Source: Ruminiclostridium sp.
GTDB taxonomy: Bacteria > Bacillota > Clostridia > Oscillospirales > Ruminococcaceae
Assembly (NCBI GenBank): GCA_017624025.1
Contig: JAGANY010000053.1
Location: forward strand, 1 to 62,410
Direction: 5' to 3'
Length of the DNA stretch: 62,410 nt
Shown: positions 1 through 62,410 of the stretch, in pieces
Position numbering within the stretch: the first letter of the stretch is position 1
How the letters are laid out: the number at the start of each line of letters is the position of its first letter
The notes under the pieces: generated by a model
Database searches by the model: none
What the model saw: only the letters and a program-made list of their open reading frames with translations
Told to the model about the DNA's origin: nothing
Program-made: the position numbers and the translations under genes

Positions 1-455
1 ACAGCCTTTGCTACGTCAGGTGTAACTGTACCAGCCTTAGGGTTAGGCATTAAACCACGAGGACCTAAAACCTTACCTAAACGACCAACAACACCCATCA
101 TGTCGGGAGAAGCGATTACAACGTCGAAGTCCATCCAACCATCCATAATCTTCTTTACTGTATCATCATCAGCAATGTAATCTGCACCTGCAGCCTGAGC
201 TTCAGCGATCTTATCGCCCTTTGTAAATACCATTGTTCTTACAGTCTTACCTGTGCCGTTGGGTAATACAACAGCGCCTCTTACCTGCTGGTCAGCGTGA
301 CGGGAGTCAACGCCGAGTCTGATGTGAATTTCAACTGTTTCGTCAAACTTTGCCTTAGCAGTTTTGCAAACTAAATCGCAAGCTTCGCCTACTTCGTAGA
401 ACTTACCGTTTTCAACGAGCTTTGCGCTTTCAACATATTTCTTTCCGTGCTTCAT
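1..455 (-). CDS. rplA: 50S ribosomal protein L1 (3' end outside window)
   Basis: Partial gene: only the first ~151 codons are inside the window, the rest lies off the left edge. L1 binds 23S rRNA at the L1 stalk and helps release deacylated tRNA; in many bacteria it also represses its own operon. The N-terminus begins [11 protein letters not shown] and the L1 signature with [10 protein letters not shown] is visible near the edge. The start is set by AGGAGG about 6 bases before the ATG. It is the last gene visible of the leftward rpmG-secE-nusG-rplK-rplA operon, 83 bases after rplK. Identification by family recognition is firm. Confidence 0.96.
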
Positions 456-538
456 TGTAAAATCCTCCTTGTGGTCAAACGGTATAAAACCTCCCACGCA
501 TTAATTTTATTAATCGTACTTAATTTGTTGTGAATAAA

Positions 539-964
539 TTAGTCAACAACTTCTACGCCCATAGAACGAGCTGTTCCGGCGATCATAGACATAGCAGCAT
601 CAATAGAACCAGCGTTAAGGTCCTTCATCTTCTGTTCAGCGATAGCCTGAACCTGTGCCTTAGTGATCTTAGCAACCTTTGTCTTGTTAGGTGTGCCGGA
701 AGCTGTTTCGATACCGCAAGCCTTCTTGATAAGAACTGCTGCAGGGGGAGTCTTTGTAACGAAAGAGAAGCTTCTGTCAGCGTAAACTGTAATAACAACA
801 GGGATAATAAGACCTGCGTCATTCTTTGTACGCTCGTTGAATTCCTTTGTGAATGCCATAATATTAACACCGTGCTGACCTAAAGCAGGACCAACAGGGG
901 GAGCAGGTGTAGCTTTACCTGCGGGAATCTGTAATTTAATAAATCCGACTACTTTCTGAGCCAT
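539..964 (-). CDS. rplK: 50S ribosomal protein L11
   Basis: L11 is a two-domain protein of the GTPase-associated centre, binding 23S rRNA and sensing factor binding; in bacteria with RelA-type enzymes it is needed for the stringent response. The 141-aa length is exactly typical. The N-terminal proline-rich segment [20 protein letters not shown], the thiopeptide-sensitive region, is intact, as is the C-terminal RNA-binding domain ending [11 protein letters not shown] good GGAGGT ribosome site precedes the ATG. It sits 29 bases after nusG and just before rplA, the standard bacterial order. Confidence 0.98.
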
Positions 965-993
965 TTTTAATTACCTCCAAAAAAAACGTAACA

Positions 994-1527
994 TTAGTTG
1001 ATTTTTTCAACTGCTGATAATTCTAAGGTTGTAGGTGTTTCACGGCCGAACATTGCTACTGTAACGAGAACAGTGCCTGCTGCCTCATCTACTTCCTTAA
1101 CTGTACCCTCGAAGCCTTCAAGTGCACCGGATATGATATTTACCATATCGCCGACTGCAACTGTAGCTTCCTTAACTTCCTTAACAACGCCTAAGTTTCT
1201 TACCTCTTCCTCTGTAAGCGGAATAGGCTTTGATCCGGGTCCAACGAAACCGGTAACGCCTCTTGTATTACGGCAGATATACCAGGACTCGTCTGTCATA
1301 ACCATTTTAACATATACATAGCAAGGGAACAGCTTTTCTTCCTTCTGGTTGCCTTCTCTGTCGAGAATGGGCTTGCCGTAATCGTCCGTTGCGGGGCCGA
1401 TCGGAACCATTACATCTTCGATAAGATGCTGAAGATTTCTGTTTTCTGCCAATGTTTTTATGTCGTTTGCAACCTTATTCTCATAACCGGAATAGGTGTG
1501 TAAAATATACCATTTAGCTTCTGACAT
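994..1527 (-). CDS. nusG: Transcription termination/antitermination protein NusG
   Basis: NusG binds RNA polymerase and modulates pausing and termination, and couples transcription to translation. The 177-aa product has the NGN domain (residues ~1-110, starting WYILHTYSGYEN) followed by a C-terminal KOW domain (~125-177) with the motif GALEGFEGTVKEVDE. No large insertion is present between the domains, so this is the ordinary housekeeping form rather than a specialised LoaP or RfaH paralogue. It lies between secE and rplK, the canonical place. Confidence 0.97.
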   Translation of the reverse strand: MSEAKWYILHTYSGYENKVANDIKTLAENRNLQHLIEDVMVPIGPATDDYGKPILDREGNQKEEKLFPCYVYVKMVMTDESWYICRNTRGVTGFVGPGSKPIPLTEEEVRNLGVVKEVKEATVAVGDMVNIISGALEGFEGTVKEVDEAAGTVLVTVAMFGRETPTTLELSAVEKIN

Positions 1528-1565
1528 TTTAATCCCCTTTTACCTTAATTTTGCGTCGTTATTGC

Positions 1566-1802
1566 TTATTTGCCAAGCATAAGCTTAATCAGGAGCATGA
1601 ATATAGAATCTACGCCCCAGATTGCGATACCCGAAACCACCATGGAAACAAGTACAACGATTGTGTTGTTGATAACCTGTTTTCTTGACGGCCACACTAC
1701 CTTTTTGAATTCGGATCTGGCATCTTTAAAATACTTTAAAGGTGACTTCTTAGCCTTTTTGGGGGCTGCAGGAGTCTTTGCTGCTGCCTTTTCGTTAGCC
1801 AT
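1566..1802 (-). CDS. secE: Preprotein translocase subunit SecE
   Basis: Small essential subunit of the SecYEG channel in the cytoplasmic membrane. The 78-aa product has a lysine/alanine-rich cytoplasmic N-terminus (~1-25), the conserved amphipathic stretch FKDARSEFKKVVWPSRKQ (~25-45) and one membrane helix near the C-terminus (~48-72), which is the single-helix Gram-positive form. The start is preceded by AAGGAGG. It is co-transcribed with rpmG upstream and nusG downstream. Confidence 0.96.
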   Translation of the reverse strand: MANEKAAAKTPAAPKKAKKSPLKYFKDARSEFKKVVWPSRKQVINNTIVVLVSMVVSGIAIWGVDSIFMLLIKLMLGK

Positions 1803-1813
1803 CTTAATCCTCC

Positions 1814-1963
1814 TTACTTGGTTTCCTTGTGGAGAGTGTGCTTGCGGCAGAACTTGCAGAACTTGTTAAGCTCGATTCTGTCAGGGTCATTCTTCTTGTT
1901 TTTCTTGGTGTTGTAATTGCGCTGCTTGCACTCTGTGCATGCGAGTGTAATTTTAACTCTCAT
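1814..1963 (-). CDS. rpmG: 50S ribosomal protein L33
   Basis: A 49-aa ribosomal protein read from ATG ([12 protein letters not shown]) to TAA. Two CxxC pairs (C9/C12 and C36/C39 by my count) make the zinc ribbon of the C+ form of L33, so the cell needs zinc for this paralogue. The ribosome site AGGAGGTG is strong. It is the first gene of the operon and follows a structured leader of about 130 bases from the promoter at 2101-2129. The order L33-SecE-NusG-L11-L1 is standard for Clostridia. Confidence 0.95.
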
Positions 1964-2095
1964 TTTCGGCACCTCCTATTTTATTATTCATTCTTTTGAA
2001 TGAACTAAGCCTCCCTCGCATATCCGCAATACCCTTAACTGCGGAGGGACTTTCCGTAAAAATTTACGCAAAAAAATAAGCCCCTTTTCGAGGTA
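1964..2095 (-). promoter_or_regulatory. Structured 5' leader of the rpmG-secE-nusG-rplK-rplA operon
   Basis: The transcript leader contains several inverted repeats. TTCATTC/GAATGAA with a 4-base loop (1987-2004) lies just ahead of the ribosome site. A segment at 2040-2049 can pair with 2012-2020 (TCCCTCGCA against TGCGGAGGGA with one bulged base) or with 2024-2028 (CCGCA/TGCGG), so the two hairpins exclude each other. A short palindrome CGTAAA/TTTACG lies further upstream. Exclusive pairing suggests attenuation or translational control, but no known riboswitch or r-protein site was recognised. Confidence 0.4.
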
Positions 2096-2100
2096 ATAAC

Positions 2101-2129
2101 ATTTTATCATATTTGTCCGTCATTGTCAA
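2101..2129 (-). promoter_or_regulatory. Sigma-A promoter for the ribosomal/secE/nusG operon
   Basis: On the minus strand TTGACA (2124-2129), a 17-base spacer and TAAAAT (2101-2106). Near consensus, as expected for a highly expressed translation operon. It is back to back with the promoter at 2187-2215. Confidence 0.85.
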
Positions 2130-2186
2130 GGGTTTTAAGCATTTTTTCTCCCTCTTTTATATTTTTTACAAAGAAGTAACTCCGCC

Positions 2187-2215
2187 TTGACAAATAAGCT
2201 CATTTTTGGTATAAT
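2187..2215 (+). promoter_or_regulatory. Perfect-consensus sigma-A promoter
   Basis: TTGACA (2187-2192), 17-base spacer, TATAAT (2210-2215), about 48 bases before the start of the zinc-ribbon membrane protein. It should be strongly active unless repressed. Confidence 0.88.
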
Positions 2216-2262
2216 TTCACTATAATATAAGCTTTAACTACATATCGGGAAAGGAAAAAACT

Positions 2263-2673
2263 ATGAAAAACTGTCTTAACTGCGGTGCTGTAAATAAAGA
2301 TGAGAATAATTTCTGCTGTGGCTGTGGTTCTACCGCATTCACAAACCCTTCCGCTGAAAATTTAGGTTCTCCTATACGTGCCGCCGCACCTGTTCAGAAC
2401 CTCCCTTACAATAACAACATTCCGACAAAATTCGACCTTTTTACAATTTTCGGCTTTGTTGCATCCATTATCGGTGCTTTCGTAATTACACTTATACTTG
2501 AGCCTCTCGCTCTTGTATCCGCAATCATCGGTTTCGTTAAGGGAAAGAGATTCCGGGGTCTTGCAATTGCTGCAATAATTATTGCAGTAATCACCCTTCT
2601 TATCCGCCTCTTTGTTACGCTTCACAATCTCGGTGCTATTCCCGAATGGTTAATAACAGGTGCTCTTGATTAA
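2263..2673 (+). CDS. Zinc-ribbon membrane protein (DUF4190-like)
   Basis: The 136-aa product starts with a zinc ribbon whose Cys pairs are CLNC and CCGC (residues ~4-22), then a proline/asparagine linker, then two hydrophobic segments (~62-88 and ~100-123) separated by the basic loop KGKRFRG. This zinc_ribbon plus DUF4190-type two-helix layout is common in Firmicutes; the function is unknown. AAAGG precedes the ATG. It is driven by a perfect-consensus promoter and followed 58 bases later by a small acidic protein that may be co-transcribed. The domain assignment is by resemblance; no enzymatic motif is present. Confidence 0.75.
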   Translation: MKNCLNCGAVNKDENNFCCGCGSTAFTNPSAENLGSPIRAAAPVQNLPYNNNIPTKFDLFTIFGFVASIIGAFVITLILEPLALVSAIIGFVKGKRFRGLAIAAIIIAVITLLIRLFVTLHNLGAIPEWLITGALD

Positions 2674-2731
2674 GTAAGAAGCGGTATAACTGCCGTCTTT
2701 GATAAAACCATCTTATAAAGGAGAAATAACA

Positions 2732-2965
2732 ATGGACATTAAAGCAAAAATCGAAGAAATCGTAGAAAAGGTAAAGGCTGACCCCGATTTTGCAGCAGAT
2801 TTTAAGGCTAACCCTATAAAGGCTGTTGAAGGCGTTCTCGGCGTTGACCTTCCCGACGATCAGATTAAGAGTGTTATTGACGGCGTTAAGGCTAAGGTTT
2901 CCTTTGACGGTATTGCTGATAAGCTCGGCGGTCTCGGCGACTTACTCGGCGGTCTCAAGAAGTAA
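2732..2965 (+). CDS. Small Nif11/NHLP-leader-like protein
   Basis: A 77-aa protein (MDIKAKIEEIVEKVKADPDF...). The start is fixed by AAAGGAG 8 bases before this ATG; an upstream in-frame ATG at 2699 lacks a good ribosome site. The pattern of a charged helix, then DPxFxxxFKxNPxxAVExxxGxDLPDDQ, then a helix, then a glycine/leucine tail (GGLGDLLGGLKK), resembles the leader domain of Nif11-type peptide precursors. No Cys, Ser or Thr-rich core and no modifying enzyme is seen nearby, so it may be a stand-alone small protein. The function is not known to me. Confidence 0.65.
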   Translation: MDIKAKIEEIVEKVKADPDFAADFKANPIKAVEGVLGVDLPDDQIKSVIDGVKAKVSFDGIADKLGGLGDLLGGLKK

Positions 2966-2984
2966 TTCCTTTTACTTTAAAAAC

Positions 2985-3035
2985 ATTATATGTATTTATC
3001 GGGAGAAGTCTTTTTAAAAGAGCTTCTCCCGAAGC
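2985..3035. terminator. Hairpin terminator between convergent genes, solo copy of a dispersed hairpin
   Basis: CGGGAGAAG/CTTCTCCCG (3000-3031) with further inner pairing, followed on the plus strand by a short T run. The bases just before it (TTATATGTATTTATCGGGAG) are nearly the same as those opening the triple-hairpin element at 51536, so this looks like one module of that element used as a terminator for the gene at 2732 and for the S24 repressor reading the other way. Confidence 0.6.
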
Positions 3036-3039
3036 TTTT

Positions 3040-3663
3040 TTAAAGTCTTTTACATACTTCCTTGACCCGTCCGACAACGCTTATGCGGAGAGCCTCCTGT
3101 TTTTCGAAACGGCGTACGGGATAATGAGGGTTTATGGAATGAAGCTCTACCCAGTTAAGACCGTACTTTATTATTTTTACAACCGCCTCGTCATCAACCA
3201 TCACAACAGCCACCGCTCCGTTATCAACACTGTCCTGACGGCGGACAAGAATCTTGTCTCCATCCTCTATTTTCGGGGACATACTGTCGCCCTTTACGTT
3301 TATCCAGAGATATTCGCCCGCTTCCGAAGCGTTGGCAATATAGGAAGGCTTATATCCAACCGCACTGCTGTCGGGATAAGCCCCGAAGCCCGCACTTACG
3401 CTGTCATAAACGGGAATATTGAAAACATTATCTATATCACAGACATTTTCTGACGGCAGGTCGAAGCCGAGAAGCCTTTCCACAGGCATCTGAAGTGCTT
3501 CCGCTATAAGCGAGGCTTTTTCTATAGGGAGCTTATCTATAGCTCCCGTCTCATAACGCTGGAGCGTCGATTTGCTTAAGCCTGTTTTATCGGCAAGCTC
3601 CTGGAAGCTGTAGCCAAGCTCGGTTCTTCGTATTTTCATACGGTTCATAATATCCTTTTTCAT
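3040..3663 (-). CDS. XRE/S24-family repressor (LexA/CI-like, self-cleaving)
   Basis: 207 aa. N-terminal Cro/CI-type helix-turn-helix (~5-60; FQELADKTGLSKSTLQRYETG) and C-terminal S24 peptidase domain (~83-205). The catalytic serine is in GDSMSP (S127) and the lysine in AVVKIIKY (K163); the likely self-cleavage bond is Ala91-Gly92 in VSAGFG. So it should be inactivated by the RecA-dependent SOS signal like phage CI or LexA. It is divergent from a zinc-ribbon/sigma-like gene pair, and the gap carries repeated TGTTGC/GCAAC half-sites, so it probably represses both promoters. It is not LexA itself: the DNA-binding domain is XRE type. The context suggests a small mobile-element remnant. Confidence 0.85.
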   Translation of the reverse strand: MKKDIMNRMKIRRTELGYSFQELADKTGLSKSTLQRYETGAIDKLPIEKASLIAEALQMPVERLLGFDLPSENVCDIDNVFNIPVYDSVSAGFGAYPDSSAVGYKPSYIANASEAGEYLWINVKGDSMSPKIEDGDKILVRRQDSVDNGAVAVVMVDDEAVVKIIKYGLNWVELHSINPHYPVRRFEKQEALRISVVGRVKEVCKRL

Positions 3664-3707
3664 TTTTTTATTCCTTTCCGAAACGACATTCTTCTTGTCT
3701 TTTTTAC

Positions 3708-3736
3708 ATTATAGCACAATTGTTGCGAAAATGCAA
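3708..3736 (-). promoter_or_regulatory. Promoter of the S24 repressor
   Basis: Minus strand: TTGCAT (3731-3736), 17-base spacer, TATAAT (3708-3713). The -35 and spacer lie within the palindromic operator 3721-3738, consistent with autorepression. Confidence 0.75.
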
Positions 3737-3856
3737 CATATTTTAGAAAAAAATACATTTTGTTGCAATTTTGGGTTGACAAAAGTCGATTATGGTGCTA
3801 TACTAAGCTTATCCCAAAAATGCAACGACTGACCCAACCAACCCGAATTTGCAACG
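3721..3856. promoter_or_regulatory. Operator cluster for the S24 repressor
   Basis: A palindrome TGTTGC-N6-GCAACA (3721-3738) plus further half-sites TGTTGCAA (3761-3768), TGCAACG (3821-3827) and TTGCAACG (3849-3856). They overlap the leftward promoter, abut the rightward -35, and fall in the rightward leader just before the ribosome site. Several copies of the same hexamer in one divergent gap argue for cooperative repressor binding. Confidence 0.7.
3776..3804 (+). promoter_or_regulatory. Promoter of the zinc-ribbon/sigma-like module
   Basis: TTGACA (3776-3781), 17-base spacer, TATACT (3799-3804). Half-sites of the TTGCAAC type flank it on both sides, so it is probably controlled by the divergent S24 repressor. 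Confidence 0.8.
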
Positions 3857-3867
3857 AAAGGAGTATA

Positions 3868-4089
3868 ATGTACCGATGCAGAATTTGTAGAACCAACGTA
3901 AAAACCGCCGATATTTCCGACTCATACGATAATGATATATATAAGGTATGCGGAATATGCGGAGGAGAAACAGAAAAGCCCGAAGTCTTCTGCAGTGAAT
4001 GCGGAAGCGGTTTATTCAACGGCGACAGAGCCTTCGAGGCTTCAGACAGAATATACTGCCCCGATTGTATAACCGCCGTTGTTGTTTAG
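3868..4089 (+). CDS. Double zinc-ribbon small protein
   Basis: 73 aa beginning MYRCRICRTNV, with four CxxC pairs (C4/C7, C28/C31, C42/C45, C64/C67), enough for two zinc ribbons. The start is chosen because GAAAGGAG lies 5 bases before this ATG; longer in-frame starts would run through the operators. It is followed 13 bases later by a sigma-region-4-like protein, and both stand under the S24-controlled promoter. It could be a nucleic-acid-binding partner of the next protein; no specific function is recognised. Confidence 0.7.
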   Translation: MYRCRICRTNVKTADISDSYDNDIYKVCGICGGETEKPEVFCSECGSGLFNGDRAFEASDRIYCPDCITAVVV

Positions 4090-4102
4090 GAGAAAGGAAA
4101 TT

Positions 4103-4525
4103 ATGAATATCAGAGAATTATTAAACAGCCATTCGGAAATCAATAACGCCATTAACTCAAAGCTTGAGCAGATTGCCGAGCTGAAAGCACTTGCAACAAA
4201 GGTAACTGCCTCAACCTTTTCCGAAAGTCATTCAAAAGGTCCCTACAATGAAAGAAAAGGAAGAACGACCGCAAGAATAATCGAACTTGAAAACGAGATA
4301 AACGAAGAAATCGACCGCCTCGTAGAGATAAAAGTAAAAATAAGAGGCTTAGTCGCTTCCCTTACCGACCCTAATCTTCGTATCGTTCTCGAAAGGCGTT
4401 ACATACTCGGCGAAAACTGGGAGAAAATATCCGAGAAAATGGGCTACAGCCCGAGACACATCTTAAGAATGCATAACCACGCCGTAGAAATACTGGAAAA
4501 CGGCAATGCAAAAGAAATAGCATAA
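4103..4525 (+). CDS. Phage-type DUF1492/ArpU-like transcription regulator
   Basis: 140 aa (MNIRELLNSHSEINNAINSK...). A long N-terminal helix (residues ~5-85, coiled-coil-like with charged repeats) is followed by a sigma-70 region-4-like helix-turn-helix (~90-135; LERRYILGENWEKISEKMGYSPRHILRMHNHAV). This layout matches DUF1492/ArpU/RinA-like late-gene regulators of Firmicutes phages. The start follows AGAAAGGAA at good spacing. It is co-directional with the zinc-ribbon gene and ends at a strong terminator. No structural phage genes or integrase follow, so it is either a remnant or a domesticated module. Confidence 0.7.
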   Translation: MNIRELLNSHSEINNAINSKLEQIAELKALATKVTASTFSESHSKGPYNERKGRTTARIIELENEINEEIDRLVEIKVKIRGLVASLTDPNLRIVLERRYILGENWEKISEKMGYSPRHILRMHNHAVEILENGNAKEIA

Positions 4526-4529
4526 CAAA

Positions 4530-4562
4530 AAGACCGCTGTAGAAATACGGCGGTCTTATTTT
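4530..4562 (+). terminator. Intrinsic terminator (copy 1 of 2)
   Basis: AAGACCGCTGTA-GAAA-TACGGCGGTCTT stem (12 bp with one G-T pair, GNRA-type loop) followed by ATTTTAT. The same hairpin recurs exactly at 5778-5805. Confidence 0.88.
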
Positions 4563-4606
4563 ATCGGCAATCATAACGTTATCCTTATCAGTTCCGTTTG
4601 AAATCT

Positions 4607-4831
4607 TTATTCGTTTTTTAAATCAATATTATTCTCGATGCAGTATTTTACGCAAAGTCTAACAAAAGGCGATAATTTCATATTGTTTTTTTCAGCGGCT
4701 TTTTCCCATTTCTCTCGTTCTTCTACGCTATGTTTAATTCCAGTTACCTTCATTTTATTAGAATCGTATTCTTTTTGCCATTCAAGCTTGCTGTTTAAAG
4801 TTTTATTTTCGCCTTTTCTGAGTTCTTTCAT
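4607..4831 (-). CDS. Ribbon-helix-helix-like regulator A
   Basis: 74 aa, start MKELRKGENK chosen for GAGAGG 5 bases upstream. The region NKMKVTGIKHSVEEREKWEKAAEKNNMKLSPFV has the strand-helix-helix pattern of Arc/CopG proteins; the strand would be MKVTGIKHS. The last 12 residues (YCIENNIDLKNE) are identical to those of the next regulator at 5034-5243, and the DNA coding them is also nearly identical. Upstream are two palindromes of the form ACGT-N3-ACGT, the likely cognate operators. Leftward transcription probably comes from the promoter 4975-5003 through a hairpin. No toxin gene is adjacent. Confidence 0.6.
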   Translation of the reverse strand: MKELRKGENKTLNSKLEWQKEYDSNKMKVTGIKHSVEEREKWEKAAEKNNMKLSPFVRLCVKYCIENNIDLKNE

Positions 4832-4862
4832 TTTTACCTCTCTGCACAACGCACAACATTAG

Positions 4863-4920
4863 TGACGTAAAACGTCATATTTTTGTAAAATTTAACATTG
4901 ACTATTCACGTCAAACGTGA
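4863..4920. promoter_or_regulatory. Two ACGT-N3-ACGT operators of cassette A
   Basis: TGACGT-AAA-ACGTCA (4863-4877) and TCACGT-CAA-ACGTGA (4906-4920). The second fills the spacer of the rightward promoter 4898-4926; the first is just upstream of regulator A. They are probably bound by regulator A. Confidence 0.65.
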
Positions 4921-4926
4921 TATAAT
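4898..4926 (+). promoter_or_regulatory. Rightward promoter of cassette A
   Basis: TTGACT (4898-4903), 17-base spacer holding a palindromic operator, TATAAT (4921-4926). Its transcript would start with the hairpin 4940-4967 and then run antisense into regulator B. Confidence 0.75.
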
Positions 4927-4939
4927 ATAAAAAACACGC

Positions 4940-4967
4940 AAGGACAGGGCGAATACGCCTTGTCCTT
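4940..4967. repeat. Hairpin between face-to-face promoters (copy A)
   Basis: AAGGACAGGGCG-AATA-CGCCTTGTCCTT, a 12-bp stem with one G-T pair. It lies between the rightward -10 (4921-4926) and leftward -10 (4975-4980), so RNAs started on either strand begin with this hairpin. On the minus strand it is followed within five bases by a run of T. The conserved block 4921-5004 recurs at 5337-5421. Confidence 0.7.
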
Positions 4968-4974
4968 AATAAAT

Positions 4975-5003
4975 ATTATATCATATTATAAAATCAACGT
5001 CAA
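4975..5003 (-). promoter_or_regulatory. Leftward promoter of cassette A
   Basis: Minus strand: TTGACG (4998-5003), 17-base spacer, TATAAT (4975-4980). It faces the rightward promoter at 4898-4926 across the hairpin and would drive regulator A. Confidence 0.7.
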
Positions 5004-5033
5004 GAAAAGAAATATGTATTAGGTTATACTACA

Positions 5034-5243
5034 TTATTCATTTTTTAAATCAATATTATTCTCGATGCAGTATGTTGCGGCAAGAAGCAAGAATTTGCTG
5101 GGAGAAACACCTTGTTTCACAGCTTGCTCTTTTATTATTTCCGCTTTTTTCTTTTCAACTCTCATTCCAATAGTTGTGTAATTTATTTCATGCGTTTCTG
5201 CATATTTTTTATCTGCTCTTTTTTGAGCCTCACTTCTTGCCAT
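5034..5243 (-). CDS. Ribbon-helix-helix-like regulator B
   Basis: 69 aa (MARSEAQKRADKKYAETHEINYTTIGMRVEKKKAEIIKEQ...). A basic N-terminus is followed by a probable strand (INYTTIGMRV) and two helices, the Arc/CopG arrangement also seen in plasmid and phage regulators. The C-terminal 12 residues equal those of regulator A, but the strand and first helix differ. Its upstream palindromes (ATATC-N10-GATAT type) differ from those of regulator A in the same way. GGG lies shortly before the ATG. It is divergent from the DUF6809 gene. Confidence 0.65.
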   Translation of the reverse strand: MARSEAQKRADKKYAETHEINYTTIGMRVEKKKAEIIKEQAVKQGVSPSKFLLLAATYCIENNIDLKNE

Positions 5244-5271
5244 TTTTCATCCCTCTATTAAAAATGCACCA

Positions 5272-5340
5272 ACAAAATATCAGATAAACCTGATATTTTG
5301 TGTAATATAACTCTTGAATATATCGCGTAAATCTGATATA
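5272..5340. promoter_or_regulatory. Two ATATC-N10-GATAT operators of cassette B
   Basis: ACAAAATATCAG/CTGATATTTTGT with a 6-base centre (5272-5301, perfect 12-bp arms) and TATATC-N10-GATATA (5319-5340), the latter inside the rightward promoter spacer. They share the half-site TAAA(C/T)CTGATAT. They are likely bound by regulator B. Confidence 0.68.
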
Positions 5341-5342
5341 AT
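5314..5342 (+). promoter_or_regulatory. Rightward promoter of cassette B
   Basis: TTGAAT (5314-5319), 17-base spacer, TATAAT (5337-5342). It transcribes the hairpin 5356-5383 and then the DUF6809 gene at 5430. Confidence 0.75.
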
Positions 5343-5355
5343 ATAAAAAGCACAC

Positions 5356-5383
5356 AAGGACAGGGCGAACACGCCTTGTCCTT
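5356..5383. repeat. Hairpin between face-to-face promoters (copy B)
   Basis: Same stem as 4940-4967 with loop AACA instead of AATA. It lies between the rightward -10 (5337-5342) and leftward -10 (5392-5397). Confidence 0.7.
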
Positions 5384-5391
5384 AATAGAAT

Positions 5392-5420
5392 ATTATATCA
5401 TATTATAAAATCAACGTCAA
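5392..5420 (-). promoter_or_regulatory. Leftward promoter of cassette B
   Basis: Minus strand: TTGACG (5415-5420), 17-base spacer, TATAAT (5392-5397). It would drive regulator B; its -35 lies about 10 bases before the ATG of the DUF6809 gene. Confidence 0.7.
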
Positions 5421-5429
5421 GGAGTAGCT

Positions 5430-5699
5430 ATGAGTATAATCAGAGAATTTTATCAAGGCGAATTACGTCCCAACGAAGTTAATTTTAAAAATCCCGTTTA
5501 TTCCTCTAATTTTGCACGTTACGAAAGAACAACAGAGCAATTAAAAAAATCTCTTTCAAAAAAGCAGAAAAAGTTGTTGGAAAGTCTTATCGGTAATTTT
5601 TTCAGTATGGAATACGAATTCGGTCGGGAAATGTACACAGCAGGCTTCGCTATGGGGGTAAAGCTGACAGCCGAAAGCTTTTGCACAAAGACTCATTAA
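5430..5699 (+). CDS. DUF6809-like protein
   Basis: 89 aa (MSIIREFYQGELRPNEVNFKNP...). The REFYxGxxxPNE opening, central charged helix (LKKSLSKKQKKLLESLIGNF) and the ending YTAGFAMGVKLTAESF match DUF6809-type proteins, a family of small helical proteins from Clostridia often near mobile-element genes. The function is unknown. AAGGAG precedes the ATG. It is expressed from the promoter at 5314, regulated presumably by protein B. It ends 79 bases before a terminator identical to the one at 4530. Confidence 0.65.
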   Translation: MSIIREFYQGELRPNEVNFKNPVYSSNFARYERTTEQLKKSLSKKQKKLLESLIGNFFSMEYEFGREMYTAGFAMGVKLTAESFCTKTH

Positions 5700-5777
5700 A
5701 AAAGCTTTTTATAAAGAAACCGACAGCAAATTATACCCAAAAATAATTCTTCCCTCTTCTCTCTTTTTAAAAATAAC

Positions 5778-5812
5778 AAGACCGCTGTAGAAATACGGCG
5801 GTCTTATTTTTT
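5778..5812 (+). terminator. Intrinsic terminator (copy 2 of 2)
   Basis: AAGACCGCTGTA-GAAA-TACGGCGGTCTT followed by ATTTTTTG. Identical stem and loop to 4530-4557, so the two copies bracket the regulator/DUF6809 cassettes as a direct repeat. Confidence 0.88.
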
Positions 5813-5819
5813 GATGAAT

Positions 5820-5930
5820 GATTAATAATGAAAAATGAAGGATTATTGTATCGCCTTACGGCGATGATTTAAAACAAACATTTTTAAAGCTATCTTTAAA
5901 TCCGTCTGCCGACAGGCAGACACCATAGCT
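5820..5930 (+). repeat. Two-palindrome intergenic element (copy 1)
   Basis: Core ATTATTGT, palindrome ATCGCC-TTAC-GGCGAT, spacer with TTTAAA, palindrome GTCTGCC-GACA-GGCAGAC, then ACCATAG. The left side has ATGAA-rich sequence. It is the same plan as the elements at 24407, 21052 and 30421. It lies downstream of metG and of the DUF6809 terminator. Confidence 0.6.
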
Positions 5931-5952
5931 TTTCACTTTTCACCCTTCGCTT

Positions 5953-7881
5953 TTATCTTACTGTGCTTCCGTTAGGAATATCTCCGTCAAGGAATACTAC
6001 CTTAACATCGTCGCCCGAGTCACAGGCAAGAAGCATACCCTGGCTCTCTTCTCCGCAAAGCTTCGCGGGAGCGAGGTTAGCAACAAATATTATCTTCTTT
6101 CCGATAAGCTCTTCGGGAGTATAGTAGTTGGCAATGCCCGAAACTATCTGTCTTCCGTCTCTTCCGTCGTCAACCTGTATCTTAAGAAGCTTCTTAGCCT
6201 TCTTCATCTTTTCACAGGCTACGATTTCACCTGTTCTGAGCTTTATTTCAGCAAACTTGTCGATTGTGATGATATTTGCCTTATCGAGGTCTTCGTCTTC
6301 CTTATATTCCTTCTTCGGTCCGAGGAGTGCGTTAAGCTCTTCGATTTCCTTTTCCATATCAATTCTCGGGAATAATACTTCGCCCTTCTTTACTCTTACA
6401 CAAGGATGAAGAGCACCGAATTTATCTGCATATTCATAGGTTGTTATATTCTTTTCCGCACCTATCTGTTCCCATACCTTAGGCATAGTTGTAGGCATAA
6501 AGGGATAAAGAAGAGTAGATGTAATACGGATTGTTTCAAGGAGATAGTAAAGAACAGCACAAAGTCTGTCTCTGTCGGAAGAGTCCTTTGCAAGAACCCA
6601 GGGTGTTGTTTCGTCAATATACTTGTTTGCACGGGAAACAACCTTGAAGATTTCCTCGAGAGCCTTTGAAAGCTGTGCGTTATCAACAGCCTCCTCTACC
6701 TTAGCCTTAAGAGAAACAGCCATTTCCTTAAGCTCATCATCGTATTTTCCGGAACGCTTGTCGCTTATAAGACAGCCGTCAAAATACTTGTCAACCATCG
6801 CTACTGTTCTTGAAACGAGGTTTCCGAAATCGTTGGCGAGGTCGGTATTTATTCTGCTTATCATAATCTCGTTGGAGAAATTGCAGTCGGAACCATAGGG
6901 CATATCACGGAGAATCTGGTAACGTACAGCGTCAACACCGTAGCGTTCAGCAAGAACAAAGGGGTCGATAACGTTGCCGAGAGATTTACTCATCTTCTGA
7001 CCGTTGAAGTTTATCCAGCCGTGACCGTAAAGTCTCTTAGGAAGCGGTAATTCGAGCATCATAAGGATAATAGGCCAAACGATAGAATGGAAACGTACGA
7101 TTTCCTTTGCTGTCATGTGCATATCAGCAGGCCAGTACTTGTCATAATCGTTATAAGCACTGTTCTTATAGCCGAGAGCGGAGATATAGTTTGTAAGAGC
7201 GTCAACCCATACATAAACAACGTGGCCTTCATCAAAGTCAACAGGCACGCCCCAGGTGAAGGTTGTACGGGATACGCATAAATCCTCGAGACCAGCGTTG
7301 ATAAAGTTGTTTACCATTTCGTTTACACGGGTAGCAGGCTGTAAATAATCTGTTTCTGTAAGGAACTTGCGGATTTTATCTTCGAAGAGAGAGAGCTTTA
7401 AGAAGTAAGCCTCTTCGTCAGCCTCAATAACTTCTCTTCCGCAATCGGGACACTTTCCGTCCTTAAGCTGTGACTCTGTCCAGAAGCTTTCACAGGGTGT
7501 GCAGTACTTGCCTGTGTACTTACCCTTGTAGATATATCCTCTGTCATAAAGCTCCTTAAATACCTTCTGTACTGTTTCGATATGATAATCGTCAGTAGTT
7601 CTGATATATCTGTCATAGCTTACGTTCATTGTTTCCCAGAGCTTCTTGAAGTTATCAACGATAGGGTCAACATATTCCTTAGGAGTAACGCCCTGTTCCT
7701 TAGCCTTAAGCTCGATTTTCTGACCGTGCTCGTCAGTGCCTGTAAGGAAAAGAACATCGTAGCCCTGCATTCTCTTGAAGCGGGCGATAGTATCACAGGC
7801 TACGGTTGTGTAGCAGTGTCCGATATGGGGGTTTCCAGAGGGATAGTAAATAGGGGTCGTTATATAGAATTTTTCGCTCAT
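5953..7881 (-). CDS. metG: Methionine--tRNA ligase
   Basis: Class I synthetase charging tRNA-Met. 642 aa from MSEKFYITTPIYYPSG; the start is supported by AAAGGAAAA upstream, and a longer frame from a GTG has no ribosome site. HIGH motif as PHIGHCYT (~18-25), zinc-binding CTPC...CPDC insert (~128-147), KMSKS as GQKMSKSLGN (~297-306), anticodon-binding helical domain, and a C-terminal OB-fold tRNA-binding domain (~540-642; IRTGEI-type strand and VSGIANYYTPEEL), which makes it the homodimeric form. It is transcribed alone from the promoter at 8030-8058 with a ~140-base leader. Confidence 0.97.
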   Translation of the reverse strand: MSEKFYITTPIYYPSGNPHIGHCYTTVACDTIARFKRMQGYDVLFLTGTDEHGQKIELKAKEQGVTPKEYVDPIVDNFKKLWETMNVSYDRYIRTTDDYHIETVQKVFKELYDRGYIYKGKYTGKYCTPCESFWTESQLKDGKCPDCGREVIEADEEAYFLKLSLFEDKIRKFLTETDYLQPATRVNEMVNNFINAGLEDLCVSRTTFTWGVPVDFDEGHVVYVWVDALTNYISALGYKNSAYNDYDKYWPADMHMTAKEIVRFHSIVWPIILMMLELPLPKRLYGHGWINFNGQKMSKSLGNVIDPFVLAERYGVDAVRYQILRDMPYGSDCNFSNEIMISRINTDLANDFGNLVSRTVAMVDKYFDGCLISDKRSGKYDDELKEMAVSLKAKVEEAVDNAQLSKALEEIFKVVSRANKYIDETTPWVLAKDSSDRDRLCAVLYYLLETIRITSTLLYPFMPTTMPKVWEQIGAEKNITTYEYADKFGALHPCVRVKKGEVLFPRIDMEKEIEELNALLGPKKEYKEDEDLDKANIITIDKFAEIKLRTGEIVACEKMKKAKKLLKIQVDDGRDGRQIVSGIANYYTPEELIGKKIIFVANLAPAKLCGEESQGMLLACDSGDDVKVVFLDGDIPNGSTVR

Positions 7882-7928
7882 TTTCTTAATTTTCCTTTCT
7901 TGTATTAATGCCGGGGATGTAAAAAAAG

Positions 7929-7994
7929 TCACATTCGCCCCTTATCCTCAAAAAAGGCAGAAGCGATTATATGATTTTTAATAAGTTTTTTCAT
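7929..7994 (-). CDS. Possible leader peptide ORF upstream of metG
   Basis: Within the metG leader a 21-codon frame (MKKLIKNHIIASAFFEDKGRM) follows a very good ribosome site, AAAGGAGG, 6 bases before the ATG. It ends with a methionine codon directly before the stop, 47 bases before the metG ATG. A short, well-translated ORF whose last codon is Met ahead of a methionyl-tRNA synthetase gene could sense Met-tRNA, or it could simply be chance. There is no other evidence. Confidence 0.35.
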   Translation of the reverse strand: MKKLIKNHIIASAFFEDKGRM

Positions 7995-8029
7995 AAAATG
8001 CCTCCTTTTTTAAAGTTTATTTAGGTTTT

Positions 8030-8058
8030 ATTATATCATAAAAAGCCCTTTTTGGCAA
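8030..8058 (-). promoter_or_regulatory. metG promoter
   Basis: Minus strand: TTGCCA (8053-8058), 17-base spacer, TATAAT (8030-8035). No T-box or S-box signature was seen in the leader between it and metG. Confidence 0.8.
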
Positions 8059-8106
8059 TATGTAAAAAATTTTATAAGAAAAATTTACATTTTTCACATA
8101 AAAGAC

Positions 8107-8135
8107 TTGATTTTTTTTAAGTTTTCTATTAAAAT
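8107..8135 (+). promoter_or_regulatory. Promoter of the CdaR-like regulator
   Basis: TTGATT (8107-8112), 17-base spacer, TAAAAT (8130-8135), divergent from the metG promoter; leader about 135 bases. Confidence 0.7.
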
Positions 8136-8141
8136 ATATAT

Positions 8142-8272
8142 TAGGTATTTTTATACCGCATTACGTACGGTATATCCATAAACAACAACTGATATTTTCC
8201 GCCCCTTGCGTTGCATTTATGCAAAGAGCCACAAAGCGGATATATCAAGGCGGGCTGAAGCCCGGAAAGGAA
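8142..8272 (+). promoter_or_regulatory. Structured leader of the CdaR-like regulator
   Basis: The leader contains TACCG/CGGTA (about 8153-8172), TTGCAT-TT-ATGCAA (8211-8224), and CGGGC-TGAA-GCCCG (8251-8264) directly against the ribosome site GGAAAGGAA. CCGCC at 8199-8203 can pair with GGCGG at 8249-8253, which would exclude part of the last hairpin. It looks like a folded regulatory leader, but no riboswitch class could be assigned. Confidence 0.35.
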
Positions 8273-8279
8273 CATTATT

Positions 8280-9365
8280 ATGTCAAACAGATTATTCCAG
8301 GGTGTTGTACACCAAATGAGAGACACAATAGGCAGAGTTATCGGCGTTATCGATGAAAACGCAACTGTTGTAGCCTGCAGTGAGCTTTCAAGAATCGGCA
8401 CAAGCAACGACTTCTTCTCTATTGAACTCGGCGAATCCCACGACATTTTTATCCGCGACGGCTATACATATAAGCCCTTCGGCGTTCACGTAAAGCCCGA
8501 CTACGCTGTTTTTGTAGAAGGCACAGACGAAATCGCCGGCAAGTATGCGTCCATTCTTGCAATCTCCCTTTCCAGTATCAAGCAGTACTACGATGAAAAG
8601 TACGACCGTAACAACTTTATCAAGAATATCATTCTCGATAACGTTCTCCCCGGCGATATAAGCATCAAATCAAGAGAACTTCACTTCAATGCCGATATAA
8701 GCAGAGTTGTATTCCTTATCAATATCGTTTCCACAAACGATGTTTCCGCTTATGACGTTATCCAGAACCTCTTCCCCGACAAGAACAAGGACTTCGTTTT
8801 CAACATCACTGAAACAGACATCGTTCTCGTTAAGGAAATAAAGAACAATATCGATGTAAAGGATCTCGAAAAGCTCGCACGTTCGATTTCCGATACTCTC
8901 CAGACCGAATTCTTCACACGTGTAAACGTAGGTATCGGTACTCCCGTTATGGGCGTAAAGGATCTCGCACGCTCCTTCAAGGAAGCTCAGATCGCTATCG
9001 AAGTAGGTAAGGTATTCGATACAGAAAAGAACATCGTAAGCTACGATAACCTCGGTATCGCAAGACTTATCTACCACCTCCCCACAACTCTCTGTGAAAC
9101 ATTCTTAAAGGAAGTTTTCAAGAAGGGCTCTATCGATTCCCTCGACCACGAAACATTATTTACTATCCAGCGTTTCTTCGAAAACAACCTCAACGTTTCC
9201 GAAACCTCAAGAAAGCTCTTTGTACACAGAAATACACTTGTATATAGACTTGATAAAATCAAGAAGCTTACCGGTCTCGATTTAAGAGAATTCGACCACG
9301 CTATCATCTTCAAGATTGCACTTATGGTCAGAAAGTACCTCTCGGCAGACCCTGTTAAGTTCTAA
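8280..9365 (+). CDS. CdaR/PucR-family transcriptional regulator
   Basis: 361 aa. The N-terminal ~130 residues resemble the sugar-diacid recognition/sensory domain of CdaR proteins (GVVHQMRDTIGRVIGVIDENATVVACS). A GGDEF-like middle part (~150-270) contains GIGTPVMGVKDLARSFKEAQIAIEVG. The C-terminal PucR helix-turn-helix (~300-355) has the family signature LFVHRNTLVYRLDKIKKLTGLDLR. The ligand is not known; despite the family name, nothing nearby suggests sugar-diacid use. It is transcribed alone, with a folded leader and a following hairpin, upstream of ftsEX. Confidence 0.85.
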   Translation: MSNRLFQGVVHQMRDTIGRVIGVIDENATVVACSELSRIGTSNDFFSIELGESHDIFIRDGYTYKPFGVHVKPDYAVFVEGTDEIAGKYASILAISLSSIKQYYDEKYDRNNFIKNIILDNVLPGDISIKSRELHFNADISRVVFLINIVSTNDVSAYDVIQNLFPDKNKDFVFNITETDIVLVKEIKNNIDVKDLEKLARSISDTLQTEFFTRVNVGIGTPVMGVKDLARSFKEAQIAIEVGKVFDTEKNIVSYDNLGIARLIYHLPTTLCETFLKEVFKKGSIDSLDHETLFTIQRFFENNLNVSETSRKLFVHRNTLVYRLDKIKKLTGLDLREFDHAIIFKIALMVRKYLSADPVKF

Positions 9366-9380
9366 TAATCCTACATCATT

Positions 9381-9418
9381 CGAGGCGGCTTAAATTATGC
9401 CGCCTCGTACGGTGTTTT
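9381..9418 (+). terminator. Terminator after the CdaR-like gene
   Basis: CGAGGCGGC/GCCGCCTCG with a 9-base loop (9381-9407), then TACGGTGTTTTAT. The T run starts a few bases late, so it may be modest. Confidence 0.6.
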
Positions 9419-9613
9419 ATATGGTATTTTTTAACAGAAAAAACTGTAGAACTCTCCAAAAAACAGAGACAACCAATCCTTATTTTTCTTAATTTACGTA
9501 ACATTTTCTCTTAATTGCAACCTTTTTACATTCTCCGCCGTCTTATTTATAGGGTAGTTTTGCCTTAAAATTGTCGGAAAATGTAAATGAAACAAGAAAG
9601 GAGATTTATATAT

Positions 9614-10309
9614 ATGGTAGAATTAAAGAACGTTGACGTTCATTATAACGACGGCCTTAAAGGCGGTATAGACGCTCTTAACGATGTAAATATCCGTATA
9701 AACGACGGCGAATTCGTATTTATCGTCGGCAACAGCGGTGCCGGCAAGAGTACCCTCTTAAAGCTTTTGACAAGAGAGATACAGCCTACAAGCGGCCGTG
9801 TATTTGTAAACGACTATAATCTGTCCAAGCTCAGAAACCGTAAGCTCCCCTATTTCAGAAGAGGTCTCGGTATGATATTCCAGGACTTCCGCCTTATCCC
9901 TAATCTTACAGTATATGAAAACGTAGCTTTCGTTTTACGAGCAACCGACCAGTCAAAAAAATATATCCGCCAGAGAGTTCCCTATGTTCTTAACTTAGTA
10001 AAGCTCGGCGAAAAAGCAAAATGTTATCCCAGCCAGCTTTCGGGCGGTGAGCAGCAGCGTGTTGCTATAGCGAGAGCCTTCGCCTGTGACCCGAAAATAA
10101 TTATTGCCGACGAGCCTACAGGTAATATCGACCCCGAGCTTTCATACGAAATCGTTGAGCTTTTAAAAGACATCAACGAATGCGGTACAACTATTATAAT
10201 GGTTACCCACGATCACCAGATAGTAAAGCATTTCGGCGGAAGAATAATAAACCTTAAAAACGGTTCAGTAGATTACGATAATTACATAGAAGGAGAATAC
10301 TTATTATGA
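9614..10309 (+). CDS. ftsE: Cell-division ABC transporter ATP-binding protein FtsE
   Basis: 231 aa ([22 protein letters not shown]...). The start is set by AGAAAGGAG at 8 bases; a longer frame from 9587 is less likely. Walker A is GNSGAGKST (~38-46), the signature LSGGEQQR (~137-144), Walker [10 protein letters not shown] (~157-165), and the switch His in VTHDH. FtsE uses ATP to move FtsX, which activates peptidoglycan hydrolases at the septum or side wall. Its stop overlaps the ftsX start (ATGA), so the two are translationally coupled. Confidence 0.95.
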
Positions 10310-11208
10310 GAATGAGTAATTTCAACTTCCTGGTTAAAAAGGGCGTAAGCTCTGTTTTCAGGAACACTATGATGTCCTTCGCAAGCTTCTGTGTACTTCT
10401 GGTAAGCCTTTTCCTCGTAAGTCTTTCCACTCTCGTAGCTCTGGACATCAGCGTTATCCTCTCTAATATCGAAGAGAAGAACGAAATCGAAGTATTTGTG
10501 TACGGCGATGTTGAAGAAACCGTTCTTACACATATTACCGACGCTATCAATATCAACGCAAACACAGACAATGTGTTTTTCTACTCAAAGGAAGAAGCCT
10601 GGGCAGACCAGCAGGCATCTATGCCCGATGTTGCTGAGCTCTTCGATTACCTCGAAGAAAACCCTATGCCCCATACATTCCGTGTTACGGTAAAGGATAT
10701 CTCCCTTATTTCACAGACTGCCGACGAGTTCGCTACAATCGAAGGCGTTGAAAAGGTCGTAGCTCCCTATGACTTCGCTTCCGCTCTTGTAGATATCCGT
10801 TCAACCCTTACCTTTATCGGTGTTGCACTCCTTGCGGTAATGATACTTACAAGCATCATCATTATCTATAACTCCATAAGAAGCAGCGTTTTCGCTCGCC
10901 AGAAGGAGCTTAACATTATGAAGGTTGTCGGTGCGACAAACGCATTTATAAAAATACCCTTCTTTATTGAAGGTATGTTTATAGGTATCGTTGCCGGTGC
11001 CGCTTCCTGGTTCATCACAAAGATAACTTATGAAGCCGTTGTAGGCTTATTCAAGGAAAATCTCGAAATCTGGCAGATCTTCGGTCTTGTTGAAGTAATT
11101 TCCTTCGACAGCGTAACCTGGATCGTACTTGCTGCAAACTGCATACTCGGTGCACTTCTCGGAGCTATCGGTACAGTTATAAGCACCGCTAAGTACTTAA
11201 AGGTATAA
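10306..11208 (+). CDS. ftsX: Cell-division permease-like protein FtsX
   Basis: 300 aa in the cytoplasmic membrane. A cytoplasmic N-terminus is followed by TM1 (~20-45), an extracellular domain (~50-160, which docks the hydrolase), and TM2-TM4 (~165-190, ~215-240, ~265-290). It has the FtsX-family text VVGATNAFIKIPFFIEGMFIGI. It overlaps ftsE by 4 bases. The M23 hydrolase encoded 37 bases downstream is the obvious partner, as CwlO/PcsB are in other Firmicutes. Confidence 0.94.
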   Translation: MRMSNFNFLVKKGVSSVFRNTMMSFASFCVLLVSLFLVSLSTLVALDISVILSNIEEKNEIEVFVYGDVEETVLTHITDAININANTDNVFFYSKEEAWADQQASMPDVAELFDYLEENPMPHTFRVTVKDISLISQTADEFATIEGVEKVVAPYDFASALVDIRSTLTFIGVALLAVMILTSIIIIYNSIRSSVFARQKELNIMKVVGATNAFIKIPFFIEGMFIGIVAGAASWFITKITYEAVVGLFKENLEIWQIFGLVEVISFDSVTWIVLAANCILGALLGAIGTVISTAKYLKV

Positions 11209-11245
11209 GGATTTCACACCCCTCAGACCCTCGGAAGGAGAAAAA

Positions 11246-12574
11246 ATGAAAAGAAAAACAGTAAGCAAAATTCTTCGTTCGACAGCTTTTTCGTGTTTAG
11301 CCTGCCTTATATGTGGTATAATGGGCACAGGAACAGGTATTCCTACCCGTGCGGCAACCACACAGGCTGAGCTTGAAGCACTTATTCAGCAGAATAAAGA
11401 GGATATTAAAGACCTCGAAGATAAAATCGCTGCAACCGAAGGCGACATTGCCGACAACGAAGAGAAACAGGGCTATTACTACAGCAAGCTTCTTCTCGAA
11501 CAGGAAAGCATCGACCTTCTCAACAACAAGCTTTATGTAAAGGAAGGCGAGATTGCCGAAAAGGAGCTTGAAATAGCAGGCGTTGAGACAGTTATTGCAG
11601 AAACCGAAAAACAAATTGAAGAAAAAAAGGCTGAGATAGTAAGACTCGACGCACAGAATAAGGATAATATCTACCGCTTCGGTCAGATTATCCGTACTAT
11701 GTATATAAATAACACCGATGATGTTATCAACGTTATCGCCGGCTCAGCGGATTTCTACGATATTTTCGTAAAAACAGAAATGATGCAGAGTGCGAGCGAA
11801 ATGAACTACGAATTTATGCAGCAGCTTCTCGATGACATCCATCAGCTCGAGGAAGACCAGGCTCAGCTTGAAAAGGACGTTGAACAGCTCGAAAAGGATA
11901 AGGCTGACCTCGAACAGCAGAAGAAGGACCTCGAAGCGGAATGGACTCTTCTCGATGAAGAAAAGGCTTATGCTAACCAGCTTGCCGCTCAGTACACAAG
12001 CGAATACAACAATATTACCTCGAAAATTTCCAACCTCGAAAGCTTAAAGGACCAGTACAACTACGAAATCTCCGTAAGTATGTCCGAAATCGAAGCTTAC
12101 GAAAAGGAAATTGACGAAATTATAAGAAGAGCACAGCTCGCCGCAAGTAACTCGGTAGTTTATGATAACGGTGAATGGCAGTGGCCTCTCGACCCTAAAT
12201 TCACGCTTATTACTACATACTTCGGATATGACCCCTGGCGCGGCGGAAACCACGGTGCTATCGACGTCGGAAACGGCGGTATCAACGGCGCGAATATCTA
12301 CGCTATGAAGGGCGGCGAGGTTATTGTTGCAAAAACAACATATACTCCCGGATATGACTATGGTATGTATGTGGTTATTGACCACGGTAACGGTTACCAG
12401 TCCCTCTACGCACACTGCAGTGCTATCTATGTAACTGTAGGACAGATGGTAAATAAGGGCGATACTATTGCCGCTGTCGGTTCAACAGGCTGGTCAACAG
12501 GTCCACACCTCCATTTCGAAATCCGTAAGGACGGTTCAAGAGTTGACCCGCTTCAGTATGTTGCCGTTCCGTAA
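11246..12574 (+). CDS. Secreted M23 peptidoglycan endopeptidase with coiled coil (FtsEX partner)
   Basis: 442 aa. Signal peptide (~1-37; basic start, hydrophobic core, cleavage near TRAAT). Long coiled coils (~38-125 and ~190-300) are rich in E/K/Q heptads, and a C-terminal LytM/M23 domain spans ~320-440. Metal and catalytic residues are all present: H336 and D340 in HGAID, the His in LYAHCS, and H421/H423 in HLHFE, so unlike E. coli EnvC it should be a working enzyme. The layout is that of CwlO/EnvC proteins activated by FtsEX. AAGGAG precedes the ATG. The gene lies between ftsX and an S41-type protein in one operon. Confidence 0.92.
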   Translation: MKRKTVSKILRSTAFSCLACLICGIMGTGTGIPTRAATTQAELEALIQQNKEDIKDLEDKIAATEGDIADNEEKQGYYYSKLLLEQESIDLLNNKLYVKEGEIAEKELEIAGVETVIAETEKQIEEKKAEIVRLDAQNKDNIYRFGQIIRTMYINNTDDVINVIAGSADFYDIFVKTEMMQSASEMNYEFMQQLLDDIHQLEEDQAQLEKDVEQLEKDKADLEQQKKDLEAEWTLLDEEKAYANQLAAQYTSEYNNITSKISNLESLKDQYNYEISVSMSEIEAYEKEIDEIIRRAQLAASNSVVYDNGEWQWPLDPKFTLITTYFGYDPWRGGNHGAIDVGNGGINGANIYAMKGGEVIVAKTTYTPGYDYGMYVVIDHGNGYQSLYAHCSAIYVTVGQMVNKGDTIAAVGSTGWSTGPHLHFEIRKDGSRVDPLQYVAVP

Positions 12575-12603
12575 TCTTCCTTTCTGAAAGGTACTGACAT
12601 AAA

Positions 12604-13821
12604 ATGAATAAGAAAATATCACTGGGTATCGCTATAAGCCTTATAGCGATCGCCTGTGCGGTAACCTTCGTTGTGACAATGACGGTTTCCCTTAATATCT
12701 ATAACGAAAAAATCGCCGGCATCGAGCATCGTACCGAAATCAATACCCGTATCCAGGAAATTGATGCCTTCGTACGAAACTATTCGCTCTACGAAATAAA
12801 CGATGACAGCATAAAGTCGGGTATCTACGCCGGCTTCCTCGACGGCATTTCAGACAAGTATTCCGATTACTATACAACTAAGGAATACTATTACAAGAAT
12901 ATGCTGGACAGCGGTATCCTCGTAAGCCTCGGTATCGAAACACAGAACGACGGCGGATACGCCAAAGTCGTAAAGGTTTATGACGATTCTCCCGCCTCCG
13001 AAGCAGGAATTGCCGTAAATGACATTATTTCCTACGTAAACGGTCAGAATGTTCTTGAAATCGGATACGATAAAACAGAAGACATTATCCTTTTCGGCGA
13101 TGAAGGTGCAAAAACCAGCATAACCGTAAGACACGACGGCGAAGAAACTACTCATTCGCTCACAAGAGCGTCTTTCGAAATCAAGTCTGTTAAGGCTGAG
13201 CTTCTCGATAACGGAATACTCTATTTCGCAATCTCCGATATAAACAAGCTTACAGGTCAGCAGGTACAGGCATCTGTTGACGCTTACAGTATCGAAGAAA
13301 TAAAAGGATATATATTCGACCTCAGAAACTGTACAAGCGGTAACTACTCTTCTGTTGCGGAGATAGTAAGCCCCTTTGTAGGAAGAATGACCATTGCTTC
13401 CGCTGTATATCGCAATAATTCTTACCAGGTTATCGGTGAAACCTCGGGAGAAAGCGCTACCTCTCTTCCTATAAGTATCATCACCAATGAAAAAACAGGA
13501 GGTTCCGCTGAGCTTACAGCGATAGCACTCAGAGACGGTGCTGGCGGAAAAACAGTAGGTACTGCTACAATGGGCTACGGTACATTACAGGAAGCAAGAG
13601 CCTTCAGCGACGGTACGGCCGTAGAAATCTCCGTTGCTACTATCGTTCCCGAAAAGCCCGAAAGCGTTTATAACGAACAGGGTATAAAACCCGAATTCGT
13701 TGTCGAATATACAGGTATAATTGAAGCCGAGCCTTCGAATTATGCCGACTCCTATGACGTACAATATAAGAAAGCTGTAGAAGTAATAATCTCTATAGCG
13801 AACTCAAATACAAGTAATTAA
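12604..13821 (+). CDS. S41/CtpA-like PDZ protein lacking catalytic residues (pseudoprotease)
   Basis: 405 aa: one N-terminal membrane anchor (~7-30), helical linker, PDZ domain (~100-180, [26 protein letters not shown]) and tail-specific-protease fold (~190-390). Aligning [14 protein letters not shown]...[11 protein letters not shown] with active CtpA/Tsp (TASASEI...GKGTVQ) puts Gly300 at the catalytic Ser and Tyr325 at the catalytic Lys; Gln329 is kept and the 25-residue spacing is exact. The usual NPGG is also lost (NCTSGN). So it is probably not a protease but may still bind substrates or the neighbouring hydrolase. AAAGG precedes the ATG. Confidence 0.85.
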
Positions 13822-13840
13822 ACAGAAAGGACATAAAACA

Positions 13841-14314
13841 ATGGCAAAACAGACAGTATTAACAAGCGAAGGTCTTAAGAAACTCGAGGAAGAGCTCGAC
13901 GAGCTTAAAAGCGTCAAGAGACGTGAGGTTGCCGAAAAAATCAAGGTAGCTTTAGGCTACGGCGACTTATCCGAAAACTCCGAGTATGACGAAGCTAAAA
14001 ACGAACAGGGTCTTATCGAAGCAAGAATTGCTGAAATCGAAGCAACTCTTAAGAATGTTAAGATAATCGACGAAGATAACCTCTCTACTGAACACGTTCA
14101 GCTCGGTAACACAGTTACTGTTAAGGATATCGACGAAGACGAAATCCTCGTTCTCCACATTGTTGGTTCCAAGGAAGTTGACGTTGATGCAGGCAAGATT
14201 TCTGATGAATCTCCTATCGGAAAGGCTCTTATCGGCCACAGCAAGGGCGACGTTGTTGACGTAGAAGCGCCTGCAGGCACATTCAAGTTTGAAATTATCG
14301 ACATTGGCAAGTAA
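13841..14314 (+). CDS. greA: Transcription elongation factor GreA
   Basis: GreA rescues backtracked RNA polymerase by stimulating cleavage of the extruded RNA 3' end. 157 aa with an N-terminal coiled-coil hairpin (~10-75), carrying the acidic tip residues in [18 protein letters not shown], and a C-terminal FKBP-like domain (~80-157; [23 protein letters not shown]). The start follows AGAAAGGA. It lies 19 bases after the S41-like gene and 19 bases before lysS; greA-lysS adjacency is common in Firmicutes. Confidence 0.97.
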
Positions 14315-14333
14315 TCGAAAGGACATATAAAAA

Positions 14334-15845
14334 ATGGCAGACGAAATTTTAGAAGAAGAATTAACCGAGGAAGAGCTTCAGGAAAAGCTCTCCGAACAGC
14401 ATAGAATCCGTCTTGAAAAGCTTTCCGCATTAAAGGAAAGCGGAAAGAATCCCTACGAAATCACAAAGTTCCCTGTTTCTATCTTAGCAAGCGAAATCAG
14501 AGAACGTTTCGAGGAGCTCGAAAACGAAACTGTACAGATTGCAGGCCGTATCACAAGCTGGAGAGATATGGGTAAGGCTAACTTTATCGATATCCGTGAC
14601 GGAAGCGACAGAATGCAGGTTTATGTTAAGATTGACGAAATCGGCGAAGAAAACTTCAAGGAATTCAAGACCTGGGACTTAGGCGACATCGTTGGTATCA
14701 CAGGCTTCGTATTCAAGACAAGAAGAGGCGAAATCTCCGTTCACGCAAAGGAAATTACTCTTCTCTCGAAGTCTCTCCTTCCCCTCCCCGAAAAGTGGCA
14801 CGGCTTAAAGGATAAGGAAGAACGCTACAGAAAGCGTTATCTCGACTTAATCGCTAACCCCGAGGTTAAGAATACCTTCGTAACACGTTCTCTTATTCTC
14901 CGTGAAATAAGAAACTACCTTGATAACCTCGGTTATCTTGAGGTTGATACTCCCGTACTCCATACTCTCGAAATCGGTGCAGCTGCAAGACCCTTCGTAA
15001 CACACCACAATGCTCTCGATATCGATATGTACTTACGTATAGAAACAGAGCTCTACTTAAAGAGACTTATCGTAGGCGGTTTTGACAGAGTTTATGAAGT
15101 TGGCCGTATCTTCAGAAACGAAGGTATGGACGCTACTCATAACCCCGAATTTACTTCCATCGAAATGTACCAGGCTTATACCGACTACTACGGAATGATG
15201 GACTTAATTGAAAATATGTACCGTACAGTTACTCTCAAGATATGCGGTACCGACACAGTAAGCTACCAGGGTAAGGAAATCGCTGTAGGCAAGCCCTGGG
15301 AAAGACTCACTATGATTGAAGCGGTAAAGAAGTATGCAGGCGTTGATTTTGCGGACTGGGCAACAGACGAAGACGCAAGAGCGGCTGCTAAGGCTAAGAA
15401 TGTTGAACTTGAAAAGAAGGATTCAACAAAGGGCGACGTTCTTATCGCATTCTTTGAAGCATTCGTTGAAGATAACCTTATCCAGCCTACAATCATTTAT
15501 GATTACCCTGTAGAAAACTCTCCCCTTGCAAAGAGAAAGCCTTCCGACCCCGCATTTACAGAGCGTTTTGAATACTTTATCAACGGCTGTGAATTCGGTA
15601 ACGCATTCTCCGAGCTTAACGACCCTATCGACCAGCGTGCAAGATTCACAAAGCAGGTTGAAGAAAAGAGAAAGCAGGGTGCTAACGCCGAAATCGACGA
15701 GGACTTCCTTACAGCCCTCGAATACGGCTTACCACCTACAGGCGGTCTCGGTATGGGTCTCGACAGATTCGTTATGCTCCTTACCGACAGTGCTTCTATC
15801 CACGATGTTTTATTGTTCCCCACAATGAAGCCTGAGAAGAAGTGA
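14334..15845 (+). CDS. lysS: Lysine--tRNA ligase (class II)
   Basis: 503 aa. N-terminal OB-fold anticodon-binding domain (~55-165; VQIAGRITSWRDMGKANFIDIRDGSDRMQVYVK) and class II catalytic domain. Motif 1 region around LEVDTPVLHT, motif 2 with VYEVGRIFRNEGMDATHNPEFTSIE, motif 3 in GLPPTGGLGMGLDRFVMLLT. GAAAGGA precedes the ATG. It is the last gene of the run starting at ftsE and ends at a strong terminator. Confidence 0.97.
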   Translation: MADEILEEELTEEELQEKLSEQHRIRLEKLSALKESGKNPYEITKFPVSILASEIRERFEELENETVQIAGRITSWRDMGKANFIDIRDGSDRMQVYVKIDEIGEENFKEFKTWDLGDIVGITGFVFKTRRGEISVHAKEITLLSKSLLPLPEKWHGLKDKEERYRKRYLDLIANPEVKNTFVTRSLILREIRNYLDNLGYLEVDTPVLHTLEIGAAARPFVTHHNALDIDMYLRIETELYLKRLIVGGFDRVYEVGRIFRNEGMDATHNPEFTSIEMYQAYTDYYGMMDLIENMYRTVTLKICGTDTVSYQGKEIAVGKPWERLTMIEAVKKYAGVDFADWATDEDARAAAKAKNVELEKKDSTKGDVLIAFFEAFVEDNLIQPTIIYDYPVENSPLAKRKPSDPAFTERFEYFINGCEFGNAFSELNDPIDQRARFTKQVEEKRKQGANAEIDEDFLTALEYGLPPTGGLGMGLDRFVMLLTDSASIHDVLLFPTMKPEKK

Positions 15846-15860
15846 TTAAAAATAAGACTA

Positions 15861-15890
15861 AGCCCCGCAAAATGCGGGGCTTTCTTTTCG
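15861..15890 (+). terminator. Terminator after lysS
   Basis: AGCCCCGC-AAAAT-GCGGGGCT followed by TTCTTTT. Confidence 0.9.
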
Positions 15891-15926
15891 TGAAAACTCC
15901 GTGAAATAAATATCATCCCCTTTTTC

Positions 15927-15955
15927 TTGACTATAACCTGTTTTTGCGGTATAAT
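15927..15955 (+). promoter_or_regulatory. Promoter of the membrane-anchored protein at 15990
   Basis: TTGACT (15927-15932), 17-base spacer, TATAAT (15950-15955); 35 bases before the start codon. Confidence 0.82.
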
Positions 15956-15989
15956 AAGTAATATATATTTAAAAGAAAGAAGTGTAGAA

Positions 15990-16805
15990 ATGTCTCTCCA
16001 GGATGATAAAAGAGAATTATTGAAGCTTAAGCAAGGGCTTATCGAAGAAAGTGAAGTTATAAAGGAAGAAGAAAAGCCTGAATATGAACCTCTTAAGGGT
16101 AAGAAAAAAATCGAAAACTTTTTCTATCATTATAAATGGCACGTTATCGTAATCACATTCTTTGTTGTTGTTGCGGGATTTTTAATTTATGACGTTGTTG
16201 CAAAGGAAAAAGGAGACGCACGTATCCTTGTTCTTACAAAGGATAATAAAATAGCTGCTGAAATCCAATATAAAACAAAGGAGTTTGAGACAGCCTTTGA
16301 AAAGTACTGCCCTAATTTTGATGATAACGGATATATCCACGTTGATGTTTATAATATCGACCTAAGCGATAATCCCGAATACGATTATATGATGGCTTCC
16401 GCCTCAAAGGCTGCCGGCGAGATACATTTCGGCGAAGCTCAGATGTATATTGTTGACACTCCTGCACTTAAGGAGATAACCGAAGAGAATTACTCTAATC
16501 TTATTAATATTGAGGAGCTTTATCCCGATTGCCCACAGGCCGACGGATATCTTTACAAGATAAAAGACAGCGAGTTTGCTTATATGTGCAACTATGTAGA
16601 AGCCTGCCCCGACGACCTTTATATTGTAGTAAGAAAAATAAACGACCTTACCGCAAATAAGGAAAGGGCAGAAATAGCAAACGAACGTGCTCTTATACTT
16701 CTCGATAATATCATAAACGGTAAATTCGACGGCTGGGAGGATGACCAGGGAAGAATTTACGGCATCTATGACGAGGGCGAAATCGAATTAAAGCCTACTC
16801 TTTAA
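15990..16805 (+). CDS. Membrane-anchored protein of unknown function
   Basis: 271 aa starting MSLQDDKRELLKLKQG after AAAGAAAG. It has a charged cytoplasmic N-terminus (~1-50, rich in E and K), one membrane helix (~52-74, WHVIVITFFVVVAGFLIYDVV), and an extracellular domain (~75-271) rich in Asp, Glu and Tyr with four Cys. I recognise no family. It has its own promoter and its stop overlaps the stop of the convergent gene by 4 bases. Confidence 0.7.
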   Translation: MSLQDDKRELLKLKQGLIEESEVIKEEEKPEYEPLKGKKKIENFFYHYKWHVIVITFFVVVAGFLIYDVVAKEKGDARILVLTKDNKIAAEIQYKTKEFETAFEKYCPNFDDNGYIHVDVYNIDLSDNPEYDYMMASASKAAGEIHFGEAQMYIVDTPALKEITEENYSNLINIEELYPDCPQADGYLYKIKDSEFAYMCNYVEACPDDLYIVVRKINDLTANKERAEIANERALILLDNIINGKFDGWEDDQGRIYGIYDEGEIELKPTL

Positions 16806-17236
16806 AGAAAACGCTTAAGCCCGTCGGCGTACTGTTCCTCACGGCTTAAAAGACGTTCTGCTTTTTTAAGCGTCTCGTCGCTTGCGTTTTTACAATGATT
16901 TACGGTTTCGGCTATATCGATAATACCCATATTTGTACCATTGTACATAAGCTTTGCGAGGTTGTTACGGCTGTCATCGGCAAAGGTTTTCATACTTATG
17001 CCCATATGTGCCATAGCGGTCTCCATTTTCGGAACCTCTTCAACAAGTCCGCCCGAATTCTCGATTTCAGACTTAAGCTCCTTACAGGTGCTTTCGTAAT
17101 GCTTCTGCTGACGGTCGATATAGCTTCTCAGTTCATTATCATCGCATTTTTCCGAAACCTGTTTTATACAGTCTGACGCCATACGGCTGTTCTTATAAAT
17201 ACAGTTTAAAATATCAATATCGTGCTTTTTTAACAT
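16802..17236 (-). CDS. Four-helix-bundle protein (DUF2383/ferritin-like, tentative)
   Basis: 144 aa, almost entirely helical, with a pattern of four amphipathic helices: ILNCIYKNSRMASDCIKQVSEK, ELRSYIDRQQKHYESTCKELKSEI, a third helix around METAMAHMGISMKTFADDS, and MGIIDIAETVNHCKNASDETLKKAERLLSREEQ. This layout resembles DUF2383 and similar ferritin-like bundles, but a metal-binding ExxH set is not evident. It is read convergently with the gene at 15990. AAAGGAGCGG precedes the ATG. The function is unknown. Confidence 0.55.
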   Translation of the reverse strand: MLKKHDIDILNCIYKNSRMASDCIKQVSEKCDDNELRSYIDRQQKHYESTCKELKSEIENSGGLVEEVPKMETAMAHMGISMKTFADDSRNNLAKLMYNGTNMGIIDIAETVNHCKNASDETLKKAERLLSREEQYADGLKRFL

Positions 17237-17289
17237 ACTCTACCGCTCCTTTCGGTTATGGTATAGTTGTTTGCAGAAAGGTAGAAAAT

Positions 17290-17844
17290 ATGCAGAGAGA
17301 TCATATTTTAAAAATATTTCTTAAAGGTTTTGCTTTTGCCCTTTTCGGCAACATACTCAGCGGAATTATGATAATTTCTATTGCACCTATGATTTCAATA
17401 TGGTTTGTATGCTTTGTCGCATTTATTCTTACCGTTTTTATCTATGCCTCTCTTTTATTTACAGCAGGCTGGAAGGACGGTACAAAAGAAAAATCTATGC
17501 TAAAAAACCATCGTGTAGAGTCGGTGCCGAAATACCGCTGGATTGTTTTAGGGCTTATTATCGGCATAATCATATCCGTTCCAAGTATCATTATTCTGTT
17601 TGGTAAGCTCGGCTTAATAAATATAAGCGGTGAATATATGTTTGCCCACTATTTCCTTAACGGTACAGTAAGACCGCTTATAATTCTTTCGGGAATGAAG
17701 GATGCGGAACTTGCCGATTACCCTCTCTGGCTTCCTATAGCTTCAGCATTGTTCTACATCATAATATCTCCCATTGCCGCACATATAGGATATAAATTCG
17801 GTGTTGATGATAAGGTAAAAGAAAACATTATGTTTGAAAAGTGA
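17290..17844 (+). CDS. Four-helix integral membrane protein
   Basis: 184 aa with four hydrophobic segments (~8-30, ~33-58, ~83-105, ~148-170) and short polar loops. I recognise no family. AGAAAGG lies before the ATG. It is followed 7 bases later by a GNAT acetyltransferase gene, so they probably share a transcript. No promoter with good consensus was found in the short gap from the divergent gene at 16802. Confidence 0.65.
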   Translation: MQRDHILKIFLKGFAFALFGNILSGIMIISIAPMISIWFVCFVAFILTVFIYASLLFTAGWKDGTKEKSMLKNHRVESVPKYRWIVLGLIIGIIISVPSIIILFGKLGLINISGEYMFAHYFLNGTVRPLIILSGMKDAELADYPLWLPIASALFYIIISPIAAHIGYKFGVDDKVKENIMFEK

Positions 17845-17851
17845 GACAAGT

Positions 17852-18322
17852 ATGAAAATAAGAAAAGCGGAAATAAAAGACCTCGAAGGAATAAAATCCC
17901 TTCTTTTACAGGTTCTTACAGTTCACCACAACGGACGTCCCGATATTTTTAAAGGTAACTTCCGTAAATATACTGATGAAGAAATAATTGCTATTATCGG
18001 AAATGAAAAAACTCCTGTGCTTATTGCGGCAGACGAAAACGATAAGGTTATGGGATATGCCTTCTGTATATTCCAGCAGCATATTGACAACAATATTCTT
18101 ACCGATATAAAGACCCTTTATATTGATGACCTGTGTGTTGATGAAAATATAAGAGGCAGGCATATCGGCAGCTCTCTTTATAATGCAGTTCTCGATTTCG
18201 CAAGGGAAAACGGCTGTTATAACGTAACGCTCAACGTATGGAGCTGCAACGAAAGTGCCATTAAATTCTACGAAAAAATGGGCCTTGTACCACAGAAGAT
18301 AGGAATGGAAAAAATATTATAA
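17852..18322 (+). CDS. GNAT-family N-acetyltransferase
   Basis: 156 aa from MKIRKAEIKDLEGIKSLL. It has GNAT motif A with the acetyl-CoA-binding loop IRGRHIGSSLYNAVLDFARENG (~107-128) and motif B LNVWSCNESAIKFYEKMGL (~133-151). The substrate is not deducible. The start at 17852 is chosen over an in-frame ATG at 17834 because the latter would overlap the previous gene; the ribosome site is weak either way. It ends at the terminator 18331-18370. Confidence 0.85.
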   Translation: MKIRKAEIKDLEGIKSLLLQVLTVHHNGRPDIFKGNFRKYTDEEIIAIIGNEKTPVLIAADENDKVMGYAFCIFQQHIDNNILTDIKTLYIDDLCVDENIRGRHIGSSLYNAVLDFARENGCYNVTLNVWSCNESAIKFYEKMGLVPQKIGMEKIL

Positions 18323-18330
18323 CAGTTAAT

Positions 18331-18369
18331 AAGGCGGGTGTTTTAACACTCGCCTTAATGCTTTTTTCT
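18331..18369 (+). terminator. Terminator after the GNAT gene
   Basis: AAGGCGGGTG/CACTCGCCTT stem with one G-T pair, then a T run ending in CTTTTTTCTT. Confidence 0.82.
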
Positions 18370-18370
18370 T

Positions 18371-18403
18371 AAAAATAAAACAACCGTCACCCGAAGATGA
18401 CGG
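18371..18403 (-). terminator. Terminator after mscS
   Basis: On the minus strand CCGTCA-N8-TGACGG followed by TTGTTTTATTTTT. It backs onto the plus-strand terminator 18331-18369. Confidence 0.75.
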
Positions 18404-18443
18404 CCGTTTCTGTATTTATCTTTTGTTCTACAAATTATTGCAA

Positions 18444-19343
18444 TTAATTATTCTTAATATGAACATCAAGCTGGCTGTAAGGTACATCGATACCGTCCTT
18501 TACGAACTGACGGCGGATAGCTTCGAGAGAGTCGAAGTAAATTGCCCAGTAATCATCAGCCTTACCCCAGAGACGAACAGTAATACCAAGGCTGCTTGCG
18601 TCCTGTGAAACGAGACGGATAAAGGGAGCCTTGTCGCCTTCGCGGAGTATCATAGCGTTGCCCTCAATAGCCTTGTTGATAGAAGCAATAGCCTTATCGA
18701 GATCTTCGTTATAGGAAATGTTGATGATATGGTCAACACGGCGTGTTTCAGGGTAAGAGAAGTTTACAACTACTGAATTAGCTGCTGTACCGTTAGGAAC
18801 GAAAACTGCCTTGTTATCAACAGTCATAATCTTTGTGTAGAGAATGGAGATTGCTTCAACAACACCCTCTTCTCCGCCGCACTTTATGTAGCTGCCAACC
18901 TTAAAGGGCTTTTCGATAAGAATAAGGAAACCGCCTGCAAGGTTAGAAAGGCTGTTCTGGAGTGCGAGACCGACAGCAACACCTGCTGTAGCTACTACGG
19001 CAATAATGGAATCCATCGGTACACCGAGAGTTGTAAGAGCGATAATTATTACGAGTACGTTAAGTACGATCTTAACGGCAGACTGTGCGAAACGGCTTAT
19101 TGTAAGGTCGAGCTTGGACTTATCCATAGCCTTGCCCATAATCTTAAGTATGATCTTAGAAACGAGCATACCTACGATAAGAATAACGATAGCGATAATG
19201 ATTGTAGGAAGCTTACCTACGAATCCATTCCATACGCCTGTAATCATATCGCCTACACGGTTTACGCTTTCAGTTGCAACCTCAACAACTTCTTCGACAG
19301 TTTCATCTGCTGTGGCAGCATCAAGTAAATTAATATAGTTCAT
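18444..19343 (-). CDS. mscS: Small-conductance mechanosensitive channel (MscS family)
   Basis: 299 aa from MNYINLLDAAT, start set by AGAAAGGA; a longer upstream frame crosses the gdhA terminator and is rejected. Three N-terminal membrane helices (~40-65, ~78-100, ~105-135) are followed by the pore-lining helix with the MscS pattern AVGLALQNSLSNLAGGFLILIEKPF and a cytoplasmic beta/alphabeta domain (~150-290; VGSYIKCGGEEGVVEAISI). It releases solutes on hypo-osmotic shock. It follows gdhA with a terminator between, so it needs read-through or an unseen promoter. Confidence 0.93.
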   Translation of the reverse strand: MNYINLLDAATADETVEEVVEVATESVNRVGDMITGVWNGFVGKLPTIIIAIVILIVGMLVSKIILKIMGKAMDKSKLDLTISRFAQSAVKIVLNVLVIIIALTTLGVPMDSIIAVVATAGVAVGLALQNSLSNLAGGFLILIEKPFKVGSYIKCGGEEGVVEAISILYTKIMTVDNKAVFVPNGTAANSVVVNFSYPETRRVDHIINISYNEDLDKAIASINKAIEGNAMILREGDKAPFIRLVSQDASSLGITVRLWGKADDYWAIYFDSLEAIRRQFVKDGIDVPYSQLDVHIKNN

Positions 19344-19356
19344 TGTAGAATCCTTT

Positions 19357-19425
19357 CTAAAAAAAGTGAAGCAGGGTGCAGTTACAAAGGGACAGTTAAA
19401 ACTGCCCTTGTACTGCTCTCCTGCT
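19357..19425 (-). terminator. Long imperfect hairpin terminator after gdhA
   Basis: The arms 19370-19397 and 19400-19425 pair over most of their length (AGCAGG with CCTGCT at the base, CAGTT with AACTG near the tip) with small bulges. On the minus strand a run of seven T follows. It sits directly upstream of the mscS ribosome site, so it could also control mscS. Confidence 0.7.
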
Positions 19426-19460
19426 CCACACATTAAGTCAATTTTTTATACTGTTATTAA

Positions 19461-20813
19461 TTATACGCAACCCTGAGCCTTCATAGCTTCAGCAACCTTT
19501 AAGAAACCTGCAATGTTTGCACCTGCAACGAGGTCATCGCCGAGGCCGTATGTATTAGCAGCACTTACGGATGCTTCGAAGATGTTCTTCATGATGCTCT
19601 TGAGCTTAGCGTCAACTTCTTCAGCTGTCCAGCTGTATCTCATAGAGTTCTGGGACATTTCGAGACCGGAAACTGCAACACCGCCGGCATTAACAGCCTT
19701 GGAAGGAGCTACGATAACACCCTTGGACTTAAGGAATGCTACTGCTTCGTTTGTTGTAGGCATGTTAGATACTTCTACGTAGTACTTAACGCCGTTAGCA
19801 ACGATCTGTTCAGCTTCTGCCATACCAACTTCGTTCTGTGTAGCACAAGGCATAATGATGTCAGCCTTTGTGCTCCAGGGCTTCTGGCCAGCGAAGAACT
19901 GAACGCCGAACTTATCAGCATAATCCTGTACTCTGTTACGGCAGGAAGCACGCATTTCAAGCATAAAGCCAATCTTTTCGGGTGTGTTGATACCGTCGGG
20001 ATCATATACATAACCGTCAGGACCGGAGATTGTTACAACCTTACCGCCGAGCTCTGTAACCTTAAGAGCAACGCCCCAAGCAACGTTACCGAAGCCGGAG
20101 ATAGCAACTGTCTTGCCCTTGATGTCATCGCCGAAGTGCTTTAACATTTCTACTGTGTAGTAAACTGCACCGTAGCCTGTTGCTTCGGGACGGATAAGAG
20201 AACCGCCGTACTGGATGCCCTTACCTGTAAGAACGCCTGTGAATTCGTTTCTGAGTCTCTTGTACTGACCGAACATATAGCCGATTTCTCTTGCACCTAC
20301 ACCGATGTCACCAGCGGGAACGTCGAGGTCAGCACCAATGTGACGGGAGAGCTCTGTCATAAAGCTCTGGCAGAAACGCATAACTTCTGCGTCAGACTTA
20401 CCCTGGGGGTCGAAGTCGGAACCGCCCTTACCGCCGCCCATAGGAAGGGATGTAAGAGAGTTCTTGAATGTCTGTTCGAAGCCTAAGAACTTGATGATAC
20501 CGCTATATACGTTGGGAGCGAATCTTAAACCGCCCTTGTAAGGACCGATAGCGGAGTTGAACTGTACACGGAAACCTCTGTTTACCTGTGTCTTGCCGTT
20601 GTCATCAACCCACGGAACACGGAATGTGATCTGTCTTTCGGGTTCTACGATTCTTTCGAGAACGCCTGCTTCGATAAAGTCGGGACGCTGTTCAACAACA
20701 GGTTCGATACTTTCTAATACTTCAGTTACAGTCTGAATGAATTCGGGTTCGCCTGCATTTCTTTTCTTAACTCTTTCAAGTAAGTCGTTAAGATACTGGT
20801 TCTTGATTGCCAT
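19461..20813 (-). CDS. gdhA: Glutamate dehydrogenase (NADP type)
   Basis: 450 aa, the usual length of the hexameric small GDH. It reversibly aminates 2-oxoglutarate to glutamate, the main ammonia-assimilation route in many gut Clostridia. The glycine-rich substrate loop with catalytic lysine PMGGGKGGSDFDPQGKSDAEVMRFC (~105-129) and Rossmann motif VAISGFGNVAWG (~230-241) are intact; the NADP preference is assigned by overall similarity. AGGAGG precedes the ATG. It is monocistronic, with its own promoter, a palindrome in the leader and a terminator. Confidence 0.95.
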   Translation of the reverse strand: MAIKNQYLNDLLERVKKRNAGEPEFIQTVTEVLESIEPVVEQRPDFIEAGVLERIVEPERQITFRVPWVDDNGKTQVNRGFRVQFNSAIGPYKGGLRFAPNVYSGIIKFLGFEQTFKNSLTSLPMGGGKGGSDFDPQGKSDAEVMRFCQSFMTELSRHIGADLDVPAGDIGVGAREIGYMFGQYKRLRNEFTGVLTGKGIQYGGSLIRPEATGYGAVYYTVEMLKHFGDDIKGKTVAISGFGNVAWGVALKVTELGGKVVTISGPDGYVYDPDGINTPEKIGFMLEMRASCRNRVQDYADKFGVQFFAGQKPWSTKADIIMPCATQNEVGMAEAEQIVANGVKYYVEVSNMPTTNEAVAFLKSKGVIVAPSKAVNAGGVAVSGLEMSQNSMRYSWTAEEVDAKLKSIMKNIFEASVSAANTYGLGDDLVAGANIAGFLKVAEAMKAQGCV

Positions 20814-20845
20814 TGGAACTTTCCTCCTGAAAAAATAGATTTGAT

Positions 20846-20867
20846 TATGACAGCGGATACTGTCATA
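20846..20867. promoter_or_regulatory. Palindrome in the gdhA leader
   Basis: TATGACAG-N6-CTGTCATA, perfect 8-bp arms, between the gdhA promoter (20885-20913) and its ribosome site. It could be an operator or a leader hairpin; the regulator is unknown. Confidence 0.5.
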
Positions 20868-20884
20868 AATTAATTAACAATGGT

Positions 20885-20913
20885 ATAATAGCATATTTTG
20901 TAGAATTTTGCAA
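20885..20913 (-). promoter_or_regulatory. gdhA promoter
   Basis: Minus strand: TTGCAA (20908-20913), 17-base spacer, TATTAT (20885-20890). Confidence 0.65.
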
Positions 20914-21022
20914 TATGTTTAGTGAAAAAATTTCAAAAAAATTTAAAAAATCCCAAAAGTTCACATATACGATATAGAAATTGGCAGGATTTTATGTAAA
21001 AAATTTCAAAATTGACAAAAAT

Positions 21023-21051
21023 ATATCAAAAACAAGCCCGAAAGGACTTGT
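21023..21051 (-). terminator. Terminator beyond the palindrome array, for the flavoprotein gene
   Basis: Minus strand: ACAAGTCC-TTTC-GGGCTTGT then TTTTTGATATATTTTTG. If used, the whole repeat array 21052-21305 lies in the 3' untranslated RNA of the gene at 21307. Confidence 0.65.
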
Positions 21052-21309
21052 TCAATGAAATTCGCCTTCGGCGAATGAAATATTTGCTTTGCAAATATGA
21101 AATAAGCCTTTGGCTTATGAAATATGCTCCGCATATTGTTGTGTCAGCGTCGCTGACGAATTGAAAGATTAAATGCCTTATTTAAATCATCGGCGAAGCC
21201 GATACCATAACGTGCCGAAGGCACATTTCATATTTGCTTTGCAAACATTTCATCTGCGAAGCAGATTTCACTCGCCTCAGGCGAATTTCACCGAACCGCC
21301 TGTGGTTCA
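21052..21309. repeat. Mirror-symmetric array of short palindromes (copy 2)
   Basis: Left wing: four small palindromes (TTCGCC/GGCGAA, TATTTGC/GCAAATA, TAAGCC/GGCTTA, TATGC/GCATA) separated by ATGAAAT. Core (21135-21210): ATTGTTGTGTC, palindrome GTCAGCG/CGCTGAC, a segment with TTTAAAT, palindrome ATCGGC-GAA-GCCGAT, ACCATAA. Right wing: GTGCC/GGCAC, TTTGC/GCAAA, ATCTGC/GCAGAT, TCGCC/GGCGA, GAACC/GGTTC separated by ATTTCA(T). The linker is inverted on the two sides of the core. The last palindrome overlaps the stop codon of the gene at 21307. Confidence 0.8.
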
Positions 21310-22530
21310 CTGTGCCGCCGCATAGCCTGTAGAAAATGCAATCTGAAGGTTAAAACCGCCTGTAAAGCCTGTTACATCAATAATTTCTCCTGCAAAATAA
21401 AGTCCGCCTACTATTTTCGATTCCATAGTCTTCGGATTAATCTCCTTAACCGAAACACCGCCGTCGGTTATTATCGCTTCGGCTATGGGACGATAGGAAA
21501 CAGGCTTAAGAGAAAAGGCTTTTATCGTTTTTACGAGAGCAAGTCTCTCTTCTCTTGTGACAGAATTACACTGTTTTTCGGGATCTATGCCGCATTTTTT
21601 TAAAAGCGGTTCTATTATCTTTTCGGGCAGAAGCTTTCTTAATGCGTTATCAAGCTGCATATTCTTACGCTCAGCAAAATCACGCTGTACACGTGCGTCA
21701 AGCTGTTCTTCGGATAATGCGGGCTTTAAGTCGATAAAAAGACTGTATCTTCCCTCTGTTATCTCTTCCATTCTTGAGCTTGCACTTAAAACGAGAGGAC
21801 CCGAAACACCGAAATGGGTAAAAATCATCTCTCCTAATTCCTTAAAAATAACCTTGTTCTTTTCATTATCACGTACCGAAAGAACAGAGTTCTTAAGGCT
21901 AAGCCCCATCATCTCGCCACAGTTTTCTTCTGTCTCAATCGGCACAAGAGACGGCTTTAAAGGAGTTATGGTATGCCCTAAGGCACGGGCTATCTTATAT
22001 CCGTCCCCTGTTGAGCCTGTTACGGGGTATGACATTCCGCCTGTTGCAAGAATTACCTTAGGAGAATTAAAAACGCCCTTATCAGTCTTTACGCCTGTTA
22101 CAAAGCCCTCGGACGCATTAACGGCAACAGCCTTTGCCCTTATTATTTCAACGCCCTCTCTTTTCATTCTGAAAAAAAGTGCGTCAACAATATCATAAGC
22201 CTTATCGGAGACAGGAAAAACCCTGTTTCCTCTTTCGGTCTTAAGGGGTACGCCCTCGCCCTCAAAAAAGCTCATAACATCAGCAGGAGAACACATAGAC
22301 AATGCACTATATAAAAATCTCGGATTACGGGGAATATTCTTCATAATTTCGTCGCTGTCACAGTTGTTTGTTACATTACAGCGTCCTTTTCCCGTGATTG
22401 CAAGCTTTCTGCCTACCTTTTCGTTAGGTTCGATTATTGCAGTCTTATAGCCGTTGGCGGCAGAATGGACAGCGGCATACATACCTGCCGCACCTGCACC
22501 GATAACGATACAATCAAAATTCTTTTCCAT
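21307..22530 (-). CDS. HI0933/BaiN-family FAD-dependent oxidoreductase
   Basis: 407 aa. N-terminal dinucleotide-binding motif CIVIGAGAAGMYAAVHSAANG (~6-26), the family signature GRKLAITGKGRCNVTN (~40-55), ATGGMSYPVTGSTGDGYKIA (~160-180) and a C-terminal FAD segment GGLYFAGEIIDVTGFTGGFNLQIAFSTGYAAA. The family (HI0933, YhiN, BaiN) holds flavoproteins of mostly unknown substrate; one member reduces bile-acid intermediates, which cannot be inferred here. It is transcribed alone from 22562-22590. Its stop codon is part of a palindrome of the repeat array. Confidence 0.88.
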   Translation of the reverse strand: MEKNFDCIVIGAGAAGMYAAVHSAANGYKTAIIEPNEKVGRKLAITGKGRCNVTNNCDSDEIMKNIPRNPRFLYSALSMCSPADVMSFFEGEGVPLKTERGNRVFPVSDKAYDIVDALFFRMKREGVEIIRAKAVAVNASEGFVTGVKTDKGVFNSPKVILATGGMSYPVTGSTGDGYKIARALGHTITPLKPSLVPIETEENCGEMMGLSLKNSVLSVRDNEKNKVIFKELGEMIFTHFGVSGPLVLSASSRMEEITEGRYSLFIDLKPALSEEQLDARVQRDFAERKNMQLDNALRKLLPEKIIEPLLKKCGIDPEKQCNSVTREERLALVKTIKAFSLKPVSYRPIAEAIITDGGVSVKEINPKTMESKIVGGLYFAGEIIDVTGFTGGFNLQIAFSTGYAAAQ

Positions 22531-22561
22531 TTTTCACGTTCCTTAATAATAGTATAGCTTT

Positions 22562-22590
22562 ATTTTACCATAAATCCTCCCCTCTATCAA
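22562..22590 (-). promoter_or_regulatory. Promoter of the flavoprotein gene
   Basis: Minus strand: TTGATA (22585-22590), 17-base spacer, TAAAAT (22562-22567). Confidence 0.75.
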
Positions 22591-22650
22591 GCCTTTACAG
22601 GTTAAATTATTCAAAGGCGGTAAAAATTATGCAAGTTTTTTAAAAATCTC

Positions 22651-22679
22651 TTGCATTTTTTTCTTTTGTGTGCTACAAT
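22651..22679 (+). promoter_or_regulatory. Promoter of the RpiR-family regulator
   Basis: TTGCAT (22651-22656), 17-base spacer, TACAAT (22674-22679). Confidence 0.75.
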
Positions 22680-22738
22680 GTGTAGTGCAAAAAAAGGCTG
22701 TGACCTTTTTCTTATTAATTATGTCTCGGAGGATAAAA

Positions 22739-23602
22739 ATGCATAACAATCTTCTTTCAGATATAGAGGCAAAGATGCCCGAATTTTCAAAAAGCCAGCG
22801 TTACCTTGCCGATTTTATTATTAACCATTATGAAAAAGCCTGCTTTATGACCGCCGCAAAGCTTGGTGCGGCAGTAAATATAAGCGAAAGTACCGTTGTA
22901 AGATTTGCTATAGAAATGGGCTTCGAGGGTTATCCTGAAATGCAGAAGGCGTTACAGAACTACAGCAAAAACCGCCTTACTACTCTCCAGAGACTCGATA
23001 TCGCAAGCGACCGCCTTGCAGGCGAAAACCTTATAAAGAACGTTCTTACACAGGATATGGACAGAATAAAGACAACTCTCGAAAACGTAAGCGAGGAAAG
23101 CTTCGGAAGAACCGTAGATAAAATCGTTGCAGCAGAAAAAATCTATATTTTCGGTGCTATGAGCAGCGATATTCTTTCCCGTTTCTTACACAACTATTTA
23201 AGCCTTGCCTTTGAGAATGTAATATATGTAAGCCCCATAAACTCCAGCGGTATTCTTAAAAGCCTTTTAAGAATAAGCGAAAAGGACGTTATGATATCAA
23301 TCTCCTTCCCCCGCTATTCCAAAAACACAATTACCGCTACTGCTTATGCAAAAAAACAGGGTGCTGATATAATTGCCATAACCGACTCCCTTACCTCGCC
23401 CCTTGCGGAATATGCCGACGAGCTTCTGCTTGCAAAAAGCGATATGGTAAGCTTTGCAGACAGCCTCGTTGCTCCTCTTAGCCTTATAAACGCTCTTCTT
23501 GTTGCTGTGGGAGAAAGATGCCGTCCGAAGCTTGATGAAACCCTTATGACTTTGGAAAATCTCTGGGCAGAAAACGAAGCCTTCAAAAAGGACGATGAAT
23601 AA
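22739..23602 (+). CDS. RpiR/MurR-family transcriptional regulator
   Basis: 287 aa from MHNNLLSDIEAKMPEFSKSQ; CGGAGG 6 bases upstream fixes the start. N-terminal HTH_6 domain (~1-78; MTAAKLGAAVNISESTVVRFAIEMGFEGYPEMQ) and C-terminal SIS sugar-phosphate-binding domain (~120-255; IFGAMSSDILSRFLHNYL, ISISFPRYSKNTI). Such proteins sense phosphosugars such as N-acetylmuramate 6-phosphate, but no sugar operon is adjacent, so the ligand is open. It is followed by a dispersed palindromic element. Confidence 0.9.
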   Translation: MHNNLLSDIEAKMPEFSKSQRYLADFIINHYEKACFMTAAKLGAAVNISESTVVRFAIEMGFEGYPEMQKALQNYSKNRLTTLQRLDIASDRLAGENLIKNVLTQDMDRIKTTLENVSEESFGRTVDKIVAAEKIYIFGAMSSDILSRFLHNYLSLAFENVIYVSPINSSGILKSLLRISEKDVMISISFPRYSKNTITATAYAKKQGADIIAITDSLTSPLAEYADELLLAKSDMVSFADSLVAPLSLINALLVAVGERCRPKLDETLMTLENLWAENEAFKKDDE

Positions 23603-23612
23603 TTTACAGATG

Positions 23613-23756
23613 TTATCGAGGGAAACCCTTTTGAAAAAGGGCTTCCCTCGAGCTCCCTTCCGAAAACTTTCAGTTTAAATTCAAGACCCACAGGATTATC
23701 CTGTGGGTCTTGAATTTATATTAAAAGTCTTTGGAAGAGGTTTCTCCCGATAAAAA
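23613..23756 (-). repeat. Triple-hairpin dispersed element (copy 1, one end truncated)
   Basis: Three blocks in order: GAGGG...CCCTC hairpin (23619-23648), a central palindrome with AAGACCCACAGG and CCTGTGGGTCTT (about 23683-23713), and the right arm of a GGGAGAAACC-type hairpin (TTTCTCCCG). Blocks flanking the centre (CTTCCGAAAACTTTCAG, TTAAAAGTCTTTGGAAG) can pair with each other. It is the reverse orientation of the copies at 32816 and 51506. Confidence 0.75.
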
Positions 23757-23792
23757 CGTATAATGCTTCTGTAAAAGTATTCACCCTGTTTA

Positions 23793-24341
23793 TTATCTGA
23801 TTGATGAATCGGGGTTTTCTGTCTCCGAAACCTGCCAGTTATTGTATTTGATGCATCTCTGTCTTATAGCAAGGTATGCCTTATGAAGATTTACCTCTTC
23901 ATCGGGAATCTCTTCGTATTCGTAGGATAAAAATCGACTTCTTACTGCTGTCGCTTTATCCGTAAGTACAAGCTTCCCGCTGAGGAGATTTATCGTCATT
24001 CTCATACGATATTCAGTGTAGGAACGGCGGTATCTGCCACCCGAACGGTATCTTTTATATTTTTCAATGTCAATATCACAGATTTCCTGGACAGAAATCT
24101 TTTTACGGCGAATAAGATGCTTTATAATTATAGTCCTGTCATTAATTATAATTGCAGTACCTACGAGCTGCTCGATAAAATAAATAGCGGCAGCTATACT
24201 TCCCACGCCCATACCGCCTATCCATATAAAAAGAGCAATATCCCAGCTTGAAAAAATAAACAAAATTAAAAATGCCAGAATTATGGAAACAAAACATACA
24301 ATAATCGTTGCAGGATTTTCGTGTTTGATTTTAAATTTCAT
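23793..24341 (-). CDS. Membrane protein with C-terminal PH-like domain (tentative)
   Basis: 182 aa: two adjacent membrane helices (~12-33 and ~36-60), then a soluble part (~65-182) with alternating strands (GTAIIINDRTIIIKHLIRRKKISVQEICDIDIEKYKRY), resembling bacterial PH-like domains. There is a basic, tyrosine/arginine-rich stretch RYRSGGRYRRSYTEYRMR. The function is unknown. A good promoter lies at 24372-24400. Confidence 0.65.
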   Translation of the reverse strand: MKFKIKHENPATIIVCFVSIILAFLILFIFSSWDIALFIWIGGMGVGSIAAAIYFIEQLVGTAIIINDRTIIIKHLIRRKKISVQEICDIDIEKYKRYRSGGRYRRSYTEYRMRMTINLLSGKLVLTDKATAVRSRFLSYEYEEIPDEEVNLHKAYLAIRQRCIKYNNWQVSETENPDSSIR

Positions 24342-24371
24342 ACAATATCTCCCCCTTGTTTTTTTGAGTTT

Positions 24372-24400
24372 ATTATAGCAGAAGCATATACAAAAGTCAA
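24372..24400 (-). promoter_or_regulatory. Promoter of the PH-like membrane protein
   Basis: Minus strand: TTGACT (24395-24400), 17-base spacer, TATAAT (24372-24377). Confidence 0.8.
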
Positions 24401-24414
24401 TAATAAAACTTTCT

Positions 24415-24575
24415 GATGAAAAATTAATGATGAAGAATGAATGATTGTTGTGTCTGCCTGCAGGCAGACGGATATAAATAAAACTTTAAAGCGGAATACC
24501 TTTTTAAAGCCGACTATTTAAATTAACGCCCGACGGGCGTACCTTAATCATTCATCATTCATCAATCTAAAAGCC
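24415..24575 (+). repeat. Two-palindrome intergenic element (copy 3, simple wings)
   Basis: Core 24443-24547: ATTGTTGTGTC overlapping palindrome GTCTGCC-TGCA-GGCAGAC, a spacer with TTTAAAT, palindrome ACGCCC-GAC-GGGCGT, then ACCTTAA. The wings are inverted copies of ATGAATGATT-like sequence, without hairpins. Same design as copies 1, 2 and 4. It fills most of the 293-base gap between two leftward genes. Confidence 0.7.
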
Positions 24576-24634
24576 TCTTCCGTTGTAAATACCGAAAGAG
24601 GCTTTTAAAATTATCTGATTTTTGCTTTATATCC

Positions 24635-25615
24635 TTATTTCTTATCGTCTTCGTCTTTAAGCTCGACCTTGAACCTGTCACGCATAGTCTGTGCGGAGTT
24701 TTCAGCTAAAACGAAATATCCGCCGTTTTCCTCGCCGTAAGGAATATAATATTCACAGGGGTTTATGCTGTTGTCTGTAGTGTACTGGAGTACAGGCTGT
24801 AATTCAACATAATCGCTGAACATAAAGCTTGTATCAGTACTGCTTATTATCTTTTCGGTATAGCCCTGTAATTCCGTTGACGAAAGGTCTCTGAAATTGC
24901 GGTTTACCATATTCATAACCGCTGAGCCTGCTATTGCGAGCTGGTAATCCCTGCCCTTTCCGAAATCGTAGGTTATATAGTTATAAAGAGTTTCGCCGTC
25001 AAAATACTGGGTTCCGCCGGGGAAGATAACGACCTCGACTTCTTCCTTTTCCTGTCGGGTAACCTCCTGAAGCTCGCCATCTATTTCCATAACCTCTACC
25101 TTAAGCTTTGTCTCGGTACGCGTTTCGGTAATATCTACAGGGATATTTACATAAACCTCGCCCGTAAGGTCAACGAAATCTATAAAGGAAAGTCTGTCGA
25201 ACTTTACATAAGTATCGCATTCTATACCCGTAAGCTCCTTTATACCGCCCATTACCGCTTCGGCTCCTAAGTTGCTGTACATTTCGTAAAGGCTTCCCGA
25301 ATAACGGTCATAGGTTACATAAAGGTTTTCGGGGAGAGGAATAAATACAATTGCTTCGTCACGGGGACGGTAATTTGCGAGCATATAATAATCGGGAGTG
25401 CCCGCTTTCATTTCCGAAAGCATTACAAGAGCCGTAAGCTTTATATCAGCACTCGGACGGTAATCGGTATTATTTACGCTGTATGCGTTTTCGGAATCGT
25501 TTTCCGTCGGGAAAAGCGAGTCCCATATCTTGCTTACGAAGAAGCCTAATATAACGAATGACGCAATAAGCGTTATAAGGTATATATACCAGTTGCTTTT
25601 TCTTTTCGAATTCAT
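24635..25615 (-). CDS. LytR-CpsA-Psr (LCP)-like protein with altered active site
   Basis: 326 aa: short cytoplasmic start, membrane anchor (~10-30), then an extracellular LCP-like domain (~55-290). LCP enzymes attach teichoic acids or glycans to peptidoglycan. The landmark strand IVFIPLPENLYV (~89-100) stands where active enzymes have IPRDT, so the conserved Arg-Asp is replaced by Leu94-Pro95; FVDLTGEVYVNIPVDITE and FDGETLYNYITYDFGKGRDYQ fit the family. An insertion of acidic/charged residues (~165-195) is also present. It probably shares a transcript with pyk, 39 bases upstream. Confidence 0.72.
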   Translation of the reverse strand: MNSKRKSNWYIYLITLIASFVILGFFVSKIWDSLFPTENDSENAYSVNNTDYRPSADIKLTALVMLSEMKAGTPDYYMLANYRPRDEAIVFIPLPENLYVTYDRYSGSLYEMYSNLGAEAVMGGIKELTGIECDTYVKFDRLSFIDFVDLTGEVYVNIPVDITETRTETKLKVEVMEIDGELQEVTRQEKEEVEVVIFPGGTQYFDGETLYNYITYDFGKGRDYQLAIAGSAVMNMVNRNFRDLSSTELQGYTEKIISSTDTSFMFSDYVELQPVLQYTTDNSINPCEYYIPYGEENGGYFVLAENSAQTMRDRFKVELKDEDDKK

Positions 25616-25654
25616 ATATTTACCTTTCTTTTTTAAGAAAATAGGATATATAGA

Positions 25655-27418
25655 TTATGCCTGTGCAGATACCATACCCTTTTCCGCATCCATAGTAACC
25701 GAAGTTCCCGAACGGAGTATAAGACTTGCGTTGGTTGCTCCTACGATTACAGGAATATCAAGAGTCATACCTACGATTGCAGCGTGGCTTTCTGCACCTG
25801 CTTCCTCAGCGATAATGCCCGAAGCGGTCTTAAGCAAGGGAAGAATCTTATTGCTTGTCTGGGGAATTACAAGAATCTGGCCGTTTTCGAAACGCTCGAG
25901 GGCTTCCTCTTCATTCTTGCATACACATACCTGTGCTGTTACAGAGCCCTTTGTTACGCCTGTACCTGTAACGAGTACATCACCTACGATATGAACCTTC
26001 ATAAGATTTGTTGTACCCGAAACGCCTAAGGGAACGCCTGCTGTAATAACTACAAGGTCGCCGTTCTGTAAAAGGCCTGCTTCACAGGCACGGTGTACAG
26101 CGTGGTGAATAAGGTCGTCGGTGCTTGTCATACGCTCTTCAGCCATAAGAGGAGTTACGCCCCAGGATAAGTTAAGCTGACGGAGAGTTGTTTCGCTTGT
26201 TGTACAGGAAATTATAGGACATACAGGGCGGTATCTTGAAAGCATACGTGCTGTTGTACCTGTTTTTGTAACAGTGAGTATTGCTGTTGCTCCGAGGTCC
26301 ATAGCGGCGGAAACTGTAGCGTGGGAAATAGCGGAGCTTACATTTACCGTTACAGGAAGCTCAAGCTTCGAGAAGCGGTGTTTATAATCTATAGCCTTTT
26401 CGGTCGTTTCCGCAATAAGTGCCATTGTCTTTACTGCTTCAACAGGATGCTTGCCTGCTGCTGTCTCGCCCGAAAGCATTATAGCACTTGTACCGTCATA
26501 AATAGCGTTTGCTACGTCAGTAGTCTCGGCTCTTGTGGGACGGGGATTATTAATCATAGATTCAAGCATCTGGGTAGCGGTTATAACCTGTTTGTTGGCG
26601 TTATAACCCTTCTTTATGAGCATTTTCTGTAATCTCGGAATTTCCTCGAAAGGAATTTCAACACCCATATCTCCTCTCGCTACCATAATTCCATCGGCAG
26701 CACGGAGGATTTCATCTATATTGCGAACGCCCTCTTCGTTCTCAATCTTTGCGATAATTCTTATATCGGTACGGTTTTCTTCCTCTAAGACCTTTCTTAC
26801 ATCAAGTACGTCCTGTGCACAGGTTACAAAGGAAGCAGCGATAAAATCGAAGTTTTCCTTTGCACCGAAGCGGATATCGGAAATATCCGTTTCGCTTAAA
26901 TAAGGCATAGAAAGCTTTACGCCGGGGATATTTACGCCCTTATTGTCCGAAAGAGTACCGCCGTTTATAACTGCACAGACAATATCCGCTGTTTCGTCGC
27001 CGTGTTCGATTATATCAGTACAGCGAAGCTCGATATTTCCGTCATCGATAAGTATTCTTGTTCCGATTCTGATATCCTTCGGAAGATTCTTATATGTTAT
27101 GGAGGCCTTTGTTTCGTCGCCTTCGGTTTCGCTTGTGGTAAGAATAAAGGTACTGCCCTGTTTTATTTCGGGTCTCATACCGCCTTTGAATTTCTTAAGG
27201 CGTACTTCGGGACCTTTTGTATCGAGAAGGGTAGCTATGGGCTTTCCCATCTCCTTTGCGATACGGTTTATCTGGTCGTGGGTCTTTTTATGACCTTCGT
27301 GGGTTCCGTGAGAGAAGTTCTGACGGGCTACGTTCATACCGTTTTCGATAAGCTGACGTAAAATTTCATCATCCTTTGTGGCGGGACCTAAAGTACATAC
27401 GATCTTCGTTCTTCTCAT
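25655..27418 (-). CDS. pyk: Pyruvate kinase with C-terminal PEP-utilising domain
   Basis: 587 aa from MRRTKIVCTLGPATKDDE; AAAGGAA precedes it. The catalytic barrel includes NFSHGTHEGHKK, the metal/substrate segment MVARGDMGVEIPFEEIP and the K-site text ATQMLESMINNPRPTRAETTDVANAIYDG; the allosteric C domain follows (~350-480). The extra ~90 residues at the end match the mobile swivelling domain of PEP synthases (EAGAESHAAIVG with its phospho-acceptor-type His), seen in Bacillus-type Pyk. It converts phosphoenolpyruvate and ADP to pyruvate and ATP. Confidence 0.96.
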   Translation of the reverse strand: MRRTKIVCTLGPATKDDEILRQLIENGMNVARQNFSHGTHEGHKKTHDQINRIAKEMGKPIATLLDTKGPEVRLKKFKGGMRPEIKQGSTFILTTSETEGDETKASITYKNLPKDIRIGTRILIDDGNIELRCTDIIEHGDETADIVCAVINGGTLSDNKGVNIPGVKLSMPYLSETDISDIRFGAKENFDFIAASFVTCAQDVLDVRKVLEEENRTDIRIIAKIENEEGVRNIDEILRAADGIMVARGDMGVEIPFEEIPRLQKMLIKKGYNANKQVITATQMLESMINNPRPTRAETTDVANAIYDGTSAIMLSGETAAGKHPVEAVKTMALIAETTEKAIDYKHRFSKLELPVTVNVSSAISHATVSAAMDLGATAILTVTKTGTTARMLSRYRPVCPIISCTTSETTLRQLNLSWGVTPLMAEERMTSTDDLIHHAVHRACEAGLLQNGDLVVITAGVPLGVSGTTNLMKVHIVGDVLVTGTGVTKGSVTAQVCVCKNEEEALERFENGQILVIPQTSNKILPLLKTASGIIAEEAGAESHAAIVGMTLDIPVIVGATNASLILRSGTSVTMDAEKGMVSAQA

Positions 27419-27485
27419 AACATTTCCTTTCTGTCGCATAATGTCTGTTACTACACATATTTTTATATTTTTACTTGAAAAACAG

Positions 27486-27514
27486 TTGAAATTATCACAG
27501 ATTTGGTATATAAT
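27486..27514 (+). promoter_or_regulatory. Promoter of the alr operon
   Basis: TTGAAA (27486-27491), 17-base spacer, TATAAT (27509-27514), leaving a ~130-base leader. Confidence 0.78.
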
Positions 27515-27649
27515 AAATAGTGTATTTCCAAAAAAATAACTACAGATATATATTACCACATTTTTTCCGAAAAAACAACAGGAAAATAATAATTTTAACT
27601 GTCCTTTTAGGATTTTTATCAATAAACACACAAAAGAAAGCGTGACTAT

Positions 27650-28804
27650 ATGAAAAAGCTTTTACATAGAGTCTGGGCAGAAATAAACCTCGACGCCCTC
27701 GGAAATAATATAAGAGAAATAAAAGAATATACAAAAAATAAAGATATAATGGCGGTAGTAAAAGCGAATGCCTACGGTCACGGGGTTGGTCTTATTGCCC
27801 CGGAGCTTTTCCGCCTCGGCATAAATAAGTTCTGTGTTTCAAATATGGGTGAAGCGAAGGAGTTAAGAGACCTTCTCCCTAAAGCGGATATACTTATTTT
27901 CGGCGGAAACGAAGAGGAATGGTTCAGCGATATAGTAAATCTTAATCTTATCCAGACCGTCGGCGATACGGAATTCGCAAAAACTCTCTCGGATTTCGCT
28001 GTAAAGAACAATGTTACAATAAGAGTACATATAAAAGTCGATACAGGTATGAGCCGTATCGGTATCGAATCTAAGGAAGAATTACAGGAAATTACCGCTC
28101 TTAAAGGGCTTAAAATCGAAGGCGTTTATACACACTTTGCCTGTTCGGATAGTCTCTGTGAAAACGAAATCGTTTTCACAAAAGAACAGGAACGAATTCT
28201 AAGAGAAATCTCCTCTGTGCTTCCCTGTAATAATATCCCTGTTTATTCACAGAACAGCGGAGGAATTCTTTATCACCCCGACTTTTCCGGCGAAATCGTA
28301 AGAAGCGGTATTATAACCTACGGCTGTATGCCGAGCACCGCCGAAAAGCTTCCTATAAAGCTTACACCTGTCCTTACCCTTAAATCACAGGTATGCCAGG
28401 TAAAAACTATCCCGGCAGGAAGAACCATAGGCTACGGAAGAGCCTTTACTGTTGAAAAGGATACCGAAATCGCTGTTATTCCAGTAGGTTATGCAGACGG
28501 ATATTCAAGACGCTTTTCCAACAACGGTTCGGTTTATATAAACGGGAAATTCTGTCCCATAAGAGGAAGGGTCTGTATGGACCAGATGATGGTAGATGTT
28601 ACAGGTGCTGGGGTTAAGGCAGGTGATACGGCAGTTCTTTATTCGGATACGATAAAAGAGCTTACTGTTGACGCTCTCGCCGACAAAATCGACACTATAG
28701 GATATGAGCTTTTATGTGCGGTAGGGGCAAGAGTACCCCGTATCGCTCTTAAAAACGGAAAAATCGTTGCAGCGGAGAACTATATATCCGCTTGTACAGA
28801 ATAA
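27650..28804 (+). CDS. alr: Alanine racemase
   Basis: 384 aa. PLP enzyme making D-alanine for peptidoglycan. The PLP lysine is in MAVVKANAYGHG (~37-48), substrate-binding text VDTGMSRIGI, the catalytic tyrosine in RSGIITYGCMPS (~220-231) and the C-terminal barrel IRGRVCMDQMMVDVT. Length is typical. The ribosome site is weak (AAAGCGTG). It is followed 19 bases later by a PHP-domain gene. Confidence 0.95.
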   Translation: MKKLLHRVWAEINLDALGNNIREIKEYTKNKDIMAVVKANAYGHGVGLIAPELFRLGINKFCVSNMGEAKELRDLLPKADILIFGGNEEEWFSDIVNLNLIQTVGDTEFAKTLSDFAVKNNVTIRVHIKVDTGMSRIGIESKEELQEITALKGLKIEGVYTHFACSDSLCENEIVFTKEQERILREISSVLPCNNIPVYSQNSGGILYHPDFSGEIVRSGIITYGCMPSTAEKLPIKLTPVLTLKSQVCQVKTIPAGRTIGYGRAFTVEKDTEIAVIPVGYADGYSRRFSNNGSVYINGKFCPIRGRVCMDQMMVDVTGAGVKAGDTAVLYSDTIKELTVDALADKIDTIGYELLCAVGARVPRIALKNGKIVAAENYISACTE

Positions 28805-28823
28805 AAGGAAGAAGTTAAAAACT

Positions 28824-29486
28824 ATGTTTAAATATGAGACCCACGTTCACACCAGTGAAGCAAGTGCCTGTGCTTCTGCCACAGGAGCGGCACAGGCTAT
28901 GTTCTATAAAAGCAGAGGCTATGCAGGTATTATCGTTACTGACCATTTCTTTAACGGAAACTCCGCTATTCCCCGCGAATATACCTGGGAGGAAAAGGTA
29001 GAATGCTTCGCAAGAGGCTATGAAAACGCAAAGAAAAAAGGCAACGAAATAGGCTTGGATGTATATTTCGGCTGGGAATATTCCTATAAGGGAGCAGATT
29101 TTCTCACTTACGGCTTAAGCAAGGAATGGCTTAAGGAAAATCCAATAGTTATGGACCTCGATGTAAACAGCTATTGCGATTTTATAAGAGATAACGGCGG
29201 AATCATCATTCACGCTCATCCTTTCAGAGAAGCAAGCTATATACCTATGATACATCTTCTCCCGAGAAAATGCGATGGAGTTGAGATAGTAAACTCAAAC
29301 AGAACCGAATTTGAAAATAAAATGGCGGCAATGTACTGTGAAAGCTATGACCTTCTTCCTTTTGCAGGAAGCGATAACCATTCCGCTAACCAGGACAAGC
29401 TCAACGGCGTTTCATTTGAAAAGAGAATTGAGAGTGCGGGCGAGTTTGTAAACCTCGTAAAAAACAAAAAATACAGGCTTTTTTAA
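28824..29486 (+). CDS. PHP-domain phosphoesterase-like protein
   Basis: 220 aa from MFKYETHVHTSEASACASATG; AAGGAAG upstream fixes the start. The PHP metal motifs are HVHTSE, VTDHFFNGN, HAHPFRE and AGSDNH. The family contains histidinol-phosphatases and nucleotide/oligonucleotide phosphoesterases; this short stand-alone type has no assigned substrate. It lies between alr and a phosphotransferase gene in one likely operon. Confidence 0.85.
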   Translation: MFKYETHVHTSEASACASATGAAQAMFYKSRGYAGIIVTDHFFNGNSAIPREYTWEEKVECFARGYENAKKKGNEIGLDVYFGWEYSYKGADFLTYGLSKEWLKENPIVMDLDVNSYCDFIRDNGGIIIHAHPFREASYIPMIHLLPRKCDGVEIVNSNRTEFENKMAAMYCESYDLLPFAGSDNHSANQDKLNGVSFEKRIESAGEFVNLVKNKKYRLF

Positions 29487-29520
29487 TGCCCGTTAACTAT
29501 AGAAAGGTGCTGAAAAAACT

Positions 29521-30417
29521 TTGGTATTCGAAGAACTCTGTGACATTGCGGATTATCCCAACTGGCTCGAGATAACTCCTATTGAAACCGGATATTCGGG
29601 CGAAAATAAATATCATATAATCCGTAACAACGGTATTCAGCTTATCTTAAGAACAAGCGATATATCCAATTATAAGCATCATCGTGACAGTGCTATTTTC
29701 GCAAAGTATATGCACGATGTTTTAGGGCTTAATATGAATGTACCCGTAGAGGTTGCGGCCTGTAACGAGGACAAGCTTGCTTACACGATTTACAGCTGGG
29801 TCGAGGGTGTTGACGCTGATAAGCGTATTTTAAACGCTCATACCCCCGAACAGGCTAAGCTCGGCGAAAAGGCGGGCGAGCTTTTAAAGCTTATCCATAG
29901 TGTAAAGGCTCCCGATGACATAATGCCCTGGGATGAATATTTCAATGACAGGCTGGACAAGCTTCTCAGACGTTTCGCTGAAACAAAGATAACCTTCAGA
30001 GGCTCGGACAAAACAATAGAATTCCTCAACTCCAACAGACACCTTCTTAAAGACCGCCCACAGACTGCAATTCACGGTGATTTCCGCTCGGGCAACCTTA
30101 TTTTTGACCTTGAAGGCGAATACGGCGTTATAGACTTTGACCGCTGGTGCTGGGGCGACCCATATATGGATTTCCAGTGTATAAGACGCTCCTGCAGCGT
30201 ACCCTTCTCAAGAGGACAGATAAACGGCTATTTCGGCGGAAGCATTCCCGGAAACTTCTTCGCACTTATGGGCTACTATACAGCAGCAGAAATCATCCGA
30301 GGAATATGTATTGCTTACCCCCGAAGCAGAAGGGCTATCGACGAAGCAGTAGCTTACGCTGAAAAAACAGCAAGAGAATACAATAATTTCGAGGGACTCG
30401 TACCGACCTGGTACTGA
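29521..30417 (+). CDS. Aminoglycoside phosphotransferase-family kinase
   Basis: 298 aa starting at TTG (29521), the only plausible start after the AGAAAGG site; the next in-frame ATG would remove the N-lobe. Kinase-like fold: N-lobe (IETGYSGENKYHIIRNNGIQLILRTSD), catalytic loop AIHGDFRSGNLIFD (~178-191; HGD with metal Asn) and GVIDFDRWCWGDP (DFD metal site). Such proteins phosphorylate small molecules such as choline, homoserine, sugars or aminoglycosides; resistance cannot be concluded. A repeat array follows. Confidence 0.85.
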   Translation: MVFEELCDIADYPNWLEITPIETGYSGENKYHIIRNNGIQLILRTSDISNYKHHRDSAIFAKYMHDVLGLNMNVPVEVAACNEDKLAYTIYSWVEGVDADKRILNAHTPEQAKLGEKAGELLKLIHSVKAPDDIMPWDEYFNDRLDKLLRRFAETKITFRGSDKTIEFLNSNRHLLKDRPQTAIHGDFRSGNLIFDLEGEYGVIDFDRWCWGDPYMDFQCIRRSCSVPFSRGQINGYFGGSIPGNFFALMGYYTAAEIIRGICIAYPRSRRAIDEAVAYAEKTAREYNNFEGLVPTWY

Positions 30418-30420
30418 TTG

Positions 30421-30800
30421 TAATGAAATACGGCTTTGCCGTATGAAATTTGCGTTGCAAATGAAATATTTGCTTTGCAAATATGAAATGTGCCTACGGC
30501 ACATTATGGTATCGCCTACGGCGATTATTTAAATTCATCCGCATAGCGGACACAACAATATGCGAAGCATATTTCATTCGCCGTAAGGCAAATTTCATAT
30601 CCGAAGGATATTTCACAAATCCGCAAGGATTTATTTCATTCTTACGGCGCGTTATGGTATCGCCTACGGCGATTATTAAAAAATTTTAAAATCGTCAGCG
30701 AAGCTGACACCACAATATGCGAAGCATATTTCATTCGCCGTAAGGCGTATTTCATATCCGAAGGATATTTCACAAATCCGCAAGGATTTATTTCATTATT
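30421..30800. repeat. Mirror-symmetric palindrome array (copy 4, with two cores)
   Basis: Left wing with ATGAAAT linkers: TACGGC/GCCGTA, ATTTGC/GCAAAT, TATTTGC/GCAAATA, TGTGCC/GGCACA. Core 1 (30504-30561, reverse orientation): TTATGG, ATCGCC-TAC-GGCGAT, TTTAAAT, ATCCGC/GCGGAC, ACAACAATATG. Right wing with ATTTCAT linkers: TATGC/GCATA, TTCGCC/GGCAA, ATATCC/GGATAT, AAATCC/GGATTT. A second core (30651-30719) and a nearly identical second right wing (30717-30797) follow, so about 150 bp is duplicated in tandem. Nothing else was seen in this 397-base gap; no promoter for aroK was found. Confidence 0.8.
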
Positions 30801-30814
30801 ACAAGGACAAGGCT

Positions 30815-31324
30815 ATGGAAAACATAATCTTAACGGGTATGCCGGGATGCGGTAAAAGTACCGTCGGCGTAATACTCGCAAAAACTCTTGGTATGGATTT
30901 TATCGATACCGACCTTATCATACAGATAAGAGAACAGGATAAATTACAGAATTTAGTTGACAAATACGGCACAGACCGTTTCCGTGTTATGGAAGAACAG
31001 GCTCTTCTTTCTGTTACAGCAAGAGAAAACACCGTTATCGCCACAGGCGGCAGTGCGGTATTCTGCGAGGACGGAATGGAACATCTTAAGGAAAACGGAA
31101 TATGTGTATATCTCGAGGTGTCCTGTGAAAAGCTTGTAAAAAGGCTTAAGAACATAAAGACCCGTGGTATTGCCGCTAAAAAAGGGATGAGCGTAAGCGA
31201 TATATTCGAAGAAAGAAGTCCCTATTATAAAAAATATGCTGATATATGTATAGATTGCGGAGATAGCAGCATAGAGGAAAACATAGCGAAGATAATTGCT
31301 GCCGTTTCGGGCGAGAAAGGATAA
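30815..31324 (+). CDS. aroK: Shikimate kinase
   Basis: 169 aa, the usual length. It phosphorylates shikimate in the chorismate pathway. P-loop LTGMPGCGKSTVG (~6-18), DTD in IDTDLIIQIREQ (~31-33) and the shikimate-binding glycines in VIATGGSAVF (~75-84). The LID region is somewhat shortened or altered (NIKTRGIAAKKGM), so a related small-molecule kinase is possible. AAGGACAAGG precedes the ATG. It is 2 bases before the VTC-domain gene, so they are tightly linked. Confidence 0.85.
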   Translation: MENIILTGMPGCGKSTVGVILAKTLGMDFIDTDLIIQIREQDKLQNLVDKYGTDRFRVMEEQALLSVTARENTVIATGGSAVFCEDGMEHLKENGICVYLEVSCEKLVKRLKNIKTRGIAAKKGMSVSDIFEERSPYYKKYADICIDCGDSSIEENIAKIIAAVSGEKG

Positions 31325-31326
31325 AT

Positions 31327-32028
31327 ATGCAATACCGACACGAACTCAAATATCCCATAAACAGCGGTATATATGCAATATTAAAGGGCAGGCTTGACGC
31401 CGTTCTCGAAAAGGACAAGAACGTAAAAGACGGTGCGTACCGTGTTACGAGTCTTTACTTCGATAATCTCTACCATACCGCTTACCGCGATAAAATGAGC
31501 GGAAATATGAACCGAAAGAAGTTCAGAATCCGTACATACGACCTCGCCCCCTCATATATAAGGCTCGAAGAGAAGGTAAAGGACGATAACGTAGGTTATA
31601 AAAAGAATGCAATACTTACCTATGACGAGTACGTTAAAATCATAAACGGCGATACGGACTTTCTCGGCGAGGAACGTTTTTACGATACAGCAGGAGAAGA
31701 TTTCTTCACCTCGGTATGTGCTTCGGGGCTTAAGCCGGCGGTTATTGTTGACTATATCCGAGCACCGTATATATGTCAGGCAGGAAATGTAAGAGTAACC
31801 CTTGACAGCAGTCTTCACGTCTGTTATAATACCTTTGATATGTTTTCAAAGGACGCGGTCTTTTATCCTGTACAAAAAGGAAACGAGGCGATTCTTGAAC
31901 TTAAATACGATAATTTTCTTCCGAACTATGTCGGCGAAATTCTTTCGGGGCTTTCCTTAAGACAGGAAGCAGTTTCGAAATTTACTTTATGTACCGATAA
32001 GGCGAAGATTATGAAGTACGGACTATAA
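31327..32028 (+). CDS. VTC-domain protein (polyphosphate polymerase-like)
   Basis: 233 aa. The family signature RHELKYPIN, RVTSLYFDNLYHTAYRDKMSG and KFRIRTY, IRLEEKVK, VDYIRAPY and EAILELKYDNFLP place basic and acidic residues as in the triphosphate-tunnel VTC domain of polyphosphate synthesis. Bacterial VTC-domain genes often sit beside DUF4956 genes, as here. Whether it makes polyphosphate is untested. Ends 14 bases before the DUF4956 gene. Confidence 0.82.
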   Translation: MQYRHELKYPINSGIYAILKGRLDAVLEKDKNVKDGAYRVTSLYFDNLYHTAYRDKMSGNMNRKKFRIRTYDLAPSYIRLEEKVKDDNVGYKKNAILTYDEYVKIINGDTDFLGEERFYDTAGEDFFTSVCASGLKPAVIVDYIRAPYICQAGNVRVTLDSSLHVCYNTFDMFSKDAVFYPVQKGNEAILELKYDNFLPNYVGEILSGLSLRQEAVSKFTLCTDKAKIMKYGL

Positions 32029-32042
32029 AACTGGAGGATAAA

Positions 32043-32720
32043 ATGAGAACATTAAGCATCATCGACGAAACAATACAGCTTTTCAGCGACAATCTCAACT
32101 TTACCGAGCTTTCACCCGCAAATATGATTGCATCTATGGTGTCGGCTCTTGTATGCGGAATTATTATTTATCTTGTTTACCGCTTCTGCTACCGTGGAAT
32201 CGTGTACAGCGAGAACTTTAACGTGCTTATCGTAATGATAACAGCAATTACCGCCTTTATCATCATGACCATAAGCTCGAACGTTGTTCTTTCTCTCGGT
32301 ATGGTCGGTGCTCTCTCTATCGTCCGTTTCAGAACGGCAATAAAAGACCCCCTCGATATAGGCTTTCTTTTCTGGGCAATCGCTTCGGGTCTTACAGCGG
32401 GTGCAGGTCTTTACTTCGTAGCAGTTTTCGGTACAGCTCTTATTGCAGTTATCTACATAGTTTTCAGCCTTATAAAGAAGGACAGAAAGAACTATCTTCT
32501 TATTATCCGCTATGCTGAAAATGCGGAAAAGAACGTTAACGCAATACTCGGCGGAATGCGTTACCGCCTTAAGAACAAGACTGTAAACGGCGAAAACGTT
32601 GAGCTTACGATAGAAGTTAAAATAAAGCACAATGATACTTCTTCCGTTGCACGTTTCCGTGAGGTTGACGGAGTAAATACCGTAACTCTCCTCGAATACA
32701 GCGGTGAGTATATGAACTAA
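32043..32720 (+). CDS. DUF4956 membrane protein
   Basis: 225 aa. Hydrophobic segments at ~25-48, ~58-80, ~83-100 and ~112-140 with the DUF4956 core VVLSLGMVGALSIVRFRTAIKDPLDIGFLFWAIASGL, then a soluble C-terminal domain (~150-225). GGAGGA precedes the ATG. It is the regular genomic partner of VTC-domain proteins and may form their membrane module. It ends at a strong terminator. Confidence 0.85.
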   Translation: MRTLSIIDETIQLFSDNLNFTELSPANMIASMVSALVCGIIIYLVYRFCYRGIVYSENFNVLIVMITAITAFIIMTISSNVVLSLGMVGALSIVRFRTAIKDPLDIGFLFWAIASGLTAGAGLYFVAVFGTALIAVIYIVFSLIKKDRKNYLLIIRYAENAEKNVNAILGGMRYRLKNKTVNGENVELTIEVKIKHNDTSSVARFREVDGVNTVTLLEYSGEYMN

Positions 32721-32732
32721 AAGCGATATAAG

Positions 32733-32762
32733 AGAACGGCAGAGATGCCGTTCTTTTTTATA
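32733..32762 (+). terminator. Terminator after the DUF4956 gene
   Basis: AGAACGGCA-GAGA-TGCCGTTCT followed by TTTTTT. Confidence 0.92.
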
Positions 32763-32807
32763 CCGTCATTTTCAACAAAACACTGTATGGTGTTGTTCTC
32801 TACTTAA

Positions 32808-33004
32808 ATATTTGTGAGTATTATCGGGAGAAACCTTTCTGAAGAAAGGCTTTCTCCCGAACCCTCTTCCAAAGACTTTTAATATAAATTCGAGACCCAC
32901 AGGGTAAATACCCTGTGGGTCTCAAATTTAAACTGAAAGTTTTCGGAAGGGAGTTTGAGGGAAAGCCCTTTTTCAAAAGGGTTTCCCTCAATAATGTCCA
33001 TAAA
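32808..33004 (+). repeat. Triple-hairpin dispersed element (copy 2)
   Basis: Hairpin 1 CGGGAGAAACC...CTTTCTCCCG (32825-32859), central palindrome GAGACCCACAGGG/CCCTGTGGGTCTC (32892-32923), hairpin 3 GAGGGAAAGCCC...GGGTTTCCCTC (32957-32989), with paired blocks CTTCCAAAGACTTT and AAAGTTTTCGGAAG around the centre. The element fills most of the gap between a rightward terminator and the leftward ABC gene end, where it may serve as that gene's terminator. Confidence 0.8.
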
Positions 33005-33027
33005 CGCTTAAGTTAAGGACTACACCA

Positions 33028-34983
33028 TTAGTCAAGCTCGAACATACCTGTATAGAGTTGATAGTACTTGCCCTTTTCGGAAATAAGCTTTTCGTGGTTT
33101 CCTCGTTCGATGATTCTTCCCTTTTCGAGAACCATAATAACGTCGGAGTTCTGAACCGTAGATAATCTGTGAGCGATAACGAATACTGTTCTGCCCTTCA
33201 TAAGACTATCCATACCCATCTGTACGATAGCTTCGGTACGTGTGTCGATACTCGAGGTTGCTTCGTCCAGTATCATTACGGGCGGATCTGCTACTGCCGC
33301 ACGGGCAATAGCGATAAGCTGACGCTGACCCTGTGAAAGCTGTGCTCCGTTTTCGGTAAGCATCGTATCATAGCCCTGTGGTAAGCGGCGGATAAAATCG
33401 TCAGCATTTGCAAGTCTTGCTGCCGCATAAACCTCTTCATCCGTTGCTTTAAGATTACCGTAGCGGATATTTTCCATAACCGTTCCTGTGAAGAGACAGG
33501 TTTCCTGAAGTACTATACCGAGAGAACGGCGTAAATCTGCCTTCTTTATCTTATTGATATTTATTCCGTCATAGCGTATCTTGCCGTCTGCAATATCGTA
33601 AAAGCGGTTAATAAGATTTGTGATAGTGGTTTTGCCTGCACCGGTTGAGCCTACAAAGGCAATCTTCTGTCCCGGTTCAGCAAAAATAGAAATATCGTGA
33701 AGAACCATTTTTTCTTCGGTATATCCGAAATCTACCATATCGAGAACAACATCGCCCTTAAGCTCAGTATATGTTGTTGTACCGTTTTCGTGGGGATGCT
33801 TCCACGCCCATAAGCCTGTATGCTCTTCAGTTTCTTCAATTTCGCCGTTAAGATTGTGCTTTGCGTTTACGAGAGTAACGTAGCCGTTATCGTCTTCGTG
33901 CTTTTCATCAATAAGAGCAAATATTCTCTTTGCACCCGCAAGAGCCATAACGATATAGTTTATCTGCTGGCTTATCTGGTTTACGGGCATTGTAAAGCTC
34001 TTTGATAACTGTAAGAAGGCTGCTATTCCGCCGAGGGAAAGACCGCCTATCTTATTTACCGCAAGAATACCGCCGAGAACGGCAATAAGTGCGTACTGGA
34101 TATGACCGAGGTTGTTGTTGATAGGGCCTAAGATATTTGCAAAGGTGTTTGCCTCACGGGCATTAAGACAAAGCTCTTCGTTAAGCTTGTCGAAATCTTC
34201 CTTTGCTGTATCCTCGTGACAGAATACCTTTATTACCTTCTGGCCGTTTATCATTTCTTCGATATAGCCGTTTACTTCAGCTATGGATTTCTGCTGACCA
34301 ACGAAATATTTACCGCTCTTGCCTGCAATCTTGCCTGTAACGAACATCATTCCCATAATTGAGAGGATAACGAAAATCGTAAGGTAAACGCTGGTCGTAA
34401 CCATAGCGATAAATACGGAAACGATTGTAATCAATGATGAAAAAGCCTGTGGAATACTCTGTGAAAGCATCTGGCGGAGAGTATCGATATCGTTTGTGTA
34501 GTGGCTCATAATATCGCCGTGGGTACGCTGGTCGAAATACTTTATGGGAAGATACTGCATATTTTCAAACATCTCATCACGTATCTTCTTCTGTACGCCC
34601 TGTGAAACGGTAACCATAATTCTGTTGTAAAGGAAGGTCGAAACCATACCCACAAGGTAAATTACACCCATAACGCAAAGAACCTTTAAAAGTCCGCTGA
34701 AATCGGGGCTGTCAACGCCGATAAGAGGAGTAATATAATCGTCAATAAGCGTTTCGAGGAAGAGAGAGCCTGCTACGCCTGCAAGGGAACTACAGAGGAT
34801 ACAGATAAGCACGAAAAAGAAATGAAGCTTATAGTCCTTGAAAATATAGCCTAAAAGTCTCTTTACGGTTGCCTTATCGGGTTTTCCTACCTTACCCACA
34901 ACACGGGGACCGCCTCTCATTCCACCGCCCTTCATTGCTATAGGCGGAGCCTGTTCCTGTTCCTTTTTTCTTTTATCAGCCAT
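33028..34983 (-). CDS. ABC exporter, fused permease/ATPase subunit (second of pair)
   Basis: 651 aa from MADKRKKEQEQAPPIAMKGG; GAGGGG upstream fixes the start. Six membrane helices (~50-360), then a nucleotide-binding domain with Walker A AFVGSTGAGKTT, signature LSQGQRQLIAIARA, Walker B VMILDEATSSID and switch IAHRLS. An extra ~40 residues before the NBD (around HNLNGEIEETEEHTGLWAWKH) are typical of this heterodimer partner. Its start overlaps the stop of the preceding ABC gene by 8 bases. Probably exports a drug or lipid-like compound as a heterodimer with it. Confidence 0.9.
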   Translation of the reverse strand: MADKRKKEQEQAPPIAMKGGGMRGGPRVVGKVGKPDKATVKRLLGYIFKDYKLHFFFVLICILCSSLAGVAGSLFLETLIDDYITPLIGVDSPDFSGLLKVLCVMGVIYLVGMVSTFLYNRIMVTVSQGVQKKIRDEMFENMQYLPIKYFDQRTHGDIMSHYTNDIDTLRQMLSQSIPQAFSSLITIVSVFIAMVTTSVYLTIFVILSIMGMMFVTGKIAGKSGKYFVGQQKSIAEVNGYIEEMINGQKVIKVFCHEDTAKEDFDKLNEELCLNAREANTFANILGPINNNLGHIQYALIAVLGGILAVNKIGGLSLGGIAAFLQLSKSFTMPVNQISQQINYIVMALAGAKRIFALIDEKHEDDNGYVTLVNAKHNLNGEIEETEEHTGLWAWKHPHENGTTTYTELKGDVVLDMVDFGYTEEKMVLHDISIFAEPGQKIAFVGSTGAGKTTITNLINRFYDIADGKIRYDGININKIKKADLRRSLGIVLQETCLFTGTVMENIRYGNLKATDEEVYAAARLANADDFIRRLPQGYDTMLTENGAQLSQGQRQLIAIARAAVADPPVMILDEATSSIDTRTEAIVQMGMDSLMKGRTVFVIAHRLSTVQNSDVIMVLEKGRIIERGNHEKLISEKGKYYQLYTGMFELD

Positions 34984-36721
34984 TGTCGTCCCCTCCCTTC
35001 TGCTGTGAATAATATACTTCCTTATAGATTTCATTTGAAGAGAGAAGCTCTTCGTGAGTTCCGATACCGTTTATCTTACCGCCTTCGATAACAATAATCT
35101 TATCAGCGTCCTGTACGGAGGAAATACGCTGGGCGATAATGAACTTTGTTGTATCGGGAATCTCTTCTCTGAAGGCTTTTCTTATCATAGCGTCTGTAGC
35201 AGTATCAACCGCACTCGTAGAGTCGTCAAGAATAAGAATCTTCGGCTTTTTGAGTAAGGCTCTTGCAATACAGAGTCTCTGCTTCTGTCCGCCGGAAACG
35301 TTTGTACCGCCCTGTTCTATATATGTATCGTAGCCGTCGGGGAAGGTGGTTATGAAGCTGTCTGCACAGGCAAGCTTACAAGCGTGGATAATTTCTTCGT
35401 CTGTCGCTTCGGCATTACCCCAGCGGAGATTTTCCTTTATTGTTCCCGAGAAAAGAGTGTTTTTCTGGAGAACCATAGCTACCTCGTTGCGAAGCGTATC
35501 AATATCATATTTTCTTACATCAACTCCGCCTACCTCGATACAGCCCTCGGTTACATCATAAAGACGAGGAATAAGCTGAACGAGAGTAGATTTCGATGAG
35601 CCTGTACCGCCGATAATTCCGACTGTTTCACCGCTCTTTATATTAAGGTCAATATCCGTAAGTGCGAGACTTCCGCCCTTTTTATATGCGAAGGAAACGT
35701 CCTTAAAGCATACCGAACCGTCTCTTACTTCTGTAACAGGCTTTTCGGGGTCTTTAAGAGTGCTTTCTTCGTTAAGCACCTCGCATACTCGTTCAGCAGA
35801 CGCTCTTGCCATTGTTATCATTACGAATATCATCGAGAGCATCATAAGGCTCATAAGTATCTGCATAGCGTAGGTCATAATACCCATAAGCTCGCCTGTT
35901 GTAAGAGTGCCTTCTACAACGATGAACTGTGCTCCGAGCCAGGAAATAGCTATCATTCCGCCGTACATACATAACTGCATAAGCGGACCGTTAAAAGCGA
36001 GAAGCTTTTCAGCGTAACAGAAATCGTCATAGATTGCTCCCGAAACGCCCTTGAACTTTTCGATTTCGTGTTCCTCTCTTACGAAAGCCTTTACAACTCT
36101 CATTCCCGAAACGTTTTCCTGTACAACGCTGTTAAGCTTGTCATAACGCTTGAAAACACGTTCAAAAACAGGGTGTGCGTGGGTCATGATAAGTGCAAGA
36201 CCGATAGCTAAAATCGGGATAGCACATAAGAAAACTATCGAAATCTTAGCGTTGATTGAAAACGCCATTATAAGCGAAAAGATAAGAGTTATCGGAGACC
36301 TTACCGCAATTCTTAAAATCATCTGGTATGCGTCCTGGAGACGGGTAACGTCAGAAGTAAGACGGGTCACAAGACTTGCGGTAGAGAATTTGTCGATATT
36401 CTCGAAGGAATATTCCTGTACCTTATGGAACATATCCTTACGGAGATTTTTCGCAAAGCCTGTTGATGCGACAGCTCCGAACTTTCCTCCGCCTGCACCT
36501 GCAAAAAGCGATATAACACAGCATACAACAAGAAGACCTGCAACTATAAGTATGTGCTTAAGGTCGCCCTCACCGTTGTTTCCGTTGATACCGTTATCAA
36601 TAAGCGAAGCCATAAGCAAAGGTATAAGAACCTCCATAAATACCTCGCCTACCATAAACACAGGCGTAAGAATCGAGGGAACTTTAAACTCCCTTACTCT
36701 CGCTAAAAGTGTTTTTATCAT
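34976..36721 (-). CDS. ABC exporter, fused permease/ATPase subunit (first of pair)
   Basis: 581 aa: six membrane helices (~15-320) and an NBD (~340-575). Walker A reads GIIGGTGSSKSTL with Ser where Gly usually precedes the Lys, a common variant in Firmicute exporters. The signature is VSGGQKQRLCIARA; Walker B ILILDDSTSAVD has Asp in place of the catalytic Glu, so this may be the degenerate ATP site of a heterodimer, while the partner has the normal Glu. It overlaps marR upstream (ATGA) and its partner downstream. Confidence 0.9.
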   Translation of the reverse strand: MIKTLLARVREFKVPSILTPVFMVGEVFMEVLIPLLMASLIDNGINGNNGEGDLKHILIVAGLLVVCCVISLFAGAGGGKFGAVASTGFAKNLRKDMFHKVQEYSFENIDKFSTASLVTRLTSDVTRLQDAYQMILRIAVRSPITLIFSLIMAFSINAKISIVFLCAIPILAIGLALIMTHAHPVFERVFKRYDKLNSVVQENVSGMRVVKAFVREEHEIEKFKGVSGAIYDDFCYAEKLLAFNGPLMQLCMYGGMIAISWLGAQFIVVEGTLTTGELMGIMTYAMQILMSLMMLSMIFVMITMARASAERVCEVLNEESTLKDPEKPVTEVRDGSVCFKDVSFAYKKGGSLALTDIDLNIKSGETVGIIGGTGSSKSTLVQLIPRLYDVTEGCIEVGGVDVRKYDIDTLRNEVAMVLQKNTLFSGTIKENLRWGNAEATDEEIIHACKLACADSFITTFPDGYDTYIEQGGTNVSGGQKQRLCIARALLKKPKILILDDSTSAVDTATDAMIRKAFREEIPDTTKFIIAQRISSVQDADKIIVIEGGKINGIGTHEELLSSNEIYKEVYYSQQKGGDDNG

Positions 36722-37173
36722 TTCTTTGTATCATTCCTTTCCTGTTCAGAGAGATTGTTATAAATTTTATCTGCTATACGGAAAAAACATTCCAGCTCTT
36801 CTTCGGTAAGACCCTTGGAAAGAGTTTCCTCGAAGCTGTCGATTTCCTTTTGGAAATGCTCGTGCATATCGATTGCCTTTTCCGTAAGAGTAATTTTCTT
36901 AAGTCTTGCGTCAGAAAGAACTGCCGTCCTTTTTATAAGTCCGTTGCTTTCCATAAGCTGGAGTATCTTTGTAACCGTTGAACGGCGTATCCCGAAATGG
37001 GTTTCTATATCCTTCTGGAAAATATCCTTGTCATTCTGTTTAAAAAGATAACCGATAATACGTCCGTGATAAGGAGTCGCATCAAGGTTTTCATTCTTGT
37101 TGGCACAAAAACCTCTGTCCATAAGATGACACAAATGCCTTATTACATAGCTTATATGCTTCGGTCCGTCCAT
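36718..37173 (-). CDS. MarR-family transcriptional regulator
   Basis: 151 aa from MDGPKHISYVIRHLCHLM; AGGAGG upstream fixes the start. Winged helix (~45-105) with FQKDIETHFGIRRSTVTKILQLMESNGLIKRTAVLSDARLKKITLTEKA, and helical dimerisation ends. First gene of the marR-ABC-ABC operon, with ATGA overlap to the first ABC gene. A palindrome TGTTAG/CTAACA touching the -10 of its own promoter is the likely operator, so it probably represses the operon until an inducer binds. Confidence 0.92.
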   Translation of the reverse strand: MDGPKHISYVIRHLCHLMDRGFCANKNENLDATPYHGRIIGYLFKQNDKDIFQKDIETHFGIRRSTVTKILQLMESNGLIKRTAVLSDARLKKITLTEKAIDMHEHFQKEIDSFEETLSKGLTEEELECFFRIADKIYNNLSEQERNDTKK

Positions 37174-37194
37174 TTTTTTAGTTCGCCTCCTAAC

Positions 37195-37210
37195 TGTTAG
37201 CACTCTAACA
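37195..37210. promoter_or_regulatory. Operator of the MarR regulator
   Basis: TGTTAG-CACT-CTAACA, adjacent to the -10 box (37211-37216) and covering the transcription start. Confidence 0.7.
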
Positions 37211-37239
37211 ATTATATCATTATGTACTAAAAATGTCAA
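37211..37239 (-). promoter_or_regulatory. Promoter of the marR-ABC operon
   Basis: Minus strand: TTGACA (37234-37239), 17-base spacer, TATAAT (37211-37216); perfect consensus. Confidence 0.88.
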
Positions 37240-37341
37240 TAAATGTTTTGTGAAAAATAAATAAATAAAAATCCCTTTATTATTTTAAACAACAATAAGC
37301 AAAGCCGATTTTGTGGATAATGTCGATTTTTCGCTTTGCTA

Positions 37342-37370
37342 TTGCTTTTATTGTGATAATATGGTAAAAT
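37342..37370 (+). promoter_or_regulatory. putP promoter
   Basis: TTGCTT (37342-37347), 17-base spacer, TAAAAT (37365-37370). Confidence 0.6.
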
Positions 37371-37403
37371 TACAGTAAAGTTTTTTTGAAAGGATATTAT
37401 TTT

Positions 37404-38930
37404 ATGCAATCTAACACATTCACACTGGTAGCGTTTATACTGTACTTTATGATAATGATAGGTTTTGGTATTTTCAGTTTTAAACGCTCCAAAAATATGA
37501 GCGACTACTTCCTCGGCGGAAGACAGCTCGGTAGCTGGTCAACAGCTATTTCTGCACAGGCCTCCGATATGAGTGGCTGGCTCCTTCTCGGTCTCCCCGG
37601 AAGTATTCTTGTATCCGGTCTTACCGAAAGCTGGATAGCAATTGGTCTTTTTATTGGTACATACCTTAACTGGAAGCTTATTGCTACAAGACTTCGTAAG
37701 ATGTCTGCAGCAGCCGGAGATTCTATCACAATCCCCGAATACTTCCAGAATCGTTTCGGCAGCAAGTCCCCCGTTGTACGTTTCGTTTGTGCGGCCATAA
37801 TCTTTATTTTCTTCCTTGTTTACACAGCCTCTGCATTCAGCTCCGGTGCTAAGCTCTTTGAATTTGTATTTGATCTTGATTACACAGTATCGCTTACAAT
37901 CGGTGCAGTTCTTATCATTGCTTACACATTCCTCGGCGGCTTCCTTGCTGTATGCTGGACTGACGTTATCCAGGGCATATTAATGTTTGTCGCTCTTATC
38001 GTTGTTCCGATCGTTTGTGTATGTACAACTCCCGACTTTATGAGCGTAGTAAACAACGCTATGGAAACAAAGGATTTAGCTTCAAACTACCTCAGCATGT
38101 TCAATAATGCTGAAGGCGGTTTCGCTTGGCAGACTATTGTTTCCGGTCTCGCCTGGGGTCTCGGTTACTTCGGTATGCCCCATATCTTAGTAAGATTTAT
38201 GGCTATAAAGAGTGCCGATCTTATAAAGAAGTCCCGTTTAATCGCTTGTATCTGGGTATTCGTAACTCTCGGTGCCGCTGTATTTATCGGCGTTGCAGGC
38301 TACGGTTATCTCCACGCTCCCGGCAACGAGGACCTTCTCACACAGTTCAACAATATCGGTGACGCTGAACGTATCTTTATGTTTATGAGTTCTACTCTCC
38401 TTCCCGCTGTTATCGCCGGTATAATCCTCTGTGCTATTCTTGCGGCTATTATGAGTACAGCTGATTCACAGCTTCTCGTAACCGCTTCCGCTGTTACCGC
38501 TGACGTATTTGCTCTCATCAAGAAGGACGCAAGCGACAAGGTACAGATGTGGATCTCAAGAATCACAGTTATCGTAGTAGCAATTATCGCCTACTTCCTC
38601 GCTCTTGATCCCGAAAGCTCGGTAATGGGTCTTGTATCCTATGCCTGGGCAGGTTTAGGTGCCGCATTCGGTCCTGCTATCCTCCTCTCTCTCTTCTGGA
38701 AGAGAATGAACATTGTCGGAGCAGTTGCAGGTATGATAACAGGCGGTGTTTCTGTAATAGTATGGGAACAGTTCTGCAGTGGCACAGGCGTTTATTCTCT
38801 CCTCCCCGCTTTCGTACTCGCTCTTATCGCTGTAGTAGTTGGTTCTCTCGTTTCCGGTAAACAGCCCGAAGGCGTTGACGAGCTTTTCGAAAAGGCTAAG
38901 ACAAGCACAGTGCTTGAGGAAAAAGTATGA
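37404..38930 (+). CDS. putP: Sodium/proline symporter
   Basis: 508 aa with about 13 membrane helices; sodium:solute symporter family. Family text includes DYFLGGRQLGSWSTAISAQASDMSGWLLLGLPG (~33-65), IPEYFQNRFG and the sodium-site helix ILAAIMSTADSQLLVTASAV. The PutP assignment over other SSF members rests on overall likeness. Start at 37404 follows GAAAGGA. Its stop overlaps the start of a 45-aa acidic ORF (ATGA). Confidence 0.9.
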   Translation: MQSNTFTLVAFILYFMIMIGFGIFSFKRSKNMSDYFLGGRQLGSWSTAISAQASDMSGWLLLGLPGSILVSGLTESWIAIGLFIGTYLNWKLIATRLRKMSAAAGDSITIPEYFQNRFGSKSPVVRFVCAAIIFIFFLVYTASAFSSGAKLFEFVFDLDYTVSLTIGAVLIIAYTFLGGFLAVCWTDVIQGILMFVALIVVPIVCVCTTPDFMSVVNNAMETKDLASNYLSMFNNAEGGFAWQTIVSGLAWGLGYFGMPHILVRFMAIKSADLIKKSRLIACIWVFVTLGAAVFIGVAGYGYLHAPGNEDLLTQFNNIGDAERIFMFMSSTLLPAVIAGIILCAILAAIMSTADSQLLVTASAVTADVFALIKKDASDKVQMWISRITVIVVAIIAYFLALDPESSVMGLVSYAWAGLGAAFGPAILLSLFWKRMNIVGAVAGMITGGVSVIVWEQFCSGTGVYSLLPAFVLALIAVVVGSLVSGKQPEGVDELFEKAKTSTVLEEKV

Positions 38931-39064
38931 TGAACGATGAAAAAGAAAAGGTTGACGTTAAGGACGAAGAAAAAACCTTCGTCCCAGACGACAACTGGGT
39001 TTCAGATATGAAGGCTGATATGGAAGAATATATCGAAGAACAAGGCATTTATATCAGACAATAA
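38927..39064 (+). CDS. Small acidic protein translationally coupled to putP
   Basis: 45 aa (MMNDEKEKVDVKDEEKTFVP...), starting inside the putP stop (ATGA) after GAGGAAAAA and ending at TAA seven bases before the terminator stem. The composition is very acidic, with one Trp and no membrane segment. Position, coupling and exact fit before the terminator support a real gene. No family was recognised; it could be an accessory subunit or regulator of the transporter. Confidence 0.6.
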   Translation: MMNDEKEKVDVKDEEKTFVPDDNWVSDMKADMEEYIEEQGIYIRQ

Positions 39065-39071
39065 TAAAGAA

Positions 39072-39102
39072 AAGACGGCATTTCGGTGCCGTCTTGTTTT
39101 TT
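39072..39102 (+). terminator. Terminator after putP
   Basis: AAGACGGCA-N6-TGCCGTCTT followed by GTTTTTT. The T run overlaps the stop codon of the convergent gene at 39101. Confidence 0.9.
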
Positions 39103-39430
39103 AAGATGAAAATGATAAAATTATTGGAACTATAAGAGAAATAATAGTAAGAATTGTAAAGAATATAAGCATATTCTTTATACTGTTAAGCTTCTTATTG
39201 GTTTCTTTTTGTTCTATTAAGAGATTAATAAGAAGGGCTCTGTCGATTTCATCATCTTCTGCAGAATTGAATTTCTGGTACTCTTCATCATCAGTACCCT
39301 TATTTTTTATTCTGTAAAGCTTCTTGAAATCCTCTTCAGAAAGCTCCTGTTTTGCTCTTTCGTATTCTTTTGAGGATATTTCACCCCAGAAAGTCGTTTC
39401 GTTTTTGATGATTTCCTTATCGATTGCCAT
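39101..39430 (-). CDS. Small C-tail-anchored hypothetical protein
   Basis: 109 aa: a charged, helical N-terminal part (~1-85; ERAKQELSEEDFKKLYRIKNKG, DDEIDRALLINLLIEQKETNKKLNS) and one C-terminal membrane helix (~87-107). Not recognised. AGGAGG precedes the ATG. It lies 16 bases after plsY and is probably co-transcribed with it. Confidence 0.7.
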   Translation of the reverse strand: MAIDKEIIKNETTFWGEISSKEYERAKQELSEEDFKKLYRIKNKGTDDEEYQKFNSAEDDEIDRALLINLLIEQKETNKKLNSIKNMLIFFTILTIISLIVPIILSFSS

Positions 39431-39446
39431 AACGTCCTCCTAAAAA

Positions 39447-40124
39447 TCACTTGCTCTTTTCGCCAAGCTTTTTCTCGGTATGGTTCTTAAGTCTTACGAT
39501 ATTAGATCTGTGCATAAATACAAGCATAAAGCCTATTACGAAAGCAAAGATAAAGCTGAACCATACATTAGGGTTATCATTCATATAACCGAAAAGCAGT
39601 ACAGCAAAGGGATAACAGCTTGCGGCAATTATAGAACCGACAGAAACATATCTTGTTATCGCTACAAAAATACCGAATATACCCAAAAGAATAAGTGCGG
39701 GAATCCAGTTTATCGCAAGCATAGTCGAGAAGGTAACAAGTATTCCCTTACCGCCCTTAAAGCCGTAATAGATCGGGAAAATATGTCCGAGAACCGCGAA
39801 AACACCTGCTAAATAATTTATCCATTCATAGCCTGCAGTGTGTTCGTAAGTGTCGATTCCGAGAAGACCTTTAAATAGAAAATGAACGATAAGAATAGAG
39901 ATAACGCCCTTTAAAATATCGCCTAAAAGCACGAAAAGTGCCGCTATCTTTCCCTGTGTTCTGAGGGTGTTTGTAAGGCCGGCGTTTCCGCTTCCTATCT
40001 TACGTATATCTTCGCCGGATTTGATTTTTGTGACAATGATAGCGGAGTTTACTCCCGAAATAAGATACGGGATTATTACCGCCGCCGCAAAACAAAGTAC
40101 CGTAAGAAAAATATTGTTGCCCAT
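39447..40124 (-). CDS. plsY: Acyl-phosphate:glycerol-3-phosphate acyltransferase
   Basis: 225 aa integral membrane enzyme of the first phospholipid step, using acyl-phosphate from PlsX. Family motifs: SGVNSAIIVTKIKSGEDIRKIGSGNAGLTNTLR (~23-55), FPIYYGFKGGKGILVTFSTML (~115-135) and a third conserved region near the C-terminus (FVIGFMLVFMHRSNIVRLKNHTEKK). AAGGAG precedes the ATG. The upstream gap is filled by a tandem repeat. Confidence 0.93.
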   Translation of the reverse strand: MGNNIFLTVLCFAAAVIIPYLISGVNSAIIVTKIKSGEDIRKIGSGNAGLTNTLRTQGKIAALFVLLGDILKGVISILIVHFLFKGLLGIDTYEHTAGYEWINYLAGVFAVLGHIFPIYYGFKGGKGILVTFSTMLAINWIPALILLGIFGIFVAITRYVSVGSIIAASCYPFAVLLFGYMNDNPNVWFSFIFAFVIGFMLVFMHRSNIVRLKNHTEKKLGEKSK

Positions 40125-40177
40125 TATTTATAATCTCCTTAATTATAGGATTTTTTATAGATTTACATACCGTTTTT

Positions 40178-40575
40178 GCTTCAACAAAGCAGTTTCTTGT
40201 TCCCCAGCCGTTTCTCCTGTTTCGGATAAATACAAGTTCCTAAAAGGCAGGCAAAGGGTAAAGCGGCACGCTTTAAACGTTCAGTAAAGCTGTTCTTTAT
40301 TCCCCTGCCGTTTCTCCTGCTTCGAATAAATACAAGTCCTTAAAAGGCAGGCAAAGGGATAGGCGGCACGCTTTAAACGTTCCGTAAAGCAGTTCTTGTT
40401 CCCCTGCCGTTACTCCTGTTTCGTATAAATACAAGTCCCTAAAAGGCAGGCAAAGGGATAGGCGGCACGCTTTAAACGTTCAGTAAAGCTGTTCTTTATT
40501 TCCCTGCCGTTACTCCTGTTTCGGATAAATACAAGTTCCTAAAAGGCAGGCAAAGGGTAAAGCGGAACGCTTTAT
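40178..40575. repeat. Tandem repeat, period ~100 bp, about four copies
   Basis: Copies of a ~100-bp unit follow one another from the plsY 5' side to the der stop codon; the marker GCCGTT(T/A)CTCCTG falls at 40207, 40307, 40406 and 40506. Each unit contains CCTGCC...GGCAGG and, in the first three units, AAAGCG/CGCTTT-type palindromes. Units differ at a few sites. The last unit runs into the der stop codon (AAAGCGGAACGCTTTA). The 447-base gap holds no ORF I trust. Confidence 0.85.
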
Positions 40576-41888
40576 TCGCCGCGTTCACGGACTACTATGC
40601 GTATGGGGGTGCTGTCGAGGCTGAAGGACTCACGAACCTGGTTTTCAATATAACGCTGATATGAGTAGTGGAAAAGGTCCTTGCTGTTGCAGAATACTAC
40701 GAATGTCGGCGGCTTTGTGGAAGCCTGGGTCATATAGTAAAGCTTTAAACGCTTGCCCTTATCTGACGGAGGCTGAACACGGGCGGTAGCATAGCTTAAC
40801 AGGTCGTTAAGCATACCGGTTGTGATACGGCGTGAGTTCTGCTCCGCTGTGTATCTGATAAGCTCGAAAAGCTTGTCTATACGCTGACCTGTAAGTGCGG
40901 AGATAAATACAAAGGGAGCATAGGACATAAAGGAAAAATCAACCTCGAGCTTCTTTCTGAACTCGTTCATTGTTTTGTCTGTCTTTTCTATGCTGTCCCA
41001 CTTATTTACGGCAATTACACAGGCCTTGCCCTGTTCGTGAGCATAGCCGGCAACCTTGCTGTCCTGTTCGGTATAGCCTTCGTTTGCGTCAATCATAATA
41101 ACGCATACGTCTGCTCGGTCAATAGCCATATAGGCACGAAGAACGCTGTATTTTTCAACGCTTTCGGTAATCTTGGATTTTCTTCTGATACCTGCCGTAT
41201 CAATAAATACATACTTTTCGCCGTCTCTCTCGATAACTGTATCGATAGCGTCACGGGTCGTACCGGCGATATCGGAAACAATTACTCTCTGTTCGCCTGC
41301 AATCTTGTTGATAAGAGAGGATTTGCCGGCGTTAGGCTTACCGATAACCGCAACCTTTATTATGCTGTCATCATAATCGTCGGCATCATCCTCGGGCATA
41401 AACTCGAAGGCAGCGTCGAGAAGGTCGCCTGTGCCGTGACCGTGTACGGATGAAACGGGGATAGGGTCGCCAAGGCCTAAGTTGTAGAATTCATATATCT
41501 CAGCGGGAGGCTCACCTACGCTGTCACACTTGTTTACACAAAGCACAACGGGCTTGCCGCTCTTAAGAAGCATATCCGCTACGCTCTGGTCGTTGGCGGT
41601 CATACCTGTTGTTATATCAACTACAAAGATAATAACGTTGGCACTATCGATAGCGAGCTGTGCCTGTTCTCTCATCTGGGAAAGGATAACGTCCTTTGTG
41701 TCGGGCTCGATACCGCCTGTATCAACGAGCATAAAACCCTTGTTGCGCCACTCAGCCTTTCCGTAGATACGGTCACGGGTAACACCGGGAGTATCCTCTA
41801 CGATAGAAAGACGCTGGCCGATAAGCTTATTGAATAATGTGGATTTACCTACGTTAGGACGTCCAACAATAGCTATAAGTCGGTTCAT
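40572..41888 (-). CDS. der: Ribosome-biogenesis GTPase Der (EngA)
   Basis: 438 aa with two GTPase domains and a KH-like C-terminal domain. G1 motifs GRPNVGKST (~8-16) and GKPNAGKSS (~184-192), G3 DTGG and DTAG, G4 NKCD and NKWD. It assists 50S subunit assembly. Its stop lies inside the last unit of the tandem repeat. In the same direction as dnaI/dnaD upstream, 24 bases after dnaI, so possibly one transcript. Confidence 0.96.
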   Translation of the reverse strand: MNRLIAIVGRPNVGKSTLFNKLIGQRLSIVEDTPGVTRDRIYGKAEWRNKGFMLVDTGGIEPDTKDVILSQMREQAQLAIDSANVIIFVVDITTGMTANDQSVADMLLKSGKPVVLCVNKCDSVGEPPAEIYEFYNLGLGDPIPVSSVHGHGTGDLLDAAFEFMPEDDADDYDDSIIKVAVIGKPNAGKSSLINKIAGEQRVIVSDIAGTTRDAIDTVIERDGEKYVFIDTAGIRRKSKITESVEKYSVLRAYMAIDRADVCVIMIDANEGYTEQDSKVAGYAHEQGKACVIAVNKWDSIEKTDKTMNEFRKKLEVDFSFMSYAPFVFISALTGQRIDKLFELIRYTAEQNSRRITTGMLNDLLSYATARVQPPSDKGKRLKLYYMTQASTKPPTFVVFCNSKDLFHYSYQRYIENQVRESFSLDSTPIRIVVRERGE

Positions 41889-41912
41889 TTAAATCATTCC
41901 TTTTCTTTTGTA

Positions 41913-42899
41913 TTAATTTCTTTTTTCTCTTGCTCTTATAAGACGGACGTCTGTTCCGGCGAAAGGAAGGTCGTCCATCGTTTTTAATCGGGAAACGGTT
42001 CTGTCGCCGTAACGTGAAAGAAGGTCGTTAAGGCTTAAATTCGTGCTTACGATCGTAGGCTTTCCCGAATTCATTCTGTTGTTTATTATCGTATAGAAAA
42101 GCGAAACATAAAACTTGCTTTCAAATTCCGCTCCTATATCGTCCATTATAAGAAGATCGGCATCATACAGCATTTCAAGAGTTACTCTTTCCTTGTTGCC
42201 GAAATGCTCCTGTTCCGCCTTTCCGAAAAGGTCGGGAGCCGAACCGTAAATAACGCTGTAGCCTTTTTTTATGACTTCGTTCGCAATACTCAGCGAAAGA
42301 TGAGTTTTTCCGAGACCTGTAGCACCACGCATCAGAATACCGTTACAGGGTAAATGGAAATCTTCGGCATACTTACGGCAGAAATCGAGGTTCTCGCCCA
42401 TAATTTCTCTTGCTGTGCATCCGAAAGCAACAGGCTGGCTGTCGTCGTAATACGCAAGACTGAAATCATTGAAATCAGACAGGCTGAGGGGAGAGGATTT
42501 ATTAAGGTCTTCCATAGCCGCCGCCTTTACCGCTTCAAAAAAGCATTCGCATCGCCGTCCGTCATAATATCCGCTGTCCTTACATTTCTTACAGGTATAT
42601 TTTACATCAAGATAATCGGGGCTTTTGCCTATTTTTACGAGGCTCTGCTCAAGCATACGCTGAAGCTCGAGATTTTCTTTTTCAATCTCGCCGAACTTCT
42701 CCTCAAAATCGGAAGAACGGCTTACTATAAGCTGTATTATCTTTGAGGTCGTACGGGAAAGACGAGCCTGAATCTCAGCGATTTCCGGATAATTTACAGC
42801 GATTTCGCTCTGGTTTTTCGCTAAAAGGCGGTCATTTCTCGCTTTGCGTTCAGAAAGCTGTGCCTCAGCGATATGATAATATTTTGAATCAAAACTCAT
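41913..42899 (-). CDS. dnaI: DnaC/DnaI-type helicase-loader ATPase
   Basis: 328 aa. N-terminal helical part (~1-95), a zinc-binding-like segment CKKCKDSGYYDGRRCECF (~98-117), and AAA+ domain with Walker A LMRGATGLGKTHLS (~188-201), Walker B LLIMDDIGAEF and sensor text RLKTMDDLPFAGTDVRLIR. It loads the replicative helicase. ATGA overlap with the upstream dnaD-domain gene mirrors the usual DnaB/DnaD-DnaI pairing of Firmicutes. The symbol is by role; dnaC would also be used. Confidence 0.88.
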   Translation of the reverse strand: MSFDSKYYHIAEAQLSERKARNDRLLAKNQSEIAVNYPEIAEIQARLSRTTSKIIQLIVSRSSDFEEKFGEIEKENLELQRMLEQSLVKIGKSPDYLDVKYTCKKCKDSGYYDGRRCECFFEAVKAAAMEDLNKSSPLSLSDFNDFSLAYYDDSQPVAFGCTAREIMGENLDFCRKYAEDFHLPCNGILMRGATGLGKTHLSLSIANEVIKKGYSVIYGSAPDLFGKAEQEHFGNKERVTLEMLYDADLLIMDDIGAEFESKFYVSLFYTIINNRMNSGKPTIVSTNLSLNDLLSRYGDRTVSRLKTMDDLPFAGTDVRLIRAREKRN

Positions 42900-43873
42900 T
42901 TCTTTCTCCTGTATCTCTCGTATGCGGATTCTTCGAGCATATCTATATCAAAACTCATAGCTGTACCGCCCGAGGCATTATTCGAACCTGAGGGCTTTTC
43001 GCTGTTGACCTGTTCGACGGTAGTATATCCCTTTTCTGCCCAGCTTCTTAAAATCGTATCCATATAGGGAAAGCTTAGCTTTCCTGTGCTGTTAAGGGTC
43101 TTTTCATAGGCCTCGTCAATAAGCTCGTCCGCTATATTGAGCTCTGACCAGGCAGTTATGTATTCCTTCTGCTTTGCCGAAAAGGCTGTTGCCATGCCGA
43201 ACTTCGTGCGGAGTCTTCCTTCGAGGCTGTTACGTACTTTAAGTCCCGCTATGCGTTCCTCTGCCTTTGCAATAGTATCGATTCCGCTTTCGTACCAGTC
43301 CTTAGCAACGCTTTTCATATATGCGGGTGTTGCCTTATCTATGGAAAAGCAATATTCAACCATCATAACCGCTACTTCTACAGGTATTCCTACCTCTTCG
43401 GTTATGACCATAAGCGTATTGCGTTCGCTGTGCTTTGTGGGTCTTCCGGCGTGACGTTCAAAGGTCTCACAAAGATAGCGGAAGGCTCTGTCGCTGTTGA
43501 CCGCATTAGCAATCTCCTTAGGCGGAAACTGTGTATCGGAAGTAAGCTTCGCTACGGCGGTATTCCTTTCGGGAACAGTTATAGCAGGCTTTGCCGTTTC
43601 AATTCTTTCCGAAGCCGAAGGCATAAGCTCGCCCTTTTCTCCCGAAATAACGCCTACATTCTGCCAGAAGATAAAGGCTTCCTCTACTGTGTTCTTATCA
43701 ACGCCTACAGCCGAAGCAATATCCTCGCTTAAAAACAAATTCCCCGAATTTCTTAGCATATAAAGAAGCACTTTTATATGCTCGCCGCTTGCTATTTTAA
43801 TATTCTCATCAACAACGCACGAGGGAACGGCAAAAACGCTGTTCCAGGCACCGAGATTAAGTCTGTATGCCAT
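42896..43873 (-). CDS. DnaD-domain replication-initiation protein
   Basis: 325 aa from MAYRLNLGAWNSVFAVPSCV; AGGAGG upstream fixes this start. It has an N-terminal winged-helix-like part (~10-80) and two DnaD_2-type helical repeats (~120-190 and ~210-280; the second holds YITAWSELNIADELIDEAYEKTLNSTGKLSFPYMDTILRSW). It is translationally coupled (ATGA) to the dnaI gene and probably remodels DNA at oriC for helicase loading. Confidence 0.85.
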   Translation of the reverse strand: MAYRLNLGAWNSVFAVPSCVVDENIKIASGEHIKVLLYMLRNSGNLFLSEDIASAVGVDKNTVEEAFIFWQNVGVISGEKGELMPSASERIETAKPAITVPERNTAVAKLTSDTQFPPKEIANAVNSDRAFRYLCETFERHAGRPTKHSERNTLMVITEEVGIPVEVAVMMVEYCFSIDKATPAYMKSVAKDWYESGIDTIAKAEERIAGLKVRNSLEGRLRTKFGMATAFSAKQKEYITAWSELNIADELIDEAYEKTLNSTGKLSFPYMDTILRSWAEKGYTTVEQVNSEKPSGSNNASGGTAMSFDIDMLEESAYERYRRKK

Positions 43874-43913
43874 TTTTAAAAGCACCTCCTGTTATTATTG
43901 CGTAATTATAATT

Positions 43914-43942
43914 ATTATAACATATTTCATTTTTTTTTGCAA
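43914..43942 (-). promoter_or_regulatory. Promoter of the dnaD-dnaI operon
   Basis: Minus strand: TTGCAA (43937-43942), 17-base spacer, TATAAT (43914-43919). Confidence 0.7.
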
Positions 43943-43949
43943 CCGATAA

Positions 43950-43984
43950 AGATAAAAATAACGACAGCTTTTTAAGCTGTCGTT
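43950..43984 (-). terminator. Terminator after rel
   Basis: Minus strand: AACGACAGC-N7-GCTGTCGTT followed by ATTTTTATC. Confidence 0.82.
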
Positions 43985-44035
43985 ACGATTATTTACAAAT
44001 CCTGCTTTCAGGCCGTGCGAAATGTTCACAAGTTT

Positions 44036-44124
44036 TTTGGGGCTGCCGCCCCTTATCCCCGTCAAGCCTTTTATAAAAGGCTTGACCGAAAATTTTATTT
44101 GCTCGCTTCGCTCGGTTTTTCGAG
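44036..44124. repeat. Cluster of three palindromes downstream of rel
   Basis: GGGGC-TGCC-GCCCC (44039-44053), GTCAAGCCTTTT/AAAAGGCTTGAC (about 44062-44089) and GCTCGC-TTC-GCTCGG (about 44101-44116). All lie in the 3' untranslated RNA of rel. They differ in sequence from the two main repeat families. Confidence 0.55.
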
Positions 44125-44133
44125 ATAAATATT

Positions 44134-46299
44134 TTAAAGAATACCTGTTCTTTCGGCAGAGATAACGCCGTTTATCTTCTGGATACGCTGAATAAGAGCA
44201 TTAAGCTGTTCAACGCTGGCTACTTCAACAGTAACAACAATATTGCCGTTTCCGTTCTTTAAGGGATGAGCGGAAATATTGCTTATTACGAAACGGCTTG
44301 ACGCTATGGTAGAGGTTACATCCGCAAGAGCGGTCATATTCTCGGAGATAATATCTATAGTAGCGTTATAGTATTCAGTCTGACCCGAAGCCGCCCACAT
44401 AACGTGTATCCAGCGTTCCTTATCCTGCGGACTTGCGTTTACTACGTTTGTACAATCCTGTTTGTGAACCGAAACACCATAGCCTCTTGTAATAAATCCG
44501 ACAATCTTATCGCCGGGAAGAGGATTACAGCATTTTGCGAACTTTATAAGACAGTTATCTATGCCTTCAACGATTACGCCGCTTTTCTGCTTTCTTGCGA
44601 TTGTGTTCTTAAGGGCTTCGTTTCCGTCAACAGAAACAGGATTTGCCGCTGCCATACGGTTTGCGTACATATCCTTTACCCTCTGCATAATCTTCGAAAG
44701 CTTTACGCCGCCGTAGCCGATAGCCGCATAGAAATCATCAACGCTGCTGAACTTCTGTGCTACAGCGATTTCATTGAGAAATTCAGGAGTAGGAATAATG
44801 CTTGCTCTATGGAACTCGCCCTCAAGAGCGGCCATACCCTCGGCAATATTCTCTTCACGGCATTCCTTCTTGAACCAAGCACGTATCTTGCCTCTTGCTT
44901 CGCTTGTTTTAGCGATTTCAAGCCAGTTACGATTAGGCCCATAAGTTTGAGACTGGGTAGTCATTACTTCGACGATATCGCCCGTTCTGAGCTGGTAATC
45001 GAAGCGTATCATTCGTCCGCTTACCTTCGCTCCCGTCATTTTATGTCCTACCTGAGTATGAATAGCGTAAGCAAAATCTATAACGGTAGAGCCGAGAGGA
45101 AGTACGATAACATCGCCCTTAGGAGTAAATACATATACTTCATCGGGAGCAAGGTCAACCTTGATTGCGTCTGCAATCTGTTCGACATCGTCGCCCTCCT
45201 GCTGCTGGTCGAGAATCTGTCTTATCCAGTCGAATCTCTGTTCTCCGGCAACCTTGCCTGTAAGACCTGCCTTGTATTTCCAGTGTGCAGCGACACCGTA
45301 CTGTGCGGTATTATGCATTTCAACCGTTCTTATCTGTACCTCGAAGGGAATACCCTCTCTTCCAATTACGGTAGTATGGAGAGACTGGTAACGGTTAGGC
45401 TTTGGGGTTGCGATATAGTCCTTGAAGCGGTAAGGAATAGGCTTGAACATATCGTGGATTATACCGAGTACATTATAGCATTCGATTACCGACTGGACGA
45501 TTACACGCACCGCATAAACATCATATATTTCATCGAAGCTTTTTCCCTTTATATAAACCTTTTTATAGATACTATATACGCTCTTTACTCTTCCCTCGAT
45601 AACGGGCGGAGGCTCGATATCGCTTATTCTTTCACGAATACGTCCTGTTATTGTATCAATAAAGGTATCTCTCTGCTCCTTATGGGTATCGAGCATATCT
45701 TCGACTGCTCTTGTACCGTAAGGGTCGAGAATCTTTATAGAGATATCCTCCATCTCCTCCTTTACCGCACTCATACCGAGACGGTGTGCGATAGGAGCAT
45801 AGAAGTTCATTGTTTCGAGAGCCTTCTTACGCTGTTTCTCGGGTGGGCGATACATAATCGTACGCATATTATGGAGTCTGTCTGCAAGCTTTATGATAAT
45901 AACACGGATATCCTTGGACATAGCCATAAGTATCTTACGGATATTTTCAGCCTGCTGTTCTTCCTTTGTGTTAAGAGGAACCTGACCGATTTTTGTAACG
46001 CCGTCAACAAGATTTGCTACATCCTCGCCGAACTTTTTGCGTAATGTTTCGAGAGATATATCGGTATCCTCGACAACATCATGGAGAAGAGCGGCAACAA
46101 GCGTGTCTGTATCCATACAGAATTCGAGGAGGATACAGGCTACAGCTATAGGATGGGTAATATAAGGCTCGCCCGAGCTTCGTTTTGTATCCGAATGAGC
46201 CTCATCAGCAACCTCATAAGCGGCAACTATTTTATCGATATCATACTGCTTGTCGCTTGCTTTTATTTTATCTATAAGAACATCAATGGTATAGAGCAC
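44134..46299 (-). CDS. rel: Bifunctional (p)ppGpp synthetase/hydrolase
   Basis: 721 aa starting at GTG (46299) 8 bases after AAAGGAG. HD hydrolase domain (~25-180; LLHDVVEDTD), RelA/SpoT synthetase domain (~230-345; YRFKDYIATPKPNRYQSLHTTV), TGS domain (~385-445; VYVFTPKGDVIVLPLGSTVIDFAYAIHTQVG), a Cys/His-bearing zinc-finger region (IKFAKCCNPLPGD) and C-terminal ACT domain (~650-721). Both catalytic sites look intact. It makes and destroys the stringent-response alarmone. It probably shares a transcript with the WYL gene 20 bases upstream. Confidence 0.95.
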   Translation of the reverse strand: MLYTIDVLIDKIKASDKQYDIDKIVAAYEVADEAHSDTKRSSGEPYITHPIAVACILLEFCMDTDTLVAALLHDVVEDTDISLETLRKKFGEDVANLVDGVTKIGQVPLNTKEEQQAENIRKILMAMSKDIRVIIIKLADRLHNMRTIMYRPPEKQRKKALETMNFYAPIAHRLGMSAVKEEMEDISIKILDPYGTRAVEDMLDTHKEQRDTFIDTITGRIRERISDIEPPPVIEGRVKSVYSIYKKVYIKGKSFDEIYDVYAVRVIVQSVIECYNVLGIIHDMFKPIPYRFKDYIATPKPNRYQSLHTTVIGREGIPFEVQIRTVEMHNTAQYGVAAHWKYKAGLTGKVAGEQRFDWIRQILDQQQEGDDVEQIADAIKVDLAPDEVYVFTPKGDVIVLPLGSTVIDFAYAIHTQVGHKMTGAKVSGRMIRFDYQLRTGDIVEVMTTQSQTYGPNRNWLEIAKTSEARGKIRAWFKKECREENIAEGMAALEGEFHRASIIPTPEFLNEIAVAQKFSSVDDFYAAIGYGGVKLSKIMQRVKDMYANRMAAANPVSVDGNEALKNTIARKQKSGVIVEGIDNCLIKFAKCCNPLPGDKIVGFITRGYGVSVHKQDCTNVVNASPQDKERWIHVMWAASGQTEYYNATIDIISENMTALADVTSTIASSRFVISNISAHPLKNGNGNIVVTVEVASVEQLNALIQRIQKINGVISAERTGIL

Positions 46300-46319
46300 T
46301 TATAAGGCTCCTTTCGTTT

Positions 46320-47309
46320 TTAAGTGTACATTTTATATATGCCGTTCACATACTTTTTAAAATCCTTGCGGATAGCTTCGGGTTCAAGAATTTCTATCTT
46401 GTTTCCGAACTGGCATACCCAGCCGTAAAAAATAGGACTTGCTGTGATAGGCTGGTTAATAATGAAATGGTCGTCATCATCGGAGGAATATACAGTTATA
46501 TTTTTCCCGAAACGGTCAAAGATAACGCCCGAAAGCGAATTATGTACCTTAAGGGTAACTCTTATATCCTCGCCGGAGAACATACCGAAGCGTTTTTTTG
46601 TATATTCGTTGAGATTAAAATCCTTAGGCGGTTCAACACGCTTCTCGTCCCATATTATCTCCGCTTTTTCAATCTTATCGGCTCTGAAATTTGACACAGC
46701 GTCATATTTCTCATAATAGCCTACAAGATAATAGTTTTCTTCACGCCAGCAAAGAGCATAGGGAGAAACAACGGAATGTCTTCCCTCGTTATGGTATCTC
46801 TTGCTCTTTTTACGGTCATAGTCAAAATATAAGAACTTTATTTTTTTCTTTTCTCTTATTGCCTGCTGGATAGTATCAATGTTGTAATAAATCTGTTCGT
46901 TTGCGTTTTTTACACGGTCGGAAACAATAACATTTCGCTTTATTTCCCCCGCGTCATATCTGTTTGCAAGGGTTCCAAGCTTAGCAATAAGCTCTCTCGA
47001 TTTCTTTTCGGTAATAAATTTGGAGCAGGCTACAGCGTCAGCAAGAAGCTTAAGCTCGTGAGTCTCGAAATCTCCGCTTGCGAGATAATACACAGTGCTT
47101 CTTGAATTGCCCGACTTTACAATATCCATTCCGTACTGATTAAGAAGAGCAATATCATCATAAAGACTTTTACGCTCAGCTTCTATTCCGTTATTGCCGA
47201 GCTTTTCTATAATATCCGCAAGAGTAAGAGGATGCTCCTCGTCAGATTCCGAACGGAAAATATCCGCAAGCACCATAAGCTTTAATTTCTGATTTGAACT
47301 TCTCGGCAT
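46320..47309 (-). CDS. WYL-domain HTH transcriptional regulator
   Basis: 329 aa. N-terminal winged helix (~10-70; LTLADIIEKLGNNGIEAERKSLYDDIALLNQYGMDI), WYL domain (~145-220; SVVSPYALCWREENYYLVGYY, with NYYL at the WYL position) and C-terminal WCX-like part (~235-329). WYL proteins sense nucleotides or single-stranded DNA and often regulate DNA-damage or defence genes; no target is evident here. It lies between an ADP-ribosylglycohydrolase gene and rel. Confidence 0.88.
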   Translation of the reverse strand: MPRSSNQKLKLMVLADIFRSESDEEHPLTLADIIEKLGNNGIEAERKSLYDDIALLNQYGMDIVKSGNSRSTVYYLASGDFETHELKLLADAVACSKFITEKKSRELIAKLGTLANRYDAGEIKRNVIVSDRVKNANEQIYYNIDTIQQAIREKKKIKFLYFDYDRKKSKRYHNEGRHSVVSPYALCWREENYYLVGYYEKYDAVSNFRADKIEKAEIIWDEKRVEPPKDFNLNEYTKKRFGMFSGEDIRVTLKVHNSLSGVIFDRFGKNITVYSSDDDDHFIINQPITASPIFYGWVCQFGNKIEILEPEAIRKDFKKYVNGIYKMYT

Positions 47310-47360
47310 AGCAAACTCCTTTTCACGATATGTACCGAAGGGTACAATTTATCCGAACGA

Positions 47361-48464
47361 TTATTCTTCTTCCTCTTCACCGTCAACGTTATAGTCTTCG
47401 GTAGTTGCAACAGCCTTTAAAAGCTTTTCAGCCATAGAGGAAATAAGATTCTTGTACTGAAGCTTATCAGCCCAGCCCTTAGGGAAGCCCTGAATGCCGT
47501 AATATGCACCCATCATTGCCGCTGTCATAGAAGCACAGGTATCGCTTGCACCATCGTGGTTTGCCGCCAGCTGGATAGCGTAGCGGGGGCTTTCGTAATG
47601 CATTACCGCACAATAAACAGCAATTGCAAGTGCTTCATAAGCCTCGAAGCCGTAGCCCATCTTTGTTACTGCTGTACGAAGGTCGATATCCTGTTTATCA
47701 ACAAGCTCAAGAGCATAGCAAAGAGTTTTCTTTAAAATTTCGCCGTCAGCAACTCCGTCAAGAAGTCCGATAACGGTACGTACAGCGGTTTCGATTTCTG
47801 CACCGCTTACTATTTCGGCAATAATTGCAGCATAGCAGCCTGCCGCAATATAGCCTACGGGGCTTCCGTGAGTGATTGCAGCCGCACGACAGCCCATATC
47901 AAAGGCTTTTTTTGTATCGTTGTAGAAGTAAAGACCTACGGGAGCAACACGCTTTACCGCACCGTTATCTCTGTTATCGTTAAGAGGATTTTCGGGAGTA
48001 CCGTATGCCATATTTCTTATCTTAAGAAGTGCGTCTATATTCTTTGTGTCGGCGGTACGTTTTTTGTAAAGTCCCTTTGCCTTTAAAAGACGGAGCTTAT
48101 AAGGATTCTGTGAAGGGTCGAAGAGCCAAGCATATTCCTTACCCGCTACTGTTTTTGTCTGTGTATAGAGCCATACCTGGTATGCAAGGAAAATATAATC
48201 CTCATAGTTTACTCTGCCGTCATCAGCACCTGCACTGTGTGCCCAGAGGAGACCGTCGGCAGTAAAAAGAGAAAGCTGTGTATCATCGGTAAAAAGTGCG
48301 GTACCAGAACGCTTGCTTACCGCAAGGTCGAGACAGCCGAGCTTCTCGAAACGCTCACAGATAGATTCATAATCCATAAGCTCGATAGGATATCCGAATG
48401 CGTCGCCGATAGCGAGACCTACCATTACTCCCTGGAATTTGTCGTCAAGATAAACTTCACTCAT
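47361..48464 (-). CDS. ADP-ribosylglycohydrolase-family protein
   Basis: 367 aa. The family metal motifs are GLAIGDAFGYPIE (~15-27), LFTDDTQLSLFTADGLL (~57-73) and NHDGASDTCASMTAAMMGA (~303-321), with Asp/Thr residues for the two magnesium ions. It may remove ADP-ribose from proteins or small molecules, or belong to the DraG-like branch. AAAGGAAA precedes the ATG. It is between rlmH (16 bases downstream) and a WYL regulator (upstream). Confidence 0.88.
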   Translation of the reverse strand: MSEVYLDDKFQGVMVGLAIGDAFGYPIELMDYESICERFEKLGCLDLAVSKRSGTALFTDDTQLSLFTADGLLWAHSAGADDGRVNYEDYIFLAYQVWLYTQTKTVAGKEYAWLFDPSQNPYKLRLLKAKGLYKKRTADTKNIDALLKIRNMAYGTPENPLNDNRDNGAVKRVAPVGLYFYNDTKKAFDMGCRAAAITHGSPVGYIAAGCYAAIIAEIVSGAEIETAVRTVIGLLDGVADGEILKKTLCYALELVDKQDIDLRTAVTKMGYGFEAYEALAIAVYCAVMHYESPRYAIQLAANHDGASDTCASMTAAMMGAYYGIQGFPKGWADKLQYKNLISSMAEKLLKAVATTEDYNVDGEEEEE

Positions 48465-48479
48465 TTTTATATTTCCTTT

Positions 48480-48959
48480 CTATTTGTGATATTTGCGGTT
48501 ATTAATTATCGTAAAGGCACGGTATATCTGCTCCGAAAGCATAACTCTCGCAAGCTGGTGCGGAAATGTCATCTCCGACATACTCATCTTTATCTGTGCC
48601 ATATTCTTTACCTTCGGCGAAAGCCCGTGAGAGCTTCCGATGATAAAAACGATGTTACTTTTTCCGTTTACCCCTGCTTCATTTATTTTTTTCGCAAAGG
48701 CTTCGCTTCCGAACTGCTTGCCCTCAATACACATAGCAACAACAAGGCTGTTCGAAGGTATTTTCTGGATAATTTTATCTGCTTCGGTTTCGAGAGCGGA
48801 GGCTATTTCCGCTTCCGAAGGATTTTCCGATATTTTTATAGGTTCAAGCTCGGTGACGCTGAATTTTGCAAACCCGGAAATACGCTTTTCGTATTCCTTC
48901 ATAGCGTCAGTAAGATATTTTTCCTTTAATTTTCCAAGAGCAATTATCTGTATGTTCAT
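48480..48959 (-). CDS. rlmH: 23S rRNA (pseudouridine-1915-N3) methyltransferase
   Basis: 159 aa, SPOUT knot enzyme. It has the family ends MNIQIIALGKLKEKYL and MSMSEMTFPHQLARVMLSEQIYRAFTI, the SAM-binding text FIIGSSHGLSPKVK (~105-118) and the terminal YHK. It methylates position N3 of a pseudouridine in helix 69. Leftward, between dacA and the ADP-ribosylglycohydrolase gene. Confidence 0.95.
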   Translation of the reverse strand: MNIQIIALGKLKEKYLTDAMKEYEKRISGFAKFSVTELEPIKISENPSEAEIASALETEADKIIQKIPSNSLVVAMCIEGKQFGSEAFAKKINEAGVNGKSNIVFIIGSSHGLSPKVKNMAQIKMSMSEMTFPHQLARVMLSEQIYRAFTIINNRKYHK

Positions 48960-49001
48960 AAAATTCTTATCCGATAAATCATTAATAAGAGACAGAAATA
49001 A

Positions 49002-50432
49002 TTACCACTTTTTAGATACGTTATTTCTTCTTCTCTGTCTTGCCTCAAGCTTCGCAATACGGCTTTTTCTTACGCCGTTAAGGATAAGGTCTGCAATAAT
49101 AAGAACCGCGAGGCTCCCGATGCAAAGCTTGAACCAGCTTTTTTCAAATATACTGTTTATCATACGCATTGTATATTCAAACTGTGAAAGGGATATGCTC
49201 TGTGAAGCTACAAGATTGCGGGTTGCAATAACCTCTCCGTCAAGTATAAGCTCCACTGTACCCATAACCTGTCCCTTTTCAACAGGAGCAACTACCTCAT
49301 TATTGTCATTCATATCGGCAGTTATGGTTATATCCTGCTGGATAACGTTTGTATCAAGATTTTTAGGAAGAAGGGTGGAGAAACCCGACGAAGGCTTTAA
49401 TACAACTACGTCTGCCTCTTCGCCCATATCTACGTCAACGTCTGTGATAACACTGTTCTCAGTGATTACTTCCATAATGTCAAAGGTGCGGAATGCCCAC
49501 TTATACATAGCTATATGGTCGAGGAAGTGACCGTTTGATTTTGTTCCCTCTGTGTTATGGTAAGGTGCGCCTGTAGTTATAAGAATATAGTTAAATCCAT
49601 TCTGTGTGGCGGTAGATGCCAGATTCATAAAGCCGGGATGCTCATTACCTGCTTCGTCCCAGTAAACGTCTATGCTTCCCGTTTTGATATTCTTTGCGTA
49701 TTCATAATAATAAACATTTTCGTCAATGTTTCTTATCATCGAGTTTGTATTTACAATTGTGTAAGGCTCGGGGTTATATGTGTTGGCAGGAAGAACATAT
49801 TCCTGTGCATTGGCAATATCTATAAGCGTAGGATGTTTTTCATAAGCATAACGGCACATAAGATAAAGGTCATAGGGAGTAGAATAGTTATCGGGATGCC
49901 AGAGTCCGTGAGTGTTGCTGAAATGGGTATTTGTCATTCCGATTTCTTTTGCCTTTTTATTCATAAGGTCGATAAAGGTCGGAAGGTCGCCGGCAATATT
50001 TATACCGATAACGTTACCCGCTTCACAGCCCGACTTTACAAGAAGTCCATAGAGACAGTCCATCATAGTAAGTCCGCTCTGGCCGACATCGAGACCGCAG
50101 TTGCCTGGTCCGTAGTAGTTCGGGTCGCCCTCCCAGAATTCGTTGGTAGCTCCGTATGTAACGGCAACCTCACGGGAAAGGTCGGAACAGTTTTCGAGAG
50201 CAATAATAGCGGTCATTACCTTCGTTATAGAAGCGGGATAACAACGCTGATGCTCATTTTTAGCGGCAATAACCGTATCGAGGTCGAGGTTTACCATATA
50301 GTAGCCTGTACTGCTTATGTCAACATCGGGAGTAAATGCCGCTTCGGCTTTAATATCGGCTATATCAGTGAAAAATACAACAAATGTGAAAAGAAAAGCT
50401 GTAATAAGGGAAGTAATTTTTATATTTCGCAT
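49002..50432 (-). CDS. dacA: D-alanyl-D-alanine carboxypeptidase (PBP5 family)
   Basis: 476 aa. Signal peptide (~1-31), peptidase S11 domain with S68-x-x-K71 in YPASITKVM, SxN-type motif SGCEAGN and KTG in NIKTGSID, a C-terminal stalk (~330-430) and a membrane anchor (~435-458) followed by a basic tail (RKSRIAKLEARQRRRN). It trims the terminal D-Ala of peptidoglycan stem peptides on the cell surface and is a penicillin target. The anchor is a true membrane helix rather than the amphipathic one of E. coli. Confidence 0.92.
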   Translation of the reverse strand: MRNIKITSLITAFLFTFVVFFTDIADIKAEAAFTPDVDISSTGYYMVNLDLDTVIAAKNEHQRCYPASITKVMTAIIALENCSDLSREVAVTYGATNEFWEGDPNYYGPGNCGLDVGQSGLTMMDCLYGLLVKSGCEAGNVIGINIAGDLPTFIDLMNKKAKEIGMTNTHFSNTHGLWHPDNYSTPYDLYLMCRYAYEKHPTLIDIANAQEYVLPANTYNPEPYTIVNTNSMIRNIDENVYYYEYAKNIKTGSIDVYWDEAGNEHPGFMNLASTATQNGFNYILITTGAPYHNTEGTKSNGHFLDHIAMYKWAFRTFDIMEVITENSVITDVDVDMGEEADVVVLKPSSGFSTLLPKNLDTNVIQQDITITADMNDNNEVVAPVEKGQVMGTVELILDGEVIATRNLVASQSISLSQFEYTMRMINSIFEKSWFKLCIGSLAVLIIADLILNGVRKSRIAKLEARQRRRNNVSKKW

Positions 50433-50594
50433 ATAGACAAAACCACCTTTTTTGTATATAATTATATTTAGAATTTTAAGAAATGTGTTATTTCAATAAT
50501 ACCATTCTTATATTATACCATACTTTTTCAGAAAATAAAAGACTTTTTTCGTTAATATATTGAATTTTTACAAAAAAATCACAGGTAAATCAAG

Positions 50595-51242
50595 ATGATA
50601 CTTATAACAGGCGACGTCCACGGTGATATTACCCGTTTCAAGGATAAACGGCTAAGAAAGCTCAAGAAAAGCGACGCACTTATAATATGCGGAGACTTCG
50701 GTCTTATATGGGACGGAAGCAGAAAAGAAAAACGAATACTTAAAAGCCTCGGACGAAGACGCTACAGTATCCTTTTCGTAGAAGGTGCACACGAAAACTT
50801 CGAAGAGCTCGGAAAATACGAAACAGAAGAATGGTGCGGCGGTCTTACCCGAAAAATAAGCGGTAATCTCCGTCAGCTTATGCGAGGTCATATTTTTGAA
50901 ATTGCAGGCAAGCGTGTTTTCGCATTCGGCGGCGGAACGGACGAAGCCGGAAACATAGCTGAATGCCCGGACGAAAAAGAATTTTCGGAGACAGACCAAA
51001 GACTCAGTACCGCAGCAGATACCGTCGATTACATAGTTAGCTACTCTCCGCCGCAGACGGTTGCCGAATTTTTAAATAACGGCGAGCCACAGGCTGACGC
51101 AATAAGCTCCTATCTCGAACGAAAAAAGGAGAGCCTTAAATTCAGCCACTGGTTTTTCGGAAAATTCCATATAACAAAACGCATTCCAACCCGTTTTACC
51201 GCTGTTTTTGACAGTGTTATAGATTCAGAGACTTTACAATAA
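50595..51242 (+). CDS. Metallophosphoesterase-like protein with altered metal motifs
   Basis: 215 aa. Calcineurin-like fold with motif I GDVHGD (~6-11) and motif II CGDFGLIWDG (~32-41). Motif III is GAHEN, where most have GNHE; the usual THxPP reads SYSPP, so a metal His is missing; the last GHxH-type motif is FGKFH. Relatives in Firmicutes also vary at motifs III and V, but the lost His is notable. It may bind one metal or be inactive. It is followed 22 bases later by a PC4-like protein. Confidence 0.75.
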   Translation: MILITGDVHGDITRFKDKRLRKLKKSDALIICGDFGLIWDGSRKEKRILKSLGRRRYSILFVEGAHENFEELGKYETEEWCGGLTRKISGNLRQLMRGHIFEIAGKRVFAFGGGTDEAGNIAECPDEKEFSETDQRLSTAADTVDYIVSYSPPQTVAEFLNNGEPQADAISSYLERKKESLKFSHWFFGKFHITKRIPTRFTAVFDSVIDSETLQ

Positions 51243-51264
51243 ATAACGAAAGGAAAATAAAAAA

Positions 51265-51501
51265 ATGGCAGAATTCAAGTACGAAATCGTAAAAGAACTC
51301 GGCGTAATCTCCGAAGGTGCAAGAGGCTGGACAAGAGAACTCAACCTTGTAAGCTGGAACGACAACGCTCCTAAGTACGACATCCGTGACTGGGCACCCG
51401 GACACGAAAAAATGAGCAAGGGTATTTCTCTCACAGAAGAAGAAATGGAAGCTCTCGTAGAACTCTTCAACGCAAGAGACGAAGAGGACAGCTTCGAATA
51501 A
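51265..51501 (+). CDS. YdbC-like PC4-family ssDNA-binding protein
   Basis: 78 aa (MAEFKYEIVKELGVISEGARGWTRELNLVSWNDNAPKYDIRDWAPGHEKMSKGISL...), matching the YdbC/PC4 transcriptional-coactivator fold that binds single-stranded DNA as a dimer: four strands and a C-terminal helix (~54-70). GAAAGGA precedes the ATG. It is likely co-transcribed with the phosphoesterase and is followed by the triple-hairpin element. Confidence 0.85.
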   Translation: MAEFKYEIVKELGVISEGARGWTRELNLVSWNDNAPKYDIRDWAPGHEKMSKGISLTEEEMEALVELFNARDEEDSFE

Positions 51502-51505
51502 AAAG

Positions 51506-51760
51506 CAGACCCTGAGAGGGCTCTTACAAAAGTGTTATATGTATTTATCGGGAGAAACCTTTCTGAAGAAAGGCTTTCTCCCGTACCCTCTTCCAAAGAC
51601 TTTTAATATAAATTCAAGACCCACAGGATAATCCTGTGGGTCTTGAATTTAAACTGAAAGTTTTCGGAAGGGAGTTTGAGGGAATACCCTTTTTCAAAAG
51701 GGTTTCCCTCAATAATACTCATAAACACTTTTGTAAGAGCCTCCCTTAGAGTCTGTTTTT
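51506..51760. repeat. Triple-hairpin dispersed element (copy 3, with outer inverted repeats)
   Basis: Outer arms GGCTCTTACAAAAGTGTT (51519-51536) and its exact reverse complement (51724-51741), extended by CAGAC/GTCTG. Inside: hairpin 1 CGGGAGAAACC...TTTCTCCCG (51549-51583), central palindrome with AAGACCCACAGGAT/ATCCTGTGGGTCTT (about 51617-51643), hairpin 3 GAGGGAATACCC...GGGTTTCCCTC (51678-51710). It lies between convergent genes and could terminate both. Confidence 0.82.
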
Positions 51761-51761
51761 A

Positions 51762-52784
51762 TCAGTCCAGCATTTCCCAGTCTATTTTTTCGGGTTCGGG
51801 GAATTTTTCGATAAGGAAGTCTGTGTAATAGCTTTTTAAATTATTGGTGAAAACATAAGCGTTAAAGCATTTCTTATCTACGTGTATAAGCTGTACCGCA
51901 TCCTCGGTAAATACTATCTCGGATGTCTTTTTATTGCAGGTAACGGTCAATTTGTAATCAATAACCGGAGAAGTGGAATAAGCGGAAAGCCATTGATTTC
52001 CCGAATCCTTTGTATAGTCCGATATCTTCTTATCGAGATAAGCATTGTCATATTTGTAGTTCTTGCCTTCGCTGAAACCGCTTTCCAGGAACATACAGTA
52101 CATAATCTGGCGGTCGCCGGCAGAAAAATCTATCTTCTTCTCGTATTTGCTGTAATTTCCGTCAGCGTCCCAACCGCTTCCGTAATAAATATTGCCCTTT
52201 GTGTCGAAGCTTCTTAAGCCTGCTATAGAAAGCTTTACGGAAAAGTCCTTCGGAGCAAGGCCCTTACTGCTTACCTTACCTGTCCACTTTCCCTTTTTAT
52301 CGAAAGTATAATAGGTTCCGCATACCTTTGTTCTGCCTGTATCGGCATAACCGTCTTCGTTGAAATGGTACCATTTTTTACCTATCTTACACCAGCCGTA
52401 AACACGCTTTCCGTTTTTATAGTAACGTCTGCCCTTGGTATTTTTGGCAAAACCTGTGTACTTTCCTTTTATCTCGCCTGTTTTGCTGTCGATACGATAC
52501 ATTACCATATCCGAGGAAAGTTCGTTTTTATCGCTGGCGTCAATATATAAAACGCTGTAGCCTGTTACGGGGTCGCCGTCTTTATCAACATAATAAGTGG
52601 ATACCTTGCCGTTTCCTCCGCCTAAATCGGTGTGTTCGATTTTTAGCTCGCCCTCTATTGTAGGCGTAAGGTCGAAAATCGGCGTATCGCCGTCCCTTAC
52701 ATATACCGCCGAGGCTGTAGAAGAAAGAGCCGTTACGGCTGTAAAAACAGATAAAAACGATAAAGCAATTCTTGATTTTTTCAT
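51762..52784 (-). CDS. Secreted protein with cell-wall-binding-like repeats
   Basis: 340 aa from MKKSRIALSFLSVFTAVTALSSTASA, a clear signal peptide; GGAAGGA upstream fixes the start. Residues ~120-190 hold aromatic/glycine repeats (YYKNGKRVYGWCKIGKKWYHFNEDGYADTG, CGTYYTFDKKGKWTGKV) like choline-binding or CW_binding modules, so it probably attaches to the wall. The rest is a beta-rich domain I do not recognise. It stands alone between the hairpin element and the recJ terminator. Confidence 0.72.
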   Translation of the reverse strand: MKKSRIALSFLSVFTAVTALSSTASAVYVRDGDTPIFDLTPTIEGELKIEHTDLGGGNGKVSTYYVDKDGDPVTGYSVLYIDASDKNELSSDMVMYRIDSKTGEIKGKYTGFAKNTKGRRYYKNGKRVYGWCKIGKKWYHFNEDGYADTGRTKVCGTYYTFDKKGKWTGKVSSKGLAPKDFSVKLSIAGLRSFDTKGNIYYGSGWDADGNYSKYEKKIDFSAGDRQIMYCMFLESGFSEGKNYKYDNAYLDKKISDYTKDSGNQWLSAYSTSPVIDYKLTVTCNKKTSEIVFTEDAVQLIHVDKKCFNAYVFTNNLKSYYTDFLIEKFPEPEKIDWEMLD

Positions 52785-52802
52785 AATATTCCTTCCTTTC
52801 TG

Positions 52803-52847
52803 AGACAAAAATGCCCTTCTGTACATAAGACGTACAGAAGAGCATTT
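52803..52847 (-). terminator. Terminator after recJ
   Basis: A 16-bp stem: AAATGCCCTTCTGTAC (52809-52824) against GTACAGAAGAGCATTT (52832-52847) with one G-T type mispair, followed on the minus strand by TTTTTGTC. Confidence 0.85.
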
Positions 52848-52853
52848 CGGGGA

Positions 52854-54860
52854 CTAAATATTTTTTAAATCCGAAAGAATTTTCGATTTTGTAAGGTCGG
52901 CCTTGGGTGCAGAGGGAACAAGAGAAACATAATCCTTTGTAAAATCAGTTTCAATAAGTCCGAACTCTCCGAAAATGTCAAGAATTATGCGGAATTTACA
53001 GTAGTTGACATTCTCTTTTGAAGAAAGCATAACTGCTTTCGAAAATCTTTTCGTTTTCCTTAAAATATCGTAGCATTTGCGAAGCTCTGCCTGTTCGGGA
53101 ACCATACGGCAGATAAGCTTTTTGTCAACCTTTCCGTTTCTGTAATCCTCGTAGGCGTTCTTTGCGGCAAAGTATCTGTCCTGGTTGAAATCAGAATATC
53201 TTACGTCCGTAATAAATGCCTTTATATTCGTATTTCCCTTGTATTCTTCGAGCTGAATGCTTGCTACCATATCTACGGTTTCGCCCGTTTCATAGGTGAA
53301 ATCATCAAAGGTGCTGTTAAAATTAACCGCACGGAATTCCTTGCCTCTGTAAATGAATGAAAAGGCAACAAATTTCCCGTTAGCAAGGCTTTTTTTCGTC
53401 CCGATAGTACAATTTCTGAACATAAACAGCGGAGACGGATTTTCTTCTCCGAAGGGTTCAAGCCTGTCCAAAAGCTCTATGTTCTCAACCGTAATTTCTT
53501 CGGGAGCAATTTCCATATCGATTTCTATCTTTTCAACAGCCGCTTCCATGTCCTTGCAGTAATCGAAAACCGCTTTTCTGAAATCATCGATTTTTTCTGT
53601 TTCGATAGTAAGCCCTGCCGACTTTGCGTGACCGCCGTAGCGGACAAGATGCTCTTTACAAGCCTCCAGCATTTTATGAAGCGGAAGCTCATCGAAGCTT
53701 CTTGCACTTCCTCTTGCTGTATCGCCCTCTATGGTTATAACAATATTCGGCATATTATATTTATGAAGAAGCTTTGCACTTGCGATACCGATTATTCCGT
53801 GCTTCCAGCCCTCGCCGACAACTATAAGCACCTTTCTGTTAAGAGCGTCGGGGTCGGCTTTTATCTGCTCCTCTACAGCCTTAACAATCTCTTCTTCTGC
53901 CTGCTTGCGGACATCGTTAAGATGATGTACCTCTTCTGCTTTTGCATTCGCAACGCTCTGGGTCTCCGCAAGAAGAAGCTCCATAGCGATTTTCGGATGC
54001 TCACAGCGTCCGGCCGCATTAATTCTCGGACTTAAACGGAAAGCAACCATTGTGGAAGTAACCTCTTCATCCTCGTGGCATCCGCTTTTTCTTAAAAGAG
54101 CATAAAGGCCTAAATTATCCGTACAGGATAAGGCTTCAAGCCCCTTTCTTACTATAAGCCTGTTTTCGCCTGTAAGAGGCATAACGTCTGCTACTGTTCC
54201 TATAGTCGCAAAGGGAGCATATTCCATAAGTGCACTTTCGCCGTCTTCTTCCATTGCCGCTACGAGCCTTAAGGCAACGCCACAGCCCGCTATTTTTCTG
54301 AAAATCGACATATCATCCTTACGATGAGGATTAACAATAGCGGCAGCCTCGGGAAGTACGTCGGGAACCTGGTGATGGTCGGTTATTACAAGAGTCATCC
54401 CAAGCTCAGCGATATGCTTTGCCTCCTCAACGGCAGAAATACCGTTATCTACAGTTATAATAAGCTTAGTGCCCTGTCTGTGAAGCAGGTCTATAGCGTT
54501 GTTGTTAAGTCCGTACCCCTCGTCGCGGGAAGGAAGATACCAATCTACCTCAGCACCAAGTGCTCTTAAATAATCGAAAAGTATATATGTAGAGGTAATT
54601 CCGTCACAGTCATAGTCGCCGTATATGGTTATCTTCTCTCCGTTCTCCACGAACTCCCGTATAGTCTCAACAGCCTTTTCCATATCGGCCATAAGGAACG
54701 GGTCTGAAAGCTCCTCGCTGTTAAAAAAAGCATCTGCTTCATCACGGGTAAAAATCCCTCTGCCTGCAAGTATTTTACATATAAAGGGACTGAAGCCTGT
54801 TTCTCTTGCAAGAGTATCAACAGCACCTGCATCGGGAGTTTTTACTAACCATTTCTTCAT
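52854..54860 (-). CDS. recJ: Single-stranded-DNA-specific exonuclease RecJ
   Basis: 668 aa. DHH domain with ITIYGDYDCDGITSTY (~76-91), ITVDNG and DHHQVP (~160-165); DHHA1 domain with the glycine-rich RYGGHAKSAGLTI (~395-410), then an OB-like domain and a long C-terminal region (~550-668). It degrades 5' ends of single-stranded DNA in repair and recombination. Monocistronic: a consensus promoter lies just upstream and a terminator just downstream. Confidence 0.95.
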   Translation of the reverse strand: MKKWLVKTPDAGAVDTLARETGFSPFICKILAGRGIFTRDEADAFFNSEELSDPFLMADMEKAVETIREFVENGEKITIYGDYDCDGITSTYILFDYLRALGAEVDWYLPSRDEGYGLNNNAIDLLHRQGTKLIITVDNGISAVEEAKHIAELGMTLVITDHHQVPDVLPEAAAIVNPHRKDDMSIFRKIAGCGVALRLVAAMEEDGESALMEYAPFATIGTVADVMPLTGENRLIVRKGLEALSCTDNLGLYALLRKSGCHEDEEVTSTMVAFRLSPRINAAGRCEHPKIAMELLLAETQSVANAKAEEVHHLNDVRKQAEEEIVKAVEEQIKADPDALNRKVLIVVGEGWKHGIIGIASAKLLHKYNMPNIVITIEGDTARGSARSFDELPLHKMLEACKEHLVRYGGHAKSAGLTIETEKIDDFRKAVFDYCKDMEAAVEKIEIDMEIAPEEITVENIELLDRLEPFGEENPSPLFMFRNCTIGTKKSLANGKFVAFSFIYRGKEFRAVNFNSTFDDFTYETGETVDMVASIQLEEYKGNTNIKAFITDVRYSDFNQDRYFAAKNAYEDYRNGKVDKKLICRMVPEQAELRKCYDILRKTKRFSKAVMLSSKENVNYCKFRIILDIFGEFGLIETDFTKDYVSLVPSAPKADLTKSKILSDLKNI

Positions 54861-54901
54861 AAAATCAAACCTTCTTAAAAATAATACGCTTTATCTTGAA
54901 T

Positions 54902-54930
54902 ATTATATCATTTTTCTGAACATTTTACAA
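54902..54930 (-). promoter_or_regulatory. recJ promoter
   Basis: Minus strand: TTGTAA (54925-54930), 17-base spacer, TATAAT (54902-54907). It starts directly beyond the T run of the GH94 terminator. Confidence 0.78.
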
Positions 54931-54980
54931 TAGCAAAAAAATAAAACGGCGGAGTCTGAAACAACTCGGACTCCGCCGTT
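54931..54980 (-). terminator. Terminator after the GH94 gene
   Basis: A perfect 12-bp stem AACGGCGGAGTC/GACTCCGCCGTT (54945-54980); on the minus strand followed by TTATTTTTTTGC. Confidence 0.92.
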
Positions 54981-55016
54981 ATTATTTATAAAGGCTTTCG
55001 TGCAACCGAATATTAA

Positions 55017-57410
55017 TTACATTTCGATAATTACTTCGTTTACATCCTTTAAGATTTCATCAAGAATAAGAATTCCGTCAATCTTTTCGCCGTTTACAGT
55101 TACAGACTTAACACCGTGTTCGGAACCGTTGGGGTTCTTTACAGTAACGTTAAGCTTCTTGCCTCTGAAGGTCTTTTCCATTGTGTATTCCTTCCATTCG
55201 GAGGGGATAGAGGGGTCGATTACGAGACCCTTTGTTTCGGGGTTAAGACCGAGGATACCTTCTGTTGTACCAACCATAACTGTAGAAGCTGTACCTGTGA
55301 GCCAATGTACGTGTGCACGGCCTGCAAAGGGGCTATCCTTACCTTCAACGAACTGACCAAATACATAGGGTTCAAGAACTCTGAGTTCAGCCTTATCGTT
55401 GTACTTAGCAGGAGAAGCTTCCTTCCAGTACTTGTATGCTCTGTTACCGTGACCGAGCTTGGATTCAGCGAGGATTAACCAACCCTGAGGCTGAGAGAAG
55501 ATACCTGCATTTTCCTTTGTGCAAGCGTTGAAGCACTGCATTAATGCACCGTCAAAGCCGTGATTCTTGTAAGGGGGATACATAACCATAGCACCGTAAG
55601 GTGTATTGAGTTCTCTTTCTACGCTATCCATAGACTTTTCAGCCTGTTCCTTTGTAGCGAAGCCGGAGATAACTGCCCAGGACTGGGGGTTGAGCCACAT
55701 ATTTGCTTCGGGGTCTGTTCTCTGACCGATAACAGTACCGTCTTCCTTATATCCGCGAATCCATCTGTCTTCGTTCCAGCAAGCAGAAAGGATTTCATCA
55801 AGCTTAGCCTTGATTTCGTCGAGATACTTGATATATTCTGTATCATTCTTTTCTACTGCATAGGTTCTTAAAATCTTGATAGCATATACGAGCTGGAATG
55901 CTACGAATGTAGATTCGCCCTTCTTACCGAGACGTAAGCAGTCGTTCCAGTCAGCGTGTAAGCCTGCAGGCATACCGTGATTGCCGAGGTGGTTCATAGA
56001 GAAATCTATTGCTCTCTTTAAGTGGTCATATACTGTACCCTTTTCACCGTCATTAGCATAGAAGATTTCTTCATCGAGGAATGCACTGTCGCCGCTTTCG
56101 GAAATGTACTTGTAAATTGTGGGGAAGAGCCAGAGAGCGTCGTCTGCACGATAGCTGGGGTGGCCTGTTTCCTTTGCGTATGCTGTATTTTCATCGTTTT
56201 CGTCGGGGTGGTTTTCCTTACCTGCCTGATGTGTGTACTTAACGAGAGGTAAGCCGGCACCGTTTGTAACCTGTGCGGAAAGCATAAATACGATCTGCTT
56301 CTTTGCCATTTCGGGAGCAAGGTGGATAATACCCTGGATATCCTGTACTGTATCACGGTAGCCGAAGCCGTTTCTTAAACCGCAGTACTGGAAGGATGCT
56401 GCTCTTGACCAGATAAATGTAATAAAGCAGTTGTATGCGTTCCATACGTTTACGATGTTGTTGAAATCTTCGTCAGGTGTGTGAACCTGGAGATTGCCGA
56501 GCTTGCCGTGCCAGAAGCTCTTTAATTCTTCGAGTTCCTTTTCTACTACGCCTGCTTCGTCATACTTAGCGATAAGAGCAGAAATTTCAGCTTCAGTTCT
56601 GGGGCCGCCGAGAACGTATGTGAATTCCTTTGTTTCGCCGGGAGCAAGAGTAATATCAGACTGTAAAGCACCGCAGGAGTTTGTGTTGTAGTTAAGGTCG
56701 CCCTTTAAGCCTTCTTCGATACCCTTAGGGTTAGCATAGCTTCTGTATGCACCTACGAATGCGTCTCTGTCGCCGCAGTAAGCGTCAACCTTTGCGCCTG
56801 CAAGTCCGAGGAATCTGCCGCTGTTGGGGTTATAAACCTCGTTCTGCATCTGGTGAATGTAGCTGCCCTTGAAGTATGTATGTGTAATAAAGAGTGTGTA
56901 CTGTAAGTTAACCTGATCCTGTTCGTAGTTAGGATCGTTTACGAATTCACAGTAACCTGTAACAGAAAGCTTACGGGGCTTATCGGATGTGTTTGTGATC
57001 TTTGAACGCCAAACTTCGTATGTAGCACCCTGGGGAACATAGTAAAGTGTTTCAGCCTTTATGCCTGTGTATTCGGATGTGATAACTGTGTATGCTGTAC
57101 CGTGACGGCATTCGCTCTTGTAGCTGTCGAGGGACTTACATACAGGAGACCAGGAAGCAGACCAGAAATCGCCTGTTTCAGCGTCCTTGATGTAGATATA
57201 ACGGCCGGGCTGGTCAGTTGCAACACCGTTGAAGCGGTAACGGATAACTCGTCCGTTAGCACCGGACTTTACAAAGCTGTAGCCGCCGGCATTGTTGGAA
57301 ATAATTGCACCGTATTCGGGAGAACCGAGATAGTTAGCCCACGCAGAGGGAGTATCGGGGCGTGTGATGACATATTCCTTGTTCTTTTCGTCAAAAAAAC
57401 CGTAGTTCAT
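55017..57410 (-). CDS. GH94 disaccharide phosphorylase (cellobiose/chitobiose phosphorylase family)
   Basis: 797 aa, the normal size. It phosphorolyses a beta-linked disaccharide to sugar 1-phosphate in the cytoplasm, saving ATP. The N-terminal beta-sandwich opens MNYGFFDEKNKEYVITRPDTP (~1-21); the (alpha/alpha)6 catalytic barrel carries the general acid Asp490 in HADWNDCL, with phosphate-site text GRAHVHWLTGTAS near residue 700. Sequence style does not decide between cellobiose, N,N'-diacetylchitobiose and related substrates. No sugar transporter is adjacent. AGGAGG precedes the ATG; a hairpin leader is present. Confidence 0.9.
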   Translation of the reverse strand: MNYGFFDEKNKEYVITRPDTPSAWANYLGSPEYGAIISNNAGGYSFVKSGANGRVIRYRFNGVATDQPGRYIYIKDAETGDFWSASWSPVCKSLDSYKSECRHGTAYTVITSEYTGIKAETLYYVPQGATYEVWRSKITNTSDKPRKLSVTGYCEFVNDPNYEQDQVNLQYTLFITHTYFKGSYIHQMQNEVYNPNSGRFLGLAGAKVDAYCGDRDAFVGAYRSYANPKGIEEGLKGDLNYNTNSCGALQSDITLAPGETKEFTYVLGGPRTEAEISALIAKYDEAGVVEKELEELKSFWHGKLGNLQVHTPDEDFNNIVNVWNAYNCFITFIWSRAASFQYCGLRNGFGYRDTVQDIQGIIHLAPEMAKKQIVFMLSAQVTNGAGLPLVKYTHQAGKENHPDENDENTAYAKETGHPSYRADDALWLFPTIYKYISESGDSAFLDEEIFYANDGEKGTVYDHLKRAIDFSMNHLGNHGMPAGLHADWNDCLRLGKKGESTFVAFQLVYAIKILRTYAVEKNDTEYIKYLDEIKAKLDEILSACWNEDRWIRGYKEDGTVIGQRTDPEANMWLNPQSWAVISGFATKEQAEKSMDSVERELNTPYGAMVMYPPYKNHGFDGALMQCFNACTKENAGIFSQPQGWLILAESKLGHGNRAYKYWKEASPAKYNDKAELRVLEPYVFGQFVEGKDSPFAGRAHVHWLTGTASTVMVGTTEGILGLNPETKGLVIDPSIPSEWKEYTMEKTFRGKKLNVTVKNPNGSEHGVKSVTVNGEKIDGILILDEILKDVNEVIIEM

Positions 57411-57440
57411 TGGGAATATCCTCCTGTGATTGTTATTATA

Positions 57441-57466
57441 GGAAAGCCTTGAAAAAAGGCTTTTCC
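57441..57466 (-). promoter_or_regulatory. Leader hairpin of the GH94 gene
   Basis: GGAAAGCCTT/AAGGCTTTTCC lies between the promoter and the ribosome site; on the minus strand it is not followed by a T run, so it may protect the RNA or modulate translation. Confidence 0.4.
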
Positions 57467-57493
57467 TTTATTTACGTACTATCGTATAAATCA

Positions 57494-57522
57494 ATTATAC
57501 CAGTAAATCGTTTTCAATACAA
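57494..57522 (-). promoter_or_regulatory. GH94 gene promoter
   Basis: Minus strand: TTGTAT (57517-57522), 17-base spacer, TATAAT (57494-57499). Confidence 0.75.
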
Positions 57523-57575
57523 GGGCGGTAATTTAGACAAACTTTGTCTTCTTTTTTTGAGCAGTTTGCACAATC

Positions 57576-57953
57576 CTAAAGAATGTTGCCAAGGGTTATA
57601 TCCTCTTTCGCTCTGTAAAGTCTTATAAACTCTACCGCCGCCTTACATTCCACAAGCACTTCGGGGTTCTCCTCCTCCGCAAAAGCCTCTATCCTTGCTA
57701 TCATAGCCGTAAGCTCCATAATATGCTCCTTATCGAAGATAAACACATAGCTTCGGTACTGCTTTCTCCATTCCGCAGAAAGCTCGTTGGTAAGCCTTTT
57801 CACCTCGTCAAGATTCCCCGAAAGATAGCTGTCCGATATATTATCAACCGCTTTTTCTGTTCTGTCCATAGCGTTGTCCGTATAGATATAGCTTCCTATT
57901 CCGATAATAATAATTATCACCATTATAAACGCACATATTATTATCCTTTTCAC
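57576..57953 (-). CDS. DUF4363 membrane-anchored protein
   Basis: 125 aa: an N-terminal membrane helix (~3-24) and an extracytoplasmic helical domain (~28-125) with the DUF4363 pattern DNISDSYLSGNLDEVKRLTNELSAEWRKQ and EAFAEEENPEVLVECKAAVEFI. It is the usual partner of DUF421 proteins in spore-forming Clostridia. ATGA overlap with the DUF421 gene shows translational coupling. The function is unknown. Confidence 0.85.
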   Translation of the reverse strand: MKRIIICAFIMVIIIIIGIGSYIYTDNAMDRTEKAVDNISDSYLSGNLDEVKRLTNELSAEWRKQYRSYVFIFDKEHIMELTAMIARIEAFAEEENPEVLVECKAAVEFIRLYRAKEDITLGNIL

Positions 57954-58597
57954 TCCTTTATGCTCCTCCTTTCTTTAAGTATCATCGTATAGCTTCCGTC
58001 TCCGCTTGCGGTAAGAAGAAAAACCTTGCTCTGCTCCGTATTTTTCCGTTCAAGAACCCCTTTGAGCCACTTTTCGCCGAGACCCGCCTTTTTTAAGCCC
58101 TCGCTTATAAGCATTCCGTCCTTTATTATAAGAGACGGCGGGTCTGAATTTCCTTCGTTTTTTTTGAAAAAATTAATCTTCCCCGTAGTTTCAACGATAG
58201 CGTATCTTACCTCGTTTATATCGAAAATATCCGAATCTCTCATAGATTCCAGTACGTCATCAATAGTATATCTAAGGTTTTTAAGCTCCTTCTGGTCTAT
58301 TACTCCGTCGGAAATTATAACACGGGGGCTTCCTGTAACGAGCTTTCTGAACCTTACGCTTTTCAGCATAATTCCCGACATTAAAACGTCTATACAGACT
58401 ATCATAAGTATCGGGACAACTCCAAGTATCATAGGCATTGAAGGCTCTTCAAGAGACAGGGTCGCTATATTCGAAATAAGCATAGTGGTAACAAGCTCGC
58501 TGGGCTGCAGCTCGCCCAGCTGTTTTTTGCCCATAAGCCGCAACGCTGCAATTACGATAGAATAGAGTATTACTGAACGTATGATTACAATAACCAT
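57950..58597 (-). CDS. DUF421 (YetF-like) membrane protein
   Basis: 215 aa: three membrane helices (~3-22, ~35-52, ~58-78), then the cytoplasmic YetF-type domain (~85-190; VRFRKLVTGSPRVIISDGVIDQKELKNLRYTIDDVLESMRDSDI). The family text KKQLGELQPSELVTTMLISNIATLSLEEPSMPM is present. Such proteins are linked to spore or envelope stress phenotypes in Firmicutes. It is divergent from the germination operon and coupled to a DUF4363 gene. Confidence 0.88.
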   Translation of the reverse strand: MVIVIIRSVILYSIVIAALRLMGKKQLGELQPSELVTTMLISNIATLSLEEPSMPMILGVVPILMIVCIDVLMSGIMLKSVRFRKLVTGSPRVIISDGVIDQKELKNLRYTIDDVLESMRDSDIFDINEVRYAIVETTGKINFFKKNEGNSDPPSLIIKDGMLISEGLKKAGLGEKWLKGVLERKNTEQSKVFLLTASGDGSYTMILKERRSIKE

Positions 58598-58706
58598 TTA
58601 AAAACCTCGCTTTAAATTCTCAGCGGTATTATTTTTCCGAAAAAGTATGTTTTTATGCAAAAGGGTTAGAATAACCATCAGAACAAGCTACGAAAGGTAA
58701 AAAAAT

Positions 58707-60170
58707 ATGGAAAAAGACCTCGAACGCAACACGATAAATATAAGGTCACTTATGCAGAACACCAGCGACCTTACAATAAAATACGGAAAGGTCGGACAGG
58801 TATCCGTCTGTATTCTTTTCTGTGAGGGACAGATAAACACAAACCAGATGTCAAATCTCCTGTACCGTCCTCTCAACAATATCGGAAATGAAGAAAAAAT
58901 ACCCTCCGAAAGAGTTATGGAGATGATACAAAGCGAGCTTCTTATTGCCGGCGAACAAAAACAGATTACAGATTATGATACGCTTACAATGATGATAATG
59001 AGCGGATTCTGTGTTATACTTGCCGATGGAGTAAATTACGGCGTTGCTATAGGTATGCATGGCTTCGAAAAGCGTTCCGTAAAAGAGCCCTCAACACAGC
59101 TCAACATACGAGGCTCGAGAGAAGGCTTCGTTGAAGCGATTCGTATAAATATGTCGATGCTAAGAAGAAGAATAAAATCCCCTCGTCTTATTTTAAAGAC
59201 GAGCAAGGTCGGAAAGCTGTCGGGAACGGATATATGTATTTGTTATATAGACGGAAAGGCAGATAAAAACCTTATCGGAAGTATCGAAGAAAAGCTTAAG
59301 AATATCCCTCTCGATATGATTCTTGAGGGCGGATATATCCAGCCATTTCTCGAGGAAAAGGGGAGCATTATTTTTTCTGAAATCGGTATAAGTGAGAGAC
59401 CCGACGGACTTGCCGCAAAGCTTTACGAAGGAAAGGTCGGAATAATTGTTGACGGAACACCTTTCGCCCTTGTAATCCCCCGCCTTTTTACCGAGAATTT
59501 CCAGGCTATCGATGACTACACAGAAAAACCCGTATATGTTTCGATAATGCGTATTCTTCGGTATATCGCATTTCTTACGGGTACTCTTCTCCCGGGGTTT
59601 TATGTTGCAATAGCCAACTTCAACCCCGAACTTATACCCGATTCGCTTCTTTTAAATCTCGTTTCTTCGGTACAGATAACGCCCTATAATCTTATGACCG
59701 AATGCCTTATCGTTCATATCTTCTACGAAATATTAAGAGAAGCAGGTCTTCGTATGCCCTCGGATTTAGGCCACGCCGTAAGTATTGTCGGCGGTATTGT
59801 AATAGGCGATATTCTTGTTTCGGCAGGACTTGTGGGAGCTCCCATAATTCTTATTGTTGCTGTTTCATCCATAACCAGCTTTATCGTTCCTGACCTTTAT
59901 AACGACATAGTAGTAATGCGGTTTTCGTTTATTCTTGCAGGCGGTATGTGGGGGCTTTTCGGAATTACTATAGTAGGTCTTTTATATCTTTATAAAATAT
60001 GCTCTATGAACGCATACGGAGTACCCTTTACCGCTCCAGTGTCTCCTTTTACCTTTAAGGCTATGCGGGATACTTTTATCCGTGTAAGCTGGCCTATTAT
60101 GTCAAGAAAAAGCTCAACCTTAAGCGACCTTAAGGGCATTGAGACAAGCGTAGAAAAAAGAGGTGAATAA
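58707..60170 (+). CDS. gerKA: Spore germination protein, GerA-family A subunit
   Basis: 487 aa. A large N-terminal cytoplasmic domain (~1-275) and four to five membrane helices (~285-430), with the GerA core EGFVEAIRINMSMLRRRIKSPRL (~139-161) and PDGLAAKLYEGKVGIIVDGTPFALVIPRLFTENFQAIDDY. It is part of the germinant-receptor channel in the spore inner membrane. AAAGG precedes the ATG. No sigma-A promoter is seen upstream, fitting forespore-specific expression, though I cannot point to a convincing sigma-G site. The letter K is by general likeness only. Confidence 0.92.
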   Translation: MEKDLERNTINIRSLMQNTSDLTIKYGKVGQVSVCILFCEGQINTNQMSNLLYRPLNNIGNEEKIPSERVMEMIQSELLIAGEQKQITDYDTLTMMIMSGFCVILADGVNYGVAIGMHGFEKRSVKEPSTQLNIRGSREGFVEAIRINMSMLRRRIKSPRLILKTSKVGKLSGTDICICYIDGKADKNLIGSIEEKLKNIPLDMILEGGYIQPFLEEKGSIIFSEIGISERPDGLAAKLYEGKVGIIVDGTPFALVIPRLFTENFQAIDDYTEKPVYVSIMRILRYIAFLTGTLLPGFYVAIANFNPELIPDSLLLNLVSSVQITPYNLMTECLIVHIFYEILREAGLRMPSDLGHAVSIVGGIVIGDILVSAGLVGAPIILIVAVSSITSFIVPDLYNDIVVMRFSFILAGGMWGLFGITIVGLLYLYKICSMNAYGVPFTAPVSPFTFKAMRDTFIRVSWPIMSRKSSTLSDLKGIETSVEKRGE

Positions 60171-60171
60171 T

Positions 60172-61227
60172 ATGGAAAAAACAGGCTGGGGACAGCTCGG
60201 AATAGTTCTCGCTCTTTCAAGAATCTTCTCCGAAGCCGCCAATTTCCCCTCCCATGATATACATTACGGTATGCAGAGGTTTACCGTAATAATTGCCTCA
60301 TATCTCCTTTTATCAGTAACGCTTCTGCCTGTTTTTACTGCTGTTAAGCAAGGGCGAAGCGATATTTACAGCGGTACGGCCGGAAAAAGTGCGGCGGCTG
60401 TTCTTATAATTTATCTTACCGCCGCTTCGGTAATAACAACAACAAGGCTTCAGTTCTATGCCTCAAGCACGATTTTCGATGTAGCACCGCCCTGGCTTCT
60501 TATTCTTTTCGTTTCCATAGTCTGTCTCTACGGGCTTTTTAAAGGAATATCCGCCGTAACACGTACGGGCGTTATCGTTGCAGCAATTTTTCTGCTTCTT
60601 CTTATAATTGTAATAATCGGTGTATCGAAAAATATAACTCTCCACTATCTTTATCCTGCAATAACCGACAACACTGCTTCATTTTTCAGAGAGGTAATGT
60701 CCGAATTTTCAAAGAATGCTGAGATAGCGATATTCGCCGCATTGTTCCCTACTATAAGAAAAGGGGCGGTAAAATCTCTTTATCTCTGTCTGCCTTTAAG
60801 TGCGGGGGTAATGCTCCTTATGACATTTCTGTACAATACCGTTCTCGGAGAATATCTTAATACTGTTAATTTTCCCTTTTATATGCTTTCGTCTCTTTCG
60901 GATATTTCCGTTCTCCAGAGGCTTGACGGAATTGATGTTACGGTATGGATAATGTCAGCAGTTATAAAGATTTCTCTTATTATAATCGCTGTTTATAACC
61001 TTTCTCTCAATATTTTCAGAAAGAAAAAAGCGGCATATATTACCGCCGCCGCTTCTTTAGCCGTATCATCTCTTTCCTCTTATTTTTTCAGCACAAACAC
61101 CGATGATTTTCTCGATTTTGCAGGAATAATGGAAACGGGGCTTCCTCTCGTTCTTGCGACAGTACCGCTTGTTACCGCCTCTGTATTAATAAAGCCGAAA
61201 GGAATTATAAGAGATGAAAAAGCTTAA
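60172..61227 (+). CDS. gerKB: Spore germination permease, GerB-family subunit
   Basis: 351 aa from MEKTGWGQLGIVLALSRIF; GAGGTG upstream fixes this start. About ten membrane helices of the APC-like GerAB fold, which binds the germinant and transmits the signal to the A subunit. It lies 1 base after gerKA, and its end overlaps gerKC by 14 bases. Confidence 0.9.
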   Translation: MEKTGWGQLGIVLALSRIFSEAANFPSHDIHYGMQRFTVIIASYLLLSVTLLPVFTAVKQGRSDIYSGTAGKSAAAVLIIYLTAASVITTTRLQFYASSTIFDVAPPWLLILFVSIVCLYGLFKGISAVTRTGVIVAAIFLLLLIIVIIGVSKNITLHYLYPAITDNTASFFREVMSEFSKNAEIAIFAALFPTIRKGAVKSLYLCLPLSAGVMLLMTFLYNTVLGEYLNTVNFPFYMLSSLSDISVLQRLDGIDVTVWIMSAVIKISLIIIAVYNLSLNIFRKKKAAYITAAASLAVSSLSSYFFSTNTDDFLDFAGIMETGLPLVLATVPLVTASVLIKPKGIIRDEKA

Positions 61228-62344
61228 AGCCTTATTACTATGCATAGCCTTCTGTATAAATCTGTGCGGATGTCTTCCCCATACTGAGCTTGACAAGCAG
61301 GCTATTGTTGAAGCCATAGGAATAGATTTTTCCGACGAAGGATACGAGGTTACGGTACAGTATTTCAATATGGAGGGTTCGGGCGGTAATACGCCTATAG
61401 ACGCATCAAAGGCCAACGTCATAAACGTTACGGGAAGAGGTAAAAATGTAAGTACAGCTATCGAAAGTGCAAGTATAAAATGCGGCAAGAACTTTATGTA
61501 CGGGATAACGACGATTATTATTCTCGGAAAGGAAGCACTTAAAAAGGACGTTATAAAAACTCTTAGCTTTGCCGAATCGATTTACCAGAGCAACCCGAAT
61601 CTTCTTATTGCCGCTGCTGAGAAAGCCTCGGAAATAATGAATGTAAAGTTTAAAGAGGGAGTAATTTCCGTTGAGCGATTAAAAATGCTTCTGAATAATG
61701 CCGAATATCACGGATTAGGGGAAAGCGTAAAAATGCTTGAACTGTTGAGCGAACAGAGACGAAAAAATGCCGCAACGGTTCTTCCTCTCCTTAAAGTCTC
61801 CGATACAGGTACATCCGCTACCGATGACGGAAATACTGTCGAGCTTTCGGGCGGATATCTTATTTCAGATAAAACCTTTAAAAGCGAGCTTCCTTTATCT
61901 GTGCTTTCCGGGTTACAGCTTTTAGGAGAAAAGCCGGAAAATACCGCTGTCGGTACAGATATAAAAAACGAACACATCGAAGTTACCCTTTACGATATTG
62001 ACTGCAAGATAAACTACAGCTATAACGGGGAAAAACTTTTCTTTGAAATCAAAATACAGGCTGACGGGAAATACACCGACAGCCAGCTCGAAAACAAAGA
62101 CGCTTCATTCGGCGGAACTATCGAAAAAAGCTGTGCTTCGGTTATTTGTGAGAGAATAGAAAAAGCCGTCGGAGATACAATAATCGCCTACGGCTGTGAC
62201 CCTGTGGGACTTAAATATGTTATATCCTCCCGTGATTATAAGGAATGGATACGTATAGAGGATAATTTCGGAGAGCTTCTGAAAAATGCAGCTTTCGATA
62301 TCCGCTGTGACATAGACATCGACCGCTTCGGTATAAGTCACTGA
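61214..62344 (+). CDS. gerKC: Spore germination lipoprotein, Ger(x)C family
   Basis: 376 aa with a lipoprotein signal: MKKLKALLLCIAFCINLCGC, where Cys20 would be lipidated. The GerC family text follows (ELDKQAIVEAIGIDFSDEGYEVTVQYF, CGKNFMYGITTIIILGKEAL) with the three-domain C subunit layout, tethering the receptor to the outer face of the spore inner membrane. It completes an A-B-C receptor operon. It is followed after 20 bases by another copy of the triple-hairpin element. Confidence 0.9.
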   Translation: MKKLKALLLCIAFCINLCGCLPHTELDKQAIVEAIGIDFSDEGYEVTVQYFNMEGSGGNTPIDASKANVINVTGRGKNVSTAIESASIKCGKNFMYGITTIIILGKEALKKDVIKTLSFAESIYQSNPNLLIAAAEKASEIMNVKFKEGVISVERLKMLLNNAEYHGLGESVKMLELLSEQRRKNAATVLPLLKVSDTGTSATDDGNTVELSGGYLISDKTFKSELPLSVLSGLQLLGEKPENTAVGTDIKNEHIEVTLYDIDCKINYSYNGEKLFFEIKIQADGKYTDSQLENKDASFGGTIEKSCASVICERIEKAVGDTIIAYGCDPVGLKYVISSRDYKEWIRIEDNFGELLKNAAFDIRCDIDIDRFGISH

Positions 62345-62364
62345 TTTTCTTATAAAAGCTTTTA

Positions 62365-62410
62365 TGAGTATTAACGAGGGAAACCCTTTTGAAAAAGGGC
62401 TTTCCCTCGA
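62365..62410 (-). repeat. Triple-hairpin dispersed element (copy 4, cut by window edge)
   Basis: Begins GAGTATTAACGAGGG and contains the GAGGGAAACCC...GGGCTTTCCCTC hairpin, the same first module as at 23613. The remainder is outside the window. Confidence 0.7.

Follow-up and report, generated by a model that had tools for sequence, protein, structure and literature searches.

Candidate tandem units of a multi-copy cassette combining a predicted ribbon-helix-helix-type repressor with private operators in a Ruminiclostridium genome

In a 62,410-nt stretch of DNA from Ruminiclostridium sp. (GenBank assembly GCA_017624025.1, contig JAGANY010000053.1; hereafter the window), two small regulator genes, A and B, lie in tandem next to a gene of the DUF6809 family. 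We consider it probable that they belong to two tandem units of a multi-copy cassette, each made up of a repressor and its own private operators. The anatomy of the units, their paired predicted sites, the spacing of these sites, the mosaic identity between units and the recurrence of the cassette can all be read from the DNA itself.

Both regulators are encoded on the minus strand by ribbon-helix-helix (RHH)-like ORFs, A at 4607..4831 (74 aa; the ATG at 4831 is the preferred start within a listed ORF of 4607-4849) and B at 5034..5243 (69 aa). A preliminary description of this DNA had reported that the two share a 12-residue C-terminus, and this holds: the tail YCIENNIDLKNE with its stop codon (4607..4645 in A and 5034..5072 in B, minus strand) is identical over the last 12 residues and nearly so in its DNA (35/36 nt; 11/12 codons the same). 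The same is true of the ~84-bp constant block placed upstream of each gene (4921..5004 for A and 5337..5421 for B; repeat families D1 and D5), the copies of which match at 78/81 nt over the 82 nt counted from the -35 element. Between these constant parts, the coding bodies without the tail (72/165 nt and 13/55 aa matching) and the operator regions (37/78 nt) show nucleotide identities near background.

The constant block comprises two facing sigma-70-like promoters, one directed outward (pD) and one towards the regulator (pR), around a hairpin. In cassette A, pD (4898..4926, plus strand; TTGACT-17-TATAAT, 11/12 matches, by consensus match only) and pR (4975..5003, minus strand; TTGACG-17-TATAAT, 11/12) enclose a hairpin at 4940..4967; in cassette B, pD (5314..5342, plus strand; TTGAAT-17-TATAAT, 10/12), which reads into the DUF6809 gene, and pR (5392..5420, minus strand; TTGACG-17-TATAAT, 11/12) enclose one at 5356..5383. 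The pD of cassette A is directed towards the 3' end of RHH-B, this cassette having no DUF6809 gene. Scanning positions 4500-5850 for consensus matches yielded 14 sigma-70-like sites vs 5.8 in shuffled sequences, and the best four of the 14 are the two facing pairs. Folding z-scores of the blocks range from -4.5 to -7.8, and the hairpin occupies the same place in 9/9 blocks folded (eight from this genome and one from the relative G004). By eye, these nine hairpins have four different stem sequences, so that what is conserved is their position and structure and not their sequence. Transcripts from the inferred starts of pR and pD would share ~36 complementary nucleotides, namely the hairpin. Since blocks of different types diverge freely (B/C39a, 53/82 nt; C numbers denote other cassette copies in this genome), the 96-98% identity within a type (A/B and C39a/C56) is hardly needed for function. 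The facing promoters with their hairpin, the DUF6809 neighbour and the further copies in the genome had been omitted from the preliminary description.

Two sites are predicted for each regulator: O1 lies within the spacer of the outward promoter, and O2 is next to the start of the regulator gene. For A, O1 (TCACGTTTGACGTGA, 4906..4920) and O2 (TGACGTTTTACGTCA, 4863..4877) take the form ACGT-N3-ACGT; for B, O1 (ATATCAGATTTACGCGATAT, 5320..5339) and O2 (ATATCAGGTTTATCTGATAT, 5277..5296) take the form ATATC-N10-GATAT, all four on the minus strand. The palindromic types described before, unlike each other in the two cassettes, are thus present. Strict palindromes proved a weak operator signature, little above shuffled sequences (summed palindromy 143 vs a mean of 124 and a maximum of 142). 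Searching the genome with the B consensus at up to three mismatches returned perfect matches at its two places only; further matches were its own O2 on the other strand with two mismatches and five others with three (backward control, one). The A consensus was likewise matched perfectly at its two places, with 16 others at two mismatches (control, 15). By sequence, the predicted sites are repeated at the promoter that would be controlled, as in RHH repressors.

The pairing of the two sites was scored across cassettes. O1 comprised the 17-nt spacer that separates the two elements of the outward promoter and 2 nt more, with anchors picked by eye; O2 was everything else as far as 12 nt ahead of the regulator. 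For the cassettes of this genome, the highest score of O1 was without exception, and without ties, the one with its own O2 (8/8); 7/200,000 permutations were as high, about what the identity permutation itself gives. We had collected 22 regulators, 17 of which had a recognised outward-promoter anchor and could be used (G022, G043a, vL186, G433 and G246 had none). Six RHH matches (the second in G065, two more in G204, two in G304 and one in G305) and viral L214-L217 lie outside this collection, and viral L218 and L220 were used in a comparison of whole O2 regions only. Own pairing was strictly best in 16 of the 17 (0/200,000 permutations as high), with a mean score of 12.7 for own vs 6.8 for other pairs; the exception is C65, whose O1 scores 15 with the O2 of G204a and 14 with its own. 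When each O2 was shuffled 150 times with dinucleotides preserved, the own score was never reached in 13/17 cassettes, B among them (0/150); it was reached three times in A, the worst case, and once each in C39a, G065 and G204a. The centres of O1 and O2 lie 43-45 bp apart in 10/17 cassettes, 53-57 bp in four, 38-39 bp in two and 72 bp in one, and the sites are in direct orientation in 14/17. Together, these results support a private predicted two-site operator for every regulator.

For A and B themselves we infer an RHH fold from several matches below curated thresholds. A matches Pfam DUF6290 (E 7e-4, 20.2 bits, cut-off 27), and B matches a NikA-like model (E 0.0019) and DUF6290 (E 0.0022), both below their cut-offs; these scores span 18.6-20.2 bits vs the cut-off of 27. 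Both also match a RelB-family antitoxin model weakly and below its cut-off, and relatives match RHH_1 and RepB-RCR_reg too (RHH_1 at E 0.0024 in 1/10 relatives). A profile search of the PDB gave 18 sequences at E <=10, headed by two designed helical repeats (E 9.4e-5 and 0.011), which had been the only matches of an earlier profile; nine of the 18 are RHH-type (CopG, NikA, MazE6, DUF1778, CopG-family and 2kel; E 0.11-1.4). In a match that is not significant, profile positions 20-56 align with CopG 3-39 over equal lengths, which places positions 21, 23 and 25 on the DNA-contacting residues of CopG. The putative DNA-facing strands would then be KMKVTGIKH in A, with V-G-K pointing outward, and NYTTIGMRV in B, with T-G-R.

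The presumed regulated gene, at 5430..5699 on the plus strand (89 aa), belongs to DUF6809 (Pfam PF20648, E 1.2e-13, 52.1 bits against a curated cut-off of 27). The genome (1.60 Mb, 58% complete) contains seven DUF6809 matches, six of them above the cut-off, and eight RHH copies. Five of these copies (B, C49a, C39a, C56 and C65) are divergent from a DUF6809 gene, and two (A and C39b) are second in tandem, in the order DUF6809, block, first regulator, block, second regulator. The eighth, C49b, comes by eye after the apparent end of an XRE gene and has no DUF6809 match beside it. DUF6809 occurs in 33/60 genomes of the genus, a single genome having as many as 38 matches, and in 147/396 genomes of the family (E 1e-6). 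We examined 155 distinct DUF6809 genes for which 300 nt or more of upstream sequence was available; many of them come from a few multi-copy genomes, so that the set is not a survey. A divergent regulator was recognised beside 35 of them (10 RHH and 25 XRE; 38 regulator ORFs, as three genes have two in tandem). This is a lower bound because the recognition seeds came from the same loci; with a recognised divergent regulator in only 35/155, DUF6809 does not need one. A search by name in one literature library found no paper on DUF6809.

In these predictions, DUF6809 cassettes with XRE regulators behave like the RHH ones. Two of the 25 XRE genes were dropped for a weak promoter match. In the remaining 23, the spacer site found its strictly best match in its own flanks in 16 cases and had no strict own best in the other seven (0/100,000 permutations; mean scores 9.96 for own vs 6.24). 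Free swapping of the regulator class was rejected: on a tree built for 23 of the 35 regulator-bearing DUF6809 genes, class need change only twice, vs 7.3 times in shuffles, so that class is mostly inherited. The mosaic contrast is weak in XRE cassettes, and the XRE upstream regions inspected showed no instance of the block's pR pattern.

Constant flanks with unlike centres recur in several pairs of other units in the genome. B and C49a match at 73/82 nt in the block, 87/162 in the body, 42/83 in the operator region and 235/267 (88%) in DUF6809; the corresponding values for C39a/C56 are 80/82, 84/159, 45/93 and 251/270 (93%), and C39b and C56 agree at 38/39 nt in the tail and 98/171 in the body. 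These comparisons support the view that regulator body and predicted operators change together, as one unit, inside constant surroundings. The preliminary description had gone further, naming a swap of the centre as a module as one possibility; the recurring flanks speak for this, but the codons do so in only part of the 12 pairs compared. Where residues are shared, the same codon is clearly more frequent in tail than in body in three pairs (C39b/C56, 12/13 vs 10/29; C39a/C39b, 9/11 vs 8/21; A/B, 11/12 vs 6/12). The other nine show less contrast (B/C49a, 7/12 vs 11/20; C39a/C56, 8/11 vs 12/18), and in one of the 12 it is reversed (C39a/C65, 3/5 vs 14/19). A swap of the central module as a whole is thus possible.

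The co-variation of regulator and operator specificity, also proposed earlier, stands insofar as bodies and operators differ jointly, but a signal specific to the DNA-facing strand was not borne out. Across 17 cassettes, operator similarity correlates with strand similarity at rho 0.22 (Mantel test, 90/3000 permutations as high) and with the rest of the protein at rho 0.28 (42/3000); the partial correlations are 0.20 for strand given rest (148/3000) and 0.26 for rest given strand (61/3000). Operators thus tend to follow regulators without the strand being singled out, and beta-strand-specific covariation was set aside as a weak signal inseparable from overall relatedness. Operators of related regulators in other contexts reach scores of 13 (C56/G022 and G004a/vL186, both against an unanchored 83-nt region) and 10 (C49a/vL185); less related regulators also reach 10-11 (C65/G433, 11; C65/G204a, C39b/C49b and A/C49a, 10). 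Same-block pairs score 6.5-10 (means read from the score matrix). By eye, viral L218 and L220 carry GATTACTGTTAT, as does G004a. Similarity over whole O2 regions was too blunt a measure and was set aside (10-19 for same-block pairs and 14-24 for close regulators, on a background that averages 12.6 and reaches 35).

We propose that a complete unit works as follows. Its small RHH-like repressor would be transcribed from pR and DUF6809 in the opposite direction from pD, with the promoters facing each other across the hairpin. The repressor, probably as dimers, would bind the two cassette-specific sites: occupation of O1 in the pD spacer would block RNA polymerase and keep DUF6809 silent, and O2, mostly about four helical turns away and beside the repressor's own start codon, may provide cooperativity, an autoregulatory roadblock or both. 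Because pR and pD face each other, repression of pD would at the same time free pR from interference and could give switch-like behaviour. Close opposing promoters with a predicted repressor site on one of them are the features of a facing-promoter switch. Constant DNA (the block, with DUF6809 where present, on one side and the tail on the other) encloses the variable module of operators and regulator body, which was probably replaced whole through recombination in the constant parts, or else diverged while its flanks were converted. With a private operator module in each, the units should act without cross-regulation, and the copies look like natural repressor-operator pairs free of mutual interference. 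Fold, binding, repression, autoregulation and recombination are all predictions from sequence.

Replacement of the centre is our preferred reading. We give considerable though smaller weight to its strong rival, the more so as the codon contrast is clear in only three of the 12 pairs. In this rival history a tandem duplication came first, the regulator body and operators of the copies then diverged, and gene conversion preserved the likeness of block and tail, without any swap of modules. The tandem order at two loci (the window's, C13, and C39), the 24-53% of residues that regulator bodies still share between units of the same block type, and the small codon contrast in several of the 12 pairs, such as B/C49a and C39a/C56, are what such a history would leave. 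The clear codon contrast of C39b/C56, C39a/C39b and A/B argues against it, as does the whole-unit contrast across different contigs, where the neighbouring DUF6809 genes are 88% and 93% identical. The regulatory logic would be the same under either history. A different function altogether, a toxin-antitoxin system with DUF6809 as the toxin and the RHH or XRE protein as an antitoxin that regulates its own expression at the operators, seems improbable to us. That A and B match DUF6290 and the RelB-family model weakly, below threshold, would suit an antitoxin; RHH and HTH are common DNA-binding folds of antitoxins (PMC4803016), and a Doc/DUF6290 pair is tabulated in PMC12654330. However, RHH-B and DUF6809 are divergent rather than in one operon, 120/155 DUF6809 genes have no recognised regulator alongside, and one gene family is served by two unrelated regulator families. 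Moreover, A and C39b are second in tandem, C49b has no adjoining DUF6809 match, and PADLOC gave no match.

The preliminary description had likened the cassettes to phage immunity, which their surroundings do not favour. Immunity proper would place them in a phage or prophage in control of lytic genes; the genes nearby are those for MetRS, L11 and NusG at C13, an M42 peptidase and phosphoglucomutase at C49, and AlaRS at C39. Neither RHH-B nor the window's DUF6809 protein matched any of 50,697 phage records, and two scans of viral contigs with DUF6809 alignments as queries yielded no match; a typical DUF6809 had one match among plasmids, at 34%. The core-gene neighbours and these negatives argue against phage immunity proper, and some form of mobility is possible. 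Descent from phage immunity or another integrated mobile element strikes us as unlikely, although RHH relatives were found on viral contigs (2, 5 and 4 loci in three scans, some shared), with candidate sites by eye, two each in L185, L218 and L219 and one clear site in L186 and L220. Terminator-like hairpins also flank the units at C13 and C49. In the window, one at 4530..4557 to the left of the cassettes lies in a 39-nt stretch (4524-4562) that recurs at 95% identity at 5772-5810, where the second copy of the hairpin (5778..5805) precedes the MetRS gene; the C49 unit has identical copies of another 28-nt hairpin on both sides. As a general signature, duplicated terminators were rejected, being absent from C39, C56 and C65. 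The window cassettes lie between the MetRS gene and a group of genes that are LexA-like, zinc-ribbon-like and DUF1492-like. A scan of genome contigs gave two loci; two relatives from these contigs are MAGs labelled Ruminiclostridium sp. from deer gut. HMM searches of flanks up to 1.5 kb revealed no DUF6809 or RHH ORF near metG at 29 relatives' loci, such genes being present at the window's own locus only, which would fit a mobile element. Among the 10 of these 29 flanks inspected by eye, that of G022 (metG 89% identical) has an apparent small gene and a DUF1492-like gene, and eight others have a gene resembling metF.

A more elaborate version of our preferred reading, which we consider unlikely in its combined form, joins a tandem chain, antisense protection, an RNA layer and a library of insulated modules. 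The outward promoters of A and C39b, with no DUF6809 ahead, would aim antisense at the 3' ends of B and C39a, so that RHH-A would protect RHH-B from antisense transcription. The complementary stem-loops at both transcript starts would add an RNA layer, and the constant blocks would be recombination sites at which mutually insulated repressor-operator modules are added or swapped. If true, this would be a natural switch library around the undescribed effector family DUF6809.

We infer that the cassettes form a real set of repressor-operator modules, the principles of which are known; our literature searches found no description of this system, the DUF6290 papers retrieved being incidental by their titles. 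The set comprises 17 related small regulators (eight in one genome) with two predicted cognate sites each, several in near-identical surroundings, which would make an RHH-type strand specificity code and the insulation of paralogous repressors testable. The cassettes further place DUF6809, a family that reaches 38 matches in a single genome, in a regulatory setting.

Several known systems offer a comparison. Arc and MetJ are RHH transcriptional repressors, and the cassette regulators resemble RHH proteins such as CopG, NikA and the RelB/DUF6290-type antitoxins in size, in the non-significant CopG profile alignment and in the repeated sites predicted at the promoter. They differ in that all matches of A and B fall under curated cut-offs, and in their conserved N-terminal SEAQKRA..KY, their C-terminal tail and the divergent DUF6809 gene. 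In the immunity modules of lambdoid phages, repressor and operators vary jointly inside conserved flanks, as they do here; unlike those modules, the cassettes adjoin core genes, are present in several units per genome and have a single neighbouring gene family. The DUF6809-XRE (Cro/CI-type) cassettes of relatives share the divergent regulator, the private predicted site in the DUF6809 promoter spacer and often a second matching site, whereas their regulator is an HTH protein. Facing-promoter switches are known from phages P2 and 186, with which the cassettes have in common opposing promoters, complementary 5' ends and a predicted repressor site on one promoter; the cassettes differ in a predicted overlap of only ~36 nt, filled by the hairpin, and in being bacterial, multi-copy and combined with DUF6809. 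The same likenesses and differences apply to the facing-promoter switch scbA-scbR (PMC3134472).

Two units are each bracketed by copies of a terminator-like hairpin, namely the tandem A/B pair in the window (4524-4562 on the left and 5772-5810 on the right) and the unit at locus L003 (1181-1208 and 1960-1987), each locus having its own hairpin. The pattern is as if a unit had inserted into a terminator and the terminator had been duplicated. A dispersed hairpin repeat, GTAGGGGCGACC...GGTCGCCC, also lies close to several units; it occurs at L166 (490-513 and 618-641) and in the flanks of the unit in L004.

Tandem regulator pairs upstream of DUF6809 were also found in other genomes (L034, L147 and L175), two of the three being of the XRE class and one RHH. 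DUF6809 matches are numerous in five genomes (G043, G011, G002, G059 and G034; loci among L060-L139), with up to 38 per genome, most without a recognised divergent regulator.

RHH relatives are carried by the viral contigs L218, L219, L186 and L185/L220, where we noticed no adjoining DUF6809 gene; their sites are of the GATTACTGTTAT or ATGTTTAC type, single or paired. Left of the cassettes (window 3040-4525), a minus-strand S24-type (LexA/CI-like) repressor gene opposes plus-strand zinc-ribbon-like and DUF1492-like genes (both Pfam matches below cut-off), and the repeated GTTGC/TTGCAAC elements in the gap at 3720-3860 look like candidate operators of this repressor itself.
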